From the NCBI RefSeq assembly GCF_900046455.1, contig NZ_FCOT01000012.1:668017-732016 (forward strand): a stretch of 64,000 nucleotides of DNA, read 5' to 3'. The DNA is from Cellulomonas timonensis (GTDB taxonomy: Bacteria > Actinomycetota > Actinomycetes > Actinomycetales > Cellulomonadaceae). Shown one piece after another: positions 1-64,000 of this stretch. A program made the position numbers and the translations under genes. The notes beneath the pieces were generated by a model, which did not search any database, was not told the origin of the DNA, and saw nothing but the letters and a program-made list of their open reading frames with translations. Numbering within the stretch: position 1 is the stretch's first letter; each line of letters starts with the position of its first letter.

Positions 1-1
1 C

Positions 2-1306
2 CTCGGCGTGACGCAGCGCAGCGCGCGGGTCGCCGAGCAGCTCCGACCGCAGGACGGCCTGTACGGCGTGCTGTCGAAGGGCGCCGAGAGCACGTCGCTG
101 CGGGTGATCGGGTCGTTGCGCGAGGTCGCGTTCCCGGGCGACGAGACGGACGCGGTGCTGCAGCGCATCGCCGCCCCCACCACGCGCATCGTGTCCCTGA
201 CGGTGACGGAGAAGGGCTACCGCCGCACCGCCACAGGCTCCCCGGACCTGGCCGACCCGGGCGTCGCCTCCGATGTGGCGGCGCTGCGCGCCGAGCTCGA
301 GGGCACGGCCTCCGGGTCGGTGACGCCCTCCCGCACGCCCATCGGACTGCTCGTGCGAGGGATCGCTCTCCGGCGTTCTCGCTCCGAGGCGCCGCTCACC
401 GTCGTGTGCTGCGACAACATGGTCGACAACGGCGCCACGGTGCGCGCGCTGGTGCTCGCGACGGCCGCCGCCGCGGGGCCGCGCGGCGAGTCGCTCGCGG
501 CCTGGATCGACGGCGCCGTGCGCTTCCCGGCCAGCATGGTCGACCGCATCGTGCCGGCCACGAGCCCCGCGCACCGGGTGGAGGCCGCGGCGCTGCTCGG
601 ACTCGACGACGAGGGCCTGGTGGTGGGCGAGCCGTTCTCCCAATGGGTGGTGCAGGACGACTTCGCCGGGCCGCGCCCCCGCTGGGAGCTGGCCGGCGCC
701 ACGCTCACCGACGACGTCGCGCCGTATGAGCGCATGAAGCTGCGGATGCTCAACGGCACACACTCGACGCTCGCGTACCTCGGCCAGCTCCGCGGCCACC
801 GCACCATCGCCGAGGCTGTCGCCGACCCGGAGATCGAGGCGCTGGCACGCGCGCTCGTCGACGAGGACGTGATCCCGACGCTGTCCGCGCCGGACGGCCT
901 GGACCTGGCCGCCTACCGGGAGTCCGTGCTCGAGCGGTTCGCGAACCCGAACACCGGGCACACCACCCTCCAGGTGGCCATGGACGGCTCGCAGAAGCTG
1001 CCGATCCGGCTGCTGGGCACCGTCGCCGATCGGCTCGCCGCCGGCGTCGTGCCCCAGGCCGCCGCGCGCGCGCTCGCCGCGTGGGCGGTGTTCGTCGGCC
1101 GGTCCGCCGACGGCGAGACGCCGCTCGACGACCCGCTCGCCGACGTGCTGCGCGCCGCCGCGTCGGGCGCCCCGGACGGGCTGGCCGACCGGCTGCTCGA
1201 CCTCGCCCAGATCTTCCCCGCCGAGGTCGCGGGCTCGGAGGCCTTCCGCGCCGAGGTGCGCTCGGGCGTGCGGGACCTGCGACAGGGACTCGTCCCCACG
1301 CGCTGA
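2..1306 (+). CDS. Mannitol dehydrogenase family oxidoreductase (5' truncated by window edge)
   Basis: Long-chain polyol dehydrogenase of the mannitol 2-dehydrogenase/fructuronate reductase (MtlK/UxuB) family, which interconverts a keto-sugar or keto-acid and the corresponding polyol or aldonate with NAD(H). The reading frame is open to the first base and begins in the family's N-terminal RSxxVxxxLxPQDGLY region, so the true start lies upstream. Family marks are the CDNMVDNG segment and the catalytic KLRMLNGTH motif (K-x4-N-x2-H). About 434 residues of the usual 480-500 are visible. The uronate isomerase nearby favours a fructuronate/tagaturonate-type substrate, but sequence alone does not separate this from mannitol. 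About 97 bp separate it from the next co-directional gene, which has its own promoter and operator. Confidence 0.88.
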   Translation, partial: LGVTQRSARVAEQLRPQDGLYGVLSKGAESTSLRVIGSLREVAFPGDETDAVLQRIAAPTTRIVSLTVTEKGYRRTATGSPDLADPGVASDVAALRAELEGTASGSVTPSRTPIGLLVRGIALRRSRSEAPLTVVCCDNMVDNGATVRALVLATAAAAGPRGESLAAWIDGAVRFPASMVDRIVPATSPAHRVEAAALLGLDDEGLVVGEPFSQWVVQDDFAGPRPRWELAGATLTDDVAPYERMKLRMLNGTHSTLAYLGQLRGHRTIAEAVADPEIEALARALVDEDVIPTLSAPDGLDLAAYRESVLERFANPNTGHTTLQVAMDGSQKLPIRLLGTVADRLAAGVVPQAAARALAAWAVFVGRSADGETPLDDPLADVLRAAASGAPDGLADRLLDLAQIFPAEVAGSEAFRAEVRSGVRDLRQGLVPTR

Positions 1307-1327
1307 CCTCTCCACCGCATGGGGTCC

Positions 1328-1357
1328 TTGACGTCTGTCTGCGCTCACGCCTACGCT
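1328..1357 (+). promoter_or_regulatory. Probable promoter of the Gfo/Idh-epimerase operon
   Basis: A TTGACG box at 1328-1333 is followed by 18 bases and TACGCT at 1352-1357, a good match to an actinobacterial housekeeping promoter. It abuts the LacI-type operator at 1358-1371 and lies 46 bases before the ATG at 1404. The geometry suggests repression by blocking initiation. Confidence 0.5.
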
Positions 1358-1371
1358 GGAAAGCGCATTCC
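1358..1371. promoter_or_regulatory. LacI-type operator, site 1
   Basis: GGAAAGCGCATTCC is an inverted repeat (GGAA-N6-TTCC) around a central GCGC, the hallmark of LacI-family sugar-regulator operators. It sits directly downstream of the probable -10 box. It differs at only two of 14 positions from the site at 8112-8125, which suggests one regulator for both units. No LacI-family repressor gene is in the window. Confidence 0.55.
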
Positions 1372-1403
1372 CAACCCGCCATCGACCTGCCCTCGGAGAG
1401 ACC

Positions 1404-2564
1404 ATGACGTCCCGCACGCTGCGCATCGCGATGAACGGCATCACCGGGCGGATGGGATACCGCCAGCACCTGGTCCGCTCGATCCTCCCCCTGCGCGACT
1501 CCGGCCTCGAGCTCGCCGACGGCACCCGGGTGCAGATCGAGCCCATCCTGGTGGGCCGCAACGAGGCCAAGGTGCGGGAGATCGCCGAGCAGCACGGCGT
1601 CGAGCAGTGGACCACCGACGTCGACGCCGTGCTGTCCGACCCGGGCATCGACGTCTACTTCGACGCGCAAGTCACCTCGCGCCGGGCCGCCGCGCTCACC
1701 TCGGCGATCAAGGCCGGCAAGCACATCTACACCGAGAAGCCCACCGCCGAGACCCTCGACCAGGCTGTCGAGCTCGCGCGCCTCGCGCGGGACGCCGGCG
1801 TGACCGCGGGCGTCGTCCACGACAAGCTCTACCTGCCCGGCCTGGTCAAGTTGCGCCGGCTCGTGGACGAGGGATTCTTCGGCCGGATCCTGTCGCTGCG
1901 CGGCGAGTTCGGCTACTGGGTGTTCGAGGGCGACGTGCAGCCCGCGCAGCGCCCCAGCTGGAACTACCGCGCCCAGGACGGCGGCGGCATGACCGTCGAC
2001 ATGTTCTGCCACTGGAACTACGTGCTCGAAGGCCTGCTGGGCCCCGTGCGGTCCGTGACCGCCAAGGCCGTCACCCACATCCCCACCCGCTGGGACGAGC
2101 AGGGCCAGGAGTACCAGGCCACCGCCGACGACGCCGCCTACGGCATCTTCGAGGTCGACGGCCCGGCGGGCGAGCCCGTCATCGCGCAGATCAACTCCTC
2201 GTGGGCGGTGCGCGTCTACCGCGACGAGCTCGTGGAGTTCCAGGTGGACGGCACCCACGGCTCAGCCGTCGCCGGGCTCAACCGCTGCGTCGCCCAGCAG
2301 CGCGCGCACACCCCCAAGCCCGTGTGGAACCCCGACCTGCCGGTCACCGAGTCCTTCCGCGACCAGTGGCAGGACGTCCCCGCCAACGGCGACCTCGACA
2401 ACGGCTTCAAGGCGCAGTGGGAGGAGTTCCTGCGCGACGCCGTCGCCGGGCGCGAGCACCGCTTCGGGCTGCTCTCCGCGGCGCGCGGCGTGCAGCTCGC
2501 CGAGCTGGGCCTGCAATCCTCCGCCGAGGGGCGCCGCCTCGACATCCCCGAGATCACGCTGTGA
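1404..2564 (+). CDS. Gfo/Idh/MocA family NAD(P)-dependent oxidoreductase
   Basis: 386-residue sugar dehydrogenase-like enzyme. The N-terminal Rossmann fold shows MNGITGRMGYRQH where the dinucleotide-binding loop is expected. The EKP motif (IYTEKPTAE, about residue 112) carries the lysine typical of this family. The C-terminal substrate domain includes GGGMTVDMFCHWNYVLEGLLG, with the conserved aspartate and histidine region. It probably oxidises or reduces a cyclic sugar, inositol or uronate derivative; the substrate is unknown. A GGAGAG ribosome site precedes the ATG. Its stop overlaps the GTG of the downstream epimerase, so the two are translationally coupled. A strong operator and promoter lie just upstream. 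Confidence 0.88.
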   Translation: MTSRTLRIAMNGITGRMGYRQHLVRSILPLRDSGLELADGTRVQIEPILVGRNEAKVREIAEQHGVEQWTTDVDAVLSDPGIDVYFDAQVTSRRAAALTSAIKAGKHIYTEKPTAETLDQAVELARLARDAGVTAGVVHDKLYLPGLVKLRRLVDEGFFGRILSLRGEFGYWVFEGDVQPAQRPSWNYRAQDGGGMTVDMFCHWNYVLEGLLGPVRSVTAKAVTHIPTRWDEQGQEYQATADDAAYGIFEVDGPAGEPVIAQINSSWAVRVYRDELVEFQVDGTHGSAVAGLNRCVAQQRAHTPKPVWNPDLPVTESFRDQWQDVPANGDLDNGFKAQWEEFLRDAVAGREHRFGLLSAARGVQLAELGLQSSAEGRRLDIPEITL

Positions 2565-3490
2565 CCGGGCCCTCCGCCTCCGCCGGACCGCTCGCCCGGC
2601 TCTCGCTGAACACCGCGACCACCAAGGCGTGGACCCTGCAGGAGGCGCTCGACGGCGCCGCACGCGGCGGGCTGGGCGCGGTCGGCCTGTGGCGTGACCG
2701 AGTCCACGAGGTCGGAGTGGACAAGGCCGCGCGACTCGTCGAGGCCGCCGGGCTGCGCGTGTCGTCGCTGTGCCGGGGCGGCTTCCTCACCGCCGCCGAC
2801 GACGCCGGGATCGCCGCCGCCCTGGCCGACAACCGCGCCGCGATCGTCGAGGCCGCGACCCTGGGAACCCGCGAGCTGGTGCTCGTCGTCGGCGGGCTGC
2901 CCGCGTCCAGCGCCCCCGGCGGCCCCGCTCTGCCCTACCCAGCCGCCGGCGCCGCCGCCCCGGATCCCGACCCCACGCGGGACGTCGTCGCCGCCCGCGC
3001 CCGCGTCGCAGACCGCATCGCCGACCTCGTCCCCTACGCCGCCGAGCACGACGTGCGCCTCGTCCTGGAGCCGCTGCACCCCGTCCTCGCCGCCGATCGC
3101 GCGGTCATCTCCACCCTCGGCCAGGCCCTCGACCTCGCGGCGCCGTTCCCCGCCCAGCCGGTGGGCGTCGTCGTCGACACCTCCCACGTGTGGTGGGACC
3201 CGGACCTCGAGCGGCAGATCGCGCGCGCCGGGGCCGAGGGCCGCCTCGCGGCCTTCCAGGTCTCCGACTGGACCCTCCCTCTCGCCGCCGACGCGCTGCT
3301 CTCCCGCGGGCACGTCGGCGACGGCCACATCGACTTCGCGACGATCACCCGGTGGGTCGCCGCCACGGGATATGCCGGCGACATCGAGGTCGAGATCTTC
3401 CACCAGGGCATCTGGGACACCCCTGGAGACCAGACGGTCGCGACGCTCGCGGAGCGCTACCTCCGCCACGTCCTCCCCCACCTGGGCTGA
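2561..3490 (+). CDS. Sugar phosphate isomerase/epimerase (xylose isomerase-like TIM barrel)
   Basis: 309-residue AP endonuclease 2/xylose isomerase-like protein of the IolE/IolI type. Visible features are the N-terminal LSLNTATTKAWTL strand, a metal-ligand Glu in LVLEPLHP, the VVVDTSHVWWDP strand with Asp-Thr-Ser-His, VGDGHIDF, and the C-terminal EVEIFHQG strand with a metal-binding Glu. These fit an isomerase or epimerase acting on a keto-sugar with a divalent metal. The GTG start overlaps the preceding stop by 4 bases (GTGA), which fixes the start and implies co-translation. It is convergent with uxaC across a bidirectional hairpin. Confidence 0.87.
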   Translation: MTGPSASAGPLARLSLNTATTKAWTLQEALDGAARGGLGAVGLWRDRVHEVGVDKAARLVEAAGLRVSSLCRGGFLTAADDAGIAAALADNRAAIVEAATLGTRELVLVVGGLPASSAPGGPALPYPAAGAAAPDPDPTRDVVAARARVADRIADLVPYAAEHDVRLVLEPLHPVLAADRAVISTLGQALDLAAPFPAQPVGVVVDTSHVWWDPDLERQIARAGAEGRLAAFQVSDWTLPLAADALLSRGHVGDGHIDFATITRWVAATGYAGDIEVEIFHQGIWDTPGDQTVATLAERYLRHVLPHLG

Positions 3491-3531
3491 CCCCCTCGAC
3501 GCGCGGGACCCTTCCCCACCTGCGCGAACAC

Positions 3532-3571
3532 CCTGCCGCAGCCGTCACCCGAGGGGGATGGCTGCGGCAGG
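3532..3571. terminator. Bidirectional hairpin terminator
   Basis: A perfect 12-bp inverted repeat (CCTGCCGCAGCC at 3532-3543 and its complement at 3560-3571) with a 16-base loop lies between the convergent epimerase and uronate isomerase genes. Confidence 0.7.
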
Positions 3572-3576
3572 ACCTG

Positions 3577-5007
3577 TCAGGGCCGCGCCGCGTACGACGC
3601 GCGGGGTAGCTCGTAGGCGAGGTCCACCGCCGTCTCGAGGGCCTCGTCCAGGTCGAGCCGGTGCTCGGCGACGAGCCGGGCCAGGTAGCCGGCGTCGACG
3701 CGGCGGGCCAGGTCGTGGCGGGCGGGGATCGACGCGAAGGCGCGGGTGTCGTCGACGAAACCGGTGGTGTTGTAGAAGCCGGCGGTCTCGGTGGCGGCGT
3801 CGCGGAATCGGCGCATCCCGTCGGGGCTGTCGAGGAACCACCACGGGGCGCCGAGCCGCACGGCGGGGTACACGCCGGCCAAGGGCGCCAGCTCGCGTGA
3901 GTAGACCGTCTCGTCGATGGTGAACAGCACGAGCCGCAGGCCGGGGTGGCGGCCGAACGCCTCGAGCAGGGGGCGCAGGGCGCGCGTGTACTCGACCTGC
4001 ACCGGGATGTCGAAGCCGGTGTCGGGCCCGAAGACGCGGGCGATGTGGGGGTCGTGGTCGCGGAGCACGCCGGGGTGGAGTTGCATCACCAGGCCGTCCT
4101 CGCTGGACATGCGCGCCATCTCGTAGAGCATGTGGCCGCTGAACGCGTCCGCCTCGGCGGTGGTGGCCTCTCCGCGCAGCGCGGCGGCGAAGATCCGGCG
4201 CGCGTCGTCGAGGGGCAGCGGTGTGGTGTCGGCGGAGAGGTGGCCGTGGTCGGTGGCCCGCGCACCGGCGGCGACGAACACGGCCCGGCGCTGCTCCAGG
4301 GCGGTGAGGTACGCGTCGTACCCCTGGACGTCGATCCCGCTGACCCGGGCCAGCTCCGTGATGGCGGGACGCCAGCCGGGCCGGTCGAGGTGGACGAGCG
4401 CGTCGGGCCGGAACGTGGGCACCACCTTCTCGCCCCAGCCCTGCGCCGCGAGGGAGGCGTGGTGGGCCAGGTCGTCGGTGGCGGCGTCAGTGGTGGCCAG
4501 CGTCTCGATGCGGAACCTGTCGAACAGCGCGCGGGGTCGGAACTCGGGGCGGGCGAGGGCGTCGAGCAGGTGGTCGTAGAGGGCGTCGGCGGACTTCGCC
4601 GACGGCCGGGTGGTCACGCCGAAGACCTCGACCAGCTCATGCTCGAGCCAGTAGCGCGTGGGGGTGCCGCGGAACAGGTGCCAGTTCGACGCGAACCGCC
4701 GCCAGATCTCGCGGTGGTCCTGCTCGACGTCCAGACCTCCGGCGCCGTCCAGCGTCGGGACGCCGAGGTCGTGGTTGCCCATGCCCTGCGAGACGAGCAT
4801 CCGCACCAGGTAGTGGTCGGGGATGACGAACAGCTCGGCGGGGTCCCCGAACGGCTGGTCATCGTCGAGCACGCGCGCCTCGACGTGGCCGTGCATCGAG
4901 ACGATGGGCAGGCCAGCCGTCTGGGCGTAGACCTGCCGCGCGATGCGGCGCACGCCGGGGTCGGCGGGCAGCGCGCGGTCGGGATGCAGTGCCCACGGCT
5001 CAGTCAT
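3577..5007 (-). CDS. uxaC: Uronate (glucuronate) isomerase
   Basis: 476-residue amidohydrolase-fold isomerase that converts D-glucuronate to D-fructuronate (and galacturonate to tagaturonate). Family signatures are the N-terminal MHGHVEARVLDDDQPF with the metal-ligand HxH, DHYLVRML, YWLEHELVEVFGV, MQLHPGVLRDHDP and the C-terminal PWWFLDSPDGMRRFRD, then GFVDDTRAFASIPARHDLARRV. The length matches the usual 465-475 residues. It is the third gene of an apparent SDR-flavoprotein-uxaC operon, 33 bp behind the flavoprotein. With the mannitol-dehydrogenase-family enzyme at the left edge this gives two consecutive steps of hexuronate breakdown. Confidence 0.93.
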   Translation of the reverse strand: MTEPWALHPDRALPADPGVRRIARQVYAQTAGLPIVSMHGHVEARVLDDDQPFGDPAELFVIPDHYLVRMLVSQGMGNHDLGVPTLDGAGGLDVEQDHREIWRRFASNWHLFRGTPTRYWLEHELVEVFGVTTRPSAKSADALYDHLLDALARPEFRPRALFDRFRIETLATTDAATDDLAHHASLAAQGWGEKVVPTFRPDALVHLDRPGWRPAITELARVSGIDVQGYDAYLTALEQRRAVFVAAGARATDHGHLSADTTPLPLDDARRIFAAALRGEATTAEADAFSGHMLYEMARMSSEDGLVMQLHPGVLRDHDPHIARVFGPDTGFDIPVQVEYTRALRPLLEAFGRHPGLRLVLFTIDETVYSRELAPLAGVYPAVRLGAPWWFLDSPDGMRRFRDAATETAGFYNTTGFVDDTRAFASIPARHDLARRVDAGYLARLVAEHRLDLDEALETAVDLAYELPRASYAARP

Positions 5008-5040
5008 GCGTGTCTCCCTCTGCTCCGCCGGGGCGGACTC

Positions 5041-7215
5041 TCAGTAGATGTTCTTGTGCTCTCGGTAGTCACGCCACACGTTCTCGAAGAAGTCGTCGTC
5101 CTCGGGGATCGGCCGCACGGGGCGCCAGCGGAACAGCGCATGCCCGGCCGGGTCCTTGGGCTCCCGCTCGACGCCGCCGGGCGCCCACGGCGCCGAGCCT
5201 GCCGGTCCCGCATCGTCGGGCACGGTGTCCCCCGGCGGACGCCACGCCGCCTCCTGCACCTCGCCGTCCAGCGCGCCGCCGTCGAGCCGGAACCGGAACA
5301 CGTCCGGCAGGTCCAGCTCGCGCTCGGCATCCGGCCCATGCCCGACGCGCGGCAGCGTCCCGGCGGCGTCCGTGTACAGCACGGACCCGCGTGAGCGGCC
5401 CCCATGCGCGAGGTAGTCGGCCATCGCCGACAGGTACACGTAGGCGGTGGTGAGGATGTCCCGCACCAGGAACGTGCGGTTCACGGCGCGCCGTGAACCG
5501 GCGTCGGCGGCGACCAGGTCCTCGTAGCCGGACAGCCACTCGTGCACCTGGACGAGCGCCTCGTGGATCGACTCGGCCGAGCGGACAGGACCGGCCTTGG
5601 CGCTCATCAGCTCGCCGACGGCGCGAAGCAGCTCACCGGTGTTGTCGGGCACGCCAGCGGCGGTGCGGGCGGTGGCGCGTTCGACGAGCCCGCGCGCCGC
5701 AGACAGCACCGGCGCGGCGACGGCGGCGAACTCGTCGACGTCGAGGGGCGCGTGATCGCGCGTGGCGGCGATGAACTGGGCCGCCCGGGTGGCCCCGACC
5801 TGCCCGCTGTTGAGCGCCGCGCCGCCCGGCCGGTACACGCCGTGCGCGCCACCGGCCTCGCCGACGGGGAAGAACCCGGTGACGTTGGACTGCCACCACG
5901 CGTCGACCAGCAGGCCGCCGTTGTTGTGCTGCGCGCACACGTCCACCTCGAGCAGCTCGCGCTCCAGGTCCACGTACGGGTTCTTGTGCAGGTAGAACTC
6001 GTAGGCCGGGGCGTTCATCCGGCGCAGTCGCTCGATGGGGGTGCCGAACAGGACGCCCGCGCGGTCCAGGTAGTCGAAGGCCTCGGGGGACAGCGCCGAC
6101 GCGTCAAGCTCGGCGCGCACCGGGTTGCGACGGAAGTCGAGGAACACCCGGCGGCCGCGCAGCACCGTCTCCTGGTAGACGAGCAGGTCGATGAGGGACG
6201 AGCCGTCGAGCGCCTTACGGATGTCGAAGGGCCACTGGTAGCCCTTGAGGAAGATCAGCGAGAGCTGGCGCCCGTAGTCGGGGATCGCGTCGCTGAGGAA
6301 CTCGCGCTCGTCGCCGCCATCGGCGTCGGTGGACACGAAGCGCGGCAGCACCTGCATGTACGTGCCGGACACGTTCCAGCGGGGCTTGGTCGAGGCCAGC
6401 CCGAACTGCCATTCGGTGAGGTTCTTGCCGTGCACCCCCGCCCGGTAGGCGGCCCCGGATGCCCCCCATTGGCCGTTGGGGAACACCCGGGTCGCGTACA
6501 GGCCGGCGGGGCCGCCGGTGGCGTAGACGAGGTTGGCGCAGCGGAACAGCAGGAACGGCGACTCGGCGCCGTCATGCGGCACGTCGGTGCGCAGCACCAG
6601 CAGCCCGGCGACCTCGGGCCCGTCGGCGCCGGGCCGGGTGAGCACGTCCACCACGCGGCAGTCGTCGAAGACGCGGGTGCCGTTGCGGGCGACCTTCTTC
6701 TCGAGCTGCTCCACCATGCTGCGCGACGTGTACGGCCCCACCGACGTGGCGCGTCGGCGGGGGTCGTGGTCCGTCTTGTAGCCGATGAACTCGCCGTAGC
6801 GGTTCTGCGGGAAGGGCACGCCCAGCTCGCACAGCCGCAGGAATCCGCGCGCCGAGAGCGCCGCCTCGGCGAGCGCGTTGTCCCCGTCCATGGCGCCGCC
6901 GGAGTGCAGCGTCTGGGCCATCTCCCGCACGGAGTCCCCGTCGCCGCCGGAGAGCGTCATCTTGTAGTAGGTCTGCTTGTCCGAGCCCGCATTGCGCGAC
7001 GCTCCGGCGCCGATCTTGTCGGCCACCATCACCAGGTCCGCCTGCCCGAACTCCCAGAGCCGGTCGGCGGCGCAGAACCCCGCGGAGCCGGTGCCCACCA
7101 CCACGGTGTTCGCGGTGACGACCGGCACGTCGTGGCCGCCGATCCGCACCGTCTGCGGCGCGTGGTCCTGCGGCTCGTGCGCGTGGGGCTGGGCGTGGGG
7201 GGCGTCGTGGCTCAT
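5041..7215 (-). CDS. FAD-dependent oxidoreductase, fumarate reductase/succinate dehydrogenase flavoprotein-like
   Basis: 724-residue flavoprotein. The N-terminal Rossmann motif VVVGTGSAGFCAADRL (about residues 29-44) binds FAD. GASRNAGSDKQTYYKM corresponds to the loop after the second FAD strand. A second FAD-binding region is GGLLVDAWWQSNVTGFFPVGEAGGAHGVYRPGG spread over the middle of the protein, as in FAD_binding_2 enzymes. The substrate is unknown; context suggests a sugar-acid or aldonate. The start was chosen because an AGGAGG ribosome site sits 6 bases before ATG 7215, giving an N-terminus MSHDAPHAQ rich in His and Pro. It lies 16 bp after the SDR and 33 bp before uxaC. Confidence 0.82.
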   Translation of the reverse strand: MSHDAPHAQPHAHEPQDHAPQTVRIGGHDVPVVTANTVVVGTGSAGFCAADRLWEFGQADLVMVADKIGAGASRNAGSDKQTYYKMTLSGGDGDSVREMAQTLHSGGAMDGDNALAEAALSARGFLRLCELGVPFPQNRYGEFIGYKTDHDPRRRATSVGPYTSRSMVEQLEKKVARNGTRVFDDCRVVDVLTRPGADGPEVAGLLVLRTDVPHDGAESPFLLFRCANLVYATGGPAGLYATRVFPNGQWGASGAAYRAGVHGKNLTEWQFGLASTKPRWNVSGTYMQVLPRFVSTDADGGDEREFLSDAIPDYGRQLSLIFLKGYQWPFDIRKALDGSSLIDLLVYQETVLRGRRVFLDFRRNPVRAELDASALSPEAFDYLDRAGVLFGTPIERLRRMNAPAYEFYLHKNPYVDLERELLEVDVCAQHNNGGLLVDAWWQSNVTGFFPVGEAGGAHGVYRPGGAALNSGQVGATRAAQFIAATRDHAPLDVDEFAAVAAPVLSAARGLVERATARTAAGVPDNTGELLRAVGELMSAKAGPVRSAESIHEALVQVHEWLSGYEDLVAADAGSRRAVNRTFLVRDILTTAYVYLSAMADYLAHGGRSRGSVLYTDAAGTLPRVGHGPDAERELDLPDVFRFRLDGGALDGEVQEAAWRPPGDTVPDDAGPAGSAPWAPGGVEREPKDPAGHALFRWRPVRPIPEDDDFFENVWRDYREHKNIY

Positions 7216-7231
7216 GGCGGTCCTCCTGGGC

Positions 7232-8017
7232 TCAGAGCGTGGGGATGTGCATGCCGCCGTCGACGTGGAAGACCTCACCCGTCGAGTAGGGCGTCTGGCC
7301 CGCGGCGAGCAGGGCGACGGCGCCGGCGACGTCGGCGGGCCTGCCCCAGCGGGCGATGGGGGCCAGGCCGCCGGCGAGCAGCGCGTCGTACTTGGCGGTG
7401 ACCCCGGCCGTCATGTCGGTGGCGACGACGCCGGGCCGCACCTCGTAGACGACGATGCCCTCGGGCGCGAGCCGCACCGCGAAGAGCTGGGTGGCCATCG
7501 CGACGCCCGCCTTGGACACGCAGTACTCGCCGCGGTTGGTGGAGACGGCCGACGCGGAGATCGAGGACATGTTGATGACCGTCGCGACGGGGCGGCCGGT
7601 GAGGTCGACGTCCGTGCCGCGCAGTGCGATGACGCGGTTGGCGAACGCCTGGGTGAGGAAGTACGGGCCGCGCAGGTTGATGCCGAGCACCCGGTCGAAG
7701 CTCTCGGGGGTGGCGCTGAGCAGGTCCGCGCGCTCCAGGGGCGCGACGCCGGCGTTGTTGACCAGCACGTCCAGCCGTCCCCAAGCGTCGACGGCGTCGT
7801 CGAGGTACCGGGCGTGGTCGTCCGGGTCGGCCACGGAGCCGCGCACGTAGCGGACGGCCTTGTCGTCCTGGGCGTGGGCGCGCAGCTCGTCGAGCAGCTC
7901 GGCGGGCTCCTCGCGGGTGGCGAGGATGGAGACGGCGTACCCGTCGGCCAGCAGGCGTTGCGTGATGCCGAGCCCGATGCCCCGGTTGCCCCCCGTGACC
8001 AGTGCGACCGGCCGCAT
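7232..8017 (-). CDS. SDR family oxidoreductase (3-ketoacyl-ACP reductase/sugar dehydrogenase type)
   Basis: 261-residue classical short-chain dehydrogenase. The cofactor motif TGGNRGIGLG is at residues 8-17, followed by NNAG and the catalytic Ser in INMSSISAS with YCVSK. The C-terminus GEVFHVDGGMHIP is typical. The family reduces or oxidises small carbonyl or hydroxyl substrates with NAD(P). It is first in the operon with the flavoprotein and uxaC and probably acts on a sugar-acid intermediate, but the substrate is not determined. A LacI-type operator lies about 95 bases upstream of the ATG. Confidence 0.85.
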   Translation of the reverse strand: MRPVALVTGGNRGIGLGITQRLLADGYAVSILATREEPAELLDELRAHAQDDKAVRYVRGSVADPDDHARYLDDAVDAWGRLDVLVNNAGVAPLERADLLSATPESFDRVLGINLRGPYFLTQAFANRVIALRGTDVDLTGRPVATVINMSSISASAVSTNRGEYCVSKAGVAMATQLFAVRLAPEGIVVYEVRPGVVATDMTAGVTAKYDALLAGGLAPIARWGRPADVAGAVALLAAGQTPYSTGEVFHVDGGMHIPTL

Positions 8018-8111
8018 CGCCGCCCCTTCCGCTCAAGCACCGCGGGCCGAGGCCCTGCGGGGTGCGCGGCTGTGCGCACCACCGTGATCGTGCCACGTCG
8101 TCGACGGGTTG

Positions 8112-8125
8112 GGCAAGCGCTTTCC
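8112..8125. promoter_or_regulatory. LacI-type operator, site 2
   Basis: GGCAAGCGCTTTCC, an inverted repeat around AAGCGCTT with 12 of 14 positions symmetric. On the reverse strand a TTGCCC at its edge, 18 bases and CACGAT could be the -35/-10 of the SDR-flavoprotein-uxaC operon. Its near identity to the site at 1358-1371 suggests a shared regulator. Confidence 0.55.
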
Positions 8126-8196
8126 GATCCCGTCGAGCAGCACCCACCCGGGAGGGCGGAGGCGTCGTGGCAGGATCGGCGCATGTCAGAGGCCCG

Positions 8197-9186
8197 ATGA
8201 GCGCCGTCCTGACCACCCTCGGCACGATGGGCGCGATCATCGCCCTGGGCTGGCTGCTCGGCAGCCGCCGCACGCTCGGCGAGCACGCACCGGCAGTCCT
8301 CGCGCGCGTCGTCTTCACCGTCGCGACGCCCTGCCTGCTGTTCGTCACCGTCGCGCACGCGGACCTGCGCCTGCTGCTCTCCCGCTCCGCGCTCACCACG
8401 GCGATCAGCACCGCAGTGGTGGCGCTGATCGCCATCGCCGTGCTGCGCGGCCTGTGGCGCCGGCCCGCAGCCGAGGTCACCGTTGGCACGCTCGCGGCCT
8501 CCTACGTCAACGCGGGGAACCTCGGGCTGCCCCTCGCGGTGTACCTGCTGGGCGATGCCGTGGCCGTGGTGCCGACGCTGCTGTTCCAGCTGCTGATCCT
8601 CGCGCCCGTGGCGTTCGCGGTGCTCGACGCGCGGTCCTCCCCCGGCGACGAGACGGCCGGCCTGGAAGGGCTGGCGCCGGACGGCGTGGAGGCGCGGCGC
8701 GGACGCCTCCCGCTCACCCGGATCGCGTGGGGAGTCATCGTCCGCACGGCACGCAACCCGATCATCGTCGGCACGGTGTCCGGGCTGGTGGTGACCGCCC
8801 TGCCATGGACTCTGCCCGAGGAGCTGTACAGCCCGTTCAGCCTGGTGGGCGCCGCCGCCGCGCCCCTCGCGCTGGTGACCTTCGGCATGTCGCTGGCCGT
8901 TCCCCGGCTGACCCGCGAGCGCGCGCCCCGGCGCGACCTGGCGCTGGCGGTGGCGCTGCGCAACCTCGTCGGCCCGGTGCTGGCCTGGCTGGTGGGGACG
9001 CTGCTCGGGCTCACCGGCCAGGCGCTGCTGGCCGTCGTCGCGATGGCCGCGCTGCCCACCGCGCAGAACGTGCTGGTCTACGCCATGCAGTACGGCCGAG
9101 GGCAGGCGCTCGCGCGGGACGCGGGGCTGGCGACCACAATCCTCGCGGCGCCGGCGCTGCTCGTGATCACCGCCCTGCTGGGCTGA
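8197..9186 (+). CDS. AEC family transporter (auxin efflux carrier-like permease)
   Basis: 329-residue integral membrane protein with about ten hydrophobic segments. The central NAGNLGLPLAVYLLGD motif is the signature Asn/Pro crossover region of AEC transporters, a family that moves carboxylates such as malonate or auxin-like acids in plants and bacteria. ATG 8197 was chosen because it begins directly with the first membrane segment (SAVLTTLGTMGAIIALGWLLG). Divergent from the SDR operon and close to the operator at 8112, it might export or import a sugar-acid product. The 3' end overlaps the convergent WYL gene by 20 bp. Confidence 0.85.
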   Translation: MSAVLTTLGTMGAIIALGWLLGSRRTLGEHAPAVLARVVFTVATPCLLFVTVAHADLRLLLSRSALTTAISTAVVALIAIAVLRGLWRRPAAEVTVGTLAASYVNAGNLGLPLAVYLLGDAVAVVPTLLFQLLILAPVAFAVLDARSSPGDETAGLEGLAPDGVEARRGRLPLTRIAWGVIVRTARNPIIVGTVSGLVVTALPWTLPEELYSPFSLVGAAAAPLALVTFGMSLAVPRLTRERAPRRDLALAVALRNLVGPVLAWLVGTLLGLTGQALLAVVAMAALPTAQNVLVYAMQYGRGQALARDAGLATTILAAPALLVITALLG

Positions 9187-10216
9187 CCCGGGCGCCGGCT
9201 GGGCCCGCCGGGGATCCGATCGGGCCCGCCGGCGCGTCGGCGGCGTGCCGGAACCGGGTGGCGAGTTCGCGCGCCGCGTCCCGGAGCGGCTCGGGCCCCA
9301 CGATCTCGAGGTCGCACCCGTGCATGCCCAGCGTCGCGGCCAGCCCTGCCCAGGACCAGGCGCCCGTGACCACGCGACACCTGTCACGCCCGAGCGGCTC
9401 CACCACGGCGCGCGGCCCGGCCCAAGGGGCCACCTGCTCGACGGGCGCATGCAGCACCGCTTCCCCCACGCAGGGCCACTCACCGGAGGCGAACCGCTCG
9501 CCGATGAACGTGGCGACGTCGGGCGCGGGCAGGTCGCGCGGGGTGAAACGCGGCCCGGTGGGAGTGCGCGGCGTCAGGCGGTCGACGCGGAACGTGCGCC
9601 AGTCGTCACGCTCGAGGTCCCAGGCCACGAGGTACCAGCGCCCGTTCCAGGTGACGAGGTGATGCGGCTCGACCCGGCGCGGCGGCGCGGTCTCCGGAAG
9701 CCCGTCGGCGTCCTGGCCGCGCGCCACGTAGTCGAATCGCAGCACCTCGCGGGCCCGCACCGCCGCACCGACCGCCATGAGGCGGTCCACGTCGACCGTC
9801 GCGCGCTCGGCGCCGGGCCTGCCGACCGCGGTGACCTGCAGCGCGTCGACCCGGGCGCGGAGCCGGGGCGGCATCACCTGGCGAACGGTGGTGAGGGCGC
9901 GCAGGGCCGCCTCGTCGATCCCGTCGATCCCCGTGGCAGCGGTCTGCAGCGCGACGGTGACGGCCACGGCCTGCTCGTCGTCGAAGAGCAGCGGCGGCAT
10001 GTGCGCGCCCGCGTCGAGCCGGTAGCCGCCGTCGGGCCCCTTGACCGCGCGCACTGGGTAGCCGAGGCCGCGCAGCCGGTCGATGTCGCGCCGCACGGTG
10101 CGCGACGTGACGCCCAGGCGCTCCGCGAGCGCGTCGCCCGGCCAGTCCCGGCGGGCCTGCAGCAGCGAGAGCAGCGCCAGCAACCGGGCGGATGTCGTGG
10201 AGGCGTCGATGGCCAT
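9167..10216 (-). CDS. HTH/WYL domain transcriptional regulator (YafY type)
   Basis: 349-residue regulator. The N-terminal HTH_11-type helix-turn-helix (DALAERLGVTSRTVRRDIDRLRGLGYPV, about residues 24-51) is followed by GPDGGYRLDAG and a C-terminal WYL domain. In the WYL box, HHLVTWNGRWYLVAWDLERDDWRTFRVDRL replaces the canonical Trp-Tyr-Leu in order. WYL domains sense ligands, often nucleotides or nucleic acid. Start 10216 gives MAIDASTTSARLLALL, immediately before the DNA-binding domain. It is divergent from an ABC exporter with a perfect inverted repeat between them, so it probably controls that operon and itself. Confidence 0.88.
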   Translation of the reverse strand: MAIDASTTSARLLALLSLLQARRDWPGDALAERLGVTSRTVRRDIDRLRGLGYPVRAVKGPDGGYRLDAGAHMPPLLFDDEQAVAVTVALQTAATGIDGIDEAALRALTTVRQVMPPRLRARVDALQVTAVGRPGAERATVDVDRLMAVGAAVRAREVLRFDYVARGQDADGLPETAPPRRVEPHHLVTWNGRWYLVAWDLERDDWRTFRVDRLTPRTPTGPRFTPRDLPAPDVATFIGERFASGEWPCVGEAVLHAPVEQVAPWAGPRAVVEPLGRDRCRVVTGAWSWAGLAATLGMHGCDLEIVGPEPLRDAARELATRFRHAADAPAGPIGSPAGPAGARVSPAGR

Positions 10217-10240
10217 GAGCCCAGCATCCCATCGAGTAGA

Positions 10241-10255
10241 GGACAGCACCTGTCC
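10241..10255. promoter_or_regulatory. Candidate WYL-regulator operator
   Basis: GGACAG-CAC-CTGTCC is a perfect 6-bp inverted repeat with a 3-base spacer, in the 91-bp gap between the WYL regulator and the ABC exporter operon. Its position suits autoregulation and control of the exporter. Confidence 0.4.
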
Positions 10256-10307
10256 GGTACTGGCGGCAGTGTGGGAAGAACCACCAGCCGCCCACCCAGG
10301 AGCAGCC

Positions 10308-11387
10308 ATGATCCGCACCCGAGGGCTCACCAAGGACTTCACCGTGAGCCGCACCCACACCGTCCATGCCGTGCGCGGCATCGACCTGGATATCGCCGCC
10401 GGGGAGCTCGTCGCCGTGCTCGGCCCCAACGGCGCCGGCAAGACGACGACGATGCGCATGCTCACCACGCTCATCCGCCCCACCTCAGGCTCCGCGCACG
10501 TCGCCGGGCTCGACGTCACCGCGCGACCCGCCGAGGTCCGCCGGCGCATCGGCTATGTGGGCCAGGGGAACGGCGCCGGCCACAACCAGCGGGCTCGCGA
10601 CGAGATCGTCACCCAGGGCGTCATCTACGGGCTCGACCGCCGGGCCGCGCGCCAACGGGCCGACGACCTGGTCGACGCGCTCGACCTCACGGACTTCGCC
10701 GCCCACAAGGTCGCCGACCTGTCCGGTGGCCAACGGCGGCGGCTCGACGTGGCGCTCGGGCTGGTGCACGCCCCGCGCCTGCTCTTCCTCGACGAGCCGT
10801 CCACCGGCCTGGACCCGCACAACCGCGCCAACCTGTGGGAGCACATCCTGCGGCTGCGCGCCCAGTACGACATGACCATCGCGCTGACCACGCACTACCT
10901 CGACGAGGCCGACACGATGGCCGATCGCGTGGTGATCGTCGACCACGGCCGGATCATCGCCGACGACACCGCGAGCGCCCTCAAGCGGGACCTCGCCGGG
11001 GACCGGGTCGAGGTGCGCACCGCCGCCGGGGACGGGCTCCCCGGATCGGCGGCGCCACCCGAGGCGGCCCAGGTCGCCGCGCTCCTCGAACGCCTGCCGG
11101 GCGCGCGTGAGGTGGCGGTGGACGGCGCCCGCGTGACCGCCCGCGTGGCCGACAGCGCGACGGCCGTCCCGGAGATCGTCCGGGCAGCCGCCGGCCTCGG
11201 CGTCGTGATCTCCACCGCCACCGGGATCACGCCGACACTGGACGACGTCTTCCTCAACCTCACCGGCCGCAGCCTGCGCGAGACCCACTCGGACGGCGCC
11301 GACACCAGCCCCGCGGACGCCGCGCCCGCCACCACGCACGCACCCACAGACCGCGACGCCCTCGTCGCCGGGAAGGACGCACGATGA
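10308..11387 (+). CDS. ABC transporter ATP-binding protein, daunorubicin-resistance (DrrA) type
   Basis: 359-residue ATPase of an ABC-2 exporter. It shows Walker A GPNGAGKTTT (about residues 43-52), signature LSGGQRRRLDVALGL, Walker B LLFLDEPSTGLDP and switch TTHYLDEAD. A C-terminal DUF4162-like extension follows, with the TPTLDDVFLNLTGR motif typical of DrrA proteins. It would power efflux of a drug or lipid through the permease encoded next. A CCAGGAG ribosome site precedes ATG 10308. The last codons overlap the permease start (ATGA), so the two are translationally coupled. The divergent WYL regulator probably governs it. Confidence 0.93.
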   Translation: MIRTRGLTKDFTVSRTHTVHAVRGIDLDIAAGELVAVLGPNGAGKTTTMRMLTTLIRPTSGSAHVAGLDVTARPAEVRRRIGYVGQGNGAGHNQRARDEIVTQGVIYGLDRRAARQRADDLVDALDLTDFAAHKVADLSGGQRRRLDVALGLVHAPRLLFLDEPSTGLDPHNRANLWEHILRLRAQYDMTIALTTHYLDEADTMADRVVIVDHGRIIADDTASALKRDLAGDRVEVRTAAGDGLPGSAAPPEAAQVAALLERLPGAREVAVDGARVTARVADSATAVPEIVRAAAGLGVVISTATGITPTLDDVFLNLTGRSLRETHSDGADTSPADAAPATTHAPTDRDALVAGKDAR

Positions 11388-12187
11388 GCCGCCTCGACAC
11401 CGCCTCCCACCCCACCCCAGCCCGCCGCGGAATCGTCGGCGACAGCATGATCGTGCTGGTCCGTGAACTGCGCCCCGTGGTGCGCGAGCCGTTCTCGCTG
11501 ATCTTCGGCCTGGTCCAGCCGCTCGTCTTCCTCGGGCTGTTCGGCCCGCTCCTGGCGGGCTCCGTCGGCGGGGGCGTCCCGGGCGCCGACGTGTGGCAGT
11601 GGTTCGTCCCGGGGATCCTGGTGATGATCACGCTGTTCGGCTGCTCCACCACGGGCGCGAACCTGCAGATGGAGATGCAGACCGGCGCCCATGAGCGGCT
11701 CCTGGTCACCCCGCTGTCCCGCTCCTCGCAGCTCACGGGCCGCTCACTCAAGGAGATGGCCCCGCTCGTGGTGCAGGCCCTCATCGTGGTGCTGGTGATG
11801 ATCCCGTTCGGCTTCGCGCCGAATCCCGCGGGCGCGGTCCTGGGGCTCGCGCTGCTGGCCGTGCTGGGCGTCGGGCTCGGGTCGTTGAGCTACGCGCTCG
11901 CGCTGGCCGTCCGCAAGCAGGAGTGGATGTTCTGGGCCGTGCAGCAGACGGTGCTGTTCCCGGCGATGATCCTCTCGGGGTTGCTGCTCCCCCTGGACTC
12001 CGGCCCGCGCTGGATGCAGGTCGCCGCGCTGGTCAACCCGCTGACGTACGTGGTCGACGCGGAGCGCTCGCTGTTCGCCGGGGACATCCTCAGCTCCACG
12101 GCGGCCTGGGGCGCCGTCGCCGCGCTGCTCACGGCCGGGCTGGGCCTCGCGGTGGGCATCCGCGCCATCCACCGCAGCACCGACTGA
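11384..12187 (+). CDS. ABC-2 type transporter permease (DrrB type)
   Basis: 267-residue membrane protein with six predicted hydrophobic spans, beginning near residue 40 (FSLIFGLVQPLVFLGLFGPLL). It carries the ABC-2 family pattern around MQTGAHERLLVTPLSRSS and AMILSGLLLPLDSGP followed by NPLTYVVDAERS. It forms the channel partner of the upstream ATPase. The ATG overlaps the ATPase stop by 4 bases. A strong hairpin at 12195-12230 ends the operon. Confidence 0.92.
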   Translation: MSRLDTASHPTPARRGIVGDSMIVLVRELRPVVREPFSLIFGLVQPLVFLGLFGPLLAGSVGGGVPGADVWQWFVPGILVMITLFGCSTTGANLQMEMQTGAHERLLVTPLSRSSQLTGRSLKEMAPLVVQALIVVLVMIPFGFAPNPAGAVLGLALLAVLGVGLGSLSYALALAVRKQEWMFWAVQQTVLFPAMILSGLLLPLDSGPRWMQVAALVNPLTYVVDAERSLFAGDILSSTAAWGAVAALLTAGLGLAVGIRAIHRSTD

Positions 12188-12194
12188 GCCGTTC

Positions 12195-12230
12195 TCCGCC
12201 CGCCGGGCGCATAGCGCATCGGCGGGCGGA
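12195..12230 (+). terminator. Terminator of the ABC exporter operon
   Basis: Perfect 11-bp inverted repeat (TCCGCCCGCCG at 12195-12205 and its complement at 12220-12230) with a 14-base loop, starting 7 bases after the permease stop. Confidence 0.7.
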
Positions 12231-12267
12231 TGATGTGCGTCGCAGGCGGGCCTGGCACGATCAGCGT

Positions 12268-12660
12268 GTGAACGATGACGCTCGCGACGCACGCGCACCA
12301 GAGGGCGGGATCCCCGCACGGGTCAGATCCGCCCTCTCCTCACTGCCCGGACCTGTGCGCTGGGTCGCCGTCGCCGTGGTCGGGGTGGCGCTGATCCTGG
12401 CCGGCATCGCGATGCTGGTGCTCCCCGGGCCGGGCTGGCTCGCCATCTTCGCCGGGCTGGCGGTGCTCGCTGCGGAGTTCACCTGGGCGGCGAAATTGCT
12501 GGGCCGGATGAACTCCGTCGCCCTGCGACTGTGGCACATGGTGCTCGGCTGGTTCGGGCGCAGGCCCGCGCCCCAGCCGGAGCCGGAGCCGGAGCCCGAC
12601 GCAGCCGATCCCGACGCCACTGGCCCCAGCGCGACGACCGGGCGCGACACCACCCCCTAG
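12268..12660 (+). CDS. PGPGW-motif small transmembrane protein (TIGR02611-like)
   Basis: 130-residue membrane protein. Two adjacent hydrophobic helices (WVAVAVVGVALILAGIAMLV and LAIFAGLAVLAAEF) are joined by the LPGPGWL motif that defines the family, found widely in actinobacteria with unknown function. The C-terminal tail is Pro/Glu/Asp rich with a PEPEPEP run. The GTG start at 12268 follows the exporter terminator, and nothing suggests co-transcription with it. Confidence 0.78.
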   Translation: MNDDARDARAPEGGIPARVRSALSSLPGPVRWVAVAVVGVALILAGIAMLVLPGPGWLAIFAGLAVLAAEFTWAAKLLGRMNSVALRLWHMVLGWFGRRPAPQPEPEPEPDAADPDATGPSATTGRDTTP

Positions 12661-12675
12661 CCCGGGCCTGGCGTG

Positions 12676-13005
12676 CTATTTGCCGCGCAGCCCGATCGGG
12701 TTGCCGTCGGAGTCCGCCAGCACACAGACCCTGGCCTCGGGCGCCACCTGCGTCGGGGCGCTGCGCTCGGTGGCGCCGGCGGCGAGCAGTGCCGCGCGCG
12801 CGGCGTCGAGGTCCTCGACGTCGACGTACGCCACCGGCCCCCCGGTGGGGTCGCCCGGCGCCAGGCTGACCTCGAAGCCGCCCACGTTGTAGCCGACGTA
12901 GTACGGCTGATCGGTGTGCGGCGTGCCGAGCAGCGCGCCGTAGACGGATTTCGCGGCGTCCAGGTCGGACACCGGGACCACAAGGCTGCGGATCGCTGGG
13001 CTCAT
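12676..13005 (-). CDS. VOC (glyoxalase/bleomycin-resistance) family protein
   Basis: 109-residue single-domain vicinal-oxygen-chelate fold protein. The sequence shows the beta-alpha-beta-beta-beta repeat with VPVSDLDAAKSVYGALLG at the N-terminus and VCVLADSDGNPIGLRG at the C-terminus. Metal ligands of true glyoxalases are not evident, so a binding or resistance role, or an unknown small-molecule reaction, is possible. It is downstream of, and co-directional with, an MFS permease gene across a 111-bp gap. Confidence 0.82.
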   Translation of the reverse strand: MSPAIRSLVVPVSDLDAAKSVYGALLGTPHTDQPYYVGYNVGGFEVSLAPGDPTGGPVAYVDVEDLDAARAALLAAGATERSAPTQVAPEARVCVLADSDGNPIGLRGK

Positions 13006-13116
13006 GCGCTTCTCCTCCGGGCGCTGCGGGGATCGTCCCAGCGAGCGTATCCACCGGAAACGACATCCACCGGTTGGCCCGATGCCGCCGACCGACGCCG
13101 CAGGCGAGCCCGGCGG

Positions 13117-14340
13117 TCACCGCGTTGGGGCGGCCGCCTGCTCGTCGGCGTGGACGGCTGTGGGCACGAGCCGGCCCCGCAGCACGGCCACCACCACGGC
13201 GACCGCGAGCGCGCAGGCGACCACCACGAGCAGAGACGCGCGCAGGCTGACCGCATGGGCGACGCCGCCGATGAACGGCGGCGCGATGAGCTGGGCGGGC
13301 CATGCCCCGAGCGCCACCAGCGCGACCCCGCGGCCCGGCGGCAGCCCGGGGAGTCCGCCCGCCAGGCTGTAGATCGTCGGGACGATTGACGACAGCCCCA
13401 GCCCAGCGATCGCGAACCCGGCGATGGCGCCCGCGGTGGTGTGGGTCGCCAGGGCGAGGCCCACTCCGGTGGCCGCGACGACCCCGCTGCCGACCAGCAT
13501 GCGCACGGTGCCGACCCGGAACCGCACCCGGTCACCGAACAACCGGCCCACGACCATCGCCAGCGCGAAGCCGGCATACGTGGCGGCGGGCCAGGCGCCG
13601 AGGGCCCCCACCGACTCGCGCGTGTAGATCGCGCTCCAGTTCGCCGAGACGCCCTCGGCGAAGAGGGCCAGGAACGCCATCCGGGCCAGCAGGGCCAGGC
13701 CCTGCGTGGGGCGCGGGCGGGCGCTCCCCGCCGACGATTCCCCGGCTGGCTCGGCAGGCAGCCGCCGGGCGGCGAACCCGAGGCCCACGGCCAGCAACGT
13801 GGAGGTGAGGGCGAACTGGTGGAACGGGGACACGTCGGCGGCGGCGGCGCCAGCGCCGAGGAGCGCGCCACCGAGCGCGCCGATGCTGAAGCAGGCGTGG
13901 AAGGACGTGAGGATCGGCCGGCCGTAGGCCTTCTCGACGGCGACGGCCTGCGCGTTCATCGGCGCCTGCAGCATCCCGATCGCGGCGCCTTGCACCAACA
14001 AGCCCGCGGCGAGCTGCCAGGGGTGGCCGGCCAGCGCGTTGACGACTGGCGCCACCACCACGAACGGCGCGGCGACCAGCGAGAGCCGGCGCGGACCGGC
14101 CCGCACGATGAGCACCGCGACGAGCAGCATCGAGCCGAGCACCCCGACGGCCGAGGCGATGTTGATCGTCCCCCAGGTCGCGTCGTCGGCGGCCAGCGCG
14201 GCCTTCACGTCGGGCACCCGCGACGCCCACCCGCCGATCACGAGTCCCGCGAGCGTGAACAGGAACGTCACGCTCCAGCGCGCGTGCCGGAGGCTCAGCT
14301 CGATGGGCTCGACGGTGTCAGCGGGCGCGGGTGAGGGCAT
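13117..14340 (-). CDS. MFS transporter
   Basis: 407-residue major facilitator protein with about twelve hydrophobic segments. Cues are GGWASRVPDVKAAL in the first loop, AAIGMLQAPMNAQAVAVEK and the SFHACFSIGALGGALLGAGAAAADVSP region in TM4-5. The pattern resembles the FucP-like/YbjJ-type group, whose substrates are mostly unassigned. Start 14340 gives MPSPAPADTVEPIELS, a short cytosolic tail before TM1. Another, unrelated MFS gene lies immediately upstream on the same strand. Confidence 0.86.
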   Translation of the reverse strand: MPSPAPADTVEPIELSLRHARWSVTFLFTLAGLVIGGWASRVPDVKAALAADDATWGTINIASAVGVLGSMLLVAVLIVRAGPRRLSLVAAPFVVVAPVVNALAGHPWQLAAGLLVQGAAIGMLQAPMNAQAVAVEKAYGRPILTSFHACFSIGALGGALLGAGAAAADVSPFHQFALTSTLLAVGLGFAARRLPAEPAGESSAGSARPRPTQGLALLARMAFLALFAEGVSANWSAIYTRESVGALGAWPAATYAGFALAMVVGRLFGDRVRFRVGTVRMLVGSGVVAATGVGLALATHTTAGAIAGFAIAGLGLSSIVPTIYSLAGGLPGLPPGRGVALVALGAWPAQLIAPPFIGGVAHAVSLRASLLVVVACALAVAVVVAVLRGRLVPTAVHADEQAAAPTR

Positions 14341-14415
14341 CCGCGCAACGTATCCAGCCGGTGACCAGCGGACACGCTGATTTCGCTCAGCGGACGGAAG
14401 TCGCGGCGGCCGCGC

Positions 14416-15729
14416 TCAGTGCTCCGGCGCCACCGCCACCCGATCGGCGTCAGGCTCGACCCCCGGCGCCGCTGCCCGCCGTGCCAGCACCGCCCACACG
14501 GCCGCGCACACCACCAGCACCAACGGGAAGACCGCGGCGCCCAGCAGACCCACCCGCAGGCCCGAGCCGCCGTCGCCGGGCAGGGCGCCGGCCAGCGAGC
14601 CGAGCATCCCGGTGGACGTGGCGCTCAGGTCGGCGACCGCGCCGGTGAGCCACGGGCCGACGGCGCCGCCGAGGTCGCCCATCACGGCCAGCACCGCGAA
14701 CATCGCGGCGCCCCCGAGCGGGAACCGCGCGGCGGCCAGGCTGAACGTGCCCGGCCACATGATGCTCACGGCGAGCCCGCACAGCGCGCAGGCCGCGAGG
14801 CTCACCACGGCATTCGGCGACAGCGTGGCGACGAGGTAGCAGACCACCGACAGCGAGCCCGCGCCGATCATCGTGGGCGCCAGCGGGATGCGCGCGCCCC
14901 ACAGCCCGTAGACGATCCGCCCGATGCCCATGAGCACGGCGAACAGCCCCGGACCGGCCAGGTCGCCCCAGGCCTTCGTGACCCCCAGCGACGTCTCCGC
15001 GAAGAATGAGGACCACTGCGACATGGTGAGCTCGGCGGCGCCAGCCGTCATCATCAGCACCAGGGCGCACACGAACGCGGGGGCGCCGAACAGCGAGCGC
15101 AGCGACATGCGGTGCTCCTCGGGCACCGTGGCGGGCAGCGGCACCCGGAGGAACATGACGAAGTTGATCGCGGGCACCACGGCCCAGATCAGCGGCAGCA
15201 CCTGCCACGAGCCGAAGCCGGTCATCGCGAGCACGGCGGTGGTGCCGCCGACCACTGCCACCTGCCCCCAGCAGTAGAACGAGTGCAGCAGGCTCATCGC
15301 GGCGGCCTTGCCCTCCTGCGGGCTGGGCAGCGCGTCGACGACGGGGCTGATCATCACCTCGAGCAGTCCGCCGCCGATGGCGTACACGACCACCGCGACG
15401 CACAGGCCGATGTACGGCGTCGGGGCGATGCCCGGCGCCACCGACAGCAGCACCAGGCCGAGGACGGCCAGCGCGTGGGCCAGCACGAGGGGGATGCGGT
15501 AGCCGATCCGATCGGCGAACCGCACGGCGGCGAGGTCGGTGAGCAGCTGGACGCCGAAGTTCAGCAGCACCAGCCGGCCCAGCATCTCCACCGGCACGTC
15601 GTAGGAGGTCTGGAAGACGATGAACAGCAGCGGCGCGAGATTGTTGACGATCGCCTGGGTGACGAAGCCCGTGTAGCAGGCGCGGCGGGTCGACGTGTAG
15701 GTCAGGGGCCGGTCGGCGCGACGCCTCAC
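14416..15729 (-). CDS. MFS transporter (second permease)
   Basis: 437-residue MFS permease with twelve hydrophobic segments and characteristic YTSTRRACYTGFVTQ then NNLAPLLF at the N-terminus, as in a group of actinobacterial sugar/unknown permeases. The GTG at 15729 is preferred over an in-frame ATG at 15807. The longer version would place a perfect hairpin (15781-15800) inside the gene and add a charged, unconserved leader. It is separated by 75 bp from the next MFS gene on the same strand. Substrate unknown. Confidence 0.82.
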   Translation of the reverse strand: MRRRADRPLTYTSTRRACYTGFVTQAIVNNLAPLLFIVFQTSYDVPVEMLGRLVLLNFGVQLLTDLAAVRFADRIGYRIPLVLAHALAVLGLVLLSVAPGIAPTPYIGLCVAVVVYAIGGGLLEVMISPVVDALPSPQEGKAAAMSLLHSFYCWGQVAVVGGTTAVLAMTGFGSWQVLPLIWAVVPAINFVMFLRVPLPATVPEEHRMSLRSLFGAPAFVCALVLMMTAGAAELTMSQWSSFFAETSLGVTKAWGDLAGPGLFAVLMGIGRIVYGLWGARIPLAPTMIGAGSLSVVCYLVATLSPNAVVSLAACALCGLAVSIMWPGTFSLAAARFPLGGAAMFAVLAVMGDLGGAVGPWLTGAVADLSATSTGMLGSLAGALPGDGGSGLRVGLLGAAVFPLVLVVCAAVWAVLARRAAAPGVEPDADRVAVAPEH

Positions 15730-15780
15730 CGGAGGGACGTGGCGGGGACGGAGTGGGCGCGCATGGGCCGATGCTATCCA

Positions 15781-15800
15781 GCGAGCGACGGGTCGCTCGC
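15781..15800 (-). terminator. Hairpin between lipoprotein and MFS genes
   Basis: Perfect 8-bp inverted repeat GCGAGCGA-CGGG-TCGCTCGC with a 4-base loop. It lies 30 bases after the lipoprotein stop on the reverse strand and likely ends that transcript. Confidence 0.6.
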
Positions 15801-15829
15801 CGGACATGCAGGTCAGCGCCGTGCGCGGG

Positions 15830-16357
15830 TCAGCCGACCTCGGGCACCGTGACGGCTTCGCCGTTGACCGTCGCGGTGAACTGGTAGTCCGGCAGACCGT
15901 CGATCGGGACGACGCTGGTGGTCGGCGCCAGGTCGCGGGTGCAGGGTCGCGGCGCCTCGCCTGGCTCGTACACGGCGGAGATCTGCAGCGTGGTCCGGCG
16001 CTCGTCCCAGGTGGCCGCGACCGGGAGGAGAGGGCAGGTGGAGCTGCCGAAGGTGGTGACGAGCAGCTTGCCGGGCTGATCGGCCCGCAGCACGAGGTTG
16101 ACGGCGGCGTCGTCCTGGGCCCAGGACTCGGCGATCGTCACCGGGGCGGGCGCGGCCTCCGAAGGCGCCGGGTCCGACGACGCGGCCCCTGGCGCAGGGC
16201 TCGTCGGCTTCGGGGCGGCACTCGGCCCCGCGCCGACGTCCACGGCGTCGTCGTCGGGCGCGCACCCGGCCGCCAGCAGCGCCATCGCGAGTGCGACGGC
16301 GGCGAGCATCACCCCGCGCCCATGTCCACGCCCATGCCCATGTCCAGCTCTCGGCAT
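15830..16357 (-). CDS. Putative secreted lipoprotein
   Basis: 175-residue exported protein of no recognised family. The signal peptide has an unusual His/Gly/Arg-rich n-region (GHGHGRGHGRG), a hydrophobic core VMLAAVALAMALLAAGC and a lipobox LAAGC. A low-complexity Ala/Pro/Ser linker follows, then a globular domain with two cysteines (STCPLLP and PRPCTRD) that may pair. Start 16357 was chosen for its GAGGGAGG purine stretch upstream; in-frame ATGs at 16378 and 16393 are alternatives. It is divergent from recQ. Function unknown. Confidence 0.72.
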   Translation of the reverse strand: MPRAGHGHGRGHGRGVMLAAVALAMALLAAGCAPDDDAVDVGAGPSAAPKPTSPAPGAASSDPAPSEAAPAPVTIAESWAQDDAAVNLVLRADQPGKLLVTTFGSSTCPLLPVAATWDERRTTLQISAVYEPGEAPRPCTRDLAPTTSVVPIDGLPDYQFTATVNGEAVTVPEVG

Positions 16358-16528
16358 CTTCCTCACCCTCCCTCGCATCCGGCTCCGACCCATGGTGCAC
16401 CCGGCCACGGCGTCCTGGGGAGCGCGACACGGTGGCCCCAGGCCGAGCGGCGCCGCACGATCTCGCGCCCATCCACGGATTCGGGGGCTCGTCGATGGCG
16501 CATGGGCGACGGCTTCTAGAGTGGTGGC

Positions 16529-18598
16529 ATGACGTCCCCCCACGCTGTCCCCTCCGTCGACGCGGGCTCCCGCGAGGAGTGGCCGGCTCCCGAGGACTAC
16601 CCGTTCTTCGACGAGGAGCCGCCCTCGGAGGACGAGCCCCCGTACGAGCCGTTCGACGGCCCGCCGCACGACCACCGCGCCCCGACGTTCGTCACCCCGC
16701 CGAGCGCGGCCCGCCCGGACGCGGCGGCTCCCGCCGCCCGTGCGGCCGCCGCCCGCACGGCGCCCACGGGCCCGCCGCCCGCGCCGCTCGACGTGCTGCA
16801 CACCGTCTTCGGCTACGACGCGTTCCGCGGCGACCAGGCCGAGATCATCGACACCGTGGTGCAGGGCGGCGACGCCCTGGTGCTGATGCCCACCGGCGGC
16901 GGCAAGTCGCTGTGCTACCAGGTGCCCGCGCTGGTGCGCCCGGGCGTCGGCGTGGTCGTCTCCCCGCTCATCGCACTCATGCAGGACCAGGTCGACGCGC
17001 TGTCCGCGCTGGGCGCCCGCGCCGGGTTCCTCAACTCGACGCAGGACGCGGCGCAGCGCCGCGCGGTCGAGGACGCGTTCCTCGCGGGCGAGCTCGACCT
17101 GCTGTACCTCGCCCCCGAGCGGCTCAAGGTCCCCTCGACCCTGGACCTGCTGGACCGCGGCGAGATCAGCCTGTTCGCCATCGACGAGGCGCACTGTGTG
17201 GCGCAGTGGGGCCACGACTTCCGGCCCGACTACCTGCAGCTGTCGATCCTGCACGAGCGGTGGCCGTCGGTCCCCCGCATCGCGCTGACGGCCACCGCCA
17301 CCCGCGCCACGCACGCCGAGATCGCCCAGCGCCTGCAGCTCGAGGACGCGCGCCACTTCGTCGCGTCCTTCGACCGCCCGAACATCCAGTACCGGATCGT
17401 GTCCAAGGCGAGCCCCCAGCAGCAGCTCCTGGAGCTGCTGCGCACCGAGCACGCGGGCGACGCGGGCATCGTCTACTGCCTGTCCCGGGCGTCGGTGGAG
17501 AAGACCGCCGACTTCCTGGTCAAGCAGGGCATCCCCGCGCTGCCGTACCACGCGGGCCTCGACGCCCGGGTGCGGGCCCGCAACCAGTCCCGGTTCCTGC
17601 GCGAGGACGGCCTGGTGATGGTCGCGACCATCGCGTTCGGCATGGGCATCGACAAGCCGGACGTGCGGTTCGTGGCCCACCTCGACCTGCCGAAGTCCGT
17701 CGAGGGCTACTACCAGGAGACGGGCCGTGCCGGGCGCGACGGGCTGCCCGCCACCGCGTGGCTCGCCTACGGCCTGCAGGACGTGGTTCAGCAGCGCCGC
17801 ATGATCGACACGTCCGAGGGCGATGCCGCACACCGCCGCCGCCTCAGCCAGCACCTGGACGCGATGCTCGCGCTCTGCGAGACGGTGGAGTGCCGCCGCG
17901 TGCAGCTCCTCGCGTACTTCGGCCAGGCCAGCGAGCCCTGTGGCAACTGCGACACCTGCCTGACGCCGCCGGAGGGCTGGGACGGCACCCGCGCCGCCCA
18001 GATGGTCCTTTCCACCGTGCTGCGCCTGGACCGCGAGCGCCGGCAGCGGTTCGGCGCCGGGCACGTCATCGACATCCTGCTCGGCAAGCAGACCCCCCGC
18101 ACTGCCCAGCACGGCCACGACCAGCTGAGCGTGTTCGGCGTCGGCACGGAGCTCTCCGAGGCCGAGTGGCGCGGCGTGGTGCGCCAGGTCCTGGCCCAGG
18201 GCCTGCTCGGGGTCACCAGCGACGGCTACGGCACCCTGGTGCTCACCGACGCGAGCGCCGAGGTCCTGGGCGGGCAGCGCCAGGTGCGGCTGCGCCGGGA
18301 GACAGCCCGCGCCAAGGCCCCCCGGCAGAGCACCCGCCGGGGCAAGTCCGCCGCCACCGTGGATCTGGCCCCCGAGGACGTCGAGACCTTCGAGAAGCTG
18401 CGCGCCTGGCGTGCGGGCGCCGCGAAGGAGGCCGGTGTCCCCGCGTACGTGATCTTCCACGACGCGACGCTCCGCGAGATCGCCACCCGACGCCCGACGA
18501 CGACCGCCGAGCTGGGCTCCGTCTCGGGCGTCGGCGCCGCGAAGCTCGACAAGTACGGCGAGCAGGTCATCGCGACGCTCGGCGCCGACGCGGGCTGA
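16529..18598 (+). CDS. recQ: ATP-dependent DNA helicase RecQ
   Basis: 689-residue superfamily 2 helicase, 3'-5' unwinding, for recombination and replication repair. An acidic, Pro-rich extension of about 90 residues precedes the core. The core has Walker [13 protein letters not shown] (about 120-131), [14 protein letters not shown] in [17 protein letters not shown] (about 215-230), LTATAT, and motif [15 protein letters not shown]. The RecQ-Ct zinc site has four cysteines in [11 protein letters not shown] then CGNCDTC (about 450-477), followed by the winged helix and a C-terminal HRDC domain (about 610-689). The N-terminal acidic tail is the only unusual part. Confidence 0.96.
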
Positions 18599-18639
18599 CC
18601 GCGCCGGGCGCCGAGCCCCGCCTCACCAGCGAGCCCGCC

Positions 18640-19413
18640 TCACCAGGTGGTGTCCGAGCGGATGACCACGTCCGAGCCGCCGTCCACGAACACGACCTGA
18701 CCGCACAAGTGGGTGTTCTCCTCGCCCACCAGCCAGGCGAGCAGCCTGGCCGGGACGTCGGGCGTCATGTACCCGCCGAGCGGCATGGGCACCTGGGCCG
18801 CGAGCGCCTCACGGGCCGCCTCGGTGGTGAGCAGGTCCTGCGTCATCGGCGTGACGACGATCCCCGGGCCGATCGCGTTGAGCGGGATCCCGGCGCCGGC
18901 CCACTCGGGGGTCGGCGCGTTGCGGCGCAGCCAGCGGCACAGCGCGACCTTCGAGCTCGCGTACACGAGGTGCCCCTGGTCGGCGCTCACCAGGTCGGCG
19001 GCGCGGGCGAGCGCCTTCGCCTCGTCACCCGCGAGCATCGCGTCGACGAGCACCGTGTCGCAGGGGTGCAGGCTCGCCATCGAGCTCGTGGCGGCCGCGC
19101 GGGGCGCCGGCGACCCCGCGAGCAGCGGACGCAGCCCGTCGAGCGTCGCCAGGGCGCCGAAGTAGTTGACGGCGACGGCGGCCGGCAACGGGAGCGCCAG
19201 CCCGGCATTCGCCACGATCGCGTCGATCCGGCCGTCGCTGAGGGCGCTCACCTGCTCGACCAGGTCGGCGCGACCCGCGACGGTGGTGAGGTCGACCTCG
19301 ACGTCGGCGTCGTGGAGGTCGACCCCGATCACGCGCTCACCGCGCGCTTCGAGGACCTGTCGGGTGGCCTGGCCAATGCCGGAGGCCGATCCGGTGATGA
19401 CGACGGTGCGCAT
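18640..19413 (-). CDS. SDR family oxidoreductase, 3-alpha-hydroxysteroid dehydrogenase/carbonyl reductase-like (copy 1)
   Basis: 257-residue SDR. The cofactor motif ITGSASGIGQAT and the segment VIGVDLHDADVEVDLTT closely follow the 3-alpha-HSD/carbonyl reductase type known from Comamonas. The active site has Ser in ATSSMAS and YASSK. The C-terminus VFVDGGSDVVIR is typical. It is a same-length paralogue of the gene immediately upstream on the same strand, and both end in a Thr-Trp tail. The substrate is not predictable; steroid, quinone or xenobiotic carbonyls are possible. Confidence 0.87.
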   Translation of the reverse strand: MRTVVITGSASGIGQATRQVLEARGERVIGVDLHDADVEVDLTTVAGRADLVEQVSALSDGRIDAIVANAGLALPLPAAVAVNYFGALATLDGLRPLLAGSPAPRAAATSSMASLHPCDTVLVDAMLAGDEAKALARAADLVSADQGHLVYASSKVALCRWLRRNAPTPEWAGAGIPLNAIGPGIVVTPMTQDLLTTEAAREALAAQVPMPLGGYMTPDVPARLLAWLVGEENTHLCGQVVFVDGGSDVVIRSDTTW

Positions 19414-19431
19414 CTGAACTCCCTCGACGGG

Positions 19432-19453
19432 GGCCCGGCGCCGTTGCCGGGCC
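19432..19453 (-). terminator. Hairpin between the two SDR genes
   Basis: GGCCCGGC-GCCGTT-GCCGGGCC, perfect 8-bp arms with a 6-base loop in the 122-bp gap between the tandem SDR genes. It may end the upstream SDR transcript or act in the leader of the downstream one. Confidence 0.4.
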
Positions 19454-19535
19454 GTCGCTCCTCACGCTACGGAGCACCCCGTCGGGCCGCCCTGGACCTT
19501 TGTCCCGGAAAACCCCGGGGAAGTTCCAGGCGCGG

Positions 19536-20309
19536 TCACCAGGTGCTGTCGCCGCGCATCACCACGTCGGTGCCGCCGTCGATGAAGATCACCTGGCCGC
19601 ACAGGTGCGTGTTCTCCGGGCTGACCAGCCACGCGAACAGCGACGCCGCGGACTCGGCGGGCATGTAGCCGTTGAGGGGCATGGGCACATGCGACGAGAC
19701 GGACTCGCGGCCCTGCTCGGTGCCGAGCATGTCGGCGGTCATGGCGGTGAGGACCACCCCGGGGGCGATCGCGTTGAGCGGGATGCCGGCGCCGGCCCAC
19801 TCGGGGGTCGGCGCGTTGCGGCGCAGCCACCGGCTGAGCGCGTTCTTGCTGCTCGGGTAGATGAAGTGCTGCGGCCCGCCCTCGACGAGCTCGGTGGCGC
19901 GCGCCATCGCGGTGGCCTCGTCGCCGGCGAGCGCGGCCTCGACGAGCTGCGCGTCGGGCTCGCGCAGGCTGGCCATCGAGCTGGTGGTCACGGCGCGCGG
20001 CGCGTCGGAGCCGGCGAGGAACGGGCGCAGGCCCTCGAGGGTGGCCACGGCGCCGAAGTAGTTGACGGCCATGGTCAGCGGGATCTCGTGCGAGAGGCCG
20101 GCGTTGGCCACGATCCCGTCGATCCGGCCACCGGTCAGGTCCCCGACGCCCTCGACGAGCGCCGTGCGGCCGGCGGCGGTGCTGAGGTCGACCTGGACGT
20201 CGGCGTCACGCAAGTCGACCCCGATCACCTTGTCACCGCGGGACTCGAGAAGGGCCTTGGTGGCCTTGCCGATCCCCGAGGCGGAACCGGTGACGACGAT
20301 GGTGCGCAT
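19536..20309 (-). CDS. SDR family oxidoreductase, 3-alpha-hydroxysteroid dehydrogenase/carbonyl reductase-like (copy 2)
   Basis: 257-residue SDR, a tandem paralogue of the 18640-19413 gene. It shows VTGSASGIGKAT, VIGVDLRDADVQVDLST, NYFGAVATLEGLRPFL, Ser in TTSSMASL, YPSSK and FIDGGTDVVMRGDSTW. Both copies keep the Ser-Tyr-Lys catalytic set, so both are probably active. An AAGGAG-type ribosome site (CAAGGAGTCACC) precedes ATG 20309. The 122-bp gap and hairpin between copies suggest separate transcription. Confidence 0.87.
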   Translation of the reverse strand: MRTIVVTGSASGIGKATKALLESRGDKVIGVDLRDADVQVDLSTAAGRTALVEGVGDLTGGRIDGIVANAGLSHEIPLTMAVNYFGAVATLEGLRPFLAGSDAPRAVTTSSMASLREPDAQLVEAALAGDEATAMARATELVEGGPQHFIYPSSKNALSRWLRRNAPTPEWAGAGIPLNAIAPGVVLTAMTADMLGTEQGRESVSSHVPMPLNGYMPAESAASLFAWLVSPENTHLCGQVIFIDGGTDVVMRGDSTW

Positions 20310-20495
20310 GGTGACTCCTTGACGGCGTGACGCTGTTTTCCCCGGCGTGCGCCGGTGAATGCGACGGTACGCCGGGTCACCGGGAGCCCCGGCCCGCGCC
20401 CCCAGCGCGCGCCGGACGGACGGGCGTGGCCTCAGGCCCGTTCAGGGCGGCCGGCAATGCGCCGATCAGCCGTCTGACCTGCGCCGATGCCCCAG

Positions 20496-21326
20496 TCAGT
20501 CCTGGGCGACGGCGTCGGCGGCGGAGAGCACGGAGCGCAGCACCGTGAGGTACGTCTCCCTCGCCTCCCGGCGGACGCTGCGGCCCGCCCCGGGCACCTG
20601 CACGCAGGTGAGCTGGGCGCCCAACAGCGACTCCGCGCGCGCCAGGTCCTCGGGCTCCACCAGCGAGCCGAGCCGCGGCTCGCCGGCCAGCACCGTCACC
20701 GGCACCCGGATCGAGCCGAGCGCGCCCACCCAGTCCCGGCCGTACCACTTCTGCGCACGGGCGGCGAGCTTCTGGTCGACGCGCTGCTTGGCGTGCACCC
20801 AGGGCAGCAGCTCGTCCTCGGGCCAGGTCGGGTGCTCGGCGCGGGCCCGTTCGAGCAGGGCCGCCTCGTCGGCGCCCGCGAAGGACTCCAGGTAGGACGG
20901 CAGGAACGCCGGGACGCCGTCGGGGGTCGTGGCCTCGACGCGCCAGGCCGGGTCCTCGAGCACGAGCGCGACGAGCAGGCTCGGCTCGGAGAGCGCGACC
21001 TCCTCGGCGATGAGCGCGCCGAGCCCGTGGCCGACCACCACGACGGGGCGGCGCACCACCTCGCGCAGCACGGCGATCACGTCGGAGGCGAGGGCGCCCA
21101 CGGTGAACGGCGCCGGGGACAGCGGGGTGTTGCCGTGCCCGCGGGCGTCGAGGGTGACGACCAGCCGGTCGGCGGCCAGCGGGTCGAGCAGCGGCGCGAA
21201 CACCTCGCTGGAGTCGGTGACGCTGTGCAGCAGCAGCACCGGTGTGGCGTCCTGGCCGTGTGAGCCGTAGGTGGACCAGGAGATGTCCCCCAGGCGGCCG
21301 TAGGCGGTGGTCGGCCCCCGGTTCAT
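20496..21326 (-). CDS. Alpha/beta-hydrolase fold protein lacking the catalytic triad
   Basis: 276-residue alpha/beta-hydrolase-fold protein. The fold is evident from LLLHSVTDSSEVFAPLLDPLA, VTLDARGHGNTPLS and the nucleophile elbow VVVGHGLGALIAEEVAL. The nucleophile serine expected in GHSxG is Gly101 (GHGLG). The acid expected in LAGDP is Glu216 (LAGEP). The histidine expected in GAGHS is Arg249 (GAGRS). All three are readable in the DNA. A hydrolase role is therefore unlikely; a binding or scaffold role is possible. Its start overlaps the aldo/keto reductase stop by 4 bases, so it is translated with that enzyme. Confidence 0.85.
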   Translation of the reverse strand: MNRGPTTAYGRLGDISWSTYGSHGQDATPVLLLHSVTDSSEVFAPLLDPLAADRLVVTLDARGHGNTPLSPAPFTVGALASDVIAVLREVVRRPVVVVGHGLGALIAEEVALSEPSLLVALVLEDPAWRVEATTPDGVPAFLPSYLESFAGADEAALLERARAEHPTWPEDELLPWVHAKQRVDQKLAARAQKWYGRDWVGALGSIRVPVTVLAGEPRLGSLVEPEDLARAESLLGAQLTCVQVPGAGRSVRREARETYLTVLRSVLSAADAVAQD

Positions 21327-22360
21327 CGTGCGGTCCCGTCCACGGCGAGGGGCTCGATGGCGGCGAGCTCCGCGTCGGTGAGCGCAGGGGCCCGCAGTGC
21401 CGCGACGTTGTCCTCGAGCTGGGCCACTGAGCTGGCGCCGATCAGCGCGGACGTGACCCGCTGGTCCCGCAGCACCCAGGACAGCGCGAGCTGGGCCAGC
21501 GTCTGGCCGCGACCGCGCGCGAGGTCGTCGAGCGCGCGAGCCCGCGCGAGGTAGGTCGCGTTGATCCGCTCGGGCTTGAGGAACCGGCCCTGCGCGGCCC
21601 GGGAGTCGCCCGGCACCTCGCCGCTGAGGTAGCGGCCGGTGAGCAGGCCCTGGGCCAGCGGGGAGAACACGATCATGCCGATGCAGAGCTCCCCCACCAC
21701 GTCGAGCAGCGTCTCGCCGTCGCCGCCCTCGGGCTGCTCGACGTGCCGGTTGAGCATCGAGTAGCTGGGCTGGTGGATGAGCAGCGGGGTGCCCATCTCC
21801 GCGAGCACCCGCTGGGCCTCGCGGGTCTGCGACGGGCTGTAGTTGGAGATGCCGGCGTACAGGGCCTTGCCGCTGGTGACGGCGGTGTGCAGGGCGCCCA
21901 TCGTCTCCTCGACCGGGGTCGTGGGGTCAGGGCGGTGGGAGTAGAAGACGTCCACGTAGTCGAGCCCGAGCCGCGCCAGGGACTGGTCGAGGGAGGCCAG
22001 CAGGTACTTGCGGGAGCCGCCGTCGCCGTAGGGCCCGGGCCACATGTCGTAGCCGGCCTTGGAGGAGATCACCAGCTCGTCACGGTACGGCCGCAAGTCG
22101 CGCGCCAGGTGCAGGCCGAAGTTCTGCTCGGCGGAGCCGTAGGGCGGGCCGTAGTTGTTGGCGAGGTCGAAGTGCGTGATCCCGAGGTCGAAAGCGCGCA
22201 GCAGCACGTCGCGCTGGGTCTCGAGCGGCGTGCCATCCCCGAAGTTGTGCCACAGGCCGAGCGACAGCGCGGGCAGGTCGAGCCCGCTGCGGCCGGCACG
22301 CCGGTAGGCCATCGAGTCGTAGCGCTCGTCGGCGGCGCGGTACGGGGACTGCGTGGACAT
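21323..22360 (-). CDS. Aldo/keto reductase, L-glyceraldehyde-3-phosphate reductase (YghZ) type
   Basis: 345-residue NADPH-dependent (beta/alpha)8 reductase. It contains the tetrad Asp and Tyr in HFDLANNYGPPYGSAE, Lys in VISSKAGYDMWPGPYGD and His in VFYSHRPDP. The WPGPYGDGGSRKY segment and length match the YghZ/AKR14-like group, which reduces L-glyceraldehyde 3-phosphate and methylglyoxal. The C-terminal TSALIGASSVAQLEDNV is the cofactor-binding region. It is first of a two-gene unit with the pseudo-hydrolase. It is divergent from trmL across 94 bp. Confidence 0.93.
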   Translation of the reverse strand: MSTQSPYRAADERYDSMAYRRAGRSGLDLPALSLGLWHNFGDGTPLETQRDVLLRAFDLGITHFDLANNYGPPYGSAEQNFGLHLARDLRPYRDELVISSKAGYDMWPGPYGDGGSRKYLLASLDQSLARLGLDYVDVFYSHRPDPTTPVEETMGALHTAVTSGKALYAGISNYSPSQTREAQRVLAEMGTPLLIHQPSYSMLNRHVEQPEGGDGETLLDVVGELCIGMIVFSPLAQGLLTGRYLSGEVPGDSRAAQGRFLKPERINATYLARARALDDLARGRGQTLAQLALSWVLRDQRVTSALIGASSVAQLEDNVAALRAPALTDAELAAIEPLAVDGTAR

Positions 22361-22454
22361 CGGGTTCCTCTCGGGGGCGCGACCGCTGCTCTGCGGGCGC
22401 TTCCACCTTACGACTGGCGGAGGGCCACCCTAGTGCGGGTGCGAGGATCTCCGG

Positions 22455-22919
22455 GTGACGCATCTGGCATTCTTCGAGCCCCGCATCGCGGGGAACACCG
22501 GCAGCGCGATCCGGCTGGCCGCGGCGACCGGGGCGACCCTGCACCTGATCGAGCCGCTGGGATTCGACCTCTCCGAGCCCAAACTGCGCCGGGCGGGGCT
22601 CGACTACCACGACCTCGCGCATGTGGTGGTGCACCCCGGCCTGGGCGCGTTCCTGGCGGCGGCGCCGCAGTCCCGCGTGTTCGCCTTCACGACCCATGCC
22701 ACGTCGCGGCACACCGATGTGGAGTACCTCGAGGACGACGTCCTGCTGTTCGGCCCGGAGCCGACGGGCCTGCCCCCGGAGGTGCTCGCGCATCCGCGGA
22801 TCACCGGGCAGGTGCGGATCCCGATGCTCGCGGGGCGCCGATCGCTGAACCTGGCGAATGCCGCGTCGATCGCGACGTATGAGGCGTGGCGGCAGCGCGA
22901 CTTCGACGGGGTGCGCTGA
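22455..22919 (+). CDS. trmL: tRNA (cytidine/uridine-2'-O-)-methyltransferase TrmL
   Basis: 154-residue SPOUT methyltransferase that 2'-O-methylates the wobble nucleotide 34 of tRNA-Leu. SPOUT motif 1 is NTGSAIRLAAATG (residues 14-26). The knot region shows LLFGPEPTGLP and IPMLAGRRSLNLANAASIATYEAW. The length matches the minimal single-domain TrmL. It begins at GTG 22455, which gives the conserved THLAFFEPRIAGN N-terminus. No terminator hairpin was seen after it. Confidence 0.92.
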   Translation: MTHLAFFEPRIAGNTGSAIRLAAATGATLHLIEPLGFDLSEPKLRRAGLDYHDLAHVVVHPGLGAFLAAAPQSRVFAFTTHATSRHTDVEYLEDDVLLFGPEPTGLPPEVLAHPRITGQVRIPMLAGRRSLNLANAASIATYEAWRQRDFDGVR

Positions 22920-22962
22920 CCCGTCCCGCCCAGGCGTGACGAAGGTCTCACGACATCAACAA

Positions 22963-23020
22963 GTTGCCTTCGGCGACAGTTGCCCTCTACAAGCATCGGT
23001 GTTAGGTTGCCTTCTGCAAC
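22963..23020. promoter_or_regulatory. MarR operator repeats and overlapping promoter
   Basis: Three GTTGC half-sites occur in 58 bases. Site A is GTTGC-N5-GCGAC at 22963-22977 (one mismatch), the middle is a lone GTTGC at 22979-22983, and site B is GTTGC-CTTCT-GCAAC at 23006-23020, a perfect 5-bp inverted repeat. A TTGCCC at 22980-22985, 17 bases and TAGGTT at 23003-23008 form a plausible promoter overlapped by site B. This layout suits autorepression by the MarR protein starting at 23046. Confidence 0.55.
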
Positions 23021-23045
23021 AATCTGAGAGGCGCCTGACCGACTG

Positions 23046-23567
23046 ATGCACGACCCCCGCCCCACCGCGCCGCCGCACCGCCCCCTGGTCACCGCGATCG
23101 AGCAGCTCGCCCGCGCCCAGCGCGAGTTCGGCGCCCAGCTCGCCCGCGAGACCGGGCTGCACCGCGCAGCGCTGTCGGTCGTCCGGATCCTCGAACGGCA
23201 CGGCGAACTGCCCATCGGCGAGATCGCCTGCCACCTGCGCGTGGACCTGTCCGTCGCCAGCCGGCACGTCACCGCGCTGGTCACCGACGGCCTGGCCGAG
23301 CGTTCCACCCCCTGCACGCCCGGCCTCGACCGCAGGCTCCGCACCGTCCGGCTCACCCCGGCGGGCCACGCGAAAGCGGCGGCGAGCGCGCGAGCAGTCG
23401 ACCTGAAGGCCGCCGCGGTCTTCGCGGACTGGACGCCCGACGAGCTCGCCTCGGCAGCCGCGCAGATCCGCCGGCTCACAGCGGCCGTCACCACCGCGCA
23501 CGACGGCGACTCCCGCGCGCCGCACCACACTGATTCCCACGACAGAACCGAGAGCACCCACAGATGA
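23046..23567 (+). CDS. MarR family transcriptional regulator (efflux operon repressor)
   Basis: 173-residue winged-helix regulator. The DNA-binding domain runs from LSVVRILERHGELPIGEIACHLRVDLSVASRHVTALVTDGLAERS to the wing region with DRRLRTVRLTPAG, about residues 45-110. A His/Asp/Ser-rich tail follows. Its stop overlaps the start of the DHA2 exporter (ATGA), so it is co-expressed with the pump and probably represses it through the GTTGC-N5-GCAAC repeats upstream. The inducing ligand is unknown. Confidence 0.9.
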   Translation: MHDPRPTAPPHRPLVTAIEQLARAQREFGAQLARETGLHRAALSVVRILERHGELPIGEIACHLRVDLSVASRHVTALVTDGLAERSTPCTPGLDRRLRTVRLTPAGHAKAAASARAVDLKAAAVFADWTPDELASAAAQIRRLTAAVTTAHDGDSRAPHHTDSHDRTESTHR

Positions 23568-25243
23568 CCTCACAGCCCTCCACGGCGCCCGAGACGACTG
23601 CCCTCCCACAACCCGGCGCCGCGCCCGCGATGACGCCGCGCCAGGTCCTCGAGGCGCTGTCCGGGATCCTCCTGGGCATGTTCGTCTCGGTGCTCGCGAC
23701 CAGCGTCGTCTCGACGTCGCTGCCCCGCGTCATCAGCGACCTGAACGGCTCGCAGTCGTCCTACACCTGGGTCGTCACCGCGACCCTGCTCACCACCACG
23801 ATCACCACGCCCATCTGGGGCAAGCTCTCCGACCTGGTCGACCGCAAGATGCTGATCCAGCTCGCGCTGGCCATCTCCGTGCTCTCCTCTGCGGTCGCCG
23901 GCCTCTCGCAGAGCACCGGCATGCTCATCACGATGCGCGCGTTCCAGGGCATCGGCGCCGGCGGCCTCACCGCCCTGGGCACCGTGCTGATCGCCGACAT
24001 CATCTCCCCGCGCGAGCGCGGCAAGTACATGGGCCTGATGGGCGGCATCATGGGCCTCGGCATGGTCGGCGGCCCGCTGCTCGGCGGCGTCATCACCGAC
24101 GGCCCGGGCTGGCGCTGGAACTTCTTCATCGGCCTGCCGTTCGCGATCGCCGCGATCATCGTGCTGCAGCGCACCCTCAAGCTCCCCCCGATGCCCCGGC
24201 GCAAGCTGAACATCGACTACGCGGGCGCCACCCTGCTCTCCATCGGCATCGGCGGCCTGCTGCTGTGGGTCACCTTCGCCGGCAGCAAGTTCGACTGGAT
24301 GTCCTGGCAGACGGCGGCCTTCGTGATCGGGTCGGTCCTGGCCCTCGCGCTCGCCGTGTGGGTCGAGTCCCGCGCCGCCGAGCCGATCATCCCGCTGCAC
24401 CTGTTCCGCAACCGCACCCTCGTGCTCGCCGTCGTCGCCTCGATCGCCGTGGGCATCGCGATGTTCGGCACCTCGGTGTTCCTCAGCCAGTACATGCAGG
24501 TCGCCCGCGGCATGTCGGCCACCGCGTCCGGCCTCATCACCATCCCGCAGATCTTCGGGCTGTTCCTCGCCTCCACGATCAGCGGGCGCATCATCAGCGT
24601 GACCGGCAAGTACAAGCGCTACATGATCGCCGGCGCGGTGCTGCTGACCACTGGCTTGGCCCTGATGGGCACCATCCGACACGACACCAACTTCGTGCTC
24701 GTGTGCGTCTACATGTTCGTGCTCGGCAGCGGCCTGGGCATGCTCATGCAGAACCTGGTGCTCGCGACGCAGAACACCCTGGCCATCGACGAGGTCGGCT
24801 CCGGCACCTCCACCGTCGCGTTCTTCCGGACGCTCGGCGGCGCGATGGGGGTCTCGGTGCTGGGCGCGGTGCTCGGGAACAAGATCACCTCGCTGCTGAC
24901 CGATGGCCTCGCCGCGATCGGCGTCGACGTCTCGGCGCTGGGCGGCAGCACATCGTCCATCCCGAACGTCGCCACGATCCCCGAGCCGATCAAGACGGTG
25001 GTCGAGTCCTCCTACGGCGAGGGCGTCGCCTTCCTGTTCATGCTCGCCGTGCCGCTGGCCGTCATCGCCCTCATCGCGGTGTGCTTCCTCAGGGAGGTCC
25101 CGCTGGGCGAGCGCTCCGGCATGGAGCTGCGGCTCGCCGAGCAGGCCGAGGCCGAGCTGGCCGCCGGCGCGGAGGTCTCGGCCATGGCCGTGGCCAGCGC
25201 CACGCCGACGTCCGCGGACGGTCAGCGGGCCCCGCGGGCCTGA
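23564..25243 (+). CDS. MFS drug efflux transporter, DHA2 (14-TM) family
   Basis: 559-residue membrane exporter. Motif A-like sequence GKLSDLVDRKMLIQ follows TM2. The antiporter motif C region is GLGMVGGPLLGGVITD in TM5, then GPGWRWNFFIGLPF. About fourteen hydrophobic spans fit the QacA/EmrB (DHA2) subgroup, which exports lipophilic drugs by proton antiport. The C-terminal cytosolic tail is Ala/Glu rich. It is the second gene of the MarR operon, and a strong 16-bp hairpin ends the transcript. Confidence 0.94.
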   Translation: MTSQPSTAPETTALPQPGAAPAMTPRQVLEALSGILLGMFVSVLATSVVSTSLPRVISDLNGSQSSYTWVVTATLLTTTITTPIWGKLSDLVDRKMLIQLALAISVLSSAVAGLSQSTGMLITMRAFQGIGAGGLTALGTVLIADIISPRERGKYMGLMGGIMGLGMVGGPLLGGVITDGPGWRWNFFIGLPFAIAAIIVLQRTLKLPPMPRRKLNIDYAGATLLSIGIGGLLLWVTFAGSKFDWMSWQTAAFVIGSVLALALAVWVESRAAEPIIPLHLFRNRTLVLAVVASIAVGIAMFGTSVFLSQYMQVARGMSATASGLITIPQIFGLFLASTISGRIISVTGKYKRYMIAGAVLLTTGLALMGTIRHDTNFVLVCVYMFVLGSGLGMLMQNLVLATQNTLAIDEVGSGTSTVAFFRTLGGAMGVSVLGAVLGNKITSLLTDGLAAIGVDVSALGGSTSSIPNVATIPEPIKTVVESSYGEGVAFLFMLAVPLAVIALIAVCFLREVPLGERSGMELRLAEQAEAELAAGAEVSAMAVASATPTSADGQRAPRA

Positions 25244-25274
25244 GCGAATCCCAGCGAGATTGAAGCGAGATTGA

Positions 25275-25311
25275 GCCGAGGGCGTCTGCCAGCCGGGCAG
25301 ACGCCCTCGGC
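25275..25311 (+). terminator. Strong terminator after the DHA2 pump
   Basis: Perfect 16-bp inverted repeat with a 5-base loop (arms 25275-25290 and 25296-25311), 32 bases after the pump stop. It separates the pump operon from the second MarR gene. Confidence 0.82.
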
Positions 25312-25340
25312 GTCTCAACCGACAGGCAAGGATGTGTGCC

Positions 25341-25793
25341 GTGGACACCGACAACGTGCAGCGCGTGGAGCGTGAGCTCGCCCTGCTGCTGCGCCGTGCG
25401 AACGCCGCGGCACCGCGGATCGCCCAGCGCGTGCACCCCGACCTGGAGCCGGCCGCGTACCCGATCCTGGCCCGGATCGCGCAGGTGCCGGGCGTGCGCG
25501 GCAGCGAGCTCGCCGAGCACATCGGCGTGGGCCGGGGCACCATGTCCCGCCAGCTCGCCCGCCTGTCCGAGCTCGGCCTGATCGAGCGGAGCACCGACCC
25601 CGACGACTCACGCGGCCAGCTCATCCAGCTCACCGACGCGGGCGCCGAGCGGCTCGCACGGGCCCGGGTGGCGCGGCGGGACTTCTTCGAGCACGCGCTG
25701 CGGGATTGGACGGCCCCCGACCTCGACCACCTCGCCGAGCAGCTCGCCCGGTTGAACAGCAGCCTGGACGAGGCGCGGCGCGGCCGGGACTGA
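25341..25793 (+). CDS. MarR family transcriptional regulator (second)
   Basis: 150-residue winged-helix protein. The helix-turn-helix is PGVRGSELAEHIGVGRGTMSRQLARLSELGLIERS. The wing has DPDDSRGQLIQLTDAG, a canonical MarR DDxRxxxxxLT pattern. GTG 25341 was preferred because AAGGA at 25328-25332 lies 8 bases before it; an ATG at 25332 overlaps that ribosome site. It follows the terminator of the upstream MarR-DHA2 operon and shares a bidirectional hairpin with the convergent NERD-like gene. Targets are unknown; proximity suggests drug or oxidative stress. Confidence 0.88.
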   Translation: MDTDNVQRVERELALLLRRANAAAPRIAQRVHPDLEPAAYPILARIAQVPGVRGSELAEHIGVGRGTMSRQLARLSELGLIERSTDPDDSRGQLIQLTDAGAERLARARVARRDFFEHALRDWTAPDLDHLAEQLARLNSSLDEARRGRD

Positions 25794-25813
25794 GCCGGTC
25801 AGGACTGACCGGC
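25794..25813. terminator. Bidirectional terminator
   Basis: GCCGGTCA-GGAC-TGACCGGC, perfect 8-bp arms with a 4-base loop, immediately after the MarR stop and before the convergent NERD-like gene's stop. Confidence 0.65.
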
Positions 25814-25830
25814 CCGCCGTGGCGGCGGGG

Positions 25831-26583
25831 TCAGCGCGACCAGGTGGTGCGCTGCCGGGCGATCGCGGCGATGGCGTCGACCCGGGGCGGCTCGAGCCGC
25901 TCCAGCAGGTTGAGGAACGCGCCTGGCACGTCACTGCGGGCCATCACCAGCACATCGTCCGGGCGCTGGCCCGGCGCCATGTCGATGATGCCCTGCAGCA
26001 CCAGCACGGCCCGGACGGTGAGCTGCGACCCGACGGCCGCGCGGAGCAGCGCCTGCACCCGCGCCGCCTCGAGCCGCGCGTCGCGTTGGTAGGCCACCGG
26101 CTCGCCCTGCACGGTCATGGTCCGCCGGCGGACCTCGATCTGCTCGCCGGGGTGGGCCCGCTCGGTCACCGTGAAGATCCCACCGGGGCCGATCAGCAGG
26201 TGGTCGACCATGGTGCCCTGGCGGCCCAGCGGCACCCCGTGCACCACATGCCACCCGGCGGTGGCGAGGCCGTCGAGCCGGGCGCGGACCGAGCTGGCAC
26301 GGGTCCGCACGCCGGGCTCGTAGACATCGCCGTCCAGCCGGCGCAGGTCCTCCAGGTCTTCCAGCGCGCCTTCGAGCTGGTACGGAAGGACGAGCTCCGT
26401 GACGTCCGAGCGCAGGTAGGCCTGCGCGGCGCGGCGCACGCCCTCCTCGAGGACGGGCTCGTCGACGATCACCTCGCCCGACTGCAGGTCGACGCAGCCG
26501 ACCCGCGCGCCGGACTCGGCCGTGACGTAGAGGCGGTCGGCGCCATAGCGCCGCCATCGCCGCACGATCAGGGCCTCGTTCAC
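25831..26583 (-). CDS. NERD-like (nuclease-related domain) protein
   Basis: 250-residue protein. The C-terminal half matches the NERD pattern: GWHVVHGVPLGRQG, then TMVDHLLIGPGGIFTVTE, the HPG turn, and a strand TVRAVLVLQG, about residues 108-205. The N-terminal half is uncharacterised. In most NERD proteins the strand after IGPGG carries a Lys (NTKHHPG); here the position reads TERAHPG, so the nuclease Lys appears replaced by Arg. It probably binds rather than cuts nucleic acid, but this is inference. GTG 26583 starts VNEALIVRRWRRYG. Confidence 0.75.
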   Translation of the reverse strand: MNEALIVRRWRRYGADRLYVTAESGARVGCVDLQSGEVIVDEPVLEEGVRRAAQAYLRSDVTELVLPYQLEGALEDLEDLRRLDGDVYEPGVRTRASSVRARLDGLATAGWHVVHGVPLGRQGTMVDHLLIGPGGIFTVTERAHPGEQIEVRRRTMTVQGEPVAYQRDARLEAARVQALLRAAVGSQLTVRAVLVLQGIIDMAPGQRPDDVLVMARSDVPGAFLNLLERLEPPRVDAIAAIARQRTTWSR

Positions 26584-26770
26584 CCGATCATTATCGGCAC
26601 GCCCAGGCCCGGACTGAACCAACTCGGCCACTCTCGCATGGTGGGCGCCGCGTCCACCGGCGTGTCTCCGCACGGCGCGCCGGAGGACGGCGGACCGGGC
26701 GCGCGGGCGCGCCCCAGATGCTGTGCACGGCGATGTGCACCAAGCGGTGTGCAAGCCCCGCCGACAGGCC

Positions 26771-27202
26771 TCAGCCCGCGGTGTCAGCCGACGGCTCGAA
26801 GCTCAGGCTCACCGAGTTCATGCAGTAGCGGTCGCCTGTGGGCGTCTGCGGCGCGTCGTCGAAGACGTGGCCCAGATGCGAGCCGCATCGCGCGCAGCGG
26901 ACCTCGGTGCGAGTCATGCCCAGGCTGCGGTCCTCGATGAGCTCGACCTTGTCGCCCGCGAGCGGGGAGAAGAAGCTGGGCCACCCGCAGTGCGAGTCGA
27001 ACTTCGTGTCGGAGCGGAACAGCTCCTGGCCGCACGCGCGACAGCGGTAGACGCCCTCGCGCTTCTCGTCGAGCAGCTCACCGGTCCACGGCCGCTCGGT
27101 GCCCGCCAGGCGCAGCACCTGGAACTCGGCCGGATCCAGCTCAGCCCTCCACTGCGCGTCGTCCTTGCTGACCTCGTAGACCTTGCCCGTGTGGTTCGCC
27201 AT
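26771..27202 (-). CDS. msrB: Peptide-methionine (R)-S-oxide reductase MsrB
   Basis: 143-residue cytosolic repair enzyme that reduces methionine-R-sulfoxide using thioredoxin. Two zinc-binding CxxC pairs are visible, [11 protein letters not shown] and [16 protein letters not shown]. The catalytic cysteine is in RYCMNSVSL near the C-terminus. HCGWPSFF is the substrate-binding Trp region. Length is normal. Start 27202 gives [18 protein letters not shown]. It lies 129 bp from the DEAD-box gene stop on the same strand, separated by a terminator. Confidence 0.96.
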
Positions 27203-27273
27203 GTCCGGTCCAACCGTGTGCGTGGCCCACGCATTCCGGGCGACGCCCCGGCGTCCCACCGACCCCGGACGCA

Positions 27274-27324
27274 CGAGAGCCTGCCTCGGCGGGGCTTCAC
27301 GGCCCCTGCCACGGCAGGCTCTCG
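27274..27324 (-). terminator. Terminator of the DEAD-box helicase gene
   Basis: Perfect 12-bp outer stem (CGAGAGCCTGCC at 27274-27285 and its complement at 27313-27324). The 27-base loop contains a nested GGGGC/GCCCC stem. It lies just after the helicase stop on the reverse strand. Confidence 0.75.
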
Positions 27325-27331
27325 GAGGATG

Positions 27332-28837
27332 TCAGCGCGAGCGGCGACGGCCCGACGACGGGCTCATCGACATGGCCACGGCGCCGCCACGGCCCGTCGA
27401 GCCACTGCCCGGCGTCGCGGTGGAGTGCACGGGACGCGAGCCGCCCGTCGCGGACCGCTGCGGAGCGGCCGAGGGGCCACGTCCACGGCCGCGGGCGCCA
27501 CCCTGGCCGCCCGAGCCGGAGCCGGCGCCCTGCTGGCCGCCGCCCTGACCGGAGCCACCGGAACGGCCACGGCCGCCACGGCGCCGCGACGGGCCGCCCT
27601 CCGCGCCGTCGCGCGACGGCGCGCCGCCCCGACGACCGGGCTCGGCCGCTGCGACCGGCGCGGGCTGGACGTGCGGCGCCACCTCGCCGACCAGGCGGGC
27701 CACGAGGGCCGAGCCGGGACGGACCTGCTGCGGCTGGACGGTGATCTTCGCCAGGCGGGTCAGCGTGCGGACGTCACCGGCCTGCTCGGGGAGCATGACC
27801 GTGACGACGTCGCCGCCCTCGCCGGCGCGGGCCGTGCGGCCCGAGCGGTGCAGGTACGCCTTGTGCTCGGCCGGCGGGTCCACGTGCACCACGAGCTCGA
27901 TGTGGTCGACGTGGATGCCGCGCGCCGCGATGTCCGTGGCGACGAGCACCTTGACCGAGCCCGAGGAGAACGCCTCGAGGTTGCGCTCACGCGCCGGCTG
28001 GCTGAGGTTGCCGTGCAGGTCCACCGCGGGGATGCCCGTCGCGGTCAGCGCCTTGGCGAGCTTCTTGGCCTGGTGCTTGGTGCGCGTGAACAGCACCCGG
28101 CGGCCGGTGCCGGAGGCGAGCTCGTTGATCACGAGGCGCTTGGACTCGGCGTCGGACACCGCCAGCACGTGGTGGGTCATCTTCGCGACGGGTGACTCGG
28201 CGGAGTCCACCGAGTGCGTCAGCGGGTTGTGCAGGTAGCGCTTGACGATCTGGTCGACGCCGTTGTCCAGCGTCGCGGAGAACAGCATCCGCTGGCCGTT
28301 CTTCGGCGTCTGGTCCATCAGGCGCTTGACGCCGGGCAGGAAGCCCAGGTCGGCCATGTGGTCGGCCTCGTCGAGCACCGTGATCTCGACGCCCTCGAGG
28401 GAGACGAGACGCTGCTTGATGAGGTCCTCCAGGCGGCCGGGGCAGGCCACGAGGATGTCGATGCCGCCGTTGAGGGCGCTGACCTGGCGGTTCTGCGAGA
28501 CGCCGCCGAACACGGTGGTCAGGCTCAGGCGCTCGGCGCGGGCCAGCGGCTCCAGCGTCGCGGCGATCTGGGTGGCCAGCTCACGGGTGGGGGCCAGCAC
28601 CAGGCCACGCGGCCGGGCCGGGCGACGGGCGCCGGTGGAGGCGGCCAGTCGAGCCACCATCGGCAGCGAGAACGCGAGGGTCTTGCCGGAGCCGGTGCGG
28701 CCCCGTCCGAGCACGTCCCGACCCGCGAGGGTGTCGGGCAGCGTGGCCGTCTGGATGGGGAACGGTGCGGTGATGCCCTGCGCTGTGAGCGCGGCGGCCA
28801 GGGTCTCGGGCACACCGAGGGCAGAGAAGGAAGACAT
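27332..28837 (-). CDS. DEAD-box ATP-dependent RNA helicase
   Basis: 501-residue RNA helicase (RhlE/CsdA-like). The Q-motif FSALGVPETLAAALTAQGITAPFPIQ is at the N-terminus. Walker A is GRTGSGKT (about residue 48), motif II LDEADHMADLGF (about 155), motif III FSATLD and motif VI HRSGRTARAG. From about residue 385 the tail is Arg/Gly/Ser rich (GGRGRSGGSGQGGGQQ), a typical RNA-binding extension for RNA remodelling or ribosome assembly. ATG 28837 places the Q motif at the N-terminus. The upstream 312-bp gap could hold a long leader as in cold-induced helicases, but no known leader element was identified. Confidence 0.93.
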   Translation of the reverse strand: MSSFSALGVPETLAAALTAQGITAPFPIQTATLPDTLAGRDVLGRGRTGSGKTLAFSLPMVARLAASTGARRPARPRGLVLAPTRELATQIAATLEPLARAERLSLTTVFGGVSQNRQVSALNGGIDILVACPGRLEDLIKQRLVSLEGVEITVLDEADHMADLGFLPGVKRLMDQTPKNGQRMLFSATLDNGVDQIVKRYLHNPLTHSVDSAESPVAKMTHHVLAVSDAESKRLVINELASGTGRRVLFTRTKHQAKKLAKALTATGIPAVDLHGNLSQPARERNLEAFSSGSVKVLVATDIAARGIHVDHIELVVHVDPPAEHKAYLHRSGRTARAGEGGDVVTVMLPEQAGDVRTLTRLAKITVQPQQVRPGSALVARLVGEVAPHVQPAPVAAAEPGRRGGAPSRDGAEGGPSRRRGGRGRSGGSGQGGGQQGAGSGSGGQGGARGRGRGPSAAPQRSATGGSRPVHSTATPGSGSTGRGGAVAMSMSPSSGRRRSR

Positions 28838-29149
28838 GAAGAGAGGCGCCTTTCCGGCGGTTGGGAACGGTCGGGGCTCGCGGCGGCTTGCGGGTTGGCC
28901 CCGCCGGTGCTCCACGACGTCGGACGCGCAGGAAGACGCGCATCTACATGTCCATTGTGCCTCACTAGCGCAAATCGATTCGCCACAGGCCCCCACGGAC
29001 CTCCCGGGCGCCGCTCCACGAGCGGGTGAGAAGGCGGGTGAGAAGCAGCCGTTTGGGCGCCGCTCCTGTCAACTCCGCACGACCCCCACCGATAGGAGGG
29101 CGAGCACCGGCGCCCCGGCCGGAGCTCTGCGGACCGGAAGGACATCACC
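28838..29149. other. 312-bp divergent intergenic region (DEAD helicase / GGDEF-EAL)
   Basis: This gap has no gene I can support. On the helicase side it is a GC-rich stretch of about 100 bases, then a more AT-rich patch near 28940-28985. On the other side is a motility-sigma-like site (29069-29094) and a GGAAGGA ribosome site for the GTG at 29150. No riboswitch or small RNA was recognised. Confidence 0.5.
29069..29094 (+). promoter_or_regulatory. Motility-sigma-like promoter upstream of the sensor GGDEF-EAL gene
   Basis: TCAAC at 29069-29073, 15 bases, then CCGATA at 29089-29094, followed by GGAGG. This resembles the TCAAG/TAAA-N15-GCCGATA form used by the FliA/sigma-28 family. It lies 56 bases before the GTG at 29150. 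A related site lies at 35504-35530. Confidence 0.4.
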
Positions 29150-32100
29150 GTGGCTCCCCCGAGCACAGTCCTTGTGCTGACCCCCTGGACAGCCGGCTCT
29201 TATCACGGCTCGATCATCGCTGGCGTCACGCGCGACGCGGCCGCCCACGACGATCGCCTGATCGTCGTGCAGACGCTCGACGCGGGCAGCATCACCGAGA
29301 CGTCGGTGGACCCGCCGCCGTTCCACAGCCACGTCGGCATGGACGCCGCGCGGGGTGTGATCGCGGTCTCCACCGCGACCCGCCGAAGCCACATGGAGGC
29401 GGTGCTCGCCACGGGCACGCCGCTGGTGATCGCGAGCAACCGCTTCGCCGGCCTCGACGCGCCCGTCGCCATGCCGGCCAACGAGGGCGGCATCGCGGCC
29501 GCCGTCGAGCACCTGATCGAGCACGGGCACACCCGCATCGGGTTCGGAGGCAACCTCGGCCAATCGGATATCCGCGAGCGGTACGCGGCGTACCACGACA
29601 CGCTCCTGGCCCACGGGATCACCCCCGAGCCCAGCCACTACTACCCGGCCAGCGACAACGTGGAGCTCGGCGGCGCGGAGATCGCCCACGCGCTTGTGCG
29701 CCAGAAGCCAGCAGACCGGCCCACCGCGATGATCGTGGCGACCGACCGCAACGCCATGGGGCTCCTGCCCCTGCTCCCACCCGCCGGAATCGCCGTGCCC
29801 TCGGACCTGGCAGTGATCGGCTTCGACAACGCAGCGGGCTCCGCGTACACCACGCCACCGCTGTCCAGCGTGAACCAGCGCTTCGACCGCCTCGGCATGC
29901 GCGCCTCCGCGCTGCTGCGCAGCCTGCTGGCCGGCGAGTCGACAGAGGTCGAGTCGACCGAGCCGGCGCGCCTCGCCCTGCGGTCCTCCTGCGGGTGCGA
30001 GCCGCTGCTCACCGAGGGTGTCCACGACGCCTCCGCCGCCGACATCGAAGGCGCCCTCCTCGAGCGGATCGAGGCGGCGCTGTGCGACAGGTTCGTGGTC
30101 CCGCCGGACGAGCAGGCCGTGCCCACGGCCCACCAGGCGCTGGTCGACTACGCGCACGACATCGTGGCCACGCGGCGCGAGCCCGCGGCAGAGGACCTGC
30201 AACGGATGCTCGAACCGCTCATCCAGCACGTCACCGTCCCCGAGGTGCTGCAGAACATCGACACGGCGGTCTCCCAGTTCGTGCGCGAGCTGGCGACGTC
30301 CATCGACGCGGACCCCGCCCTGGAGGCGCTGCTGGTCAGCGTCGGGGCGCGCGCGTCAGTTGTGCTCTGGCACCGGCAGTCCGGGCTGTACCTGGACCGC
30401 TCACATGACCTCCAGGACTCCCTGCACGAGCAGTACGGCGTCGGCGTGGAGCTGCTGGGCCACGGCACATCCGACCCCCGCCGGCTCAACTGGCTGGCCG
30501 GATCGCACCTGCGCGCGGGCATCCTGGGGACGTGGCGCGACCGCGAGACGATGGACGAGCTGGTCATCGAGGGCGTGCACGACCCGCATGGGCTCCTGGG
30601 CGACTTGCAGGGCAGGGTGGTGCCGGTGGGGGCGTTCCCCCCGCCGGAGTTCGTCGCCGCCTCCGACCCGTCCGCGAGCCTGGTCGTGTTCGTCGTGCCC
30701 GTGCGCACCGCCGACGACGACTGGGGCTGGTTCGCCGTCATCGGCCCCGTGGACACGGTCTCCGAGCGGCAGACGTACAACCACTGGGCAGCGCTGCTCT
30801 GCGCGGCGTTCTCGCAGGAGTCGCTCGCCGAGACGGTGCGCAGCGGCGAGGAGCGCTACGGCCTGCTCGCCCGCGCCATGAACGAGGGCCTGTGGGAGTG
30901 GCGCACCGGCGGCGGCATCACCATGACCGGTCGGTGCCGATCCCTGCTCGGGTTGTCCCCGGACGACGAGCTGGACTGGCGCGCGGGCGTCCACGACGGC
31001 GACATCGCGGACCTCACCCGGGAGGTGCAGTCCGTGGTCAACGGGCACAAGAGCCTCGCGGAGGTGGAGCTGCGCTACCAAGGGCCCCACGAGGACGAGT
31101 ACCGGTGGCTGCTGGTGCGGACGATGCCGCTCAGCGACCGGTCACTCGGCTCCCAGCGGCTCCTCGGCTCGGTGAGCGACATCGACCACCGCAAGCGGCT
31201 CGAGGAGAAGCTGCGGCGCAACGCCCTCTACGACGCGGCCACCGGGCTGCCGAACCGGCGGCTCTTCCTCGAACGCCTGGAGCGCAGCGTCGCCCGCTGG
31301 CAGGAGACGCGCACGCCCTTCGCCGTGGTGTTCCTCGACCTGGACCGCTTCAAGGTGGTCAACGACTCGTTGGGCCACCAGGCCGGAGACCGGCTGCTGC
31401 AGGTCGTCAGCGACCGGCTGCGCACGGTGCTGCGGGGGCAGGACACTGCTGCGAGATTCGGCGGCGACGAGTTCGCGGTGCTGCTCGACGGCGCGAACCC
31501 CGACACAGTGCCGACCATCGTGCGGCGCATCCAGGACAGCCTCGCGCGGCCCGTGGAGATCGAGGGGCACGCCCTGTGGGTCACCGCGAGCCTGGGCATC
31601 GCGTCCTCCGCCGTCGACTACCACAACGCCGACGACGTCCTGCGGGACGCGGACACCGCGATGTACCACGCGAAGTCGCATGAGCCGGGGACGCAGTCGT
31701 ACTTCGACGAGACGATGCACGCCGAGGCGCTGCACCACGTCCGCCTGCAGGGCGCCGTGCAGGACGGGCTCGACCTGGGCCAGTTCGAGGTCTACTACCA
31801 GCCGATCGTGCTGCTCGACGAGGGCCCGCTCGAGCGCTTCGAGGCGCTCGTCCGCTGGAACCACCCCGAGCGCGGCGTCCTCCTGCCCGGGGAGTTCCTG
31901 CCCCTCATGGAGGAGACCGGGCTCGTGGTGCGCCTCGGCCGCCAGGTCATCGAGGACGTGTGCAAGCAGCTCGCCGCGTGGCGGACCAGCTACGACCGGC
32001 CCGTGAACGTGAGCGTGAACCTGTCCGACCGCGAGTTCTGGCACGCCGGGCTCGTCGACCATGTCCGCTCCAACCTCGCCAAGCACGGGCTCGACGCGTC

Positions 32101-32569
32101 GTGCCTGACGTTGGAGGTCACCGAGGGCGTCATCATGCGCCGGCCCGAGCTCGCGCAGCAGCTCATGTCCCGCATGCGCGCCGCGGGGCTGCGGCTGCAC
32201 ATCGACGACTTCGGCGCGGGCCACTCGTCGCTGCAGACGCTGCACCGATACCCGGTGGAGGCGCTCAAGATCGACAGGTCGTTCGTGCAGGAGCTCGCGG
32301 CCGGCGGGCAGAACCGCGAGCTCGTGCGCGCCATCGTCGCGATGGGGACGGCGCTCGGCTTGGAGGTCATCGCGGAGGGCATCGAGACGCCTGAGCAGCT
32401 CGCGGTGCTGCGCGAGGTCGGCTGCGGCGTCGGCCAGGGGTTCCTCTTCGACCGGGCGGTGCCCGGCGATCGCGCGGCGGAGCTGCTGGGGCACTCGTTC
32501 GAGGCGCTGGCGTGCGTCCTCCCGGCGACGTCTCCCGCGATGTCGCCGGCAGAGCTGCCCGGAGCCTGA
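29150..32569 (+). CDS. LacI-type sensor-PAS-GGDEF-EAL bifunctional c-di-GMP protein
   Basis: 1139-residue soluble signalling protein. Residues 1-285 form a LacI/periplasmic-binding-like sensor without the HTH (VIASNRFAGLDAPVA, HTRIGFGGNLGQSDIRERY, VIGFDNAAGSAYTTPPLSSVNQ), ending in the SSCGCEP pattern of cytosolic sensor proteins. A helical/GAF-like middle, then a PAS domain (about 560-680), follow. GGDEF is at 771-775 with an I-site RGQD five residues before it. EAL is at E898 with Asn in VNLSDREF, TEGVIM, IDDFGAGHSS, KIDRSF and AEGIET, so both domains keep catalytic residues. No membrane segment is seen. It likely couples a sugar-like ligand to c-di-GMP turnover. Confidence 0.94.
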   Translation: MAPPSTVLVLTPWTAGSYHGSIIAGVTRDAAAHDDRLIVVQTLDAGSITETSVDPPPFHSHVGMDAARGVIAVSTATRRSHMEAVLATGTPLVIASNRFAGLDAPVAMPANEGGIAAAVEHLIEHGHTRIGFGGNLGQSDIRERYAAYHDTLLAHGITPEPSHYYPASDNVELGGAEIAHALVRQKPADRPTAMIVATDRNAMGLLPLLPPAGIAVPSDLAVIGFDNAAGSAYTTPPLSSVNQRFDRLGMRASALLRSLLAGESTEVESTEPARLALRSSCGCEPLLTEGVHDASAADIEGALLERIEAALCDRFVVPPDEQAVPTAHQALVDYAHDIVATRREPAAEDLQRMLEPLIQHVTVPEVLQNIDTAVSQFVRELATSIDADPALEALLVSVGARASVVLWHRQSGLYLDRSHDLQDSLHEQYGVGVELLGHGTSDPRRLNWLAGSHLRAGILGTWRDRETMDELVIEGVHDPHGLLGDLQGRVVPVGAFPPPEFVAASDPSASLVVFVVPVRTADDDWGWFAVIGPVDTVSERQTYNHWAALLCAAFSQESLAETVRSGEERYGLLARAMNEGLWEWRTGGGITMTGRCRSLLGLSPDDELDWRAGVHDGDIADLTREVQSVVNGHKSLAEVELRYQGPHEDEYRWLLVRTMPLSDRSLGSQRLLGSVSDIDHRKRLEEKLRRNALYDAATGLPNRRLFLERLERSVARWQETRTPFAVVFLDLDRFKVVNDSLGHQAGDRLLQVVSDRLRTVLRGQDTAARFGGDEFAVLLDGANPDTVPTIVRRIQDSLARPVEIEGHALWVTASLGIASSAVDYHNADDVLRDADTAMYHAKSHEPGTQSYFDETMHAEALHHVRLQGAVQDGLDLGQFEVYYQPIVLLDEGPLERFEALVRWNHPERGVLLPGEFLPLMEETGLVVRLGRQVIEDVCKQLAAWRTSYDRPVNVSVNLSDREFWHAGLVDHVRSNLAKHGLDASCLTLEVTEGVIMRRPELAQQLMSRMRAAGLRLHIDDFGAGHSSLQTLHRYPVEALKIDRSFVQELAAGGQNRELVRAIVAMGTALGLEVIAEGIETPEQLAVLREVGCGVGQGFLFDRAVPGDRAAELLGHSFEALACVLPATSPAMSPAELPGA

Positions 32570-32589
32570 GCCCGGGGTGTCGTCGGCGT

Positions 32590-32610
32590 CGTGCGGATCG
32601 CGTCCGCACG
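32590..32610. terminator. Bidirectional terminator
   Basis: CGTGCGGA at 32590-32597 and its complement at 32603-32610 form a perfect 8-bp stem with a 5-base loop between the convergent GGDEF-EAL and PilZ genes. Confidence 0.6.
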
Positions 32611-32624
32611 GCGCCGGCGGCGCG

Positions 32625-33329
32625 TCAGATGCGCATGCGCTCGCGGCGCTGGGCCCCTTGCGTGTGCAGCACGTGCCGGAACAGCGCGTCCGTCTCGCGG
32701 CTGGTGAGCCCGAGGAACCGGCAGCCGTAGTGGGTGCCTGTGCGTGAGGGCTGGGCGCGCACGACGACGGCCTCGATGAGGATGGGCTCCGGGAGCTCCT
32801 CGAACAGGAACCGGATGCGCTGGCCTGCCTTGAGGGTGGCCTGCGACAGGATCCGCATGCCGTGGGCGCTGATGTCGAGCATCGTGAACGCGAGGTTGCC
32901 CTCGTAGGCCACGGACGCCTCGGACGACTCCTGCTCCGCTCCATCCGACGCCTGCTCGTCCGCGGACGGCTCCACCGGCGCCGGAGGGGCGGGCGGCGCG
33001 TCGAGCGGGTCGGACCATCGGGCGATCGCCGTGCCCGTGCACGCCACATGCGTGCTGACGCGCACCACCTCGCGCTTCTGCAATGTGGAGACCAGCGCGA
33101 CGTCGGCGATGTCCATCCCGTCGGGGCCCACCCGGGAGAGGTACCCCGCGTAGAGGCACTCGCCGCGCACCTCGTCGAGCACCTCGACGGTGACGTCATT
33201 CCCGGGCTCGAGCCCGCGCGGGGGGACCTCGACGCCGATCATCATCATGCCGCTGTCGAAGACGCGGACGAACCCGGTCACGGCGGCGGCACCGTCGACG
33301 TTGACCGTGCAGGTGGCCAGCTCGTGCAT
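32625..33329 (-). CDS. PilZ domain c-di-GMP receptor protein
   Basis: 234-residue protein with a YcgR-like layout. An N-terminal beta domain (about 1-90) is followed by a C-terminal PilZ domain. Both c-di-GMP contacts are intact: RxxxR as KREVVRVS and (D/N)xSxxG as LDISAHGM. An acidic, Pro-rich insertion of about 35 residues separates the two motifs, longer than usual. YcgR-type proteins act on the flagellar motor or exopolysaccharide when c-di-GMP is high. It lies between two GGDEF-EAL genes. Start 33329 (MHELATC) has a GGACGGGG purine stretch; a GTG at 33362 is possible. Confidence 0.9.
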   Translation of the reverse strand: MHELATCTVNVDGAAAVTGFVRVFDSGMMMIGVEVPPRGLEPGNDVTVEVLDEVRGECLYAGYLSRVGPDGMDIADVALVSTLQKREVVRVSTHVACTGTAIARWSDPLDAPPAPPAPVEPSADEQASDGAEQESSEASVAYEGNLAFTMLDISAHGMRILSQATLKAGQRIRFLFEELPEPILIEAVVVRAQPSRTGTHYGCRFLGLTSRETDALFRHVLHTQGAQRRERMRI

Positions 33330-33538
33330 GGCGGCCCCGTCCGTGTTGCTGCGCGCGCACACGGCTCACGCAGGGGCGATAGGAGATCCCGAGGCTACCG
33401 GGCGCCTGCGTCCACCTCTGGGACCCGGTCGGGTGAAACCGACGCGCCGGGGCGATTGCGCCCACAGGACCGTGGAGCGCCGTACCCTCGGGCGACCGTT
33501 CCCTTGTGATCCGTCCTGATCCGTCCCGTGAGGTCTAG

Positions 33539-35494
33539 GTGCCGTCCCCCCGCCGCCGGTGGCCGCTGACCCGTTACTTCGCCGTGGTCAGCACCATCGC
33601 CATGCTCGTGCTCGGCTGCGCCCTCATCCTGACAACCGGCACCGTGATGCGGCAGCAGGCCCTGCGCGAGGGCGCGGCGGCCGCGCAGTCCGTGGCCCAG
33701 TACGCCGGGGCCTCCCTCCCCCAGGACGTCTACACCCTGGGCCTGCTGGCGCCCGAGCAGCACGAGCTCGTCGCGCAGTCCGTCACCGGGTTCTCCGACC
33801 GGCTCGTGGGGCTGCGGCTGTGGACCCGCGACGGCGGCGTGCTGTACGACTCCGACGCCGCCGCCACCGGCTTCCCCGACTGGGAGCGCCTCGACGCGGC
33901 GCTGCGGGGCACGGGGGACGCGCGCGTCATCACCGAGGTGCACGGCGACGCGCTCGGCGGCACGGAGCGCGAGGTGCTGAACGTGTACGTGCCCAGCCGC
34001 GTCGACGGGGTGGTGGCCGGCGCCGCCGAGGTCAGGCTGGACTACACCGGGACGGCGCAGGCCCTGGCCTCGGCGAGCCGCCTGGTCACCTACGTGGTGG
34101 TGGGCGGCCTCGCGCTGCTGTGGATCCTGTTGTTCCGCACGGTGCGCACCACGTCGAAGCGCCTGCAGTCCTCTGCGCTCGACAACGCCCGGCTCGCGCT
34201 GCTCGACTCCCTCACGGGCCTGCCGAACCGGCGGATGCTCGCCGACCGGCTGCACCGGGCGATCGAGACCGCCCACGCGGACGGCACCCGCGTCGGCCTG
34301 GTGCTGCTGGACGTCGACAGGTTCAAGGACATCAACGACTCGCTGGGCCACGACCGCGGCGACGAGCTCCTCGAGCAGGTCGCGACGCGGCTACGCGAGT
34401 GCCTGCGCGACGGCGACCTGGTGGCCCGGCTCGGCGGCGACGAGTTCGCGGTGCTGCTGCCCGGGGTGCGCTCCCCCGCCGACGCCGAGCAGCTCGCCCA
34501 CCGGGTGCGCGGCGTGTTCGCCGCCCCGTTCCCGCTCGGCGACCTGCCCCTGCACGTGGACACGTCCATCGGCGTCGCGGTGCTGCCCGACCACGCGCAG
34601 GACGGCACCACTCTGATGCGGATGGCCGACGTCGCGATGTACACCGCCAAGACGCACCGGCTGGGCGTCGCGCTGTACTCCCCCGACGAGGACGACTCCT
34701 CCCCCGCGCGGCTCGTGCTGCTCGGGGATCTGCACCGCGCGCTCGCGGCCAGCGCCGAGCTCGAGATGCACTACCAGCCGAAGGTCGACCTGCTCACCGG
34801 GGAGACCGTCGGCCTGGAGGCGCTGATGCGCTGGCGGCATCCGACGCGGGGCCTGCTGCCGCCCGACCTGTTCGTGCCCCTCGCCGAGCAATCCGGCCTG
34901 ATCCACGACCTCACCGGGTTCGCGCTGCGCGCGTGCGTGGAGCAGATCGCGCGATGGCGGACCCACGGCCCCTGCCTGCCAGTGGCCGTCAACCTGTCCG
35001 CGCACGACCTCACCGAGGTGACGGTCGTGGAGCTGATCGAGAGCCTCCTCGAGGAGCACTCGGTGCCGCCCGAGCTGCTCGAGGTGGAGATCACGGAGAC
35101 AGCCCTGGTCGCGGACCCCTCACGCGTGGTGCCGGTGCTGCGCCGCCTCGCCGACGCGGGGGTGCGGGTCGCGATCGACGACTTCGGCATCGGCAACACG
35201 TCCATCTCCCAGCTCCTGGACCTGCCGGTGGCCGTGCTGAAGATCGACCGGCTCTTCGTCACGGACCTCGCCACCGGCGGGGGGTCGGCACTGGTGGTCA
35301 AGGCGATGGTGGACCTGGCGCACTCGTTCGGGCTGTCCGTCGTGGCCGAGGGCGTCGAGGACGAGGAGACGGCCGCACTGCTCCGCGGCCTGCAGGTCGA
35401 CCAGGCGCAGGGCTTCTGGTACTCCGCGGCGCGTCCCCCCAGCGACCTCGCAGCCGATGGCCGGATGGCGGCTCGAATTTCCGGACGAACATGA
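33539..35494 (+). CDS. Membrane-bound GGDEF-EAL protein
   Basis: 651-residue bifunctional diguanylate cyclase/phosphodiesterase. TM1 is at about residues 12-34 (YFAVVSTIAMLVLGCALILTT) and TM2 at about 180-200 (LVTYVVVGGLALLWILLF). Between them is an extracytoplasmic sensor of about 145 residues. GGDEF is at 299-303 with an I-site RDGD five residues before it. EAL is at E427, with VNLSAHD, TETALV, IDDFGIGNTS, KIDRLF and AEGVED intact, so both activities are plausible. A GTG start with GAGG 6 bases before it was used. A 10-bp TGATCCGTCC tandem repeat (33507-33526) lies in the leader. Divergent from pilZ. Confidence 0.94.
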   Translation: MPSPRRRWPLTRYFAVVSTIAMLVLGCALILTTGTVMRQQALREGAAAAQSVAQYAGASLPQDVYTLGLLAPEQHELVAQSVTGFSDRLVGLRLWTRDGGVLYDSDAAATGFPDWERLDAALRGTGDARVITEVHGDALGGTEREVLNVYVPSRVDGVVAGAAEVRLDYTGTAQALASASRLVTYVVVGGLALLWILLFRTVRTTSKRLQSSALDNARLALLDSLTGLPNRRMLADRLHRAIETAHADGTRVGLVLLDVDRFKDINDSLGHDRGDELLEQVATRLRECLRDGDLVARLGGDEFAVLLPGVRSPADAEQLAHRVRGVFAAPFPLGDLPLHVDTSIGVAVLPDHAQDGTTLMRMADVAMYTAKTHRLGVALYSPDEDDSSPARLVLLGDLHRALAASAELEMHYQPKVDLLTGETVGLEALMRWRHPTRGLLPPDLFVPLAEQSGLIHDLTGFALRACVEQIARWRTHGPCLPVAVNLSAHDLTEVTVVELIESLLEEHSVPPELLEVEITETALVADPSRVVPVLRRLADAGVRVAIDDFGIGNTSISQLLDLPVAVLKIDRLFVTDLATGGGSALVVKAMVDLAHSFGLSVVAEGVEDEETAALLRGLQVDQAQGFWYSAARPPSDLAADGRMAARISGRT

Positions 35495-35503
35495 CGGCAG
35501 GGC

Positions 35504-35530
35504 TCAAGTCCCCCGATTGACGTGCCGATC
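35504..35530 (+). promoter_or_regulatory. Motility-sigma-like promoter upstream of the TasA/SipW operon
   Basis: TCAAG at 35504-35508, 16 bases, then CCGATC at 35525-35530. It starts 10 bases after the GGDEF-EAL stop and lies 43 bases before the ATG at 35573. It resembles the site at 29069-29094 and the sigma-28 GCCGATAA -10. Confidence 0.38.
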
Positions 35531-35572
35531 ACCCGAATACCGACACACCACCCACACCCGAAGGGTTCACAG

Positions 35573-36253
35573 ATGGACGAGCTTCTCCAGGAGATGATCG
35601 ACCCGGTCCCGCCACAGCACGACGTCGCACGACGCCGTCGCCTCGTGACGACCGTCGCGATCCTCACCCTGGCCGGCACCGGCATCGCGGCGATGGCCAC
35701 CGCCGCGGTGTTCACCGATAACAGCACGGTGAATAGCGGTGAGATCACCACGGGCACCGTCGACCTCGCCACGGGCGACCTCACGTTCACCGTGCCGAGC
35801 GAGGGCCTGGCGCCGGGCGACGCGCTGGTGGCGCCGCTGACCGTCACGAACTCGGGAACGCTCGCGTACCGCTACGCGGTCAGCTACAGCGCCGAGGACA
35901 CCACGGCGGCCGACGGCGGCTCCGCGCCGCTGACCGAGTGGCTGCAGCTGCGCGTGTACGCGGTCGACACCTGCACCCGGGGGGCCACGGACTCGATGGG
36001 CGCCCAGCTCATCGGCGCCGCCGGCTCGCAGGTGGGCAGCGGCCCGCTGAGCACCGCCGCCGAGCCGGCCGCGCTGGTGGGCGACGTGGCGACAGGCCAG
36101 CAGCCGGGCGACCGGGTGCTGATCGCGGCCGACGCCTCCGAGCAGCTCTGCGTGCGCGTCGACCTGCCGATCGACACGCCGAACGAGGCGCAGGCCACGT
36201 CCGCGAACCTCACGCTGCGCCTGGACGCGGAGCAGACGACCAACAACCCGTGA
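35573..36253 (+). CDS. TasA/camelysin-like SipW-dependent surface protein
   Basis: 226-residue exported protein. After an 18-20 residue polar start (MDELLQEMIDPVPPQHDVARRRR) comes a hydrophobic segment VTTVAILTLAGTGIAAMATAAVF, then TDNSTVNSGEITTGTVDL, the short A-x-F-(T/S)D style signal used by SipW-type peptidases. The mature domain has the LxPGD...V.N.G pattern of TasA/CalY (GDALVAPLTVTNSGTLAYRYAVSYSA). Relatives in Bacillus form extracellular amyloid-like fibres or camelysin. Four cysteine-poor beta-rich repeats are likely. The dedicated SipW-like peptidase gene follows by 16 bp. Confidence 0.82.
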   Translation: MDELLQEMIDPVPPQHDVARRRRLVTTVAILTLAGTGIAAMATAAVFTDNSTVNSGEITTGTVDLATGDLTFTVPSEGLAPGDALVAPLTVTNSGTLAYRYAVSYSAEDTTAADGGSAPLTEWLQLRVYAVDTCTRGATDSMGAQLIGAAGSQVGSGPLSTAAEPAALVGDVATGQQPGDRVLIAADASEQLCVRVDLPIDTPNEAQATSANLTLRLDAEQTTNNP

Positions 36254-36269
36254 GCAGGCAGTAGCACGC

Positions 36270-37151
36270 ATGATCCAGATCGAGCTCGCCCGGCGCAGCG
36301 CCCGGCGCAGGCACGTGGAGCCCGAGCCCACGGACCTGCCCGAGTACCTGGCGCTCGCCGCGCGCACCGGGCCACCGGGTGGAGAGTCCACCCGGTGGTC
36401 CGCTGGCGCGGCCGACGAGCGCTGGTCCGCCAGCCGCGCCGAGGCGGCGGCCCGGGCCGCGAGCGCCGTGCCGGCCTCGCGCTGGCGACGGGTCGTGACG
36501 GGCGTCCTGTGGGGGGTGGTGGCGCTGTTCTCCACCGCCTACGCGACGTCGCTGGCGGTGCCGCTCTGGTTCGAGCTGCACCAGCAGCAGGTCCTGGTGG
36601 TGACGTCGGGGTCGATGTCGGGTGGCAAGTCCGGCGGTTTCGACGCAGGCGACGCGGTGGTGATGCGCCGGCTCACGGACCCGTCCCAGCTCAAGGTGGG
36701 GCAGGTCGTGTCGTTCTGGCCGCAGGGCTCCGACCACCTCGTCACGCACCGCATCGTCTCGATGCACTACCTGCCGGTGATGAGCCAGGACGAGACGACC
36801 GGGCAGATGGTCACGACGCTCGACCAGCGCACGGGCGAGCCCGTGCTGCGGCCGTACATCATGACGAAGGGCGACGCGAACGCCGAGCCCGACCCGGACG
36901 CGACGCCCTTCTCCCGGGTGCGCGGCGTGGTGCTGGACGTGTACCCGCGCTGGGGATGGGTGCTCGAGTGGGCCCGCTCGGCCACGGGTCGGTTGACGAT
37001 GCTCACCCCGCCGCTGCTCGCGCTCGCCACGATGGAGTTGATGTCCGTGCTGCGCGAGCGGGCGCTCGCCCGAGGGCTGCCCGGGGTGGACGGCGACGCG
37101 CGACGCGCGCGCCCGGCTGACGGAGGCGACCGTGACCTGCTCCTCGACTGA
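36270..37151 (+). CDS. sipW: Signal peptidase I, SipW/ER type (Ser-His)
   Basis: 293-residue membrane peptidase for SipW-type precursors. A disordered, Ala/Arg-rich N-terminus of about 70 residues precedes the main TM (VTGVLWGVVALFSTAYATSLA). The catalytic Ser is S115 in TSGSM. The second dyad residue is His160 in VTHRIV, as in the archaeal/ER/SipW class rather than the Lys of bacterial LepB. The conserved Asp is D202 in TKGDANAEPDP. A second TM lies near residue 250. The substrates are probably the flanking surface proteins. Its 3' end overlaps the next gene by 20 bp. Confidence 0.9.
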   Translation: MIQIELARRSARRRHVEPEPTDLPEYLALAARTGPPGGESTRWSAGAADERWSASRAEAAARAASAVPASRWRRVVTGVLWGVVALFSTAYATSLAVPLWFELHQQQVLVVTSGSMSGGKSGGFDAGDAVVMRRLTDPSQLKVGQVVSFWPQGSDHLVTHRIVSMHYLPVMSQDETTGQMVTTLDQRTGEPVLRPYIMTKGDANAEPDPDATPFSRVRGVVLDVYPRWGWVLEWARSATGRLTMLTPPLLALATMELMSVLRERALARGLPGVDGDARRARPADGGDRDLLLD

Positions 37152-37494
37152 CCCGCGGCGCGGCGGGCGGGGCCGGGCGGCCCGGCTCGTGGCGGTGGGG
37201 CTGCTCGCCGCCGCGCTCGCGACCCCCGTGGCCCTCGGCCTGACGTCGGCGGTCTTCATCGACGACGAGTCCGCGTCCGCGTCGTTCTCCACGGCGCCAG
37301 ATTTCTCCGCGCCCCGTGCCACCGCGCCCGGCGTCGAGCCCGAAGCCCCCGCACGTGTCGACGCCGTGGCCCACGCCCCGACGCCGACCCCCGCGAGCAC
37401 AGGCACGAGCACGGGCTCAGGCACGCCACCCGGGGCCGGACTGGCGCCCACCCCCGCACCGAGCGCCACTGAGGGCAGCCGCCCCCGGCGTTAG
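37132..37494 (+). CDS. Small secreted protein with SipW-type signal
   Basis: 120-residue exported protein. A basic start (RRGGRGRAAR) leads to a hydrophobic core LVAVGLLAAALATPVALGLTSAVF, then a D-rich site IDDESASASFSTAP that resembles the processing region of TasA-like substrates. The mature part is a Pro/Thr/Ala-rich, probably disordered segment with PTPTPAST and PTPAPSAT. It has no recognised domain and may be a minor fibre component or anchor. The GTG start lies within the peptidase gene, 20 bp before its stop, implying translational coupling. Confidence 0.7.
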   Translation: MTCSSTDPRRGGRGRAARLVAVGLLAAALATPVALGLTSAVFIDDESASASFSTAPDFSAPRATAPGVEPEAPARVDAVAHAPTPTPASTGTSTGSGTPPGAGLAPTPAPSATEGSRPRR

Positions 37495-37531
37495 GCCCTG
37501 CCGGCGCATGCCCCCGCGCCCGTGCCCGCTC

Positions 37532-37927
37532 TCAGTCGACCGCCGACCAGCACGGGTCGTCGAGGTCGAGTGCCTTGTAGCCCTGCCGCACCTCCGCCGA
37601 TCCCACGACGATCTCCCACGGGCCCGTCGCGGCCGGCAGCCCGGCGAACGCGAGCGCGTCGTTCACGTCGAAGATGACGTCCGCCACCCGGGTCCGCTCC
37701 GCCGCCGGGGCGGCGCTGAAGTGGGCGATCATCGCGAATGACGTCGCGAGGTCCACGACGACGACCTGCACGTCGGTGCGGATGGTCGGACGCGCGCGTG
37801 GCGTGTCCTCATCCGTGAAGACCGCGTCGAGGCTCTCGGCGAGCATCTCGCGGGTGCCCAGGCTCAGCGGCGCCGGGATGTCCCAGCGCAACGATGGTCG
37901 ATATCTCGTGCCTGCATGATCTGTCAC
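37532..37927 (-). CDS. Hypothetical protein
   Basis: 131-residue soluble protein of unknown family. It has alternating beta-like segments (DVQVVVVDLATSFAMIAHF, RVADVIFDVNDALAFAG, GPWEIVVGSAEVRQGYKAL) and an acidic C-terminus DLDDPCWSAVD. No signal peptide, membrane segment or catalytic motif is visible. GTG 37927 has a GGGGG purine run upstream. It is convergent with the small secreted protein gene and divergent from the hypothetical gene at 38179 across 251 bp. I see no operon with either. Confidence 0.62.
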   Translation of the reverse strand: MTDHAGTRYRPSLRWDIPAPLSLGTREMLAESLDAVFTDEDTPRARPTIRTDVQVVVVDLATSFAMIAHFSAAPAAERTRVADVIFDVNDALAFAGLPAATGPWEIVVGSAEVRQGYKALDLDDPCWSAVD

Positions 37928-38178
37928 GTTAGGCCCCCTTTGCCCCCTGAAACCGTCTCAGCAGTGTGGCAGCAGCAGAGGCCGGTGCGAAGACCTCGAA
38001 CCGTCACATTCACCCGTGCGGGTGGCAGACCCCACCCCCGCCCCGCGAGCGGCGTGAGGCAGTCGCGCGCGCCCGACGCCTGCCGCGGGTTGAGACTGGG
38101 GAGACGAGGTCCCGCGCGGCCGGCCCCAGAGGCTGGTCCGGCCACCGGGACAGGGCTCTTGGCGACGGGGCGGTGCTC

Positions 38179-38562
38179 ATGGCAGAGGTGATGGTGGCCG
38201 TCGTCGACGGCCCATACACGTTCGACGCCCACACAGTCCTCGGCGTGATCCGCGAGGCGTGGCCGGAGGCCGTCTGGACGCCCACACCCGTCGGGATGGT
38301 GGACCCGTCGCTGGGCCAGGCCGTGATCGGCGGGGACGACGGCGACCCGCCGCTCGTGGTCGACCTGCTCGCCGGGGGCGAGGCGATCAGCATGGACGGC
38401 GGCGTCGAGCGGATCGCCGAGCTGGTCTCCCGGCTCACCGCGATCCCGGACTTCCCCGACGACGGCTCGGTGGTGCTGACCGACTGGTCCGAGGACCTGT
38501 ACCCGCTGGCGCCGAGCATGTCGCGGGAGACGGTCCGGATGGCGGCCACCGACGTCGAGTGA
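38179..38562 (+). CDS. Hypothetical protein
   Basis: 127-residue acidic soluble protein of unknown family. The sequence alternates short beta and helical stretches (VMVAVVDGPYTFDAHTVLGVIREAWPEAVW, VVDLLAGGEAISMDGGVERIAELVSRL) and ends with SRETVRMAATDVE. The pattern suggests a small alpha/beta protein, perhaps an immunity or binding protein, but no family was recognised. It starts at ATG 38179 in a 251-bp divergent region. It is convergent with the glutamine amidotransferase gene. Confidence 0.6.
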   Translation: MAEVMVAVVDGPYTFDAHTVLGVIREAWPEAVWTPTPVGMVDPSLGQAVIGGDDGDPPLVVDLLAGGEAISMDGGVERIAELVSRLTAIPDFPDDGSVVLTDWSEDLYPLAPSMSRETVRMAATDVE

Positions 38563-38599
38563 CGCATCCGGACCGGCCTGCCTCTCCCGCTGGCGGTGG

Positions 38600-39487
38600 T
38601 CATGGGGAGGCGGGGGCGGCGGCAGGGTGCTGCGACCTCGCCGCGTGCGGCGAGAGGTCCTTGAGGGTGAGCGGGTGGGCCGGCTGCGGCGGCAGCGGGG
38701 CGCTGCTGTGGACCACCAGGTCCTCGCCCACGTGGAGCAGCTCGCCAGCGCCCATCAGGCGCCAGCCAGGGTCGGAGTCCATCGGCTGCGTGGCGATGAT
38801 CACCGACGGGCGCTCACCCATCGCGTCGCTGTGCACGCTGATCCGATGGGTGCGCGCCTCGAGGCGCGTGGATCCCTCGTTGCCTCCCGGGTCGCGTCGC
38901 AGCACGTAGAGCGGGTGGGTCTCCGGGTAGCGCAGCGCCCACAGCTCGGTGGCCGTGGTGAGCACGATGTTGGCCGCGTACACCGGGATGTTCTGCGCGA
39001 TCCAGGTCAGCGCCGCGACGATCGCGGCTCCCACGTCACCCCCGTTGCGGCGGGCCTCGACGGTGATCAGCGCGAACATCCGCTCGCTGTCGGTCTGCCC
39101 GTGCACCAGGCTCGTGGCGCCGAGCTCGGCCAGCCGCGCGTCGAGCACGTCGAGGCCCTCCAGCACCCCGTTGTGCACGAGGAGCCGCTGGTCCTGCTCG
39201 AACGGGTGGGTGTTGACCAGCGAGTTCTCGCCGGTGCTGGCGTAGCGCACATGCGCTACGAATGTGCGGCTCTCGAGCTCTCGGGCCTCTGACGCGAACT
39301 GCGTGTCCTCGTACGCGGCGATGGGCTGCTTGTCGACGATGGCCTGGCCACCCGGCCCGAACACCCCCACCCCTGTGCCGTCGGGCTCCTTGCGGCTCTG
39401 CTGCGCGAGGCTGTCAGGTGCGCTGACCAGCCAGAACGTCGCACGGGCCGGATTCTTGCCCGCGTGCATGCCGAACATTCGACACAT
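38600..39487 (-). CDS. Class II glutamine amidotransferase domain protein
   Basis: 295-residue N-terminal-nucleophile amidohydrolase. The initiator Met precedes the catalytic Cys (MCRMFGMHAGK). The glutamine-binding loop shows RTFVAHVRYASTG and THPFEQDQRLLVHNGVLEGLD. The family (YafJ/EgtC-like) hydrolyses glutamine or a gamma-glutamyl amide. Downstream context gives no partner synthase, so the acceptor is unknown; EgtC-type ergothioneine or a stand-alone amidohydrolase are both possible. A Pro/Ala/His tail ends the protein. Confidence 0.85.
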   Translation of the reverse strand: MCRMFGMHAGKNPARATFWLVSAPDSLAQQSRKEPDGTGVGVFGPGGQAIVDKQPIAAYEDTQFASEARELESRTFVAHVRYASTGENSLVNTHPFEQDQRLLVHNGVLEGLDVLDARLAELGATSLVHGQTDSERMFALITVEARRNGGDVGAAIVAALTWIAQNIPVYAANIVLTTATELWALRYPETHPLYVLRRDPGGNEGSTRLEARTHRISVHSDAMGERPSVIIATQPMDSDPGWRLMGAGELLHVGEDLVVHSSAPLPPQPAHPLTLKDLSPHAARSQHPAAAPASP

Positions 39488-39530
39488 GACAACCCCCGCT
39501 CAGGGCAGACGCCCTCCCCCAGTGCAGCAA

Positions 39531-39566
39531 GTCCCGGGCCGCCGCGCGAGCGGGACGGCCCGGGAC
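39531..39566 (-). terminator. Hairpin downstream of the MFS remnant
   Basis: GTCCCGGGCCG at 39531-39541 and its complement at 39556-39566, 11 bp with a 14-base loop, lies 17 bases beyond the pseudogene stop. It probably was the MFS gene's terminator. Confidence 0.6.
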
Positions 39567-39582
39567 CACGGGCTGGCTGAGG

Positions 39583-40156
39583 TCAGGCGCTGGCTGAGGT
39601 CAGGAGCTGGCTGCGGCGGGTGAGGCGCGGCCCGGCGTCGGCCGAGGCGGGCTCCCGCAGCAGGTACGGCACCAGGCCCGCGATCACGGAGCAGACCGCC
39701 AGGACCATGAAGGCCGGGCGTACGAGCCGTCGAACGCGTCGGTCAGGGTGCCGACCAGCGTGCCCTGGAAGATGCCGCCCACGAACGCGCCGATGTTGAT
39801 GACCGCGAAGGCCGAGGCGATCATCCGGAGCGGGATGAGCCGGTACGGCAGCGTCAGCATGCTCGTGAAGGCGAACATGAGGCTCGCGGTCGTCAGGTAC
39901 AGCGCGACGAGCTTGAGCGGCAGGCTGGGCGCGTAGATCAGGCCCACGATGAATACCGCGGACAGCACCGAGTTCACGAGCATGAACAGCTTCTCGCGGC
40001 CGGCGAACCGCTGGGTGACGAGCGACCCCGCGACTGCCACGGCCAGGGCCATGACGATGGAGTTGCCGACCATATGCCCGAGCGGTGCTCCAGGCGCCGT
40101 CGGCGGTGTTCGCCGGCATCGCGATCATCCCGATGCTGCCCGGCGTCCTGAGCTGA
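39583..40156 (-). pseudogene. Decayed MFS transporter (C-terminal half, two frameshifts)
   Basis: About 190 codons of the C-terminal half of an MFS permease remain. Frame A encodes IGMIAMPANTADGAWST and continues into non-MFS sequence. Frame B (from about 40080) encodes LGHMVGNSIVMALAVAVAG through TDAFDGSYA. Frame A resumes near 39717 with PAFMVLAVCSVIAGLVPYLL to the stop at 39583. Two one-base shifts in opposite directions (near 40083 and 39716) restore the frame. The N-terminal half is missing; the terminator of the neighbouring DUF4914 gene lies where it should be. A GGCTGAGGTCAGG-type repeat flanks the stop. Sequencing error cannot explain the missing half. Confidence 0.75.
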
Positions 40157-40162
40157 ACGCGC

Positions 40163-40201
40163 AGCGGCCCGGACCTCGCACCAGGCGAGGTCCGGGCCGC
40201 T
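40163..40201 (-). terminator. Strong terminator of the DUF4914 gene
   Basis: Perfect 17-bp inverted repeat (arms 40163-40179 and 40185-40201) with a 5-base loop, 22 bases after the DUF4914 stop on the reverse strand. Confidence 0.85.
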
Positions 40202-40223
40202 AGAGCCGCTCAGCGAGTACGGC

Positions 40224-42122
40224 TCACAGGTACAGCGGCGTCAGCTCCACGTACTCCTCGATCGACCCGTCGCGCAGGCAGACCTCGATGATCTTGCGGC
40301 CCAGCGGGTCGAGGTCGTCGGTGAGGAACTCCGCGAGCTCGCTCTTGAAGAAGTCCGTGAGGATCTTCGCGCCGGCGTCGTACGCCTCCACGCCCACCTG
40401 CGACTGCTGCTCGGGGCGCAGGAACGTGGGCCGCACGAGCTGCCCGTCGATCTTCATCTCCTTGAGCGTGTAGCCGAACAGCGAGCAGCGCGCGGGGACC
40501 AGCTCGCTCTCCCGCACGCGGCCGCCGCCTCGGCGGGCCAGGTACTCGCGGGTCAACCACTCGGCGGAGAAGCCCACCTTGTAGGCGCCGATGTGCTGGT
40601 TGGGGGTCAGCACGTAGCGGGTGCGGTTCGCCTCGACGAGCTGCTTCAGCAGCAGGTTCGCGGCCGCGACCTTGGTGCCGGTGGAGAACGGCCAGTACGA
40701 GCCGACGCCCTCCGCGACCATCCCGCCGTGCGCGAGCTTGTCGGTGGCGGCCTTGCTCTCGCCGATCGACGGGTTCTTGTCGCCGCGCGGGGCGATGAGC
40801 CGCCACAGCCAGGCGAGCGAGGCCGGGACCACGTGGGTCATGCCCATGATCCCGTAGGACGGCGTCTCACGGGTGCACGCGGGCATCCGCACGCCGAAGG
40901 TGCGGACGTCCACGTCGGCGGGCTCGCTGACCACGTGGCGGATCTGGCTGCGCGGGATGACCACGCGCGGGTTGGGGCACCGCTTGCCGTTGGAGTCGAG
41001 CGTGTGCTCCCAGGGGAGCACCGTCGAGTCGGGCATGCCCTCGATGTTGAAGAACACCAGCGGCTGCTCGGGGTGGATGCAGGCCCGTTCGAACGCCACG
41101 TCCTGGCCGTACTCGGTGAGGTTGTCGACGCGCACGAACCAGCCGTCCTCGGCGTCGGCGACCACGAGCTTGCCGTCGCCACGCTGGAGGTCCTTGTGGC
41201 ACAGCGTCATGTCGTCGGTCACGGGCGCCAGCGCGCTGGTCTCGCCGAGCGTGATGACGTACGGCTCCTTCGTCACGACGTTGGTGCCCAGCAGGATGCG
41301 GCCGTCCTCCTGGCGGCGGATCTCCTGGTACATCTCCGACTTGCCGCCGCCCGAGGCGCCCTCGTGCATCACGACGGTCTCGTTCTCATACGGAGTGGTG
41401 ACGCGCACCGACGACGCGTGGGCGGTGACCCAGCCCTCGTGCTCGCCGATGTCGAGCAGCACCGAGAACACGCCCTTCTTGGCGCTGGGACCCGGGTACA
41501 GGTTGTACGCGAACACCTCGTGCAGCGAGTCCGTGCGATCGTGCACGACGACCTGGCGGCCGTCGAAGTGGGTGTGCCGGAACGGCGGCGCGACGTACAC
41601 GATGCTGCGCGGCGTGAACGGCCCGATCTCGTCGAGCGTCACCCAGCCCTGCAGGTCCACGAGGGTCAGCGCGAAGAACGCCGAGTTGACCGGGCAGATC
41701 GCGAGCGAGGGGTAGCCGTGGGTCAGGCCGCCGGCCTTGAACGGCACGACGGCGAGCTCCTGCTGCGAGAGCCACTCGAGCGTCTCGGCCTTGACGGGGG
41801 CGAACTCTGAGCCGAAGACGTCGCGGTAGCGCGGCTTGTCGGTCGGAAGGTCGTCGGCGATGCGCATGCAGTCCGGGTCGCGGCGGCGCATGTAGTCCTC
41901 GGGGTAGTTCACGGCGATGCCGTTCTTGCCCCGGACCACGGTGGCCTCGGTGACCGGGGAGCCGTTGACGTCGTAGTCCACCGAGAATCGGGGGCCACCC
42001 TCGGGGCCGAGCGCCAACTGGTAAAGCTCGTCGCGCGTGCTCGGCACGACGACGCTGGCACACGCGTCGAGGGCGGCCCGCACGTCGGGGGGCAAGGTCA
42101 CGATGTCCAGGGGTCGACTCAC
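40224..42122 (-). CDS. DUF4914 family protein (PEPCK-like P-loop fold)
   Basis: 632-residue protein, matching the roughly 630-residue DUF4914 family. A P-loop-like segment VVMHEGASGGGKSEMYQEI (about residues 247-265) resembles the kinase loop of phosphoenolpyruvate carboxykinases. Also seen are ENETVVM, KRCPNPRVVIPRSQI and GTKVAAANLLLKQL. It is distinct from classical PEPCK sequences, and its function is undetermined; an ATP/GTP-dependent kinase or carboxykinase role is inference. GTG 42122 has GAAGGAG 6 bases upstream and gives the start VSRPLDIVTLPPDVRA. It is divergent from the DUF2252-MFS operon, with a strong terminator after it. Confidence 0.78.
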   Translation of the reverse strand: MSRPLDIVTLPPDVRAALDACASVVVPSTRDELYQLALGPEGGPRFSVDYDVNGSPVTEATVVRGKNGIAVNYPEDYMRRRDPDCMRIADDLPTDKPRYRDVFGSEFAPVKAETLEWLSQQELAVVPFKAGGLTHGYPSLAICPVNSAFFALTLVDLQGWVTLDEIGPFTPRSIVYVAPPFRHTHFDGRQVVVHDRTDSLHEVFAYNLYPGPSAKKGVFSVLLDIGEHEGWVTAHASSVRVTTPYENETVVMHEGASGGGKSEMYQEIRRQEDGRILLGTNVVTKEPYVITLGETSALAPVTDDMTLCHKDLQRGDGKLVVADAEDGWFVRVDNLTEYGQDVAFERACIHPEQPLVFFNIEGMPDSTVLPWEHTLDSNGKRCPNPRVVIPRSQIRHVVSEPADVDVRTFGVRMPACTRETPSYGIMGMTHVVPASLAWLWRLIAPRGDKNPSIGESKAATDKLAHGGMVAEGVGSYWPFSTGTKVAAANLLLKQLVEANRTRYVLTPNQHIGAYKVGFSAEWLTREYLARRGGGRVRESELVPARCSLFGYTLKEMKIDGQLVRPTFLRPEQQSQVGVEAYDAGAKILTDFFKSELAEFLTDDLDPLGRKIIEVCLRDGSIEEYVELTPLYL

Positions 42123-42305
42123 GGCTACTCCTTCGTCGGGTGCTCTCGCGGGGAGACAGACGCTGTCGGGGGCTGCGGGGGCAGCGGTCGCGCGCACTGC
42201 ACTCTTTACCCGGAGATTACGACTCCATGACATCTCAGACCTGGGACCTTTGGGACGCCACGTGCCGAGCAGATCCGGTTGCGGAGCCCGAGGACCACGC
42301 GGAAC

Positions 42306-43781
42306 ATGAGCCAGGTGGTCGATGTCAGCGCACCACCCATCCCAGCCCCGCCCCGCCGGGACAGCAGCACGCTGCTCGGAACCGTGGGCGTGGGCCGTCT
42401 CAGCCGCGCGGAGCGCATCGCGAAGGGCCGCAAGGCGCGATCCGAGGCGCCGCGCTCGAGCCTCGCGCAGTGGCAGCCCGAGGCAGACCGGCCCGACCCG
42501 GTGGGCCTGCTCGTCGAGCGGACCCACACCCGGGTGCCGGAGCTCGTGCCGATCCACTTCGGCCGGATGCTCGCCTCGCCGTTCGCCTTCTACCGCGGCG
42601 CCGCCGCGCTCATGGCCTGGGACCTGGCCAAGACGCGGACATCGGGCGAGCGCGTCCAATTGTGCGGCGACGCCCACCTGTCCAACTTTGGGGGCTACGC
42701 CTCGGCCGAGCGGGAGATGGTCTTCGACCTCAACGACTTCGACGAGACCCTGCCCGGCCCGTGGGAGTGGGATCTGGCGCGCCTCGTGGTGAGCTTCGAG
42801 CTCGCGGGCCGGGAGCTGGGCTTCACCGGCCGCGAGCGCCGGAGGGTCGACCTGGCGACCGCCCGGGCGTACCGCCATGCCGTGCGGGCCTTCGCCGATC
42901 AGAGCAACCTCGAGGTCTGGTACGCCCGGATGACGGCCGGGGCGGTCCTCGCCCGCTGGGGACCCGACGCGGGCGGCAAGGCCATCCGCACCCTGGAGCG
43001 CCGAGTCGACAAGGCGCTGCGCAAGGACAGCACGCTCGCCTCGGCCCGGCTCACCCGCCAGGACGGGGACACCGTCCGGCTCGTGTCCGACCCGCCGCTG
43101 CTGGTGCCCGTCGGGGAGCTGTTCGACGACGCCGAGCGCGACGAGCTCGTCCAGGGGGTGGGCGCGGCGTTCCGGCGCTACCGGCGCACCCTGCCCACCG
43201 ACCGGCGCGATCTGCTCGCGCAGTTCCACTACGTCGACATGGCCCGCAAGGTGGTGGGCGTGGGCAGCGTGGGCACCCGCGCCTGGGTGCTGCTCATGCA
43301 CGGCAGCGACGGCTCCGACCCGCTCGTGCTGCAGATCAAGGAGGCGGCCGAGTCGGTGCTCGCCTCGGCCGCGGGGCGCAGCGTGTACGCCAACCAGGGG
43401 CAGCGCGTCGTCGCCGGGCAACGCCTCATGCAGTCCAGCTCGGACATCTTCCTGGGCTGGACGCATGGGCAGGGGACGGACGGCGCCGACCGCGACTACT
43501 ACGTGCGCCAACTCTGGGACTGGAAGTTCTCCACCGACATCGCCCACCAGACGCCCGCGACCCTCGCGATCCTGGGACAGGTGTGCGGCTGGACCCTCGC
43601 CCGGGCCCATGCCCGGTCCGGTGACCGGGTGGCCCTCGGCGCCTACCTCGGATCGTCAGACGTGCTCGACCGCGCCATGGCCGACTTCGCCGCCACCTAC
43701 GCGGAGCAGGCCGAACGCGACCACGCGGCGCTCGCGCAAGCCGAGCGCGACGGCCGCATCACCGTGCGACGCGGCGTCTAG
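42306..43781 (+). CDS. DUF2252 family protein (kinase-like)
   Basis: 491-residue cytosolic protein. It has the diagnostic GDAHLSNFGGYASAERE (about residues 121-137) and VFDLNDFDETLPGPWEWDLARL (about 139-160), like a phosphotransferase HGDxxxxN...DxDD pair, and WKFSTDI near the end. DUF2252 proteins are thought to adopt an aminoglycoside phosphotransferase/protein kinase-like fold; activity is unknown. ATG 42306 was chosen inside a slightly longer open frame. It is followed after 15 bp by an MFS pump, so the two form an operon divergent from DUF4914. Confidence 0.88.
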   Translation: MSQVVDVSAPPIPAPPRRDSSTLLGTVGVGRLSRAERIAKGRKARSEAPRSSLAQWQPEADRPDPVGLLVERTHTRVPELVPIHFGRMLASPFAFYRGAAALMAWDLAKTRTSGERVQLCGDAHLSNFGGYASAEREMVFDLNDFDETLPGPWEWDLARLVVSFELAGRELGFTGRERRRVDLATARAYRHAVRAFADQSNLEVWYARMTAGAVLARWGPDAGGKAIRTLERRVDKALRKDSTLASARLTRQDGDTVRLVSDPPLLVPVGELFDDAERDELVQGVGAAFRRYRRTLPTDRRDLLAQFHYVDMARKVVGVGSVGTRAWVLLMHGSDGSDPLVLQIKEAAESVLASAAGRSVYANQGQRVVAGQRLMQSSSDIFLGWTHGQGTDGADRDYYVRQLWDWKFSTDIAHQTPATLAILGQVCGWTLARAHARSGDRVALGAYLGSSDVLDRAMADFAATYAEQAERDHAALAQAERDGRITVRRGV

Positions 43782-43796
43782 GCGGAAGGGCGGCCC

Positions 43797-45491
43797 ATGG
43801 CGACGGCACCGCAGACGACCACGAAGTCACGCAAGGGGAGCCTCGTCCTGGGGGTGCTGGGCGCGAGCCAGTTCCTCATGACCCTCGACAGCTCGGTCAT
43901 GAACGTGTCGATGGCCACCGTCGCCGCCGACGTCGGCACCACCATCACCGGCATCCAGACGGCGATCACGCTCTACACGCTCGTCATGGCCACCCTGATG
44001 ATCACCGGCGGCAAGGTGGGGAGCATCCTGGGGCGGCGCCGGGCGTTCGCGATCGGGCTGGTCGTCTACGCGTGCGGCTCGACGGTGACGTCGCTCGCCC
44101 CGAACCTGGGGGTGCTACTGCTGGGCTGGTCGCTGCTCGAGGGGATGGGCGCCGCGCTGATCATGCCGGCGATCGTCGCGCTCGTCGCCGCGAACTTCCC
44201 GCCCGAGCGCCGGGCCTACGCCTACGGGCTCATCGCGGCCTCGGGCGCCATGGCGGTGGCCGCCGGGCCGCTGATCGGCGGCGCCGTGACGACCTACGCG
44301 TCGTGGCGGTACGTGTTCGCTGGCGAGGCGGTGATCGTCGTGGTCATCCTGCTGCTGCTGCGGCACATCGCCGACGTCGCCCCGCACCCCCTCAAGCTCG
44401 ACCTGGTGGGCTCGGCGCTGTCGATCGTGGGCCTGGGGCTCGTGGTCTTCGGGGTGCTGCGCTCGGGCGACTGGGGGTGGGTGATCGCGACCCCGGGCAC
44501 GCCGACGATCCTCGGCGGCTCGCCCGTCATCTGGCTCATCGTCATCGGCTCGCTCGTGACGTACCTGTTCATCCGCTGGCAGAGCCACCTCGAGCGCACC
44601 GGCGGCGAGCCGCTGCTCGACCCGAAGATGCTGCGGAACTCGCAGCTCGTCGGCGGCCTGAGCATGTTCTTCGCGCAATTCACCGTGCAGGCCGGGGTGT
44701 TCTTCTGCGTCCCCCTGTTCCTGTCGGTCGCCCTCGGGCTCTCGGCGGTGGAGACCGGCCTGCGGGTGTTCCCGCTGTCGATCGCCCTGCTCGTCGCCGC
44801 AGGGGGCATCCCGCGGATCTGGCCGCACGCCAACCCGCGCCGCGTGGTGCGGTTCGGGCTGCTCACCATGACGGCGGGCATCCTCGTGCTCGTGGGCGGC
44901 CTCAGCCCTGCCGCGAGCGCGAGCGTCGTCGCGATCCCCATGGTGCTCATGGGCCTGGGCCTCGGGTCGTTGTCCTCGCAGCTCGGCGCGGTGACCGTCT
45001 CCGCGGTGCCGGACTCGCAGAGCGCCGAGGTCGGCGGCCTGCAGAACACCGCGACGAACCTCGGGGCGTCCCTGGGCACCGCGCTGGTGGGCTCGGTGCT
45101 CATCGCGACACTCACCTCGGCGGCGCTCTCGGGCGTGCAGAACAACCCCGACATCCCCGACTCGGTCAAAAGCCAGGCCACCACGCAGTGGGCGAGCGGG
45201 GTCCCGTTCGTCTCGACGGCGCAGCTCACCACGGCCCTCGACGACGCGGGGGTGGACCAGGCCACGGCCACGCAGATCATCGACGTGAACGACGACGCCC
45301 GGATCAACGCGCTGCGCTCCGCGCTGTCCGTCGCGGCGCTCATCGCGATCGCGGCGTTGTTCTTCACGGGCCGTCTGCCGCGCACGGCGCCCGGGCAGCC
45401 CCCGAAACCCGGCAGGGCGCCGCCGAGGGGCAAGGCAGCCGAGGCTGAGACCGGTCAGGCGGGGAGAGAGCCGGACGCGGCCACGGCGTGA
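43797..45491 (+). CDS. MFS transporter, DHA2 family
   Basis: 564-residue 14-TM exporter of the EmrB/QacA group. TM1 FLMTLDSSVMNVSMATVAADVG carries the motif D1-like LDxxVxNVxxP variant. ITGGKVGSILGRRRAFAIG is motif A. AAGPLIGGAVTTYASWRYVFAGE is motif C. The cytosolic tail is Lys/Pro/Ala rich. Second gene of the DUF2252 operon (15-bp gap). Substrate unknown; co-transcription with a kinase-like protein is unusual for drug pumps. It differs from the DHA2 pump at 23564. Confidence 0.92.
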   Translation: MATAPQTTTKSRKGSLVLGVLGASQFLMTLDSSVMNVSMATVAADVGTTITGIQTAITLYTLVMATLMITGGKVGSILGRRRAFAIGLVVYACGSTVTSLAPNLGVLLLGWSLLEGMGAALIMPAIVALVAANFPPERRAYAYGLIAASGAMAVAAGPLIGGAVTTYASWRYVFAGEAVIVVVILLLLRHIADVAPHPLKLDLVGSALSIVGLGLVVFGVLRSGDWGWVIATPGTPTILGGSPVIWLIVIGSLVTYLFIRWQSHLERTGGEPLLDPKMLRNSQLVGGLSMFFAQFTVQAGVFFCVPLFLSVALGLSAVETGLRVFPLSIALLVAAGGIPRIWPHANPRRVVRFGLLTMTAGILVLVGGLSPAASASVVAIPMVLMGLGLGSLSSQLGAVTVSAVPDSQSAEVGGLQNTATNLGASLGTALVGSVLIATLTSAALSGVQNNPDIPDSVKSQATTQWASGVPFVSTAQLTTALDDAGVDQATATQIIDVNDDARINALRSALSVAALIAIAALFFTGRLPRTAPGQPPKPGRAPPRGKAAEAETGQAGREPDAATA

Positions 45492-45520
45492 GCGTCGGTG
45501 GCACACGTCAGGATGGGCGC

Positions 45521-46156
45521 ATGCCCGATGACCTGCCCGTGCCCGATGACCTGCCCGTGCCCGATGACCTGCCCGTGCTGCTCGTGCCCGACGCCGACGC
45601 CTGGCGCGCCTGGCTGCTCGCCCACCACGACAGCTCGCCGGGCGTGTGGCTCGTGCTGCACAAGGCGGGAGGCACGCAGACCGCGCTCACGTACGCGGCG
45701 GCCCTCGACGAGGCGCTGTGCTTCGGTTGGATCGACGGGCAGGCCCGCTCGCGCGACGCCGAGACGGCGCTGCGACGCATGACGCAGCGCCGCCCGCGCA
45801 GCAGGTGGTCGGCGCGCAATGTGGAGCACATCGCGCGGCTCGAGGCCGAGGGCCGCATGCACGAGGCTGGGTGGGCGCAGGTGCGCGCCGCGCAGGCGGA
45901 CGGCCGCTGGGAGGCCGCGTACCCGGGCAGCGCGACGGTGCGGGCGCCCGACGACCTAGTGGCCGCGCTCGCCGCCGAGCCGTCCGCACTGGCATGGTTC
46001 GAGGCGCTGACGTCGGCCAACAGGTTCGCGGTGCTGTACCGGATCGACTCCGTGAAACGGCCCGAGACGCGGGCGCGCAAGATCGCCGAGGCCGTCAGCC
46101 GACTCTCCCGAGGCGAGACGCCCACCCCTCAGAAGCGCCGCCCGGCAGGCCTCTGA
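45521..46156 (+). CDS. YdeI/OmpD-associated family protein
   Basis: 211-residue soluble protein of the YdeI (bacteriocin-protection-like) family. Core motifs are WLLAHHDSSPGVWLVLHKAG, LTYAAALDEALCFGWIDGQARS, RRPRSRWSARNVEHIARLEAEGRM and the C-terminal PETRARKIAEAVSRLSRGETP. Start ATG 45521 yields a PDDLPV hexapeptide repeated three times, encoded by three perfect 18-bp copies. Relatives lack it, so the true start may be ragged or variable. It lies 30 bp after the MFS gene and may be co-transcribed. The molecular function of YdeI proteins is not settled. Confidence 0.82.
   Translation: MPDDLPVPDDLPVPDDLPVLLVPDADAWRAWLLAHHDSSPGVWLVLHKAGGTQTALTYAAALDEALCFGWIDGQARSRDAETALRRMTQRRPRSRWSARNVEHIARLEAEGRMHEAGWAQVRAAQADGRWEAAYPGSATVRAPDDLVAALAAEPSALAWFEALTSANRFAVLYRIDSVKRPETRARKIAEAVSRLSRGETPTPQKRRPAGL
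45524..45577 (+). repeat. Three perfect 18-bp tandem repeats in the YdeI gene
   Basis: CCCGATGACCTGCCCGTG occurs at 45524-45541, 45542-45559 and 45560-45577 without mismatch. Unit length is a multiple of three, so copy-number change would only add or remove PDDLPV residues. Confidence 0.95.
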
Positions 46157-46174
46157 CCTCGTACATTGAGCGGC

Positions 46175-46858
46175 ATGGAACGTCACCCCACCGCGCAGGC
46201 GCTCATCGGGATCCTCATTGTCGCGATCGGGGCGGTGGCGCTGCTCAACCAGCTCGACGTGATCGACGTGGGCCTCGGCGAGCTGCTCAGCACCTGGTGG
46301 CCGATCGTGATCGTGCTGATCGGCGGGATGGGGCTGGCCAATGTGCCGCGCGCCTGGCCGGCTCCGGCAGCGGTCGCCACCGCCGGTGGCCTCCTGCTGG
46401 CCGGGAACCTCGGCGCGGTCGACGGCGGCCTGTGGGCGCTGGCCTGGCCGGTGGCGATCATCGTCGTCGGGCTGTCGTTCCTCACCCGGGCTGCCTCGAC
46501 CCGCAAGGACGAGCGCAACATCACCGCGACGGCCATCTGGTGGGGCTCCCAGCACCGCCCGCTGACCCAGGATTTCCGTGGCGCGCAGCTCAGCGTGCTC
46601 ATGGGCGGCGTCGACCTGGACCTCCGCAACGCGCAGATCGTCGAGCGCGCCACCGTGCGCGCGTTCGCGATGTGGGGCGGCATCGACATCAAGGTGCCGC
46701 CGTCGTGGCGCGTCGAGATCACCGGGCTGCCGCTGCTCGGCGGCTGGGAGAACCGCACCAAGGCGCCAGCCGACCCGATGGCGCCGGTCCTCGTGGTGCG
46801 GGCGATCGCGCTCATGGGCGGCATCGACGTCAAGAGCAAGGCGCCGACGACCGTCTGA
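46175..46858 (+). CDS. LiaF-like membrane protein (cell-envelope stress family)
   Basis: 227-residue protein. The N-terminal half has three to four hydrophobic segments (ALIGILIVAIGAVALLNQL, WWPIVIVLIGGMGL, LLAGNLGAV, LWALAWPVAIIVVGLSFL). A soluble C-terminal domain with repeated beta strands (AQLSVLMGGVDLDLRNA, RAFAMWGGIDIKVPPSWRVE, RAIALMGGIDVKSKAP) is typical of LiaF/YvqF C-terminal domains, which in Firmicutes sense envelope stress. Actinobacterial relatives are common but their partners are unclear. It is 18 bp after the YdeI gene. Confidence 0.84.
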   Translation: MERHPTAQALIGILIVAIGAVALLNQLDVIDVGLGELLSTWWPIVIVLIGGMGLANVPRAWPAPAAVATAGGLLLAGNLGAVDGGLWALAWPVAIIVVGLSFLTRAASTRKDERNITATAIWWGSQHRPLTQDFRGAQLSVLMGGVDLDLRNAQIVERATVRAFAMWGGIDIKVPPSWRVEITGLPLLGGWENRTKAPADPMAPVLVVRAIALMGGIDVKSKAPTTV

Positions 46859-46874
46859 CCCCGCCCCGGCGCCG

Positions 46875-47420
46875 TCAGTGCTTGCGGTGCCGGATCTTCT
46901 CCGCGGCGACGCCGACCGCTGCCGCCTTCGCGCCCGCCTCGGCGGTCTTCCGGCCGACCTTCGCGGCGCCCTTGGCCGCCTTCTTGGTGGTCTTGCGGGC
47001 CGCCGAGCGGACGTCCAACCGCAGCGCGTCGAGCAGGAATGTCAGTGCCGCGCCGAACAGGATGACGTCCTTGGCGTACCCCTCGCCCTGCGCGTTGGGA
47101 CGCGGGTCCCCCGGGCCGCGGTGCAGCGACGGCGTCTTGAGGTACATGCCGAGGAGCATCCCGGAGAACGCCGTGAAGCCCGCCGCCACCACCGTCCTGG
47201 GCAGCACCGGCACGATGAGCGCCGAGCCGAGCGCGATCTCGGAGCCGGACAGCAGGTTCGCGAACTTCTGCGGCTCCATGTCCTTGAACTGCGGGTACGC
47301 GGCGGCCGCCATGGCCTGCATCCCCCGCGCGGCCTCCTCGTCGACGCCCCTCTTGCTCAGCCCTGAGTTGAGGATGTAGGCGCCTGCCGCCAGTCGCAGC
47401 GGGATGAGATGGATGTGCAT
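46875..47420 (-). CDS. DoxX-like membrane protein
   Basis: 181-residue protein with a DoxX-type hydrophobic core (LAAGAYILNSGLSKRG, LLSGSEIALGSALIVPVLPRTVVAAGFTAFSGMLLGMYLK, VILFGAALTFLLDAL) of about four spans. The C-terminal tail of about 45 residues is very basic (ARKTTKKAAKGAAKVGRK), an unusual Lys/Ala-rich histone-H1-like tail that could bind nucleic acid or acidic lipids. DoxX proteins are often redox or membrane-stress linked; function here is not known. It is convergent with the LiaF-like gene. Confidence 0.78.
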   Translation of the reverse strand: MHIHLIPLRLAAGAYILNSGLSKRGVDEEAARGMQAMAAAAYPQFKDMEPQKFANLLSGSEIALGSALIVPVLPRTVVAAGFTAFSGMLLGMYLKTPSLHRGPGDPRPNAQGEGYAKDVILFGAALTFLLDALRLDVRSAARKTTKKAAKGAAKVGRKTAEAGAKAAAVGVAAEKIRHRKH

Positions 47421-47622
47421 GTGTCCTCCTGAGCCAGGGTCAGTGGCACGCGGACGCGCGTCATGGCGACGCTACGGCTGATCTGCGCGGTCAACACCTC
47501 GAAACGGCGCCTCGCGGCCGCCCGCAGACCTGGACGCCTGTCCGGTTCGACATGCGGGATTCGAGTGCGGATGAGAAGTTCTTCCACGTCAGCCATCGAT
47601 CCATCACAGGGAGACACACCTC

Positions 47623-47877
47623 ATGGGCTTCTTCGGCTTCCTCCTCCTCGGCCTGCTGGCCGGCGTCATCGCCAAGGCGCTCCTGCCCGGCCGTCAGAGC
47701 ACCGGCTGGCTGCTCACGCTCGTGCTGGGCGTGCTCGGCGCCGTCCTGGGCGGCTGGCTTGGGAGCGTCCTGTTCAACCGCGGGCTCGAGGAGTTCTTCT
47801 CGATCCAGACCTGGCTGCTCGCGATCCTCGGCTCGGTCGTCGTGTTCCTCATTTATGGGGCGCTGCGCAAGCGCTGA
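47623..47877 (+). CDS. GlsB/YeaQ/YmgE family stress-response membrane protein
   Basis: 84-residue protein with three hydrophobic helices and the family pattern GFFGFLLLGLLAGVIAKALLPGRQSTGWLLTLVLGVLGAVLGGWLG. A transglycosylase-associated (T-associated) fold; members are induced by envelope or oxidative stress, but the molecular role is unknown. An AGGGAGA ribosome site lies 7-8 bases before ATG 47623. A 12-bp hairpin follows the stop. Confidence 0.9.
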   Translation: MGFFGFLLLGLLAGVIAKALLPGRQSTGWLLTLVLGVLGAVLGGWLGSVLFNRGLEEFFSIQTWLLAILGSVVVFLIYGALRKR

Positions 47878-47883
47878 CTCGAA

Positions 47884-47924
47884 CGTGTCCGGGGCATGGG
47901 CTGCCAGCCCGCGCCCCGGACACG
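47884..47924 (+). terminator. Terminator of the GlsB-like gene
   Basis: CGTGTCCGGGGC at 47884-47895 pairs perfectly with 47913-47924; 17-base loop. It begins 7 bases after the stop. Confidence 0.75.
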
Positions 47925-48057
47925 CCGACGTCGAAATCTCCACATTCGTCGCATTCGCGGTCACTCGGCCCCTACGTTGTCGCCATCAGATCGATCTGCA
48001 GGATCGCCGTGGGCCAGCCCGGCCCTGGCGCCGCTCCTCGACCAGGAGGTCCTCATC

Positions 48058-49608
48058 GTGAGAATGCGCCGAACCGTCGCCGGGCTCGTCATCGCCGGCG
48101 CGATGACTGTGGGGGCAGGGGTCGCCTCGCCCGTCGCGGCCCACCCCCAGTCGTCGACCGCAGCAGCCTTCGCCAAGAAGGTCACCGCCAAGAACGTCCT
48201 GCGCCACCTCGGGCAGCTCCAGAAGATCGCCGACCAGAACGGCGGGAACCGCGCGGCGGCGACCCCCGGCTACGAGGCCAGCGCCCGGTACGTGGAGAAG
48301 ACCCTCAAGAAGGCCGGGTACACCACCGAGCGGGACTACTTCACGTTCGACCGGGAGATCCTCGACGCGCAGACCCTCACCCTGACCCCCGCCGCCGGCG
48401 AGCCGGTCAGCTACGTGGTCGACCAGATGGCGTACTCCGCGAGCACACCCGAGGGCGGCGTCACCGCTGACGTGGCCAGCCCCACCGACACGTTCGGCTG
48501 CACCCCCGAGACCTGGGAGGGCGTCGACGTCACGGGCAAGATCGCGCTGGTCAGCCGGGGCGGCTGCTCGTTCGCGATCAAGGGCGCCACCGCCGAGGCG
48601 GCAGGCGCCGCGGCCGCGGTGATCTACAACAACACCGACGGCCTCCTCAACGGCACCCTCGGCGAGGGGAACGGCGTCGGCATCGCCGTGGCGGGCATCT
48701 CACTGGCCGACGGCCAGGCCCTCGTCGCCGCGGCCGCCTCCGGCCCGCTCGCCCTCACGCTGGACGTGCGGTCGCACACCGAGACGACTGAGAGCTTCAA
48801 CGTGATCGCCGAGACGAAGAAGGGCCGCGACGACAACGTCGTGATGCTCGGCGCCCACCTCGACGGCGTGGAGGACGGCCCCGGCATCAACGACAACGGC
48901 TCCGGCTCTGCCGCGCTGCTCGAGGTCGCGGTCCAGCTCGCCGACGCCAAGAAGCTCAACAACACGGTCCGATTCGCCTGGTGGGGCGCCGAGGAGCTCG
49001 GCCTGATCGGCTCCACCCGGTACGTCGCGGACCTCGCCACCCAGGCGGGCGAGCTCGACCGCATCGCCACCTACCTGAACTTCGACATGGTGGGCTCGCC
49101 GAACTACATCATCGGCGTGTACGACGCGGACGAGTCGACGTACGAGGCGCCGGTGGCGGTGCCCGAGGGGTCCGCGGCCACCGAGGACGTGCTCACCGGC
49201 TACTTCGACAGCATCGGCCAGGCGTGGGTGGACACCGAGTTCTCCGGCCGCTCCGATTACCAGGCGTTCATCCTCAACGGCATCCCCGCCTCCGGCCTGT
49301 TCACCGGGGCGGACGACGTGAAGACCGACGAGGAGGTCGCCCTGTTCGGCGGCACCGCCGGTATCACCCACGACCCGAACTACCACTCGCCGGGCGACGA
49401 CCTGACGAACATCAACGCCGAGGCGCTGGGCATCATGAGCAAGGCGATCGCGTTCGCGACGTACTCGCTCGCGCAGGACACTTCGGCCATCAACGGCGTC
49501 TCCGGTCCTGGCGACCAGCCGGTCAAGCCGAAGCCCGGGAAGCCCGGCAAGCCGTGGAAGCCGGGCAAGGGCCACGGCGCCCCGGGGCACTGGGACAAGG
49601 CGGCCTGA
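48058..49608 (+). CDS. Secreted M28 family zinc aminopeptidase with PA domain
   Basis: 516-residue exported metallopeptidase. A Sec signal peptide (RMRRTVAGLVIAGAMTVGAGVASPVAAHP) has a likely cleavage after VAAHP or AxA. A PA (protease-associated) lid domain is inserted, with GKIALVSRGGCSFAIKGATAEAAGAAAAVIYNN. Zinc ligands and catalytic residues are His in AHLDGV, Asp in GINDNGSG, Glu-Glu in GAEELGL, Asp in FDMVG and His in HDPNYHSPGDD. A C-terminal KPGKPGKPWKPGKGHG tail may bind the wall. GTG 48058 has AGGAGG upstream. Confidence 0.95.
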   Translation: MRMRRTVAGLVIAGAMTVGAGVASPVAAHPQSSTAAAFAKKVTAKNVLRHLGQLQKIADQNGGNRAAATPGYEASARYVEKTLKKAGYTTERDYFTFDREILDAQTLTLTPAAGEPVSYVVDQMAYSASTPEGGVTADVASPTDTFGCTPETWEGVDVTGKIALVSRGGCSFAIKGATAEAAGAAAAVIYNNTDGLLNGTLGEGNGVGIAVAGISLADGQALVAAAASGPLALTLDVRSHTETTESFNVIAETKKGRDDNVVMLGAHLDGVEDGPGINDNGSGSAALLEVAVQLADAKKLNNTVRFAWWGAEELGLIGSTRYVADLATQAGELDRIATYLNFDMVGSPNYIIGVYDADESTYEAPVAVPEGSAATEDVLTGYFDSIGQAWVDTEFSGRSDYQAFILNGIPASGLFTGADDVKTDEEVALFGGTAGITHDPNYHSPGDDLTNINAEALGIMSKAIAFATYSLAQDTSAINGVSGPGDQPVKPKPGKPGKPWKPGKGHGAPGHWDKAA

Positions 49609-49667
49609 CGCGCGACGCCTCAAGCGCCCGGGCATGAGGCCCGGGGCTCGAGGCAAGCGCCGCACAC

Positions 49668-49707
49668 ACGGGCGGGGCTGGTGGACGAATCCGCCAGCCC
49701 CGCCCGT
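49668..49707. terminator. Bidirectional terminator after M28 and CNNM genes
   Basis: Perfect 14-bp inverted repeat (arms 49668-49681 and 49694-49707) with a 12-base loop between the convergent peptidase and hemolysin-family genes. Confidence 0.78.
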
Positions 49708-49731
49708 CACTTGCGCCCCTGACGCGACAGG

Positions 49732-50760
49732 TCAGGGCGCGACGGCCGCCAACGCGGGCTGCGGCGGCGGGAAGAGCCGGCTCAGCACGTCCGCGAGGGT
49801 GATCACCCCGATGAGCCCGTCCGGCCCCTCGACCACCGCGAGGTGCTGGCGCCCCTCCCGCATCGCCGCGAGCGCGCTCGACACCGGCGTCGCGACGGGG
49901 AGCATGAGCACCGGCCGCATGAGCTCCACCACGGGAAGGTCCTCCCGCTCGGTCAGGGTGTCGCGCACATGGACCACGCCCACCAGGGCGCCGGCGTCCG
50001 CCACGAGCACCCGCAGGTGCCCCGAGGTGAGGCTGGCCTCGCGCACGTCCGCGACGGTGGCGTCCCTCGGCACGGACGTCGGGCGGACGTCAGGCCGCAG
50101 CAGGTCGGCCACCGTGAGCCGCTGCAGGTCCAACGCCCCCGCGAGCTGCGCAGAGAACCCCGCGTCCAGCGCGCCGACGTTCACCGAGTGCTCCACCAGA
50201 TGCCGCAGGTCGTCGGGGTTCTGCCCCGCCGCCACCTGCCCGGTGGGCTCCACGCCCACCTTGCGCAGGCACCAGTTGGCCATCCCGTTGAGGGCCACCA
50301 GCAGGGGGCGGGTCAGCACCATGAAGCCCCGCATCGGCAGGGCCAGCATCGTCGCCGACGCCTCCGGGTGGGCGATGGCCCAGGACTTCGGCGCCATCTC
50401 CCCCACCACCAGGTGCAGGAACGTCACGATGAGCAGCGCCAGGATGAACCCCGCCACGTCGGCGAGGACCAGTGGCGCGCCCCATGCCTCGAACAGCGGC
50501 GTGAGCCAGTGGTGCACCGCGGGCTTCGTGATGGCGCCGAGCGCCAGCGTGCACGCCGTGATGCCCAGTTGCGACCCGGCCAGCAGCAGGGTCAGCTCCG
50601 AGGAGCTGCGCAGTGCGGCACGCGCTGACCGGCTCGTCGCCGCCGCGTCCTCCAGCCGGTGCCGCTTGGCGGCGAGCAGGGCGAACTCGATCGCCACGAA
50701 GAACGCGCTGAGCGCGATCAGGAGCACTGTCACTGCGATGACTGCCCACGGGGCGCTCAT
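49732..50760 (-). CDS. CNNM/CorC (hemolysin C) family protein, second of pair
   Basis: 342-residue membrane protein. An N-terminal CNNM transmembrane domain (AFFVAIEFALLAAKRHRLE, LLLAGSQLGITACTLALG, LHLVVGEMAPKSWAI) is followed by two CBS domains (about residues 200-330: DLLRPDVRPTSVPRDATVADVREA and GVITLADVLSRLFPPP). It lacks the CorC_HlyC C-terminal domain of its partner. The family transports or senses Mg2+/Co2+. Its ATG overlaps the upstream partner's stop by 4 bases. Confidence 0.9.
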   Translation of the reverse strand: MSAPWAVIAVTVLLIALSAFFVAIEFALLAAKRHRLEDAAATSRSARAALRSSSELTLLLAGSQLGITACTLALGAITKPAVHHWLTPLFEAWGAPLVLADVAGFILALLIVTFLHLVVGEMAPKSWAIAHPEASATMLALPMRGFMVLTRPLLVALNGMANWCLRKVGVEPTGQVAAGQNPDDLRHLVEHSVNVGALDAGFSAQLAGALDLQRLTVADLLRPDVRPTSVPRDATVADVREASLTSGHLRVLVADAGALVGVVHVRDTLTEREDLPVVELMRPVLMLPVATPVSSALAAMREGRQHLAVVEGPDGLIGVITLADVLSRLFPPPQPALAAVAP

Positions 50761-52154
50761 CGGTCCCCCTCCTCGTTCTCAGTGGTGATGATGCCGCCGG
50801 GTGCGAGGTCGGGGAACGTGACCCGCACCCTGGCGGGCACGTGACGCTCGACCTCCTCCACCTCGACGCGCATCACGACGGGCGGGGGCGCATCGGCCAA
50901 GGCCAGGTGGGCGGGATCCGGCGGGAGCTCCACGTCCACCACCGTGCCCACGTCGGGCAGGCCGCCATGGACCGCGATCACCAGGCCGGAGATGGTCTCG
51001 TAGTCGCCGCGCGGCAGGTCATGCCCGACGGCGCGCTCCACCTCGTCGACATGCACGTCACCGGCCATCAGCCAGATGCCGTCCTCGTCCTGCGGCGCGC
51101 CCAGCGGCACGTCGGCGTCATGCTCGTCGGTGATCTCCCCGACGAGCTCCTCCGCGAGGTCCTCCAGGGTCAGCACCCCGGCGAAGCCGCCGTACTCGTC
51201 GACGACGCAGGCGAGCTGGTTGCCGGCGCCGGTCAGCACCCGCAGCGCGTCCGGCAGCGGCATCGACGTGGCGAGCATCAGGGCCGGGCGCATGATCGAC
51301 GCGGCGTCGTCAGCGTCCCGGCCGTCGATCGCCAGCACGTCCTGCAAATGCACCACGCCGACCACCTGGTCGTCGTGGTCCAGGACGGGGTAGCGCGAGT
51401 GCCCGGTGCTCATCAGGGCGCGCACGTGGCTGAGGGTGTCGTCCGCCCGCACCACATCCACCCGCGAGCGCGAGATCATCGCGTGCTCCACGTCCTGCTC
51501 CGGGAAGTCCAGGATCCGGTCCAGCAGCACCGACAGCTCGGCGGGCAGGTCACCGCTCTCCCGGGAGTCCGCGACGATGTGCTCGAGGTCGCGCACTGTG
51601 GCCGAGTGCTCCACGTCATGCACCGGCTCGATGCGCAGCGCGCGCAGCAGCAGGTTCGACGCCTGGTCGAAGATCCGGATGAGCCACCCGAACACCGCCA
51701 GGTACGCGGTGGTGGAGGTCGCCAGCCACAGGGCGACGGGCTCGGGGCGCGCGATGGCCAGGTTCTTGGGGAACAGCTCCCCCACGATCATCTGCACGAA
51801 CGTGGAGAACAGCAGCGCCAGCACGGTGCCGATCGCGCCGCCCACGCCGGTGGGCACGCCCACCCCGCCGAGCGCCTCGCCGAGCGAGGCCCCGATCAAC
51901 GGCTCGGCCACATACCCGACCAGCAGGCCAGTCACGGTGATCCCGAGCTGCGCGCCCGAGAGCATGAAGGATGTCCGGCGGGTCACCGCCAGCGCGCGCT
52001 GGGCCCCCGCGTCACCGGCCGCCGCACGCGCGCCCAGCCGCGAGCGGTCCACCGCCATGTAGGCGAACTCCTGGGCCACGAAATACCCCGTGACCGCCGT
52101 GATCGCCAGCACCACCAGGATGCCGAGAAGCAGCGTCAACACCCACATCACCAC
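50757..52154 (-). CDS. CNNM/CorC (hemolysin C) family protein, first of pair
   Basis: 465-residue protein. It has an N-terminal CNNM membrane domain (YFVAQEFAYMAVDRSRLG, LSGAQLGITVTGLLVGYVAEPLIG, MIVGELFPKNLAIARP), two CBS domains (about 210-335: MISRSRVDVVRADDTLSHVRALMSTGHSRYPVLD and DEYGGFAGVLTLEDLAEELVGEI) and a CorC_HlyC C-terminal domain (about 350-440: DGIWLMAGDVHVDEVERAVG). It has the full HlyC layout, with its smaller partner downstream, probably forming a heteromeric Mg2+/Co2+ transporter or sensor. It is divergent from the RDD gene across 242 bp. Confidence 0.92.
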   Translation of the reverse strand: MVMWVLTLLLGILVVLAITAVTGYFVAQEFAYMAVDRSRLGARAAAGDAGAQRALAVTRRTSFMLSGAQLGITVTGLLVGYVAEPLIGASLGEALGGVGVPTGVGGAIGTVLALLFSTFVQMIVGELFPKNLAIARPEPVALWLATSTTAYLAVFGWLIRIFDQASNLLLRALRIEPVHDVEHSATVRDLEHIVADSRESGDLPAELSVLLDRILDFPEQDVEHAMISRSRVDVVRADDTLSHVRALMSTGHSRYPVLDHDDQVVGVVHLQDVLAIDGRDADDAASIMRPALMLATSMPLPDALRVLTGAGNQLACVVDEYGGFAGVLTLEDLAEELVGEITDEHDADVPLGAPQDEDGIWLMAGDVHVDEVERAVGHDLPRGDYETISGLVIAVHGGLPDVGTVVDVELPPDPAHLALADAPPPVVMRVEVEEVERHVPARVRVTFPDLAPGGIITTENEEGDR

Positions 52155-52396
52155 CCGCCCCCCTTCGGCACTGCGCTCTCGCGCGGCTCATGGGGGCGCC
52201 TACTGTCGCTGTCCATCGGTCTCCAGGTAGGGGGCAGGCTGACGAGGACCCAACGATCGAATGCCTCCGCCCGTTCCCGACGGCCGATGTGGCGTCGCAC
52301 ACGATCGTCGGGCCCACGGCGCGCGCCCCTGAGCGGCAGGCCAGGGCATGCCCCGAACCGCTGCGCGGCACAGGCTCCGCGCGCCAGGATGTCCAG

Positions 52397-53509
52397 ATGA
52401 GCGAGCCGGCGCCCGACACCACGCCAGCGCAGCCGTGGGATCCGCCGACGGACGACGGCATCGCGAGCCTCGTGCCCTTCGCGAGTTGGCCGATGCGGCT
52501 GATCGCGGCGCTGCTCGACCAGGCGCTGGTCGCGGGCGTGGCCTTCCTCGCCGGGAACGTCGGATACGAGGGCCCGACACTGCACCCAGGCGTGACGAAC
52601 TTCAGCCAGGACGCGTCGGGGACGTCCGTCGCGTCGGGTTGGGTCGTCGCGACGCTCGTGTCGATGGCGCTGTTGCAGGCCTACCTCGGGGCGACGCCGG
52701 GCAAGTGGATCATGGGCATCGCCGTGGTGCGGACGGCCACCGGGCGGCCCGCCGGCGCGCTGCTCACCGTCCTGCGCACGGTGTCGCACCTGCTCGACTC
52801 GATCCTGCTGATCGGGTACCTGCGCCCCCTGGTCAACCGCGAGCGCCGGACCTTCGCCGACAGCATCGCGGGCACATATGTGCTGGCCACGAGGCGCCCG
52901 CTGCCGTGGGTGTCGCCGCTTATGGACCAGAGGGGTGGGCGGATCGAGCCGCCGCCGCCGTGGGAGGAACCCGCCCAGCCCCGCTGGCGCCGTGGGGTGG
53001 GCGCGGCCGTCATGGCGGCAGGCGTGCTCGGCGTCGCCTTCTCGTGCGCGCCGACGTCCGGGACGACGAGCGGCGGGATCAACCTCCAGTGCTGGCCCTC
53101 AGACACCCCCGACGGCGCCGCCGGCCCTGTCTTGGAGGAGGTGTGGGCCACCGGGCAGCCATCGACCGAGTGGACCCGGCTCGGGGTGACCCGCGGGGAC
53201 CACTCGAACCCCCGACTGGACGTGACCTGGCAGATCACGAATGACGACGGGACGGATGACGCGACGTTCGCCGCGCTACAGGACACCTGGTGGGCCACGG
53301 TGCGCGACGCGAGAGGCACAGTGCGCTGGACAGTGAGTGTGAACTCCGCACAAGCGGTGGACGGCATGTTCGGCGCCGCGTACACGGGGGACACGGTGAC
53401 CGCGACCATCCCCTGGGAGACCCTCGGCGGACCCGGTGTCGCCGGATGGACCCTCGAGGCCGGCCAGATCCGCGACGGACAGACAGTCGCGAGCTGCAGC
53501 AGCTCCTGA
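52397..53509 (+). CDS. RDD family membrane protein with extracytoplasmic C-terminal domain
   Basis: 370-residue protein. The RDD domain (about residues 30-160) has RLIAALLDQALVAGVAFL, YLGATPGKWIMGIAVV and RTFADSIAGTYVLATRR. A further TM (VMAAGVLGVAFS) leads to a C-terminal region rich in Trp and Thr with three cysteines (SCAPTS, LQCWPSD, ASCSSS), likely outside the cell. The fusion is not the plain RDD form. ATG 52397 gives MSEPAPDTTPAQPWDP. It is divergent from the CNNM pair. Function unknown; RDD proteins may be membrane antiporters. Confidence 0.8.
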   Translation: MSEPAPDTTPAQPWDPPTDDGIASLVPFASWPMRLIAALLDQALVAGVAFLAGNVGYEGPTLHPGVTNFSQDASGTSVASGWVVATLVSMALLQAYLGATPGKWIMGIAVVRTATGRPAGALLTVLRTVSHLLDSILLIGYLRPLVNRERRTFADSIAGTYVLATRRPLPWVSPLMDQRGGRIEPPPPWEEPAQPRWRRGVGAAVMAAGVLGVAFSCAPTSGTTSGGINLQCWPSDTPDGAAGPVLEEVWATGQPSTEWTRLGVTRGDHSNPRLDVTWQITNDDGTDDATFAALQDTWWATVRDARGTVRWTVSVNSAQAVDGMFGAAYTGDTVTATIPWETLGGPGVAGWTLEAGQIRDGQTVASCSSS

Positions 53510-53642
53510 GCGCGGTCGGCGGGCGGCGCCCTCAGGGTCGCCCCAGGCGGCGTCGCAGCCTGTCAGAGGCGTGCGTGTCATCCATCGGATGAATTTTGAT
53601 CGAGGCGTGGACTCCTGCGCTCCCCGTGGATAACCTCCCCGG

Positions 53643-54245
53643 ATGCCGCGCCGATCAACGTTCACCGCTGCCCTGCTCGTCGCCCTCGCGCTCACGGCGT
53701 GCAGCGGCCCCGACCCCGAGGCCCCCCCCGTCGACACGTCCCACGCGCCAGTCGACGACGTCGACACCTCCATCGGCGCGCCCGACACCACCGACGACGG
53801 ACCCACCGACGCCCTGGCCCACATCACGAGCTGCGACCAGGTCGCCGCGCTCACCGGCGGCCTCACCGATGGGCTCGCGCTCATCGACCCAACCGTCGAT
53901 GAATGGGGATTCGGGTGCCTCTGGGAGTCGTCGGAAGCCGACAACCTCGCCGAGGTTCGCTCCATCGAAGTCACCGGCCAGCCCTTCGACCTCCGTGAGT
54001 CGATGACCACGCCCGCGGACATCGCCGCCGGCGGCGTGCTGACCCAGATCCCCGACGCGACCCTCGAGCAGGCCGGTGGCATCGCCTACTCGATGCGGCT
54101 CGGCGAGGTGGTCAGCGCGCTCGCCGTGACCATCCAGGTGCCCGACGCCCAGATCGCCGTCGTGGGCGCGGGCTGGGACGGGCAGGCGGGCGGGCTCGAC
54201 GAGGCCGCCGCCGTCCGTATCGCCACCGCTGTTCTGGGCCTCTGA
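53643..54245 (+). CDS. Secreted lipoprotein, DUF3558-like
   Basis: 200-residue lipoprotein. Signal peptide RRSTFTAALLVALALTACSG has a lipobox LTAC. A Thr/Asp/Pro-rich linker follows (DTSHAPVDDVDTSIGAPDTTDDGPTD). The globular part starts LAHITSCDQVAALTGG and contains a second Cys in GCLWESSEADN; these probably form a disulfide, as in the DUF3558 actinobacterial lipoproteins. The C-terminus is a helix DEAAAVRIATAVLGL. It precedes the LURP-one-like gene by 54 bp. Function unknown. Confidence 0.78.
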   Translation: MPRRSTFTAALLVALALTACSGPDPEAPPVDTSHAPVDDVDTSIGAPDTTDDGPTDALAHITSCDQVAALTGGLTDGLALIDPTVDEWGFGCLWESSEADNLAEVRSIEVTGQPFDLRESMTTPADIAAGGVLTQIPDATLEQAGGIAYSMRLGEVVSALAVTIQVPDAQIAVVGAGWDGQAGGLDEAAAVRIATAVLGL

Positions 54246-54299
54246 CCGGGCGGCCTGTGGGACGCTATGCCGCCCGCCCCGACAATTCAGGAGCATCCC

Positions 54300-54905
54300 G
54301 TGGTCGCAGACGTCCATGACCTGGTTCGCATCGAGCGCTTCGCCGTCGAGCAGAAGATCACGATGATGGTGAACCGCTACGAGATCCGCGCCCTCGACGT
54401 GGACGGCAACCCCGGCGCCGTGCTGGCCGTCGCACAGCAGAAGCGGATGGCCTTCAAGGAGCAGGTCACCTTCTACACGGACGAGTCGCGCCAGACCCCG
54501 GTCTTCGGGTTCAAGGCCCGGCAGCGCATGGACCTCGGCGCCACCTACGACGTGACCGACGCCCAGGGCACGCCCATCGGCTCGTTCCGCAAGGACTTCG
54601 GCAAGTCGCTGCTCCGTTCCACGTGGCACCTCGACGCGGCGGGTGTCAGCGCCATGGGCCAGGAGCGCAGCCAGGGCGTGGCCATCTGGCGCCGCCTGTG
54701 GGAGGTCCTCCCCGTGATCAGCGAGTTCCCCGCGCCCTTCACGTTCCACTTCGACTTCCGCGACGCGGGCGGCCAGCTCGTGATGTCGTCCGTGCGGCGG
54801 CGCTCGCTGCGCGACAGGTACGTCATCGACGTGCCCGGCGGGCGGCTCGACGGGCGGGTGGCCGCCGCGATGGCCGTGGCGCTGGACGCCCTCCAGTCCC
54901 GCTGA
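54300..54905 (+). CDS. LURP-one-related (scramblase-like fold) protein
   Basis: 201-residue protein with the LURP-one/tubby-like beta-barrel pattern. Segments include RFAVEQKITMMVNRYEIRALD, AVLAVAQQKRMAFKEQVTFYTD, PVFGFKARQRMDLGATYDVTD, GTPIGSFRKDFGKSLLRSTWHL, and FHFDFRDAGGQLVMSSVRRRSLRDRYVIDV. The GTG at 54300 has CAGGAG 6 bases before it and is preferred over an ATG at 54267. Family function is unresolved, probably phospholipid or membrane binding. Confidence 0.72.
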   Translation: MVADVHDLVRIERFAVEQKITMMVNRYEIRALDVDGNPGAVLAVAQQKRMAFKEQVTFYTDESRQTPVFGFKARQRMDLGATYDVTDAQGTPIGSFRKDFGKSLLRSTWHLDAAGVSAMGQERSQGVAIWRRLWEVLPVISEFPAPFTFHFDFRDAGGQLVMSSVRRRSLRDRYVIDVPGGRLDGRVAAAMAVALDALQSR

Positions 54906-54956
54906 GCATCCCGCCCGGCCTGGCGGCGTCCCCCGGCTGGCGGCATCATCGGCTGC

Positions 54957-55208
54957 ATGGCGCACTCCACGTCCCGCTGGTCCATCCGCTCCGAGGACTC
55001 GCTGCTCAGCATCGGGTCCCGGAGGTCCGTGCTGTCAATCGGCTCCGTCGGGTCGGTGCTGTCCGTGGGCTCCATCGGCTCGGCGGCGTCGGTGCTGTCG
55101 ATCGGCTCGGCGCTCTGCGTCGGCTCGCTGCTGTCGGCCGCCTCGCTGTGGTCGGTGATGTCCTGGCGGTCCCGGCGCGGGGTGATGGGCGCACCCGCGC
55201 ACAGGTGA
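54957..55208 (+). CDS. Small SIGS-repeat (Ser/Leu/Gly) membrane-like protein
   Basis: 83-residue protein dominated by repeats of the pattern S-(V/L/A)-L-S-(I/V)-G-S (SLLSIGS, SVLSIGS, SVLSVGS, SVLSIGS), then SALCVGSLLSAASLWSVMS and a basic end RSRRGVMGAPAHR. The hexad spacing of Ser and Gly on one face with aliphatic residues between suggests a repetitive beta or glycine-zipper-like membrane structure. Similar SIGS-repeat proteins occur in actinobacteria without known function (memory, not searched). The reverse strand gives an EPTDST-type repeat that is just its complement. Confidence 0.68.
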   Translation: MAHSTSRWSIRSEDSLLSIGSRRSVLSIGSVGSVLSVGSIGSAASVLSIGSALCVGSLLSAASLWSVMSWRSRRGVMGAPAHR

Positions 55209-55212
55209 GGGC

Positions 55213-55590
55213 TCAGGTCGTGCTGTCGGGCGTGGCCGTCGAGCCCTCGTAGAGCCCGATCACGTTGCCGTCCGGGTCCGCGACGACAGCCCACCAGCTC
55301 GTCGCGTCGATCTGCGACTTCGGCGCCCGCACCTCGCCGCCCAGCGCCACCACCTGCCCCAGCAGGTCGTCGATCGAGTCCACCTCGACGTAGCTGCGAG
55401 GAGCGGTGAAGTCAGCGTCCCGCGGGGCCAGGCCGCCACCGCTGATCTTGTTCGGCGCCTGCCACATCGGGTACTCCTCGAAGCCCGGGGGCGCCTGGAT
55501 GTCCCAGCCGAACAGTGGGCCGTAGAACGCCTTGGCCCGCGCGAAGTCCTCGACGGGGATGTCGATGTGCGTGATGTCGCCGTGTGCCAT
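55213..55590 (-). CDS. VOC family protein
   Basis: 125-residue two-repeat VOC protein with DITHIDIPVEDFARAKAFYGPLFGWDIQ at the N-terminus and VVALGGEVRAPKSQI, ATSWWAVVADPDGNVIGLYEGS at the C-terminus. The HxD and C-terminal E positions suit a metal-binding glyoxalase/dioxygenase-like fold, substrate unknown. It is the last gene before the lower-GC defence block and lies on the same strand as the giant helicase, 172 bp downstream of its stop. It probably belongs to the chromosome backbone. Confidence 0.85.
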   Translation of the reverse strand: MAHGDITHIDIPVEDFARAKAFYGPLFGWDIQAPPGFEEYPMWQAPNKISGGGLAPRDADFTAPRSYVEVDSIDDLLGQVVALGGEVRAPKSQIDATSWWAVVADPDGNVIGLYEGSTATPDSTT

Positions 55591-55762
55591 CTCGTCTCCT
55601 CAACGCAGGGCCGGGCCGCCCGGGTGCGGCTGGGCCGACTCTTCGCAGCGTAGGTCGGGTGGCGGCGGGCCGCGCGTTCGCTCAGCGCCACGCCCGAGAT
55701 TCCCCTCGCCAATGCCTTGGTCGGATTTCCCCGGGCGCTGCGAAGGCGCCTAGCAGTCATGT

Positions 55763-58700
55763 TCAGAGACGCCCTGCCGCCCCTCTCAGCCGACCGCCAT
55801 CATGAACAAGGAAGCCCTCGGTGACAGCGGCGACAACCACGCCGGCCAGACGGTCTCGAACGTTGCTGCCGAGCCGCGACCATCCGAAGAGACGGGCCGT
55901 CTCCCGCAGCAGTTCCTCCTCGTCGATGCGGAACGCACCGCGCACAACCGCCACCATCCCGTTCCGAAGCTCTTCGTAAGGAACGTCCGAAGCGTCGCGA
56001 GACTCCCCCGGTACGCGGTACCCGGCGTACGAGTTCGGCTCGAGGGCTCGCGGCCAGGCGACGAGATCGCCGTTCGCGCTCCGCACCACGACCCCGCCGG
56101 GCAGCATCCGGAGCATCTGTTCGGCTCGACTCCCCCGCACGCGGGCCAGCTCGAATCGTCGCGCCGTCACTCGAGCGAGCCGGTCCACCAGGATCGGCCC
56201 TTCCGCGTTCACGACGTCCATCATCTCCGCGGTGATGAGCAGAGCAGCGCGCCTTGTTGTCGCGTCGAGAACGTCGCGCGTGTGCCGCACATCCACAGCG
56301 GCAGCGAGGAACTCCGTGTGGTCGGGCTCGAGTTGCAGCGGCGCCTCGAGGCCAGCCCGCTCGAGAGCTGCTGGCGGCAGCGCCGAGGATCCAGATCCCG
56401 AGGCACGGAGTGCGTTGACGGCAGCCGCCGGGGCGTGGGGCGATCCGCCGATCCTCGAGTCGCTCTGCACGCCCGGCGAGGCCTGAGCTGTCGGGGCATC
56501 GGAGGCCGACGTACCGGTAGTTCTGATCGCTGGCGCGAGCCGATTGCCGTCATGTGACAGTCCCTCCGCCGTCGTGACGATCGACTGAACGACCGCATCA
56601 GCGTCGCGCAGCCACTCAGGAAGCCAGATCCGGGCGACGTCTGCCCAGCCCATCTGTTCGGTGAGCACTGTGCGCGGCAACCCGTCGCGATCCCCGGCGC
56701 TCTCCCTGGCGGCCCATCGTGGGCCGTCGAGAAGCACGGCGAGCCATGGCGCATCGAGGCCACTGCGGACTGCGAGGTCGATAGTGAAATCAGAGAGGCC
56801 CACACCTGCCCGAGTCTCCAGTCCTGCGGCTTCGAGACGTTCGCGAACCTGCTGCAGGTGCTTGTCACGAACGGGGGCTCTGCGGGTAAGCGCATGCTGG
56901 GCGCCGTCACGGGCGAGCAGCAGGTAGTCCTTCAGGTGGGCAAGGCCGATCGATCGGGACGACGACAGGTCGAGCTCATGCGGGTCGAAGGACGCGAACA
57001 CAACAACCTGTTCCTTGGCCCGCGTCACTGCGACATTGAGCCGCTTCTCTCCTCCTGCCCGGGTTAGCGGTCCCCAGTTGAGTGGCACCTTCCCCTTGGC
57101 ATCCTTCGCGAACGCCAGCGTGAAGAGCACGACGTCTCGCTCGTCACCCTGCACGTTCTCCAGGTTCTTAACGAACAACGGCTCATCGGCCTGGCCAAGC
57201 GCCTTTGCGATCACCGGATCCGTGTCTGCCCGCTGCTCCAACATGTCCAGGATCAGATTGCGCTGCTGGGTGTTGAAGGTCACCACACCGATGCTGCGTG
57301 ATGGGTCGTCACCCAGAAGTCGTGCTACCTCGTCGACCACAGCCTGCGCCTCGGCACGGTTCACCCGGGCTGCGCGTGCCGAGCCGCCCTCCCATGCTCC
57401 GTCCACGCGGCGCAGCTGCACCGCTGGTGCGCCTCCCTCCCGGGGCGGCGTCGGGAAACTGGCGAGTCGACCCTCATAACTGTGCTCGTTGGAGAAGGCG
57501 ATCAAGGATTCGTCTCGGGAGCGGTAGTGCCACGAGAGCATCAGGCGCGGGAGGTTGGACTCCACCGTCTCGCTGAGGATCGAGTCCATGTCGACCGGGA
57601 CGGGCAGCTCGTCGTCTCCGAGCACTTCCTCGTCATCTCCACCCGAGCCGGAGGCGGCGAACATCGACGATGGCGGCATCTGCTGCGAGTCGCCGACCAC
57701 CACCACTGCCTTGCCGCGGCCCATTGCCCCGATCGCCTCGGGCACCCTGATCTGCGACGCCTCATCGAAGACGACCACGTCGAATTCCACGGAGTCCGCC
57801 GGCAGGAATCTAGCGACAGAGCTCGGGCTCATCAGGAAGCAGGGCGTGACCTCCGTGATGATCGGCGCGTAGCGCTGCATGAGCTGCCGGATCGTCAATC
57901 CTCCACGGCGCCGGCTGATCTGCTGCCGGAGCTCGCCCACATCTCCGCGCTGCTGCTGGGCATCGAACGTCCGAGAAGCCACGATGCGCGCGGGCAACTC
58001 CTCGACCAGGCGACGCCGAACATCGCCGCCGGTCTCGACAAAGCGCCTGACGACGCCGGAGTGCTGGGCGGAGTCGAATCCGACGAGATTCGTCGTCTCA
58101 AGCCGCTCTGCGAGGATCTCCAGGGAAACCGCCAGGCGGACCGAGCTCTCGATGTCGGGCCCGCGCAGCTCGCCGTTGAGCACCCTCGTCTCGAGGTCCT
58201 CGAGGCCGAGTTCGCGCAAACGCCGTAGGGCGCTCGCTGACCTCACCCAGCGCTCCAACTGCACAAATGCCCCATCCACGGCGTCTGCCTGCCAGCTCGC
58301 GGCCGTGCGCTCGCGCGCACCACGCCAACCAGAGTCGCGTGTCCACGCCGCCAGGTCGGCGGGCTCGGCGCGCAGTGTGGCGATCAATGCCTCACGCGCC
58401 TGCGCCCATCCTCGGAGCAGCGCCCCGCCGGGACCACCAGACGTCAAGACGTCGGCAGTCGCACGGTCGAGGTCCTCGCTGGCGCCGAGCGCCGCCCCGA
58501 GTGCGGCGGACGCCTCCCATCCACGCACCCTGCCGGTCAGCCGTGTGAGGTCTGCCTCCCGGAACGGGTTGAACGACGGCGGCAGGTCGAGGCCAGACAG
58601 CGTCCGAACGTACGGAACCAGCCGGGCCAACTCATGCCGTGCTGCTGTCAGGCCCTGCAAGACGGGAGTCAGCCGCGACAACTCGACAGAGTCGGCGCTC

Positions 58701-61700
58701 GCCAGGAAGGGCTGCAGCTCCGCGAGGACGGCTGCGCGCGCCTTCTTCTTCCCGAAGAACTTTTTGTCTGCGGCGATGGATCGGGCAAGGAGGGCGTCGA
58801 TGTCTCGCTCGAGCACCTCGGGCGCGAAGCCGGTGACCTGCGCGCCAAAGGTCGCGCGGCAGTGCTCGACACCGCCGAGCACATCCCCGGCCAGCCGACG
58901 CCATTCTGGCGTCACCACGGTCGAGGCCTCACGCAGACCACGCGCGACGCCCGCCCGCTCGGCATCGAGCCATTCGGCGAGGACGAGCGCCTGGGCTGAC
59001 GTGTTGGCGAGGCCAGCGAGCCAATTCACTGCGGGCGTTCCCGTCAGGGCTGTTTCTGCGGCGCGAAGGGAAGCCAGAGCATTCTCGATCGCAGGCCGGT
59101 CTAGCCGCTCCCCCGCAGCGAGCGGCCCGGCCAAACGCCACGGCGAGTCCGCCGGGGCGACCCCGAGGCCCTGCAAGGCGTCACCGAGGTCATGAGCAAG
59201 CTCGTACACGTCATCGAGCGGCTGGCCGCCCATCACCAAGGACCGCGGAACCGTCAGCTGGGGAACACCATCCGACGCCAACTCGGTCACTTCGAGCACG
59301 ATCTGGCGTGCAGTCCAGGCCGACAGCCCGGCGGGGCCCTCGTCGTGCAGGTGGCGGGGATAGTGCGACAGGGACTCGACGAGGCTTCGATACGTCGAGC
59401 GGAGCGTGCTCCAACTCGCATCGCCCTGCGCCGAGGACTCGAGCGCATTCTGGAGCTGGCTCCGCACTGCCGACACCGTCTGGTTGGCGCCATGGACGTC
59501 GAGGCTGAACGGCGCGAGACCGACAGCGTCAAGTCGGCGCTGGACCACCTCGAGCGCCGCCTGCTTCTCGGCCACGAAGAGCACCTTCTTGCCCTCGGCG
59601 AGGCAGTGTGCGATGAGATTGGTGATGGTCTGCGACTTCCCCGTACCCGGAGGCCCTTCAAGGATGAAGGACTTCCCTGCGGCGGCCCAGCGCACTGCTT
59701 TGATCTGGGACCCGTCGGCGGGGATGGGGAGATACGTCGTCGCCTCGGCCGCGTCGTCGTTTGCGGGGGTCTCCACACCGTCATCGAATGGCCTGCCTGG
59801 CGTCTCGACGATGTGCCGCACTGCCGGGCGGCGCACTAGGGCCTCCCAACTCTGGTCCAGGTCGCGCCACATGCCGAGGGTGGAGAACTGGAAGGTTGCC
59901 AGGTGCGCCGTCTCCTCCACATAGAACGAAGTCGCCTTCGCGCGGAGGAGAGTCGAGCGGATGCTGCGGAACGCGCCATCGAGGTCGATTCCCGAATCGT
60001 CGGTCCCCGGATCCACCAGCTCAGGCAACTCGAGCCCGAAGCTGACCCGGAGTTTCTCCTGCAGGCAGTAGTTCGGCTCCATATCGCGCGTGTCGTCCCG
60101 CTCGATGCGAAACGCCGTGGAGCCGCGGCCCCCGACGAGCCGGACCGGGAGGAGGAACAAAGGGGCGTGTCCCTCCTTGCGCTGCTCGGTCCACCGCAAG
60201 GAGCCGAGCGCGAGGTACAGGCTGTCGGTGCCCGTCTCCTCGCGCGCAGTGGCTGCTCGCCGGAGGAGCGCCTTCAGCTTGGTCGCGTACTCCGTCGCGG
60301 TGTGAGCAACGAACACGCGGTGCCCGGCCTGGAGCTCGGAGCGCAGAGTGTCCGCGTCGACGTCGGCAGCGGTTCGAGAGCCGTGCAGGTGGTGGATCGC
60401 GGCAACTTGGTCACTGGGAGAGAGCTCGATCGAGATTCCGCCGGCAATCAGGTCTTCGAGGGCGCCCAATGCCGCCGAGGGGATGTGGAGCGTCGATGTC
60501 GACGCCGCTTTGAGCTTGAGCAGCGGGTTCGCGTAGGTCATGTCCAGCAGAGATCGTCGCCATCGCGCGATCCGGGCGGGTGCCGATTCCGCCACAGACG
60601 GCGTGCGCGCTGTATCCCCCGAGGGCATGCGGAGCGCCTGGGCAACGGCGATCTCCCGCACCGTCTCGACGATGCGGACGTCACCCTCGCGTCGGATCGT
60701 GGGCAGCGGACGATACCAACGGTGGGCCGCCCGGACATCGATGAGCGCTTGCACCTCGTCGAGCCGCGACGTCCACCACCGGCGGGTCTCAGCCCGTGCG
60801 GCATCGAAGTCCCGCTGGCTGTCACCGGCGGTCAGCGCTGTGGTCTCGATCGCTTCGAACGACTCCGAGTCGGCGATGGTGACGATGCCGCCCCGCTCCT
60901 CGACTAGGGCCTCTGGCAGTTGCGTGTCCTCGGTGAGATACCCGCAGAACGCATGATTCCGGGTGACCACCAGCACGGGGGCGAGGCCAGCTTGCTCGAG
61001 AGCAGCGGCATAGGTGCAGGCAAGGTCGAGACACGTGCCGATGCGGTCGTCAAGCACCTCGCGGTGGCTACGGATCCTCTGTCCGGTCCCCTCGAACGAG
61101 GCTGGCGGTTCCACATACGTGATCTGACGAGCAGCCATCGCGTCGTACACGGCCCGCGCGATGCGGTGCGCCCGCTCGGGGCCCGCCTGGTAGCCCTGAA
61201 GCGATGGACTGCCTGTCCGCTCCTGGAGCAGCACGCTCGCCTCACCGAGCAGTTCGGCGATGGCCGGCTCGTTCGGACGGACGAACGAGACCAGAGAGTC
61301 CGCAGAGCTGCGTGCCCACCACTCGTCGGCGGAGAGGACGCGCACTGTGACCTCGTCGCGGTGCACAACGCCACCGCGCTCCACCTCGAGCGTGGCTACC
61401 GCGACGGCACTCTCGTCGATTTCGAGGAATGCCGAGGGACTCAACTGCCACGCCAGGGCCGCATGCGGGGCCTCCACGCGCTGCCCCGGGCGCACGTCGC
61501 CGAGGTGTACCGAGAGCGGGACGGCAATCGCCGAGCGTGAGACGTCGTCCGGCAGCCGGAGGCTGACCCCGACGCGGACATCCTCGGCCACCACCTCACC
61601 ACGGTTGTGCACCGCGAGCCGCACCACCGGGCTTGCGCCGTTGTGCACCAGCGCGTAATTCAACGACTCGTGTGCGAGGACCACCACGTCGAGATCGCCA

Positions 61701-62275
61701 ACGCGGGCGGAGAGCACGACGGTGCCCCGCGGTCCGTCCATTTCCGGCACGCGGACAGCGGTCTGCACCGTGGACGTGGGATCGACAAGCGCCGCAGCGG
61801 ATATGGGCTCTCCGGCGGCAGTGCCCTCATCCGCACTCGCAGCGGCGACAGCGTTCTCGTCAGCGGTGCCGAGAACCCTTAGCTCGACCAGTTCAGTGGC
61901 CGCCTCCGCGAACCCCAACGACCGGGCGAGCAGCGTCATCGTGTCCAGCGCGCGGTCCACTTGCGCCTGCTCAAGGCTGATGGTGTGCGCCGCGCGGTTC
62001 GACGCCTGGATCAGCTCGTCGATCCACGCTCGCTGCGTGGCGTCGATCTCAGTGAACACACCCCGCTCGAACCGCACGATGCGCAGCAGAAGTCGCGGGT
62101 CGTCCAGGTCCGCACGGAAGGCGCGCCCACGCCGCTCGGACTCCTTCGCCTCGTACAGCGGAAGCCAGGGAGCACCCGCGACGGACTGCTGCATCCGGAC
62201 GTCGACGAAGGCCATCAGTCCTGCCGCCAGTACGTCCAGCCCGCGCCCTTGGCGTTCCTTCTGGGTGAGCTTCAT
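55763..62275 (-). CDS. Hhe-like giant protein: transglutaminase-like, DUF4011, SF1 helicase, MTES_1575-type nuclease, DUF3320
   Basis: 2170-residue protein, probably antiviral. Residues 1-200 are helical, then an Ig-like/beta segment. About 380-470 resemble a transglutaminase/cysteine-protease fold with Cys415 in RIGTCLDLACTY and His441 in NHAFCGYL. DUF4011 (ARWRRSLLDMTYANPLLKLK, about 565-760) precedes a split SF1 helicase: Walker A GPPGTGKSQT with Lys880, and DEAS at Asp1504 with GDSQQMPP, then LNVAVTRAKEQ. A Vsr/MTES_1575-like nuclease (about 1780-1905) and DUF3320 (about 2000-2170) end it. The DUF4011-helicase-Vsr-DUF3320 order matches the Hhe system known from defence screens. ATG 62275 was chosen over the longer frame. 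Base composition is lower in GC than neighbours. Confidence 0.85.
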   Translation of the reverse strand: MKLTQKERQGRGLDVLAAGLMAFVDVRMQQSVAGAPWLPLYEAKESERRGRAFRADLDDPRLLLRIVRFERGVFTEIDATQRAWIDELIQASNRAAHTISLEQAQVDRALDTMTLLARSLGFAEAATELVELRVLGTADENAVAAASADEGTAAGEPISAAALVDPTSTVQTAVRVPEMDGPRGTVVLSARVGDLDVVVLAHESLNYALVHNGASPVVRLAVHNRGEVVAEDVRVGVSLRLPDDVSRSAIAVPLSVHLGDVRPGQRVEAPHAALAWQLSPSAFLEIDESAVAVATLEVERGGVVHRDEVTVRVLSADEWWARSSADSLVSFVRPNEPAIAELLGEASVLLQERTGSPSLQGYQAGPERAHRIARAVYDAMAARQITYVEPPASFEGTGQRIRSHREVLDDRIGTCLDLACTYAAALEQAGLAPVLVVTRNHAFCGYLTEDTQLPEALVEERGGIVTIADSESFEAIETTALTAGDSQRDFDAARAETRRWWTSRLDEVQALIDVRAAHRWYRPLPTIRREGDVRIVETVREIAVAQALRMPSGDTARTPSVAESAPARIARWRRSLLDMTYANPLLKLKAASTSTLHIPSAALGALEDLIAGGISIELSPSDQVAAIHHLHGSRTAADVDADTLRSELQAGHRVFVAHTATEYATKLKALLRRAATAREETGTDSLYLALGSLRWTEQRKEGHAPLFLLPVRLVGGRGSTAFRIERDDTRDMEPNYCLQEKLRVSFGLELPELVDPGTDDSGIDLDGAFRSIRSTLLRAKATSFYVEETAHLATFQFSTLGMWRDLDQSWEALVRRPAVRHIVETPGRPFDDGVETPANDDAAEATTYLPIPADGSQIKAVRWAAAGKSFILEGPPGTGKSQTITNLIAHCLAEGKKVLFVAEKQAALEVVQRRLDAVGLAPFSLDVHGANQTVSAVRSQLQNALESSAQGDASWSTLRSTYRSLVESLSHYPRHLHDEGPAGLSAWTARQIVLEVTELASDGVPQLTVPRSLVMGGQPLDDVYELAHDLGDALQGLGVAPADSPWRLAGPLAAGERLDRPAIENALASLRAAETALTGTPAVNWLAGLANTSAQALVLAEWLDAERAGVARGLREASTVVTPEWRRLAGDVLGGVEHCRATFGAQVTGFAPEVLERDIDALLARSIAADKKFFGKKKARAAVLAELQPFLASADSVELSRLTPVLQGLTAARHELARLVPYVRTLSGLDLPPSFNPFREADLTRLTGRVRGWEASAALGAALGASEDLDRATADVLTSGGPGGALLRGWAQAREALIATLRAEPADLAAWTRDSGWRGARERTAASWQADAVDGAFVQLERWVRSASALRRLRELGLEDLETRVLNGELRGPDIESSVRLAVSLEILAERLETTNLVGFDSAQHSGVVRRFVETGGDVRRRLVEELPARIVASRTFDAQQQRGDVGELRQQISRRRGGLTIRQLMQRYAPIITEVTPCFLMSPSSVARFLPADSVEFDVVVFDEASQIRVPEAIGAMGRGKAVVVVGDSQQMPPSSMFAASGSGGDDEEVLGDDELPVPVDMDSILSETVESNLPRLMLSWHYRSRDESLIAFSNEHSYEGRLASFPTPPREGGAPAVQLRRVDGAWEGGSARAARVNRAEAQAVVDEVARLLGDDPSRSIGVVTFNTQQRNLILDMLEQRADTDPVIAKALGQADEPLFVKNLENVQGDERDVVLFTLAFAKDAKGKVPLNWGPLTRAGGEKRLNVAVTRAKEQVVVFASFDPHELDLSSSRSIGLAHLKDYLLLARDGAQHALTRRAPVRDKHLQQVRERLEAAGLETRAGVGLSDFTIDLAVRSGLDAPWLAVLLDGPRWAARESAGDRDGLPRTVLTEQMGWADVARIWLPEWLRDADAVVQSIVTTAEGLSHDGNRLAPAIRTTGTSASDAPTAQASPGVQSDSRIGGSPHAPAAAVNALRASGSGSSALPPAALERAGLEAPLQLEPDHTEFLAAAVDVRHTRDVLDATTRRAALLITAEMMDVVNAEGPILVDRLARVTARRFELARVRGSRAEQMLRMLPGGVVVRSANGDLVAWPRALEPNSYAGYRVPGESRDASDVPYEELRNGMVAVVRGAFRIDEEELLRETARLFGWSRLGSNVRDRLAGVVVAAVTEGFLVHDGGRLRGAAGRL

Positions 62276-62503
62276 CAGTCCTTCACTCCTGTGTGTCGCC
62301 GCGTGCGATCGAGGGCGTCGCACCGCGCGGTGAGACAGCCTCTCAGCGCTGCGCGACCGCTCGACGGACTATCGCCCGAATGGCGTAGCGGAGAGGCGCC
62401 AGCCGAGACGGGTACGACGACGCGCGCGTCACGGGAAGGGCGGCGGTCTGAGGCAGACTGCTCCACAACAACCCCGCACAGCTCAGCAGTGGAGGCACGC
62501 CCG
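62276..62503. other. Divergent region between Hhe-like gene and hsdM
   Basis: 228 bp with both start sites facing out. It carries a GTGGAGG ribosome site for the hsdM GTG. I see no clear inverted repeats, C-protein box or promoter I can assign. No gene is supported here. Confidence 0.5.
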
Positions 62504-64000
62504 GTGAACGGCTACAACGACATGGTCGGGTTCATCTGGTCGGTCGCCGACCTGCTCCGCGGGGACTACAAGCAGGCGGAGTACGGCAAGGTCATCCTGC
62601 CGCTCACCGTCCTGCGGCGACTGGACTGCGTGCTGGAGCCCACCAAGCCCGCTGTCCTGGCCAAGGTGAAGGCCCTCGGCGAGGGTGTCGGCAACGTCGA
62701 CCCGATCCTGCGCCGCGCGGCGGGGCAGCCGTTCTACAACGTCTCGCCGCTGGACTTCCGTGGGCTGCTCGCCGACCCGGAGCACATCGCCCGCTCGCTC
62801 CGCCTGTACATCGACGCGTTCTCGCCTGGCGCCGTCGAGGTGCTGGACAAGTACGGGTTCGACGCCCAGATCACGAAGCTGGACGAGGCCGGGCTGCTGT
62901 ACCAAGTAGTCGCGCGGTTCGCGGATGTCGACCTGCACCCGGACAAGGTCACCAACCTGCAGATGGGCTACCTCTTCGAGGAGCTGATCCGCAAGTTCAG
63001 CGAGGCGGGCAACGAGACCGCCGGGGAGCACTTCACCCCGCGCGAGGTCATCCGCCTCATGGTCAACCTGCTGCTGGATGACGACGACTCGACCCTCGCA
63101 ACCCCCGGCATCGTCAAGACCATCTACGACCCCGCCTGCGGGACCGGCGGCATGCTCTCCACCGCCGAGGACTGGATCCGCGAGCACAACCCCGCCGCGA
63201 ACCTCGAGCTGTTCGGCCAGGAGCTCAACCCCGAGACCTACGCCGTCTGCCGTTCGGACATGATGCTCAAGGGCCACAACGCCCAGAACATCGCCCTCGG
63301 CAACTCGTTCTCGCACGACGCACACGCAGACAAGTCCTTCGACTACATGCTCGCCAATCCACCGTTCGGGGTCGAGTGGAAGAAGGTCCAGACGTTTGTC
63401 GAGGACGAGGCCGCCCGCGGCTACGCCGGCCGGTTCGGCGCCGGCACCCCGCGCATCAACGACGGCTCCCTGCTGTTCCTGCAGCACATGATCGCCAAGA
63501 TGAAGCCGCTCTCCGAGGGTGGCTCCCGCCTGGCGATCGTCTTCAACGGCTCGCCGCTGTTCACCGGCGCCGCCGGCTCCGGGGAGTCGGAGATCCGCCG
63601 CTGGATCTTGGAGAACGACTGGCTCGAGGGCATCGTCGCCCTGCCTGACCAGCTTTTCTACAACACCGGGATCTCCACCTACTTTTGGATCCTCTCCAAC
63701 CGCAAACGCCCCGAGCACAAGGGCCAGGTCGTCCTGCTTGACGCACGCGACCAGTTCACCAAGATGCGCAAGTCCCTCGGCGACAAGCGCAAGGAGACCT
63801 CGCCCGATCAGATCGCGCAGATCACCCGCTGGTACGCCGACGCCCTCGACACCGCCGCCGACCCCGAGAGCCCCGACCACGCACGCGTCAAGGTGCTCCC
63901 GACGACGGCGTTCGGGTACCAGCGCATCACCGTTGAACGTCCGTTGCGCCTGCGTTTCGAGGTGACCGACGACGCCATCGAGACGGTGCGCGCGAGCAAG
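62504..64000 (+). CDS. hsdM: Type I restriction-modification system methyltransferase subunit HsdM (3' truncated by window edge)
   Basis: 499 codons of an open frame running off the right edge, without a stop. The N-terminal HsdM bundle (NDMVGFIWSVADLLRGDYKQAEYGKVILPLTVLRRLD) is followed by the N6-adenine methyltransferase core. SAM-binding motif I is DPACGTGGML at residues 209-218; the catalytic motif IV is NPPFGVEW at 285-292. HFTPREVIRLMVNLLL is also present. It methylates adenine in the bipartite target read by HsdS. GTG 62504 has GGAGG upstream. hsdS and hsdR presumably lie beyond the window. The Hhe-like gene is divergent. Confidence 0.96.
   Translation, partial: MNGYNDMVGFIWSVADLLRGDYKQAEYGKVILPLTVLRRLDCVLEPTKPAVLAKVKALGEGVGNVDPILRRAAGQPFYNVSPLDFRGLLADPEHIARSLRLYIDAFSPGAVEVLDKYGFDAQITKLDEAGLLYQVVARFADVDLHPDKVTNLQMGYLFEELIRKFSEAGNETAGEHFTPREVIRLMVNLLLDDDDSTLATPGIVKTIYDPACGTGGMLSTAEDWIREHNPAANLELFGQELNPETYAVCRSDMMLKGHNAQNIALGNSFSHDAHADKSFDYMLANPPFGVEWKKVQTFVEDEAARGYAGRFGAGTPRINDGSLLFLQHMIAKMKPLSEGGSRLAIVFNGSPLFTGAAGSGESEIRRWILENDWLEGIVALPDQLFYNTGISTYFWILSNRKRPEHKGQVVLLDARDQFTKMRKSLGDKRKETSPDQIAQITRWYADALDTAADPESPDHARVKVLPTTAFGYQRITVERPLRLRFEVTDDAIETVRASK

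Follow-up and report, generated by a model that had tools for sequence, protein, structure and literature searches.

The 64,000-nucleotide stretch of Cellulomonas timonensis analysed here (contig NZ_FCOT01000012.1; hereafter the window) ends in a giant gene and the first part of a divergent type I restriction-modification (R-M) operon. The giant gene probably encodes a single-protein defence enzyme of the PDC-S37/MTES_1575 family that would act independently of R-M, and it lies in a 17-kb island that appears to have been gained as one block.

The gene (55763..62275, reverse strand) begins with ATG and encodes 2170 residues, in which Pfam and PADLOC profiles reveal a HEPN domain, a transglutaminase-like part, DUF4011, an SF1 helicase, a Vsr-type nuclease and a wHTH region (DUF3320), all coordinates below being on the same strand. 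An earlier note made from the sequence had proposed the order running from DUF4011 to DUF3320, which the Pfam search on the whole protein bears out: DUF4011 (residues 576-742; 60050..60550) is matched at E 2.9e-27, AAA_12 at 1.6e-18, AAA_11 at 7.8e-16, MTES_1575 at 7.1e-13, and DUF3320 (residues 2014-2038; 56162..56236) at 1.8e-5, its 25 bits standing just at the cut-off of 25. The helicase (residues 854-1761; 56993..59716) consists of AAA_11 and AAA_12 plus a long insert and also matches the structure chains of Smubp-2, Sen1 and Upf1/Nam7; the nuclease (residues 1808-1900; 56576..56854) is supported by Pfam and by alignment columns. No solved structure was matched at E up to 1 by the HEPN-transglutaminase or nuclease-wHTH profiles. 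The N-terminal HEPN domain and the transglutaminase-like stretch had been overlooked in the earlier note.

For comparison, the best 80 of 214 confirmed loci were kept as relatives; the 80-row alignment holds the window copy and 79 loci, a frame-split locus scoring below 900 bits (L061) being left out. Genes of relatives in other genomes were assigned to loci by coordinates, as contig numbers and record names differ. In this alignment, drawn from the best 80 of 214 loci, the Walker A motif (GPPGTGKS, including K880) and DEASQ are invariant in 80/80 rows, and the nuclease residues D1850 and D1833 are found in 80/80 and 79/80 rows, respectively.

The earlier note had called the protein Hhe-like, after a system that stems from a published defence screen. 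The PADLOC Hhe profile (PDLC02194) does match the helicase-nuclease part, at 409.5 bits with its best stretch at residues 1340-1904, but this is less than half the score of PDC-S37 (878.6 bits; residues 567-2163; profile positions 8-1544 of 1550), which also scored above Hhe in each of four further family members tested. The label Hhe-like holds in part, and membership of Hhe is rejected in favour of the closer PDC-S37 and of the HEPN- and transglutaminase-bearing family described in 2013. Mokosh proteins MkoA and MkoC are matched over the helicase region alone (92.4 and 88.5 bits). PDC-S37 is a single-gene phage defence candidate of PADLOC, a label that goes no further than "candidate", and its name was found in no openly licensed PubMed Central paper searched. 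As its match begins at residue 567, it is silent on the HEPN and transglutaminase parts.

Those parts bring the protein close to an architecture known since 2013. In their passages on MTES_1575-type giants, Anantharaman et al. (2013; PMC3710099) describe a HEPN-transglutaminase-SF1 helicase-Vsr-2 wHTH arrangement, and the window protein shows this domain set and order, with a putative transglutaminase-like part, from the N-terminal Swt1-type HEPN through DUF4011, helicase and Vsr-type nuclease to DUF3320/wHTH. Among the relatives found is a Microbacterium testaceum StLB037 locus (L015), of similar length; the M. testaceum homologue has an intact HEPN motif; identity to the MTES_1575-type giants is about 37% in the best segment. 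Two differences stand out. The same passages list the HEPN motif Rx4-6H of MTES_1575, with its Arg, as "active", whereas the window protein has Ser, and they state that modification genes are entirely missing from such systems, whereas hsdM lies 228 bp from the window gene. Since relatives of HsdM or HsdR occur near 8/80 loci (best 80 of 214), this statement, as worded there, is not general.

The HEPN_Swt1 domain (residues 11-120; 61916..62245; Pfam E 1.4e-12) is matched by 28/29 rows of a second alignment (A2). Its motif is degenerate, reading SNRAAH at residues 92-97 (61985..62002), with the Arg of Rx4H replaced by Ser and the His kept; the active form Rx4-6H is thus absent, and RNA cutting is predicted to be lost in this lineage. 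The codons are identical in Cellulomonas cellasea ET82, and Ser also replaces Arg in locus L013. Within the best 80 of 214 loci, a HEPN domain is carried by 32/80 rows, 30 in frame and 2 in a broken frame, and Arg and His are both intact in 26 of these 32. The loss of Arg does not exclude the window protein from the MTES_1575 family, as the relevant passages of PMC3710099 describe the motif as partly conserved in the Swt1-like group.

The transglutaminase-like domain (approximately residues 331-530, with hand-set limits; 60686..61285) rests on weak, below-cut-off Pfam matches within residues 371-438, on column counts and on the naming used in those parts of PMC3710099. The window copy keeps C415 and H441, and E477 is a possible third residue. 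In the best 80 of 214 loci, the Cys is kept in 24/24 rows with an intact in-frame HEPN motif and lost in 22/54 rows without one (raw Fisher p 7e-5), yet this coupled loss is not significant, because the tree holds three Cys changes and one informative independent pair. L079 and L086, whose Cys is not aligned, were excluded from these counts; L019 and L079 were scored HEPN-absent despite an intact HEPN in a broken frame; L086, which starts at a contig end and may be missing this region, was also scored absent.

The surroundings of the gene are those of a probable phage-defence island. hsdM starts with GTG at 62504, behind a GGAGG, which leaves a divergent intergenic region of 228 bp (62276..62503), as the earlier note had it. 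The 5' part of hsdM, identified by profile match, fills 62504..64000 on the forward strand, and the gene ends 495 bp past the window. hsdS, hsdR and further defence candidates lie beyond position 64000: the operon runs hsdM-hsdS-DUF6308-PDC-S48-SLFN/AlbA-hsdR to position 72768 in window numbering, PDC-S48 being a DEDDh exonuclease with BRCT and the next gene encoding an SLFN/AlbA-HTH protein. The type I R-M system is complete, with HsdM, HsdS and HsdR all open (MTase_I 903 bits, Specificity_I 247 bits, REase_I 103 bits, HSDR_N above cut-off), and its hsdS is swapped.

On the left, the island borders a VOC/glyoxalase-like gene (55213..55590, reverse strand) conserved in congener genome G003. 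That genome has no match to the family, and both flanks are joined there without the 17-kb block: its positions 395016 and 394115 correspond to 55677 and 72789 in window numbering, with about 0.9 kb between them. This empty site rules out conserved core synteny of the giant-gene locus. Together with the complete R-M operon and a lower GC content, it supports the acquired defence island of the earlier note, which was right about the direction of the GC shift (about 62% against 70%) but overstated its size, since the whole gene has 67.9% GC against 72.7% in positions 1-55762 and 71.2% far to the right. GC varies between 58 and 80% among single 60-base lines of the gene, and of 187 windows (6.5 kb each) across the 100 kb that were read, 14 have a GC content equal to or below that of the gene.

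The giant protein could form one unit with the R-M operon, following a PrrC-like logic in which type I methylation would mark self while the giant protein would target DNA lacking the modification or step in upon R-M failure. The shared divergent region fits this idea, as do two Microbacterium loci (L025 and L027) where hsdR is followed immediately, on the same strand, by the giant gene, with a 4-bp overlap in L025 as called. In 50 genomes, 6/33 HsdR matches fall by coordinates inside the fetched loci of relatives; two further coincidences (L019 and L042) did not stand up to checking. Moreover, 2/103 neighbouring proteins scanned hit cytosine/type II methylase profiles, and a type IIG-like gene lies about 6 kb from the giant gene in L087. 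However, HsdM or HsdR relatives were detected in 8/80 loci (best 80 of 214: L013, L024, L025, L027, L040, L066, L075 and L088) and not in the fetched flanks of the other 72, in a search that may overlook distant R-M families and had less than 9 kb on one side at 24 loci. Most of these R-M genes belong to other families (24-30% identity to those of the window in L025, L027, L040, L066 and L088), and congener G005 carries a homologous hsdM-hsdS-hsdR without the giant gene. The 72/80 loci and G005 rule out an obligatory R-M link as a family rule, and the suggestion of the earlier note that self DNA is marked by modification for the giant protein is not supported; the relevant part of PMC3710099 had already proposed modification-independent action. 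A single unit is quite unlikely.

Another partner could be the PDC-S48 exonuclease, perhaps with DUF6308, placed inside the R-M operon by chance: the giant protein would nick or unwind DNA that the exonuclease degrades. PDC-S48 is the commonest PADLOC family, with 5 members, among 103 of 106 listed neighbouring proteins scanned at 30 HEPN-bearing loci with a simple gene caller of our own, a scan that left out proteins above 900 aa (HsdR among them) or below 100 aa and missed the exonuclease of L046. By tblastn it is found in 12/80 loci (best 80 of 214), 8 matches being near full length with about 40% identity or more, and it is immediately adjacent on the same strand in L015, L046, L066 and L079. 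In six genomes the sole PDC-S48 match coincides in its coordinates with the giant locus. Neither PDC-S48 nor DUF6308 nor SLFN occurs in the plain R-M operon of G005, and in L037 and L041 DUF6308 is again found close to the giant gene. Against this, the fetched flanks of 68/80 loci (best 80 of 214) hold no PDC-S48 gene, L015, L046 and L066 form one clade in a quick-method tree, and 4 of the 12 matches, from Blastococcus, are of lower quality (32-35% over some 320 aa). Good copies also lie away from the giant locus in G015, G030 and G035, and the two genes may merely gather in defence islands. We consider such a partnership rather unlikely.

The gene might also be a house-keeping or genome-maintenance helicase. 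As reported in the part of PMC10250203 dealing with hotspot cDHS1 of Pseudomonas aeruginosa, a core gene with DUF4011 flanks that hotspot, and some relatives may thus not serve phage defence. A HEPN-less relative is present in 4/7 genomes of the genus (G001, G004, G005 and G006), followed in G001 and G006 by a similar gene that reads, by inspection, like a methyltransferase; no relatives of the window R-M genes were found in the 20 kb read around any of the four. In G004, about 20 kb separate this relative from the homologue of a left-flank gene, and matches to window DNA near 46 kb adjoin it; the family may thus have resided in this neighbourhood earlier, and a single gain may be too simple an account. 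The window copy itself is nevertheless absent from G003, sits in an island with R-M, has a low GC content and carries HEPN and nuclease domains, which makes a house-keeping role distinctly improbable.

The island may also have a recent history. Over about 8 kb (55517..63678), a tract that includes the giant gene shares about 99.5% identity with C. cellasea ET82, against about 93% in its flanks, which argues against vertical inheritance alone and for recent recombination or transfer between two Cellulomonas lineages. The two giant genes differ by 20 synonymous and 9 nonsynonymous changes (dN/dS 0.16). In the quick-method tree the pair sits on a branch of 1.46, and its nearest kin are unsure. 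Phage records gave one match in 50,697 (32.8% identity); matches were found in 329/72,556 plasmid records, none reaching 80% query coverage.

A defence enzyme independent of R-M remains our preferred reading. The sequence itself shows the domains, the motif states, the island boundaries, the completeness of R-M and the high-identity tract, from which antiphage activity, substrate and order of events are inferred. Counted in favour of this reading are the PDC-S37 score, the Pfam domains, the invariant or near-invariant helicase and nuclease motifs, the adjoining R-M and further defence candidates, the joined flanks in G003, the dN/dS value and the clustering of HsdR. The giant gene and the complete R-M operon would have arrived as one block between the VOC gene and remnants of other genes. 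The C-terminal wHTH and DUF4011 part would make contact with foreign nucleic acid, on which the Upf1-like SF1 motor would translocate or which it would remodel, and the Vsr-type domain would cleave this nucleic acid, without the adjoining R-M. The transglutaminase-like domain may be a second, peptidase-like or regulatory part, and the HEPN domain of this lineage is predicted to be a binding or regulatory module rather than an RNase. A broader proposal, which we regard as unlikely, would unite the giant protein, PDC-S48 and possibly DUF6308 in a multi-gene system without a previous name that combines in modular fashion with type I R-M. In it, HEPN RNase and transglutaminase-like peptidase would be linked as one toxin-control module and decay together; in this Cellulomonas lineage HEPN would have changed from RNase to sensor, and the gene would have moved recently between two species.

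In its passages on these giants, PMC3710099 predicts a modification-independent attack on DNA combined with HEPN-mediated suicide. No experimental paper on the MTES_1575/PDC-S37 family was found among openly licensed PubMed Central papers, and this prediction, as set out there, becomes directly testable with an island for which one genus offers a relative with an empty site, a swapped hsdS and a relative with plain R-M. The recurrent PDC-S48 neighbour provides a concrete candidate partner, and a natural copy devoid of the HEPN Arg questions the need for HEPN RNase suicide.

The giant ORF (55763-62275, minus strand) encodes a protein of 2170 aa in which Pfam recognizes, from the N- to the C-terminus, HEPN_Swt1 (residues 11-120), DUF4011 (576-742), AAA_11 (854-943), AAA_12 (1565-1761), the MTES_1575 nuclease (1808-1900) and DUF3320 (2014-2038, scoring at the cut-off). 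A transglutaminase-like stretch within residues 371-438 scores below the Pfam cut-off, and the helicase resembles those of Smubp-2, Sen1 and Upf1/Nam7. The label "Hhe-like" used in the earlier note proved approximate, as Hhe (409.5 bits) is only the second PADLOC profile after the phage defence candidate family PDC-S37 (878.6 bits). Judged by its sequence, the gene is a real and probably functional member of an already known family, on which no experiments were found in the openly licensed PubMed Central papers searched. PMC3710099 predicts modification-independent DNA attack for MTES_1575-type systems, with suicide by the HEPN RNase as a back-up, and describes them as wholly devoid of modification genes, whereas the giant gene of the window adjoins a type I R-M system. 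The locus of Microbacterium testaceum StLB037 (L015) is among the relatives retrieved (best 80 of 214 loci).

The suggestion of an acquired defence island was borne out beyond position 64000, where the divergent operon continues as hsdM, hsdS, DUF6308, a BRCT-containing DEDDh exonuclease (PDC-S48), a gene for a SLFN/AlbA-HTH protein and finally hsdR, all three R-M subunit genes being open, followed farther on by an MFS transporter and a FAD protein. The block 55763-72768 has a GC content of 67.7%, against 72.7% on its left side. Moreover, G003, the sole genome without a family match among the seven of the genus search (the window's own counted), carries both flanks and lacks the block: window-numbering positions 55677 and 72789 correspond to its positions 395016 and 394115, about 0.9 kb apart. 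The block is thus judged a genuine acquired defence island. Immediately right of hsdR, a stretch of 48 bases is the remnant of a gene present in G003, so that the island's gain came with the loss of other genes.

Just right of hsdR, L003:12805-13044 (window-numbering 72789-73028) holds decayed remnants of two genes that are open in G003; left of the island, 49732-52154 contains two adjoining ORFs read from sequence as CBS/CNNM-like membrane proteins.

That R-M modification marks self DNA for the giant protein, as also proposed earlier, was not upheld. Within at most 10 kb per side of the best 80 of 214 loci (24 loci having less than 9 kb on one side), HsdM relatives occur near seven and HsdM or HsdR relatives near eight; HsdR gave 33 matches in 23 of the 50 genomes searched, six of them inside fetched loci. 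Two further HsdR coordinate coincidences with loci were checked and rejected. G005 possesses a homologous R-M system (HsdM 62%, HsdR 53%) with hsdR directly after hsdS, and DUF6308, PDC-S48, SLFN and the giant gene are all absent from the 20 kb read there; the giant gene and R-M are therefore separable, and their association is clustering of the defence-island type, not a fixed unit. In two Microbacterium loci (L025:6594-16405 and L027:827-16447), the giant gene lies directly downstream of hsdR on the same strand; in L027, PDC-S48 sits between hsdS and hsdR, like in the window's locus, with HsdM only 26% identical.

PDC-S48 was found near 12 of the best 80 of 214 loci (8 near full length) and is the commonest PADLOC family among 103 near neighbours of 30 loci (five, the methylase families following with two). 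On these counts, the exonuclease is a more recurrent companion of the giant gene than R-M. It matched in 23 of 39 whole genomes searched; six good copies are the sole match of their genome and sit at the giant locus, and good copies away from it occur in G015, G030 and G035. Two Mycolicibacterium genomes likewise have DUF6308 close to the giant gene (L037:8603-9229, L041:8622-9248).

A high-identity tract shared with Cellulomonas cellasea ET82 (L013), spanning about 55.52-63.68 kb, comprises the giant gene, the divergent region and the first 59% of hsdM. Counted over 55720-63660, 40 of 7941 aligned bases differ, compared with 730 of 9971 in the left flank and 418 of 6681 in the right; the giant gene has a dS of 0.012, as against 0.116 over the whole of hsdM and 0.143 in the SLFN gene. 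This pattern suggests a tract exchanged by recombination or transfer. The two hsdS genes (L003:4508-5731 and L013:6594-7784) do not align at the DNA level and their proteins are 27.6% identical, a specificity swap between the two genomes; the remaining operon is about 94-96% identical.

Across the 80 aligned rows (the window and 79 loci from the best 80 of 214), HEPN is in frame with its Arg and His in 24, degenerate in six (the window, L013, L023, L071, L081, L091) and scored absent in 50, which include L019 and L079, where an intact HEPN has a broken frame, and L086, truncated by a contig end. The motif SNRAAH has identical codons in the window and L013, so sequencing error is unlikely; the absence of any difference across their HEPN regions carries little weight because the exchange tract is too young. 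Loss of the HEPN Arg, the young tract and the link with PDC-S48 are the three fresh points of the analysis.

In the same rows, position C415 of the transglutaminase-like domain is Cys in 56, Pro in 17, Ala in three, Ser in two and unaligned in two. Its loss affects none of the 24 rows with an intact in-frame HEPN versus 22 of 54 others (Fisher p 7e-5, a value that ignores kinship, the tree leaving one informative independent pair), an association to be taken as a lead, no more. Conservation suggests a triad C415-H441-E477. The Pro rows (L058, L043, L051, L060, L052, L064, L053, L038, L063, L085, L044, L059, L048, L068, L062, L054, L067), mostly from Blastococcus, retain the domain itself.

HEPN-less relatives of the giant gene exist in four congeners (G001, G004, G005 and G006), with no relatives of the window's R-M genes in the 20 kb read around each. 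The G006 match (L008) contains one in-frame TAG; in G004 (L009, L012), a HEPN-less gene is split over two frames and has Tyr at the expected transglutaminase His. The G004 relative (L105, L111) is separated by about 20 kb from the homologue of one of the window's left-flank genes, the order being unchanged, and adjoins sequence that matches the window around 46 kb, tblastx being noisy at such GC. From this arrangement, the wider region may be an older, perhaps repeated, home of members of the family; this slightly lowers our confidence in what we still consider likely, namely a PDC-S37/MTES_1575 defence enzyme on an island gained as a block.
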